The translations under genes and the position numbers were made by a program. A stretch of DNA of 10,356 nt from Dactylosporangium sp. AC04546 (GTDB lineage Bacteria > Actinomycetota > Actinomycetes > Mycobacteriales > Micromonosporaceae). How positions within the stretch are numbered: the stretch's first letter is position 1; the number at the start of each line of letters is the position of its first letter. Shown piece after piece: positions 1 through 10,356 of the stretch. The stretch is from contig NZ_JAHYSG010000205.1 of assembly GCF_022095675.1 (NCBI RefSeq), positions 1 to 10,356 of the forward strand. The letters run 5' to 3'. The notes beneath the pieces are model-generated. The model ran no database searches. It was not told the origin of the DNA and was given only the letters and a program-made list of their open reading frames with translations.

Positions 1-252
1 GTTGCCGCGGTCCGCGCCCGCCACACGACCAGCCACGCGCGGCACGCCGCCAGCCGGGTCCGCCACGACGCCGAGTGGCGCCAAGTTGCCGCGGTCCGCG
101 CCCGCCACACGACCAGCCACGCGCGGCACGCCGCCAGCCGGGTCCGCCACGCCGCCAGCAGCGCCCGCCACGACGCCGAGTGGCGCCAGGTTGTCACTGT
201 CCGCGCCTGCCACGCCGCCCGCCGGGTCCGACGCGGTGCTGGGCGGTGCCAG
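1..252 (-). repeat. In-frame coding minisatellite: 21-bp units grouped in 63-, 84- and 105-bp blocks
   Basis: Read on the plus strand, blocks start with gttgccgcggtcc or gttgtc at 1, 85 and 190, and a related sequence starts at 253. Block lengths are 84, 105 and 63 bp, that is 4, 5 and 3 units of 21 bp. Blocks 1 and 2 are nearly identical except for one extra 21-bp unit in block 2 (about 151-171). On the minus strand every unit is one heptad of the MobA-like protein, so gain or loss of units keeps the frame. The array starts right after the native heptad VGPDRDN (residues 61-67), which resembles AGADSDN and AGADRGN in the array, so the native sequence may have seeded it. The left end is cut by the window. 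Confidence 0.9.
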
Positions 253-453
253 GTTGTCGCGGTCCGGGCCTACCACCACGATCTCGGTCGCGGCGGTCGC
301 GGCGGCGGCCAACACGCGGCGCAGCATCGGGACGCCGTCCACCGGGACCATCGGCTTGTCGCGGCCGCCCATCCGGCGCCCGGGACCGCCGGCCAGGATC
401 ACCGCCGCCACGCCGGCGGGCGGGCGGTTGGCCGGAACATTGGCCGACGACAC
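1..453 (-). CDS. mobA: MobA-like molybdenum cofactor nucleotidyltransferase, N-terminal part (runs off window)
   Basis: MobA-family enzymes transfer GMP from GTP to molybdopterin in the cytoplasm. The 151 visible residues begin with a Rossmann-type nucleotidyltransferase core: strand and glycine loop [16 protein letters not shown] (15-30), the conserved D32-K33 pair, VPMLRRVL (41-48) and strand EIVVVGP (57-63). From residue 68 to the edge the protein becomes twelve heptads ([28 protein letters not shown] types), which the family does not have at this point. The catalytic motifs normally found further on lie outside the window. The start is GTG at 453: an in-frame TAG lies four codons upstream, so only this GTG or internal GTGs (411, 402) are possible. 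GGAG abuts the GTG, and a TAGGTT box ends 6 nt upstream, which would suit a leaderless mRNA. It is divergent from fdhD. A related NTP-transferase specificity cannot be excluded, and the repeat may have inactivated the gene. Confidence 0.75.
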
Positions 454-459
454 CTCCAG

Positions 460-469
460 AACCTACCGT
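460..469. promoter_or_regulatory. Overlapping divergent -10 boxes for mobA-like gene and fdhD
   Basis: The 64-bp gap between the divergent genes holds two TANNNT boxes that share two bases. TAGGTT on the minus strand (465-460) is followed by 6 nt and then the GTG at 453, the spacing of actinobacterial leaderless transcripts. TACCGT on the plus strand (464-469) has a weak TTGGCC 18 bp upstream (440-445) and would give fdhD a leader of about 40 nt. If both are used, polymerase could occupy only one at a time. Prediction from sequence only. Confidence 0.35.
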
Positions 470-517
470 CGAGCCGAGAGCCGGAAACCGGACCGGGGCG
501 GGAAGGGACGTACACAC

Positions 518-1420
518 ATGGGCCGCGTCACGCAACGGCGGGGAATCGTGCGGGTCAGCGTCGACGGCGGGCAGGTCGTGGCTACCCCCGGCCCCGACAC
601 GCTCGCGGCCGAGGAGCCGCTGGAGATCCGCGTCGGGCCGGCCGGCGGTGCCCGGCCACCGCTCGCGGTCACCATGCGCACCCCCGGCGACGACCTCGAC
701 CTCGCCATCGGCTTCCTGGTCACCGAGGGCGTCATCCGCGACGCCGAGGACGTGCGGACGGCCCAGCTGTGCGCGGGCGACCAGGAGCCGAACACGTACA
801 ACGTCATCGACGTCGCGCTCTCCCCGGGCGTCCCGGCGCCGGTCACCGACCCGAGCCGGAACTTCTACACCACCTCTTCCTGCGGAGTCTGCGGCAAGGC
901 GAGCATCGACGCCGTCCGGACCCGGTCGCGCTTTGAGGTCGCCGCCGACCCGGTCACCGTGGCGCCGGCGGTGCTCGCGGCGCTGCCGGACGCGCTGCGG
1001 CGGCGGCAGCGGGCGTTTGCCACCACGGGCGGGCTGCACGCGGCCGGGCTGTTCACCGCGGGCGGCGAGCTGGTCTGCCTGCGCGAGGACGTGGGCCGGC
1101 ACAACGCCGTCGACAAGGTCGTCGGCTGGGCCGCCCGGCAGGGTCGGCTCCCGCTGGCGGGCCATGTGCTCATGGTCAGCGGGCGGGCCAGCTTCGAGCT
1201 CTGCCAGAAGGCCTGGATGGCCGGCATCCCCGTGCTGGCCGCCGTCTCGGCGCCGAGCACGCTCGCCGTCGACCTGGCCGAAGAGGCGGGCATGACGCTG
1301 GTCGGCTTCCTGCGCGGGCCGTCGTTCAACGCATACGCCGGCGCACAGCGCGTCGCCGGGGCCGTCCCAGGGGAGGCAGCGCCGACGGCGGCACTGCCCG
1401 GTCGAGGATCTCAGCCATGA
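518..1420 (+). CDS. fdhD: FdhD, sulfur carrier protein for formate dehydrogenase
   Basis: FdhD takes persulfide sulfur from a cysteine desulfurase and passes it to the molybdenum bis-pyranopterin cofactor, which is required for an active formate dehydrogenase. The protein has 300 residues, slightly longer than usual. It shows the two cysteines of the family's mobile loop in [12 protein letters not shown] (C122 and C125), the signature [12 protein letters not shown] (189-200), the [17 protein letters not shown] segment, and FNAYAG near the C-terminus. The ATG at 518 is preceded by GGAAGGGA at a suitable distance. The same frame is open to the window edge, but that stretch is the complement of the mobA-like gene and has no FdhD character. 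The tail after YAGAQRV is Ala/Pro-rich and overlaps the convergent DUF4192 gene by 95 bp. The divergent mobA-like gene supports a molybdoenzyme context, although no formate dehydrogenase gene is in view. Confidence 0.95.
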
Positions 1421-2366
1421 GGCGCGCCCCGCGGTATCCCGGATCCGCCTCCAGCGCCCGATCCACCGCGATCCCGGCGCGCAGCCCGTCGCCCGCCCGC
1501 CAGCAGACGTAGCCGAGCAGCATCGCGGCCGGTGCGACCAGGCCCGGGTCGGCCCGTCGCACCAGGTCGGCCCACAGCTGCCGGTGCACGGCCCGGCCCG
1601 GTGGCCCGTCGCGGTCGATGCGCAGCCAGGCCTGGTCGCGGAACGGCAGCACGTGCAGCAGCAGCGTCAGCCAGGCGACCTCGTCGTCGGTCAGCCGCCC
1701 ACCGGCCCGGTAGCGCTTCACCGCCGCGGCCAGGGCGAGCGCCCCGGCGCGCACCGCGGCCGGCCCGACCCCGATGTCCGCGGCGGCCGCGGATGCCAAC
1801 CGCACCAGGCGCAGCCCGGCCCGGTCGGTCGCCTCCTGGATCGCGGCGAGCGCGTCGCCCGTCGGCCCGTCGAGCGCACGGACAACGGCCTCCCGGTCGG
1901 GCAGCGCGACCATCCCGGCGAGCGTCGCCTCGGCGGCCGCGGCGGAGCTACGCACGTCGAACGGCCGCCCCTCGGGCGGGCAGCAGTCCGGCTCGTCGCA
2001 GGTCAACGACCAATACCGCCCCTCGTGCGCCCGCAGGCACTCGGGCACGGGAATGCCGTGGCGCCGCATGGCGTCGGCGACGGCCCGCAGGAACCGCTCG
2101 GCCCGCTCCGGCCCGTAGGCGATGAGCACGACGCCGTCGACCTTGTGCCGCCCGAACATCGCCGCATACTCCTCGGCGAGCATCTCGCCGTCGTCGCGGT
2201 CGTCGGGCAGGTCGCCGCGGACGTGGAAGTGCAGGCCCGTGCCGTGCAGGCCGAGCACCACAAGGCTGTTGGACGGATGGAAGCCCAGCAGGTAGGGCGT
2301 GGCGGAGAGAAGGTCGGACGGGCTGCGCAGGCGGAGCGGGGGCGTCTCGGCGGTGGTCGTCGTCAT
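1326..2366 (-). CDS. DUF4192 family protein
   Basis: This 346-residue protein belongs to the actinobacterial DUF4192 family by its N-terminal segment [20 protein letters not shown] followed by NSLVVLGL and, further on, a run of Ala-rich helices. A TPR-like piece ([22 protein letters not shown]) lies near the C-terminus, and the tail is Arg-rich. The function of the family is unknown; no signal peptide or membrane segment is seen, so it is probably cytoplasmic. I chose the ATG at 2366 ([10 protein letters not shown]) because GAGGGTGG lies just upstream. The frame continues back to a GTG at 2453, but those 29 codons carry no family character and would cover the DnaA-box pair. The 3' end overlaps fdhD tail to tail. 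It lies 97 bp downstream of the GNAT gene in the same direction and may be co-transcribed with it. Confidence 0.85.
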
Positions 2367-2417
2367 GCCAACCACCCTCGTCGCCGCCGCCCGCAGCCGG
2401 AACTCGCGGATTTCGGC

Positions 2418-2454
2418 TGTGGACAAAGTCGGACAACGCCCGGTTTTGTCCACA
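2418..2454. promoter_or_regulatory. Inverted pair of perfect DnaA-box sequences
   Basis: TGTGGACAA at 2418-2426 and TTGTCCACA at 2446-2454 are exact inverted copies of the actinobacterial DnaA-box consensus TTGTCCACA. They form a perfect 10-bp inverted repeat (TGTGGACAAA and TTTGTCCACA) with a 17-nt centre. A third partial copy, GGACAAC (2431-2437), lies between them. The pair sits in the gap between the GNAT and DUF4192 genes, upstream of the chosen DUF4192 start. It could bind DnaA as a titration or regulatory site, or could be an operator for another protein. Sequence match only. Confidence 0.55.
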
Positions 2455-2463
2455 ACCCAGGAA

Positions 2464-3015
2464 TCAGTACTTGAACCGCAGCTCGTGCAGGTCTATGCCG
2501 TCCTGCCAGGTGTCGCTGCGGCCGCGCAGGTCGATGGCGAGCGTGATCCGGGCCAGCGCGTCGTAGCCGGCCGCGTGCAGGCAGCGGATCGCGTCGAGGT
2601 TGCGGGCCGCCGGCGAGATCGTCAGCCGGCCCAGTCCGCGCTTGCGAGCCTGGTCGGCGACGTGCTCCAGCAGCGCGCGACCGACCCCCTCGCCGCGCCG
2701 GGCGGACGACACGACCAGCGGCTCCACGGCGCCGCCGCGGCCGTCGAGCAGGAGCCCGACCATGCCGACCACGGCGCCGCCGACGTCGGCGACCCACATT
2801 CCGGACAGGTCGAGGCGGGTGAGGTACTCCTCGAAGAGCGCTCCGGGGTCGGGCGTGCCCTCGTGCTCCTCGGTCATCTCCGCCCAGAGCTGCCGGCACT
2901 CGCGGTGGTCCGTCGGGCGGTAGCCCCGGATCGTCAGGGCCGCGGACCCGGACTTGTGCACCATGGTCTCCGTCACGATCGTCACCACCTGCGAGGACGC
3001 TGGGTCATAACCCAT
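2464..3015 (-). CDS. GNAT-family N-acetyltransferase
   Basis: GNAT enzymes transfer an acyl group from acyl-CoA to an amine; the substrate here cannot be read from sequence. The 183-residue protein has the expected order: beta1 LTIRGYRPTD (27-36), MWVADVGGAVVGMVGLL (73-89), and the acetyl-CoA-binding motif A RRGEGVGRALL (106-116). This is followed by the ISPAARNLDAIRCLHAAGY segment that normally follows it. The ATG at 3015 has GGAG 5 nt upstream. A later in-frame ATG at 2964 (MVHKSG) would still leave the whole domain intact and has GGAG only 3 nt upstream, so the first 17 residues are uncertain. An upstream GTG or ATG at 3048 looks less likely. The gene leads toward DUF4192 on the same strand. 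Confidence 0.85.
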   Translation of the reverse strand: MGYDPASSQVVTIVTETMVHKSGSAALTIRGYRPTDHRECRQLWAEMTEEHEGTPDPGALFEEYLTRLDLSGMWVADVGGAVVGMVGLLLDGRGGAVEPLVVSSARRGEGVGRALLEHVADQARKRGLGRLTISPAARNLDAIRCLHAAGYDALARITLAIDLRGRSDTWQDGIDLHELRFKY

Positions 3016-3160
3016 CCTTACTCCGCCGGGGCCGGTGGCGACACCCACATCGCGGTATTGCTACCAACTGCGGCTTTTGTAGCATCACGCGGATAGCGAC
3101 CGGATGGTTACGGAAACGATCGATCGGCGATACGATCGGGGTGGCTCGCAGCTAAAACGA
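3016..3160 (-). promoter_or_regulatory. Upstream region of the GNAT gene
   Basis: This 145-bp stretch lies between the DUF397 terminator and the GNAT start and must hold the GNAT promoter. It is more AT-rich than its surroundings. TGCTAC (3059-3064) and GTAGCA (3079-3084) form a 6-bp inverted repeat with a 14-nt spacer, and several CGATCG-like palindromes cluster at 3117-3140. I cannot pick a convincing -35/-10 pair. Confidence 0.3.
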
Positions 3161-3192
3161 CGAAGGGACAGCCGGTCGGGGCTGTCCCTTCG
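3161..3192 (-). terminator. Intrinsic terminator of the XRE-DUF397 operon
   Basis: CGAAGGGACAGCC (3161-3173) and GGCTGTCCCTTCG (3180-3192) pair perfectly over 13 bp around a 6-nt loop. On the minus strand the stem is followed by TCGTTTTAGC, which supplies the T-rich tail. It lies 31 bp beyond the DUF397 stop codon, so it closes that leftward operon. Confidence 0.9.
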
Positions 3193-3223
3193 CCATTCTC
3201 AGATCTGGGCCGGTGCCACACGG

Positions 3224-3424
3224 CTACGGCAGGCGGAATTCGCCGTCCGTGTCGACCGCGGCGATGAAGGTTTCCCATTCCGCGCGGGTGAACCGCACGC
3301 TGCCCGCGTCGGGAGCGTTGGAGTTGCGGACCTCGACGACACCGTCGACGAACCGCGCCTCGACGCATTGTCCGTTGTTGCCGCTTCGGGTGGGCTTGTG
3401 CCACCGTTCATTGAGCGCAGCCAT
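3224..3424 (-). CDS. DUF397 domain protein
   Basis: This 66-residue protein is essentially one DUF397 domain: WHKPTRSGNNGQCVEAR near the N-terminus, VVEVRNSNAPDAG in the middle, and VRFTRAEWETFIAAV toward the end, with an acidic GEF-type finish. DUF397 proteins are small actinobacterial proteins usually encoded next to XRE/DUF5753 regulators and thought to work with them; the Scr1/Scr2 pair of Streptomyces, which affects antibiotic production, is of this kind. The ATG at 3424 has a strong AAAGGAG 7 nt upstream. It follows the regulator stop codon by 17 bp and precedes a terminator, so it is the last gene of a two-gene operon. Confidence 0.92.
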   Translation of the reverse strand: MAALNERWHKPTRSGNNGQCVEARFVDGVVEVRNSNAPDAGSVRFTRAEWETFIAAVDTDGEFRLP

Positions 3425-3441
3425 CTGCGCACTCCTTTTGG

Positions 3442-4293
3442 TCAGGCCGTCTCAGTGATCGCGAGCTCGATCATCTTGATCGACTCATACGGACTGAGCG
3501 CGGCGGCTCGCAGACTCTCGAACACGTCGTGGTACCGCTGGACGTCGCCGGCCTCTTGGTAGATGTCACCGGCCATCGCCTCGGCATACACGACGCTTGG
3601 TGCATCTTGGAACTTGAGGATCGCAAACGACCCGTTCATACCGGCGTATGCCCCTCCGCTGAAGGGCAGGACCTGGATCGTCACGTTCCTCGCCCGGCCC
3701 ATGTCGGCCAGGTGCTTCAGCTGCGACCGCATGATGTCGGGTCCGCCGATGAGGCGACGGATCACGCTCTCATCGAGGACCGCGATGAACTGCAAGGGAT
3801 TCTCGGGGCGGTTGAGCAGGCCCTGCCGTTCCCGGCGGGCCTTCACGTGCGCCTCGACGGCATCCTCGGACTCGCCGGGTGACGCCGCCGCGAGCAGTGC
3901 TCGGGTGTACTCCTCGGTCTGGAGCATGCCGGGGACCACGAGCGCCTCGTAGTCACGCATCTCGACCGCGTTGGACTCCAGCCCGATGTAGCGGGAGTAG
4001 CTGGCCGGGAGGTCGCCGTAGCGGGCGAACCAGCCGCGGGTCTTGCCTTCCCGCGCGAGGGCGATCAATGTCTCGATGTGCGCTTGATCGTCAACCTCGT
4101 AAATCTGGAGAAGGCGCTCCAGCGTGCTGCGCCGAATGCCGACCTTGCCGCCTTCCATGCGGCTGATCGTGCTGGGCGAACAGTCCAGTTGCAGCCCGAC
4201 GTCCTCCGTGGTGAGTCGCGCCTTCTCGCGCAGCACCCGCAGTTGTTTGCCCAACTGAAAGCGCGGGAACGTGGGGCTCTGGGCGCTGGACAC
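3442..4293 (-). CDS. XRE-family helix-turn-helix regulator with DUF5753 domain
   Basis: This is a predicted cytoplasmic DNA-binding regulator of 283 residues, the normal size for the family. Residues about 14-69 form the XRE helix-turn-helix: LGKQLRVLREKARLTTEDVG, then the recognition-helix region CSPSTISRMEGGKVGIRR. The remainder is a DUF5753 domain (about 95-275), seen in YIGLESNAVEMRDYEALVVPG followed by MLQTEEYTRALL, in VTIQVLPFSGGAYAG, and in VVYAEAMAGDIY. Relatives in Streptomyces include WhiJ-like and Scr1-like regulators. The start is GTG at 4293 with a near-ideal GGAGGTGA 4-6 nt upstream. The DUF397 gene follows by 17 bp, and the two products are probably partners. It is divergent from two small genes across a 173-bp region with candidate operator repeats, so autoregulation is plausible. 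Confidence 0.93.
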   Translation of the reverse strand: MSSAQSPTFPRFQLGKQLRVLREKARLTTEDVGLQLDCSPSTISRMEGGKVGIRRSTLERLLQIYEVDDQAHIETLIALAREGKTRGWFARYGDLPASYSRYIGLESNAVEMRDYEALVVPGMLQTEEYTRALLAAASPGESEDAVEAHVKARRERQGLLNRPENPLQFIAVLDESVIRRLIGGPDIMRSQLKHLADMGRARNVTIQVLPFSGGAYAGMNGSFAILKFQDAPSVVYAEAMAGDIYQEAGDVQRYHDVFESLRAAALSPYESIKMIELAITETA

Positions 4294-4317
4294 CGCTCAC
4301 CTCCATTACTCAAGACG

Positions 4318-4346
4318 AGTGTGTCCGTTACCGGGTTGGCGCGCAA
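4318..4346 (-). promoter_or_regulatory. Candidate promoter of the XRE-DUF397 operon
   Basis: On the minus strand TTGCGC (4346-4341) is separated by 17 bp from CACACT (4323-4318), which would start transcription about 17 nt before the GTG. ACTCAA and GAGT motifs lie at the predicted start (4308-4320). The -10 match is weak. Confidence 0.3.
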
Positions 4347-4359
4347 GCCGCGCCCTGCC

Positions 4360-4385
4360 TTGAGCGATTGGGTTGCTCTACTCAA
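4360..4385. promoter_or_regulatory. Candidate operator: inverted TTGAG/CTCAA repeat
   Basis: TTGAG (4360-4364) and CTCAA (4381-4385) are inverted copies 16 nt apart, enclosing a second inverted pair, GAGC and GCTC. A further ACTCAA lies at 4308-4313, close to the XRE start. Three copies of one short word between a divergent XRE regulator and small genes suggest a regulator binding site, but the word is short enough for chance. Confidence 0.3.
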
Positions 4386-4400
4386 CTTCGGCACGCCGTA

Positions 4401-4429
4401 TTGCCCGCAGAAACCTGCACGTGCATTCT
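4401..4429 (+). promoter_or_regulatory. Candidate promoter of the two small rightward genes
   Basis: TTGCCC (4401-4406) and CATTCT (4424-4429) are spaced 17 bp apart and would give a leader of about 30 nt. The palindrome TGCACGTGCA (4416-4425) overlaps the -10 box. Prediction only. Confidence 0.33.
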
Positions 4430-4466
4430 GAGAGGGTCAGATCGCTCCTCAGCCGGAGGGAGATCA

Positions 4467-4727
4467 GTGGTGTTCGACGACGACATGCTCCTGCTCGAAG
4501 GCGCACCCCGGCTCTTCGGCATTGTCGCGGATCCCGAGGACGACGACCATCCGCAAGTCGTCGCGTGGGGGCACGAGCTGCCCGATCTCGCCGTGCTCAC
4601 CTGGCGGCTCGGGAACGGCAAGTCGGAGGTCATGACGTTCCGGTCGGCCGAGGCCGCGCTGGCCACGGCGCAGCAGCTCTACAGCGCGCGCCTGCTGTGG
4701 ACGGCACCCGCGGCCCAAGGGGTCTGA
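4467..4727 (+). CDS. Small hypothetical protein, 86 aa
   Basis: I do not recognise a family. The product is acidic at its N-terminus (MVFDDDMLLLEG), has a DPEDDDHP stretch, and is otherwise a compact alpha/beta-looking sequence (VVAWGHELPD, AVLTWRLGNGKSEVMTF, then a helix SAEAALATAQQLYSARLLW). There is no signal peptide or membrane helix. The GTG at 4467, or the adjacent GTG at 4470, is preceded by GGAGGGAG at 4455-4462. The frame extends upstream to 4368 but without a ribosome binding site, and it would cover the likely promoter. It is divergent from the XRE regulator and followed after 5 bp by another small gene. That position suggests control by, or cooperation with, the XRE/DUF397 pair. 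Confidence 0.7.
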   Translation: MVFDDDMLLLEGAPRLFGIVADPEDDDHPQVVAWGHELPDLAVLTWRLGNGKSEVMTFRSAEAALATAQQLYSARLLWTAPAAQGV

Positions 4728-4732
4728 GCGGG

Positions 4733-4900
4733 ATGGCCGTCATCTACGACCACGCGGTGACCGACGCGCGACGCCGCGCCGAGCGCCACCAACCCGAGGG
4801 GTCGGCCTGCGCCGCCGGCTGCGCGCAGTGGCCGTGCAAGCCGTTCGTCACCGCCTGGGCGGTCGTCACCCGGAACTCGAACACCCGCGCCGTCCGGTGA
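4733..4900 (+). CDS. Small Cys-containing protein, 55 aa, C-x3-C-x4-C with WPC
   Basis: The 55-residue product (MAVIYDHAVTDARRRAERH...) has three cysteines at positions 26, 30 and 35 in CAAGCAQWPC, with H19 a few residues before. Short actinobacterial proteins with an H..P..C..C...WPC arrangement are often encoded beside XRE/DUF397 genes, and a small metal-binding knuckle is possible. That is inference, as no cysteine spacing here proves zinc binding. The ATG is 5 bp after the preceding stop codon, with AAGGGG about 10 nt upstream overlapping the end of that gene, so translation is probably coupled. It ends 10 bp before the convergent membrane protein gene, with no visible terminator between them. 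Confidence 0.6.
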   Translation: MAVIYDHAVTDARRRAERHQPEGSACAAGCAQWPCKPFVTAWAVVTRNSNTRAVR

Positions 4901-4910
4901 CCCGAGCCGA

Positions 4911-5492
4911 TCAGTACGGGCAGTCCGCAGATCGGCCAGCGGAAATCGCCTGATCGACCGAACCCGACGGGGAACGCCATTGGCGGCGCCAGGTCACGGT
5001 CGACTCCTTGCGGCCCCGCAGCGTGGAGTCCCAGCCGGGCCACGCGCGATCCTGGATCGGCACCTCGTCCTCCAAAGCTGGGGGCGGAGGGAGCGCCGGC
5101 GGGGAAGCCTCCGCCGGTGGCGCCGTTCTGGGCGCTTTTGTGGAGGTACCGACGCTGAAGCCGCCGCCGGATCCACCGGAGGCGCCAGCGGAGGCCCGCG
5201 GACGACCCGGGGGCTGCGGAGCGGTCGGGACCGCCGCGAGCGACTGCCGGTCGGGGCCTCCGCTCGGCCGGCCGCTCGGCGTATCGATCACGACCGGGCC
5301 GGGACGGGGCTCGGCGACAATCGGCGCGCGGGACGGCGGCGTGCTGTCCAGCGTGGCGCTGCCGGCCACCACGACGATCATCGTCGGCACCGACGTCAGT
5401 GCCACCAGCAGCGCGGAGATCAGCAGGGGCCGCCGGTTCGGCGAGAACAGTCGATGTGTGCGGACGTCGGCACCGTCAGACGGGGAGGACAA
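4911..5492 (-). CDS. Single-pass membrane-anchored Pro/Ser-rich protein, function unknown
   Basis: The 193-residue product has a short basic N-terminal segment (HRLFSPNRRP), one hydrophobic segment RPLLISALLVALTSVPTMIVV (about 22-42), and then a long Pro/Ala/Gly/Ser-rich region with PPPP and GGSGGG stretches. It ends in a more ordinary Trp-containing C-terminal part (DRAWPGWDSTLRG, VTWRRQW). This looks like an envelope protein with an uncleaved signal anchor and an extended outer region. No domain is recognised. The start is TTG at 5492, supported by GGAG 7 nt upstream; no ATG or GTG precedes the membrane segment in frame. The complementary strand is also open, but it lacks a plausible start and a membrane segment. 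The upstream region is shared with the divergent dehydrogenase operon. Confidence 0.65.
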   Translation of the reverse strand: MSSPSDGADVRTHRLFSPNRRPLLISALLVALTSVPTMIVVVAGSATLDSTPPSRAPIVAEPRPGPVVIDTPSGRPSGGPDRQSLAAVPTAPQPPGRPRASAGASGGSGGGFSVGTSTKAPRTAPPAEASPPALPPPPALEDEVPIQDRAWPGWDSTLRGRKESTVTWRRQWRSPSGSVDQAISAGRSADCPY

Positions 5493-5835
5493 CGGGGGGC
5501 TCCAAGCAATCCGGGGAGGGACAAAGGGATTAACGGGCCGTAACGACGAGAAGATCTGCCCGGATCAGGGGGATTTTTCGGGATCCGCCGTCTGGGGAAC
5601 CAGGACTCCATGGTGTCGATCCACACGCCTTCTGCGATGCTGGACACACACCGGCAACGGGGCCGTAGCCTCCGCATACCCTGCGAGGCAGAGCCCCCGG
5701 GGCCGGCTCCCGGGCATGATCACGGTCATGCCCACCGCGACGCGCCGACCCCACCGGGACGCCGCGTAGCAGCCACCCCCGCTGCGCGGCAGGGTCACCC
5801 CCGCTGCCGACGCGAGAGACGACAGGGAGATACGG
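5493..5835. promoter_or_regulatory. Non-coding region with several inverted and direct repeats upstream of the dehydrogenase operon
   Basis: No convincing gene lies in these 343 bp. A candidate promoter is TGGACA (5641-5646), 19 bp, TAGCCT (5666-5671). Downstream of it are GAGCC/GGCTC around CCCCGGGG (5691-5709), a perfect 8-bp inverted repeat at 5712-5733, a bulged hairpin pairing CCGC..GCAGC with GCTGCGCGG (5762-5789), and two copies of CACCCCCGCTGC (5774-5785 and 5796-5807). AGGGAG at 5824-5829 is the ribosome binding site of the first dehydrogenase gene. The promoter of the leftward membrane protein must also lie here but was not identified. Confidence 0.5.
5712..5733. promoter_or_regulatory. 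Candidate operator: perfect 8-bp inverted repeat
   Basis: GGGCATGA (5712-5719) and TCATGCCC (5726-5733) are exact inverted copies around a 6-nt centre, 103 bp before the E1 alpha start. The size and symmetry suit a dimeric repressor. No regulator gene is adjacent. Confidence 0.4.
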
Positions 5836-6969
5836 ATGGCGAAGGGCGAAGTCAAGGCCCGGACGTCTGGGACACGGGTCGCGCCTGAACCCGCGTTCGT
5901 GCAGCTACTCACCCCTGAGGGCGACCGGGTCGAACACCCCGACTACTCGGTCGACTTCACCGACGAGGAGTACCGCTCGCTGTACCACGACCTGGTCGTG
6001 GTCCGGAAGCTCGACGCCGAGGCGACCGCGCTGCAGCGCCAGGGCGAGCTGGGCATCTGGGCGAGCCTGCTCGGCCAGGAGGCGGCCCAGGTCGGGTCGG
6101 GCCGGGCGCTGCGCGCGCAGGACATGGCGTTCCCGACCTACCGCGAGCACGGTGTCCTCTACTGCCGGGGCATCGACCCGATCATGCCGCTGGGCCTGTT
6201 CCGCGGCGTCGACCAGGGCGGTTGGGACCCCAACGAGTTCAAGTTCAACATGTACACGATCGTCATCGGCGCGCAGACGCTCCACGCGACCGGCTACGCC
6301 ATGGGCATCACCAAGGACGGCAAGGTCGGCTCCGACGACGGCGAGGCGGTCATCGCGTACTTCGGTGACGGCGCCACCAGCCAGGGGGACGTCAACGAGG
6401 CGTTCATCTGGGCCTCCGTCTTCAACGCCCCGATGGTCTTCTTCTGCCAGAACAACCAGTACGCGATCTCCGAACCGCTGGAGCGGCAGACGCGCGTCCC
6501 GCTGTACCACCGGGCCAGCGGCTTCGGCTTCCCCGGCCTGCGGGTCGACGGCAACGACGTGCTGGCCTGCTACGCGGTCACCCGCAAGGCCCTCGACGAC
6601 GCCCGGCACGGCCAGGGCCCGTCGCTGATCGAGGCCTACACCTACCGGATGGGCGCCCACACCACGTCGGACGACCCCACGCGGTACCGCATCGCCTCCG
6701 AGGTCGAGGCCTGGCAGGCCAAGGACCCGATCAAGCGGCTGCGCGGCTTCCTGGAGAAGCAGGGCATGGCGAAGGCCGACTACTTCGACGCGATCGACGA
6801 GGAGGCACGGGTCGCCGCCGTCGAGCTGCGCGAGCGGGTGCTCAGCATGCCCGACCCCGACCCCATGACGCTCTTCGACCACGTCTACCCGAACGGGTCG
6901 CCGGAGCTCGACCAGCAGAAGGAACAGTTCGCGAAGTACCTTGCGTCGTTCGAGGGGAGTGGGCACTGA
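5836..6969 (+). CDS. pdhA: 2-oxoacid dehydrogenase E1 component, alpha subunit
   Basis: With the beta subunit this forms the thiamine-diphosphate-dependent E1 enzyme, which decarboxylates a 2-oxoacid and passes the acyl group to the lipoyl arm of E2. The 377 residues are full length for the family. The ThDP-Mg motif is clear: GDG at 177-179 in GDGATSQGDVNEAF, ending with N206-N207 in CQNNQYAIS. The phosphorylation-loop-like segment TYRMGAHTTSDDPTRYR follows. The ATG has AGGGAG 6 nt upstream. It is the first gene of a three-gene operon, its TGA overlapping the next ATG by one base. Automatic annotation calls this type pyruvate dehydrogenase, whereas the M. tuberculosis relative Rv2497c belongs to a branched-chain 2-oxoacid dehydrogenase. 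The substrate is therefore open, and bkdA is an equally fair name. Confidence 0.93.
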   Translation: MAKGEVKARTSGTRVAPEPAFVQLLTPEGDRVEHPDYSVDFTDEEYRSLYHDLVVVRKLDAEATALQRQGELGIWASLLGQEAAQVGSGRALRAQDMAFPTYREHGVLYCRGIDPIMPLGLFRGVDQGGWDPNEFKFNMYTIVIGAQTLHATGYAMGITKDGKVGSDDGEAVIAYFGDGATSQGDVNEAFIWASVFNAPMVFFCQNNQYAISEPLERQTRVPLYHRASGFGFPGLRVDGNDVLACYAVTRKALDDARHGQGPSLIEAYTYRMGAHTTSDDPTRYRIASEVEAWQAKDPIKRLRGFLEKQGMAKADYFDAIDEEARVAAVELRERVLSMPDPDPMTLFDHVYPNGSPELDQQKEQFAKYLASFEGSGH

Positions 6970-7946
6970 TGGCCGAGACCCTGACGATCGGCAAGGCGCT
7001 CAACACCGGCCTGCGCCGGGCGATGGAGCGCGACCCCAAGGTCCTGGTCATGGGCGAGGACGTCGGCAAGCTCGGCGGCGTCTTCCGCATCACTGATGGC
7101 CTGCAGAAGGACTTCGGCGACGACCGCGTCATCGACACGCCGCTGGCCGAGTCCGGCATCATCGGTACCGCGGTGGGCCTGGCCATCCGCGGCTACCGCC
7201 CGGTGTGCGAGATCCAGTTCGACGGGTTCGTCTACCCGGCCTACGACCAGATCGTGTCGCAGGTCGCCAAGATGCACTACCGCTCGAAGGGCAAGGTCAG
7301 CCTGCCCATGGTCATCCGCATCCCGTTCGGCGGCGGCATCGGCGCGGTCGAGCACCACTCCGAGTCGCCCGAGGCCTACTTCGCGCACACGGCCGGCCTC
7401 AAGGTCGTCTCCTGCTCCAACCCCGACGACGCGTACTGGATGATCCAGCAGTCGATCGAGTCCGACGACCCGATCGTCTTCCTGGAGCCCAAGCGCCGCT
7501 ACTGGGAGAAGGGGCAGGTCAACGTCGACTCGGCGAGCCTGCCGCTGCACAACGCACGGGTCGCCCGCCCCGGCCGCGACGCGACCGTGATCGCCTACGG
7601 CCCGATGGTCCGCACCGCCCTCGACGCCGCCAGCGCGGCCGCCGAGGAGGGGCGCGAGATCGAGGTCATCGACCTGCGCTCGCTGTCGCCGCTGGACATG
7701 GCGCCCGTCTACGCGTCGGTGCGCCGCACCGGCCGTGCGGTCGTCGTCCACGAGGCACCGGTCAACCTCGGCCTCGGCTCGGAGCTCGCGGCCCGGATCA
7801 CCGAGGAGTGCTTCTACTCCCTCGAGTCCCCGGTGCTGCGGGTCGGCGGCTTCGACACGCCGTACCCGGCCGCGCGCATCGAAGAGGAGTACCTGCCCGA
7901 TCTCGATCGCGTGCTCGACGCCGTCGACCGCTCGTTCGGGTTCTAG
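6969..7946 (+). CDS. pdhB: 2-oxoacid dehydrogenase E1 component, beta subunit
   Basis: This is the partner of the alpha subunit in a heterotetrameric E1. The 325 residues match the usual length. Visible hallmarks are GEDVG (29-33), the ThDP-activating glutamate region PLAESGIIGTAVG with E61, the FDGFVYPAYDQIVSQ segment (84-98), and the catalytic histidine pair H129-H130 in GAVEHHSESPEAYFAH. The C-terminal transketolase-type domain includes VIDLRSLSPLD and RVGGFDTPYP. The ATG overlaps the alpha subunit stop codon (TGATG), which indicates translational coupling and equal expression. The E2 gene follows after 11 bp. As with the alpha subunit, pyruvate and branched-chain 2-oxoacids cannot be told apart by eye; bkdB is the alternative name. 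Confidence 0.94.
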   Translation: MAETLTIGKALNTGLRRAMERDPKVLVMGEDVGKLGGVFRITDGLQKDFGDDRVIDTPLAESGIIGTAVGLAIRGYRPVCEIQFDGFVYPAYDQIVSQVAKMHYRSKGKVSLPMVIRIPFGGGIGAVEHHSESPEAYFAHTAGLKVVSCSNPDDAYWMIQQSIESDDPIVFLEPKRRYWEKGQVNVDSASLPLHNARVARPGRDATVIAYGPMVRTALDAASAAAEEGREIEVIDLRSLSPLDMAPVYASVRRTGRAVVVHEAPVNLGLGSELAARITEECFYSLESPVLRVGGFDTPYPAARIEEEYLPDLDRVLDAVDRSFGF

Positions 7947-7957
7947 GGGGCCGGCAC

Positions 7958-9337
7958 GTGACCAGAGTCAAAGAGTTCAACCTGCCTGACCTGGGCGAGG
8001 GCCTCACCGAGGGCGAGATCCTCAAGTGGCTCGTCCAGGTCGGCGACACGATCGCGCTCAACCAGCCGATCGTCGAGGTGGAGACCGCGAAGGCGGCGGT
8101 CGAGATCCCGGCGAAGTGGGCCGGCCAGGTGACCAAGATCTTCCACCCGGAGGGCACGACCGTCGAGGTCGGCGCCCCGATCATCGCGATCGACACCGAC
8201 CCGGGCGCCGGCGCGCTGCCGGCGCCGTCCGCGGCGTCGCTCGCGGCGGTGGAGGTGGCCGGCGACGCGCCGGTCGAGCCGGGCCTGATCGGCGGCCCCG
8301 CACCCGGCGGGCGCACCGCGGTGCTCGTGGGCTACGGACCGAAGACCACCGTGGCGAAGCGGCGTCCACGTTCCTCGGGGGCTCCGGTGGTACCGAACGA
8401 GCCCCCACCGGTCGTGGAAGCGGTGGCACCGGTGGCGCCGCCGCCGGCACCTGCGGCAGCTCCGGCAGCTCGGGCCGGGGGCTCCGTCCTCGCCAAGCCG
8501 CCGGTCCGCAAGCTCGCCCGCGACCTGGGCGTCGACCTGACCGGCCTCACGGGGACCGGGCCCAACGGCTCGATCTCCCGCGACGACGTGCTCGCCGCGA
8601 CGGCGGCCCCGGCGGCTGTCGCTCCCAAGCCCGCCGCTGGGCGCGAGGAGCGCATCCCGGTCAAGGGCGTGCGCAAGCTGACCGCCGAGAACATGGTGGC
8701 CAGCGCGTTCACCGCACCGCACGTGACCGAGTTCCTCACGGTCGACGTGACCCGCTCGATGAAGGCGCTCGACCGGCTCAAGGCGCACCGCGACTGGAAG
8801 GACGTCCGCGTCTCGCCGCTGCTGCTCGTCGCCAAGGCCGTGCTCCTGGCGCTCAAGCGGCACCCGATGGTCAACTCGACCTGGGCGGGCGAGGAGATCG
8901 TGGTCAAGCACTACGTGAACCTCGGCATCGCGGCCGCCACCCAGCGCGGCCTGATCGTGCCCAACATCAAGGACGCGCACGAGCTGACCACCCGAGAGCT
9001 GGCCGACGCGATGACCGCGCTGGTGTCCATCGCCCGCGAGGGGAAGACGCCACCGGCCGACATGACCGGCGGCACATTCACGATCACCAGCGTCGGCGTC
9101 TTCGGCGTCGACTCGGGCACCCCGATCCTGCCCCCGGGCGAGTCGGCGATCCTGGTGTTCGGCGCGGTCCGCGAGCAGCCCTGGGTGCACAAGGGCAAGA
9201 TCAAGGTGCGCCACGTGACCACGCTCGGCCTGTCCTTCGACCACCGGATCATCGACGGCGAGCTGGGCTCGAAGTTCCTGCGCGACGTCGGCGCCTTCCT
9301 GGAGGACCCGGAGGGCGCGCTGCTCGCCTGGAGCTGA
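7958..9337 (+). CDS. pdhC: 2-oxoacid dehydrogenase E2 component, dihydrolipoamide acyltransferase
   Basis: E2 is the core of the complex; it accepts the acyl group on lipoate and transfers it to CoA. The 459 residues show one lipoyl domain (about 3-78) with the lipoylated lysine K45 in EVETAKAAVEIP. A Pro/Ala linker contains RTAVLVGYGP (119-128), a segment that recurs in actinobacterial E2s. Next come the E1/E3-binding domain, starting KPPVRKLARDLGVDLTGL (about 180-215), and the catalytic domain, ending with H429 and D433 in SFDHRIIDGELG. The GTG at 7958 has AGGGGG 7 nt upstream, overlapping the E1 beta stop; the frame further upstream lies inside E1 beta and is not used. There is no E3 (lipoamide dehydrogenase) gene in the operon, so it must be supplied from elsewhere. 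A strong hairpin follows. The bkdC name is possible. Confidence 0.94.
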   Translation: MTRVKEFNLPDLGEGLTEGEILKWLVQVGDTIALNQPIVEVETAKAAVEIPAKWAGQVTKIFHPEGTTVEVGAPIIAIDTDPGAGALPAPSAASLAAVEVAGDAPVEPGLIGGPAPGGRTAVLVGYGPKTTVAKRRPRSSGAPVVPNEPPPVVEAVAPVAPPPAPAAAPAARAGGSVLAKPPVRKLARDLGVDLTGLTGTGPNGSISRDDVLAATAAPAAVAPKPAAGREERIPVKGVRKLTAENMVASAFTAPHVTEFLTVDVTRSMKALDRLKAHRDWKDVRVSPLLLVAKAVLLALKRHPMVNSTWAGEEIVVKHYVNLGIAAATQRGLIVPNIKDAHELTTRELADAMTALVSIAREGKTPPADMTGGTFTITSVGVFGVDSGTPILPPGESAILVFGAVREQPWVHKGKIKVRHVTTLGLSFDHRIIDGELGSKFLRDVGAFLEDPEGALLAWS

Positions 9338-9365
9338 CCGGTTCTGAGCAGGCCAATCCGCACGA

Positions 9366-9394
9366 AGTGGCCCCGGGCTGAGCCCGGGGCCACT
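9366..9394 (+). terminator. Terminator hairpin of the dehydrogenase operon
   Basis: AGTGGCCCCGGGCT (9366-9379) and AGCCCGGGGCCACT (9381-9394) are perfect complements over 14 positions; the innermost bases form the loop. It lies 29 bp after the E2 stop. There is no clear T-run after it, as is common for actinobacterial terminators. Confidence 0.8.
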
Positions 9395-9556
9395 GTCATA
9401 TGGCTGACGAACTGGACGTTTACCCAGGTCTTCTGCCTACGAATCGTCGGCACGTGGGCCGAGTCACTTCATAATCGCTGGATCCGCGCCCCTGGTGGGC
9501 GATGTAATGGATGCGAGGCAAGAGACGTCCTTACATTCCCACCCGAGGAGCCACCC
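9395..9556 (+). promoter_or_regulatory. Upstream region of the 44-aa gene
   Basis: These 162 bp probably hold the promoter of the small gene that follows. ATGTAA (9502-9507) and TTACAT (9531-9536) form a 6-bp inverted repeat with a 23-nt spacer. A leftward reading frame crosses the stretch but has no ribosome binding site or family character. No clear -35/-10 pair was found. Confidence 0.25.
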
Positions 9557-9691
9557 GTGAGCACCTTCATCGAGCGCTACCGCCAGCGTCGCAAGGCCGC
9601 CCGCCGCATGGACGCCATCGAGCGCGCCATCGCCAAGAACCCGTCGCACGCCCTCCGCGACGAACTCCACGCCATGATCAGCCGCGATTGA
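9557..9691 (+). CDS. Small basic helical protein, 44 aa
   Basis: GTG at 9557 is preceded by GAGGAG (9545-9550) with a 6-nt gap, one of the best ribosome binding sites in the window. The product starts MSTFIERYRQRRKAARRMD, continues AIERAIAKNPSHALRDELHAM, and ends in ISRD. It is strongly basic in the first half, predicted mostly helical, and has no cysteine, signal or membrane segment. Similar very short FIERYRARRRA-type proteins occur in actinobacteria from memory, with no known function. It stands alone: a hairpin terminator lies upstream and a textbook terminator 32 bp downstream, so it is a single-gene transcript. RNA binding or a protein-partner role would fit the charge pattern, but this is a guess. 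Confidence 0.75.
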   Translation: MSTFIERYRQRRKAARRMDAIERAIAKNPSHALRDELHAMISRD

Positions 9692-9722
9692 CAACCATCG
9701 TCAGCCTCCGGCTGAACCCCCG

Positions 9723-9764
9723 AGCCGCCCCGGTCCGTCCCTCCCCGGACCGGGGCGGCTTTTT
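9723..9764 (+). terminator. Intrinsic terminator after the 44-aa gene
   Basis: AGCCGCCCCGGTCCG (9723-9737) pairs perfectly with CGGACCGGGGCGGCT (9746-9760) over 15 bp around an 8-nt loop, followed directly by a run of five T. It is the clearest Rho-independent terminator in the window. Confidence 0.95.
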
Positions 9765-9854
9765 CGTACCGCTAACGTGTGGTCACTTCGTCGCACCCGC
9801 CGACGAACCTCGGCTCCGGCTCTGCAAAGTCCGTCCCACGTCGACTACGGTCGC

Positions 9855-9860
9855 TAGGGT
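9855..9860 (+). promoter_or_regulatory. Candidate -10 box upstream of the Pro-rich gene
   Basis: TAGGGT fits the actinobacterial TANNNT -10 pattern and would start transcription about 13-15 nt before the ATG at 9881, leaving just room for AGGAGG. I see no good -35. Confidence 0.35.
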
Positions 9861-9880
9861 CAGACCAACAGGAGGCTCGC

Positions 9881-10356
9881 ATGACGTCCGACCAGCCAAA
9901 CCCGTCCGAAGCGGACGAAGGCGCGGCAGCGGCACCGCCGGTCGGCAAGCCCCCGGCCGTCCGCGCCACCGCGTCGGTGCCGGCCCCGACGTCCCCACCA
10001 CCGTCTGACGCGGACCCGGAGCCACCACGCCCGGGCCCGTTCCCGCCGGCAGGCCCACTGCCACCACGCGTCGCGGGCGCGGGCGTCCCCACTCAGTACG
10101 GCGGCCAGGTCCCCGGCCCGCCGGGCTCCTTCCCCGGCTTCATGCCGGTGCCCCACCAGACCCCCGAGTCGACGCCACCCACCTCAGCCCCTCCGGCGTC
10201 CGCGCCACCGTCTTCGGCCCCACCGGCAGCGGGCGTCTACCCGGCCTCGGCCCCACCGGCGGCAGGCGTCTACCCGGCCTCGGCCCCACCGGCAGCCGGC
10301 GCCCCGTTCGTTCCGCCGCCGTCCTCGGCCCCGCCGGCAGCGGGTGTGTACCCGGG
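9881..10356 (+). CDS. Pro/Ala-rich protein with tandem repeats, N-terminal part (runs off window)
   Basis: 158 codons are visible and open to the window edge. ATG at 9881 has AGGAGG 5 nt upstream. The product begins MTSDQPNPSEADEGAAAAPP and stays Pro/Ala/Gly-rich and apparently unstructured, with no membrane segment yet. From residue 111 there are 11-residue repeats of the type (A/S)SAPPAAGVYP: three in a row at 10211-10309, the third diverging to end in GAPF, then a VPPP spacer and a fourth at 10322-10354. Such N-terminal Pro-rich regions in actinobacteria often precede a membrane helix or an enzymatic domain, but what follows cannot be told from this window. It is separated from the 44-aa gene by a terminator and therefore has its own promoter. 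Confidence 0.75.
   Translation, partial: MTSDQPNPSEADEGAAAAPPVGKPPAVRATASVPAPTSPPPSDADPEPPRPGPFPPAGPLPPRVAGAGVPTQYGGQVPGPPGSFPGFMPVPHQTPESTPPTSAPPASAPPSSAPPAAGVYPASAPPAAGVYPASAPPAAGAPFVPPPSSAPPAAGVYP
10211..10354 (+). repeat. 33-bp coding tandem repeats
   Basis: Units at 10211-10243, 10244-10276 and 10277-10309 are contiguous. A fourth at 10322-10354 follows a 12-bp interruption. All are 33 bp and in frame, encoding Ser-Ala-Pro-Pro-Ala-Ala-Gly-Val-Tyr-Pro variants. Differences are mostly at third codon positions, and the third unit has lost Val-Tyr-Pro. The array may continue beyond the window. Confidence 0.85.

Follow-up and report, generated by a model that had tools for sequence, protein, structure and literature searches.

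A whole-codon minisatellite in a MobA-like gene of Dactylosporangium, probably tolerated in a permissive loop

Introduction

In E. coli, tolA carries repeats of whole-codon units within the gene, and their copy number varies from strain to strain with the reading frame kept (PMC3477136). The tandem repeats of M. tuberculosis offer an actinobacterial parallel, in which changes also involve whole units and the intragenic pe/ppe repeat variants are mostly in frame (17/25; PMC12817950). Both resemble the array that we describe here in a MobA-like gene of Dactylosporangium, and both differ from it: an effect on phenotype has been shown for tolA, and the repeats described as phase-variable in M. tuberculosis lie in promoters, whereas ours is set within the nucleotidyltransferase domain of a small enzyme. 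The problems that tandem repeats pose for assembly and annotation have been reviewed (PMC6868369), and our locus is of that type, with a contig break in the array and annotated starts within it; the review itself treats the subject in general terms.

Among solved structures, those of E. coli MobA (1hjl, 1fr9 and 1e5k) were the top relatives of the family profile, 1hjl covering positions 1-192 of its 195. The Gly-rich N-terminal motif and the later boxes are present in the protein described here too; it differs from E. coli MobA by an insert, at residues about 56-65, that would be at least about 215 aa long if the frame holds. In a search of titles and abstracts, with subscription papers partly outside its scope, we found no literature that dealt with MobA arrays or with Dactylosporangium tandem repeats. 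The array is real, unusually large and in frame where it is read. We interpret it as a coding minisatellite, in frame and prone to slippage, that a permissive loop of the MobA-like enzyme accommodates, neutral rather than regulatory, and put the probability of this reading at roughly 0.7.

Results and discussion

The window, that is, the whole stretch of DNA analysed, is contig C205 (10,356 bp) of a Dactylosporangium draft genome (13.02 Mb in 348 contigs; G000). Positions 1..252 of its minus strand form a 21-bp-based coding minisatellite, delimited by TRF, translation and autocorrelation, that encodes 12 heptads and ends at the contig edge. Block 1 (1..84, minus strand; 84 bp, 28 residues) lies at that edge; block 2 (85..189, minus strand; 105 bp, 35 residues) is block 1 with an additional 21-bp unit, AGAAGGV; block 3 (190..252, minus strand; 63 bp, 21 residues), delimited by TRF and block comparison, is more diverged and adjoins native sequence. 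Blocks 1 and 2 are identical over the first 66/66 bases and then match at 17/18, so that a 21-bp unit and a single base set them apart. Block comparison and minus-strand translation thus bear out the initial annotation, which had described blocks of 84, 105 and 63 bp, 12 uninterrupted heptads and two blocks one unit apart. On the minus strand the heptads directly follow the native heptad VGPDRDN (253..273), and run without a stop as far as the contig edge; base 1 is the contig end, where the array is cut, and it is therefore incomplete in C205.

The top six lags in the autocorrelation of positions 1-252 (lags 5-129) were 84, 105, 63, 21, 42 and 126 bp, all multiples of 21 bp, and for this reason we take the array to be real. 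TRF gave it a score of 305, whereas 500 dinucleotide-preserving shuffles of the same bases reached at most 81. The tandem units are whole codons and more alike than chance, as in a coding minisatellite; a frame-shifting unit length, as in an on/off phase switch, was not found among these 21-bp-based units. A second coding tandem array, with a 33-bp unit encoding SAPPAAGVYPA, lies at 10214-10301, near the other end of C205, so that both ends of the contig are in or beside repeats.

The native part of the gene on the window (253..453, minus strand, GTG start at 453) is the N-terminal half of a MobA-like nucleotidyltransferase, recognised by PF12804 and its Gly-rich motif. It is oriented divergently from fdhD (518..1420, plus strand), the gene for the formate dehydrogenase accessory sulfurtransferase, which is array-free in this genome and scored 364 bits with NF001943 (cut-off 269) as well as matching PF02634. 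With PF12804 (NTP_transf_3/MobA-like; cut-off 27) the window half scored 56.7 bits, the database protein P0001 (see below) 50.0 and the array-free D. sucinum MobA (P0003) 107.8, in agreement with the initial assignment of the gene as MobA-like; IspD and CofC-like control enzymes also passed this domain model, which is not MobA-specific. The NCBIfam MobA cut-offs were missed even by P0003 (TIGR02665, 77.2 of 151.85 bits; NF002741, 79.8 of 179), although its best NCBIfam matches were the MobA models, and since these equivalog cut-offs were missed we keep the name MobA-like. That the gene belongs with MobA we conclude from domain, motifs, fdhD neighbourhood and best match, and MobA-like is the safe name for it.

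The LAGG..RRMGG.DK motif on the window and the GGPVAG and DLP boxes on a second contig, C206, are all present, and residues of these three motifs are important in E. coli MobA. The array occupies loop A, between the strand ending in VVVGP and the VQEEP...GGPVAG box, which by our own count on the alignment corresponds to E. coli MobA residues about 56-65. Since the Gly-rich nucleotide motif precedes loop A and the GGPVAG and DLP boxes follow it, both halves are needed in one chain. In D. sucinum loop A reads VVVVGPDRGDLGPGVLTVQEQPPGGGPVAG, short and array-free, with VGPDRGDL at the position of VGPDRDN. The earlier proposal that the native heptad is the origin of the array is thus plausible, and the array probably grew from this seed.

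The array-free D. sucinum MobA, used as a query against this genome, aligned with both halves of the gene: residues 1-98 matched the window (76% identity) and residues 74-205 the end of C206 (70%). On its minus strand C206 reads, from its very end, GNPAPPGGAAYADRGNPAPPGGAAYADRGNPAPPGG, a unique stretch, VRTVQEEP... and then an intact C-terminal half ending in DCDTDEDLRRVHE and a stop codon. Its terminal array has a 42-bp unit (TRF score 218), with the same DRGN core as in the window at a 14-aa spacing. C205 and C206 both end in GTTGCCG, and most likely they carry one gene that the draft assembly split inside its array. Extension to the left, as proposed in the initial annotation, thus yielded further units and the C-terminal half from C206, and left the middle of the array unread.

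P0001 (262 aa), which comes from a separate contig of 13,083,175 bases, matches the C206 part with 100% identity. It has five YADRGN units and further repeat-like sequence before them, more units than C206, which indicates that the draft assembly is without part of the array. If the frame holds, the insert comprises at least 215 aa, namely 84 residues on the window and 131 residues of P0001 before VRTVQEE, a size that is a sum across the unread gap and not one observed sequence. In P0002 (Dactylosporangium sp. NPDC005572) the same VRTVQEE is preceded by 139 residues of another repeat-like sequence (GGEVLPAGGGGEVFAAGDG...), and to judge from its sequence the loop looks as if it had expanded from another seed.

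An alternative is that the gene is decayed or split: a break of frame in the unread part of the array would leave no whole MobA, the species having either lost this step or made two fragments. P0001 and P0002, the two database proteins with an insert in loop A, both begin within the repeat region, as a split gene would predict, and no separate N-terminal half was found for either of them among the 91 matches of about 83-264 aa or the best 120 of 237 matches of about 190-600 aa (8000 candidates scored in each case). Gene callers, however, can misplace starts in repeats, and the TTG codon that follows DRGN within the window array makes it possible that the starts of P0001 and P0002 were misplaced in this way. 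A change of frame has a precedent in G164, a one-contig genome (L227) with two MobA pieces in different frames, which reflects either a true frameshift or an error in the sequence. Against decay, the C205 and C206 parts are both free of stops, the motifs are intact on either side of the array, and no spare mobA copy was seen in this genome: the D. sucinum query matched only the two halves (15/85 candidates scored), and a query with the N-terminal half gave a single match (148/148 candidates scored).

Selection on the gene also weighs against decay. Outside the array, pairwise dN/dS relative to D. sucinum was 0.23 over 53 codons of the N-terminal half, 0.36 over 130 codons of the C-terminal half and 0.33 for both halves together (point estimates). 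For neighbouring genes it was 0.18 (fdhD), 0.20 (GNAT acetyltransferase), 0.39 (DUF4192) and 0.52 (the 84-residue gene after mobA, which we take to be DUF6457). These values speak for function of mobA, and do so short of proving an intact frame. We therefore regard decay, one of the possibilities raised in the initial annotation, as unlikely, with both halves open, motifs intact and dN/dS below 1, though the middle of the array is unread. The dS of mobA relative to D. sucinum (0.52) exceeded that of fdhD (0.19), GNAT (0.19), DUF4192 (0.31) and CofC (0.16), and the gene after mobA (0.33) was also below it; IspD was left out of this comparison (154/221 residues aligned, evidently in the wrong frame).

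Under the reading that we prefer, the array would grow and shrink in whole codons by replication slippage or recombination, the frame would be unbroken through it and the enzyme would still work, bearing a flexible loop that is rich in Ala, Gly and Pro and at least about 215 residues long. The array would persist because the loop tolerates it and not because it regulates the enzyme. If the frame does hold, minisatellites in these GC-rich actinomycetes can enlarge a small enzyme from within its domain, adding roughly the enzyme's own length with the rest under selection. The array also accounts for the broken contig and for the database proteins that apparently start mid-gene.

We analysed MobA across the family. 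It was matched in 193/200 genomes, and at least 30 of the 193 had gained a net 20 aa or more in frame, an approximate count that comprises 27 genomes of other genera, G000, D. aurantiacum (+50) and D. vinaceum (+93); gains are relative to short-loop queries (D. sucinum and G000), and part of them may be ordinary length difference. The count derives from 39 candidate spans chosen by eye (split matches and longest spans) together with G000, G001 and G006, and leaves out the weak matches G088, G117, G127, G147 and G165, as well as G164 with its pieces out of frame. Of 68 loci examined (6 Dactylosporangium, 25 best matches and 37 weak or split ones), which were chosen partly for likely inserts, 21 had an insert of 20 aa or more in the alignment, and inserts of at least 12 aa were present in 39/200 protein rows (194 from the database and 6 of our own).

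Twenty-eight other genomes had a MobA insert of at least 16 aa, the largest being in loop B (around residue 97) in 12 and in loop C (around residue 126) in 16, with 0 in loop A. TRF detected arrays in 17/28 of these inserts, against 4/28 control stretches of the same length from those genes (Fisher p 0.0007), and the period was divisible by three in 16/17. Among the clear arrays are those of G152 (AEHRAA, about nine copies), G186 (GPSQAGT, seven copies) and D. aurantiacum (VPVPPVGG). The remaining 11/28 inserts were not scored as arrays by TRF, among them the 91-aa insert in loop B of D. vinaceum, a complete genome, and on these sequences not every insert is demonstrably a minisatellite. In M. 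rifamycinica an insert lies at a fourth place, after about residue 160. Array units and host loops thus differ from species to species.

A comparison among close relatives, as proposed at the outset, showed variation in unit number outside this species, in a second genus of the family, Micromonospora. A 12-aa unit in loop C is repeated 2, 3, 3, 4, 4 and 5 times in six MobAs (from Micromonospora sp. BL1, M. aurantiaca, three records of M. tulbaghiae and Micromonospora sp. WMMD1219) that are 97.4-99.5% identical over 194 core residues; one record is on a 6.9-Mb contig, and for others, which come from short contigs (the shortest 4.7 kb), the counts may be less safe. Differing little but in unit number (2-5), these proteins are natural material for asking whether the length of such a loop has any effect.

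Such whole-unit variation among nearly identical proteins could also mean that the array is tunable, with unit number setting the activity, stability or partner binding of MobA and thereby adjusting molybdenum-cofactor maturation. There is a precedent in E. coli, where in-frame tolA copy number alters stress tolerance (PMC3477136). The variation of units and loops between species, however, leaves no conserved repeat sequence for partner binding, and the CofC-like enzyme gains inserts too. Because the units are whole codons, a change in copy number alone would leave the gene on, and we found no support for an on/off switch. The tuning or switching of cofactor maturation suggested in the initial annotation is thus improbable, and the best supported of its alternatives is neutral drift within a loop that tolerates it. 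A broader version, in which MobA of the Micromonosporaceae is a repeat-accepting scaffold with fast-changing, disordered arrays arising independently in several surface loops and adjusting the handover of molybdopterin to partner proteins, unit number being a heritable dial for molybdoenzyme activity, strikes us as improbable and highly speculative.

We compared the MobA inserts with those of other enzymes. The CofC-like enzyme (PF01983, 37.9 bits; PF12804, 46.0 bits) had gains of at least 20 aa in 16/174 genomes and IspD in 6/198, both approximate lower bounds; the difference from MobA gave Fisher p 0.08 for the CofC-like enzyme and 1.5e-5 for IspD, shared ancestry being ignored. Outside the genus, identity was mostly 55-62% for the CofC-like enzyme, much like MobA, and about 70-76% in most listed rows for IspD. 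The CofC count is based on 21 spans, with gains measured from coordinates only and the sequences of the inserts unread, and leaves out G008, G039 and G198 (split over contigs), G049 and G164 (out of frame) and several weak matches. The IspD count, from 8 spans in 10 genomes, leaves out G037 (out of frame) and a few dozen weaker matches; the insert in G177 IspD is a clear array. Among the FdhD matches listed, with spans judged by eye, no internal gain of 20 aa was found. MobA as a special target of inserts is weakly supported at best, since the CofC-like rate is comparable, and IspD, with its lower rate, is more conserved. The insert habit seems to follow the loops of moderately conserved enzymes and not molybdenum metabolism. 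The CofC matches split over contigs in the G198, G008 and G039 drafts resemble the mobA case here, and are possibly arrays that broke the assembly.

Wrongly built repeat units at the contig ends could in principle have produced the array, which does lie at such an end, with GTTGCCG shared by both termini, but an artefact is very hard to credit, as P0001 has the C206 units and more on its separate 13.08-Mb contig and the complete genome of D. vinaceum has its 91-aa insert in another MobA loop. An array lay within 150 bp of 5/20 sampled contig starts of G000, against 42/480 interior segments (Fisher p 0.03, the segments being non-independent), which is weak support for contig breaks in arrays as a rule.

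Tandem-array density in G000 was ordinary, at 11.3 per 100 kb compared with 10-19 in 8 genomes of 8 other genera, from samples of 100-400 kb per genome that leave out the D. siamense stretches L188-L189. Two arrays scoring at least 300 with TRF were present in the 400-kb sample of this genome, so such strength is not rare here. Five Dactylosporangium genomes had 11-20 arrays per 100 kb against 10-19 elsewhere, and we reject a genus-wide proliferation of minisatellites. The highest density seen was 28.6 per 100 kb, in the D. aurantiacum sample. In that species (L014) a TITGP-like insert lies close to the N-terminus of FdhD, and an open frame after mobA contains LTSGQRGPYAP-like repeats.
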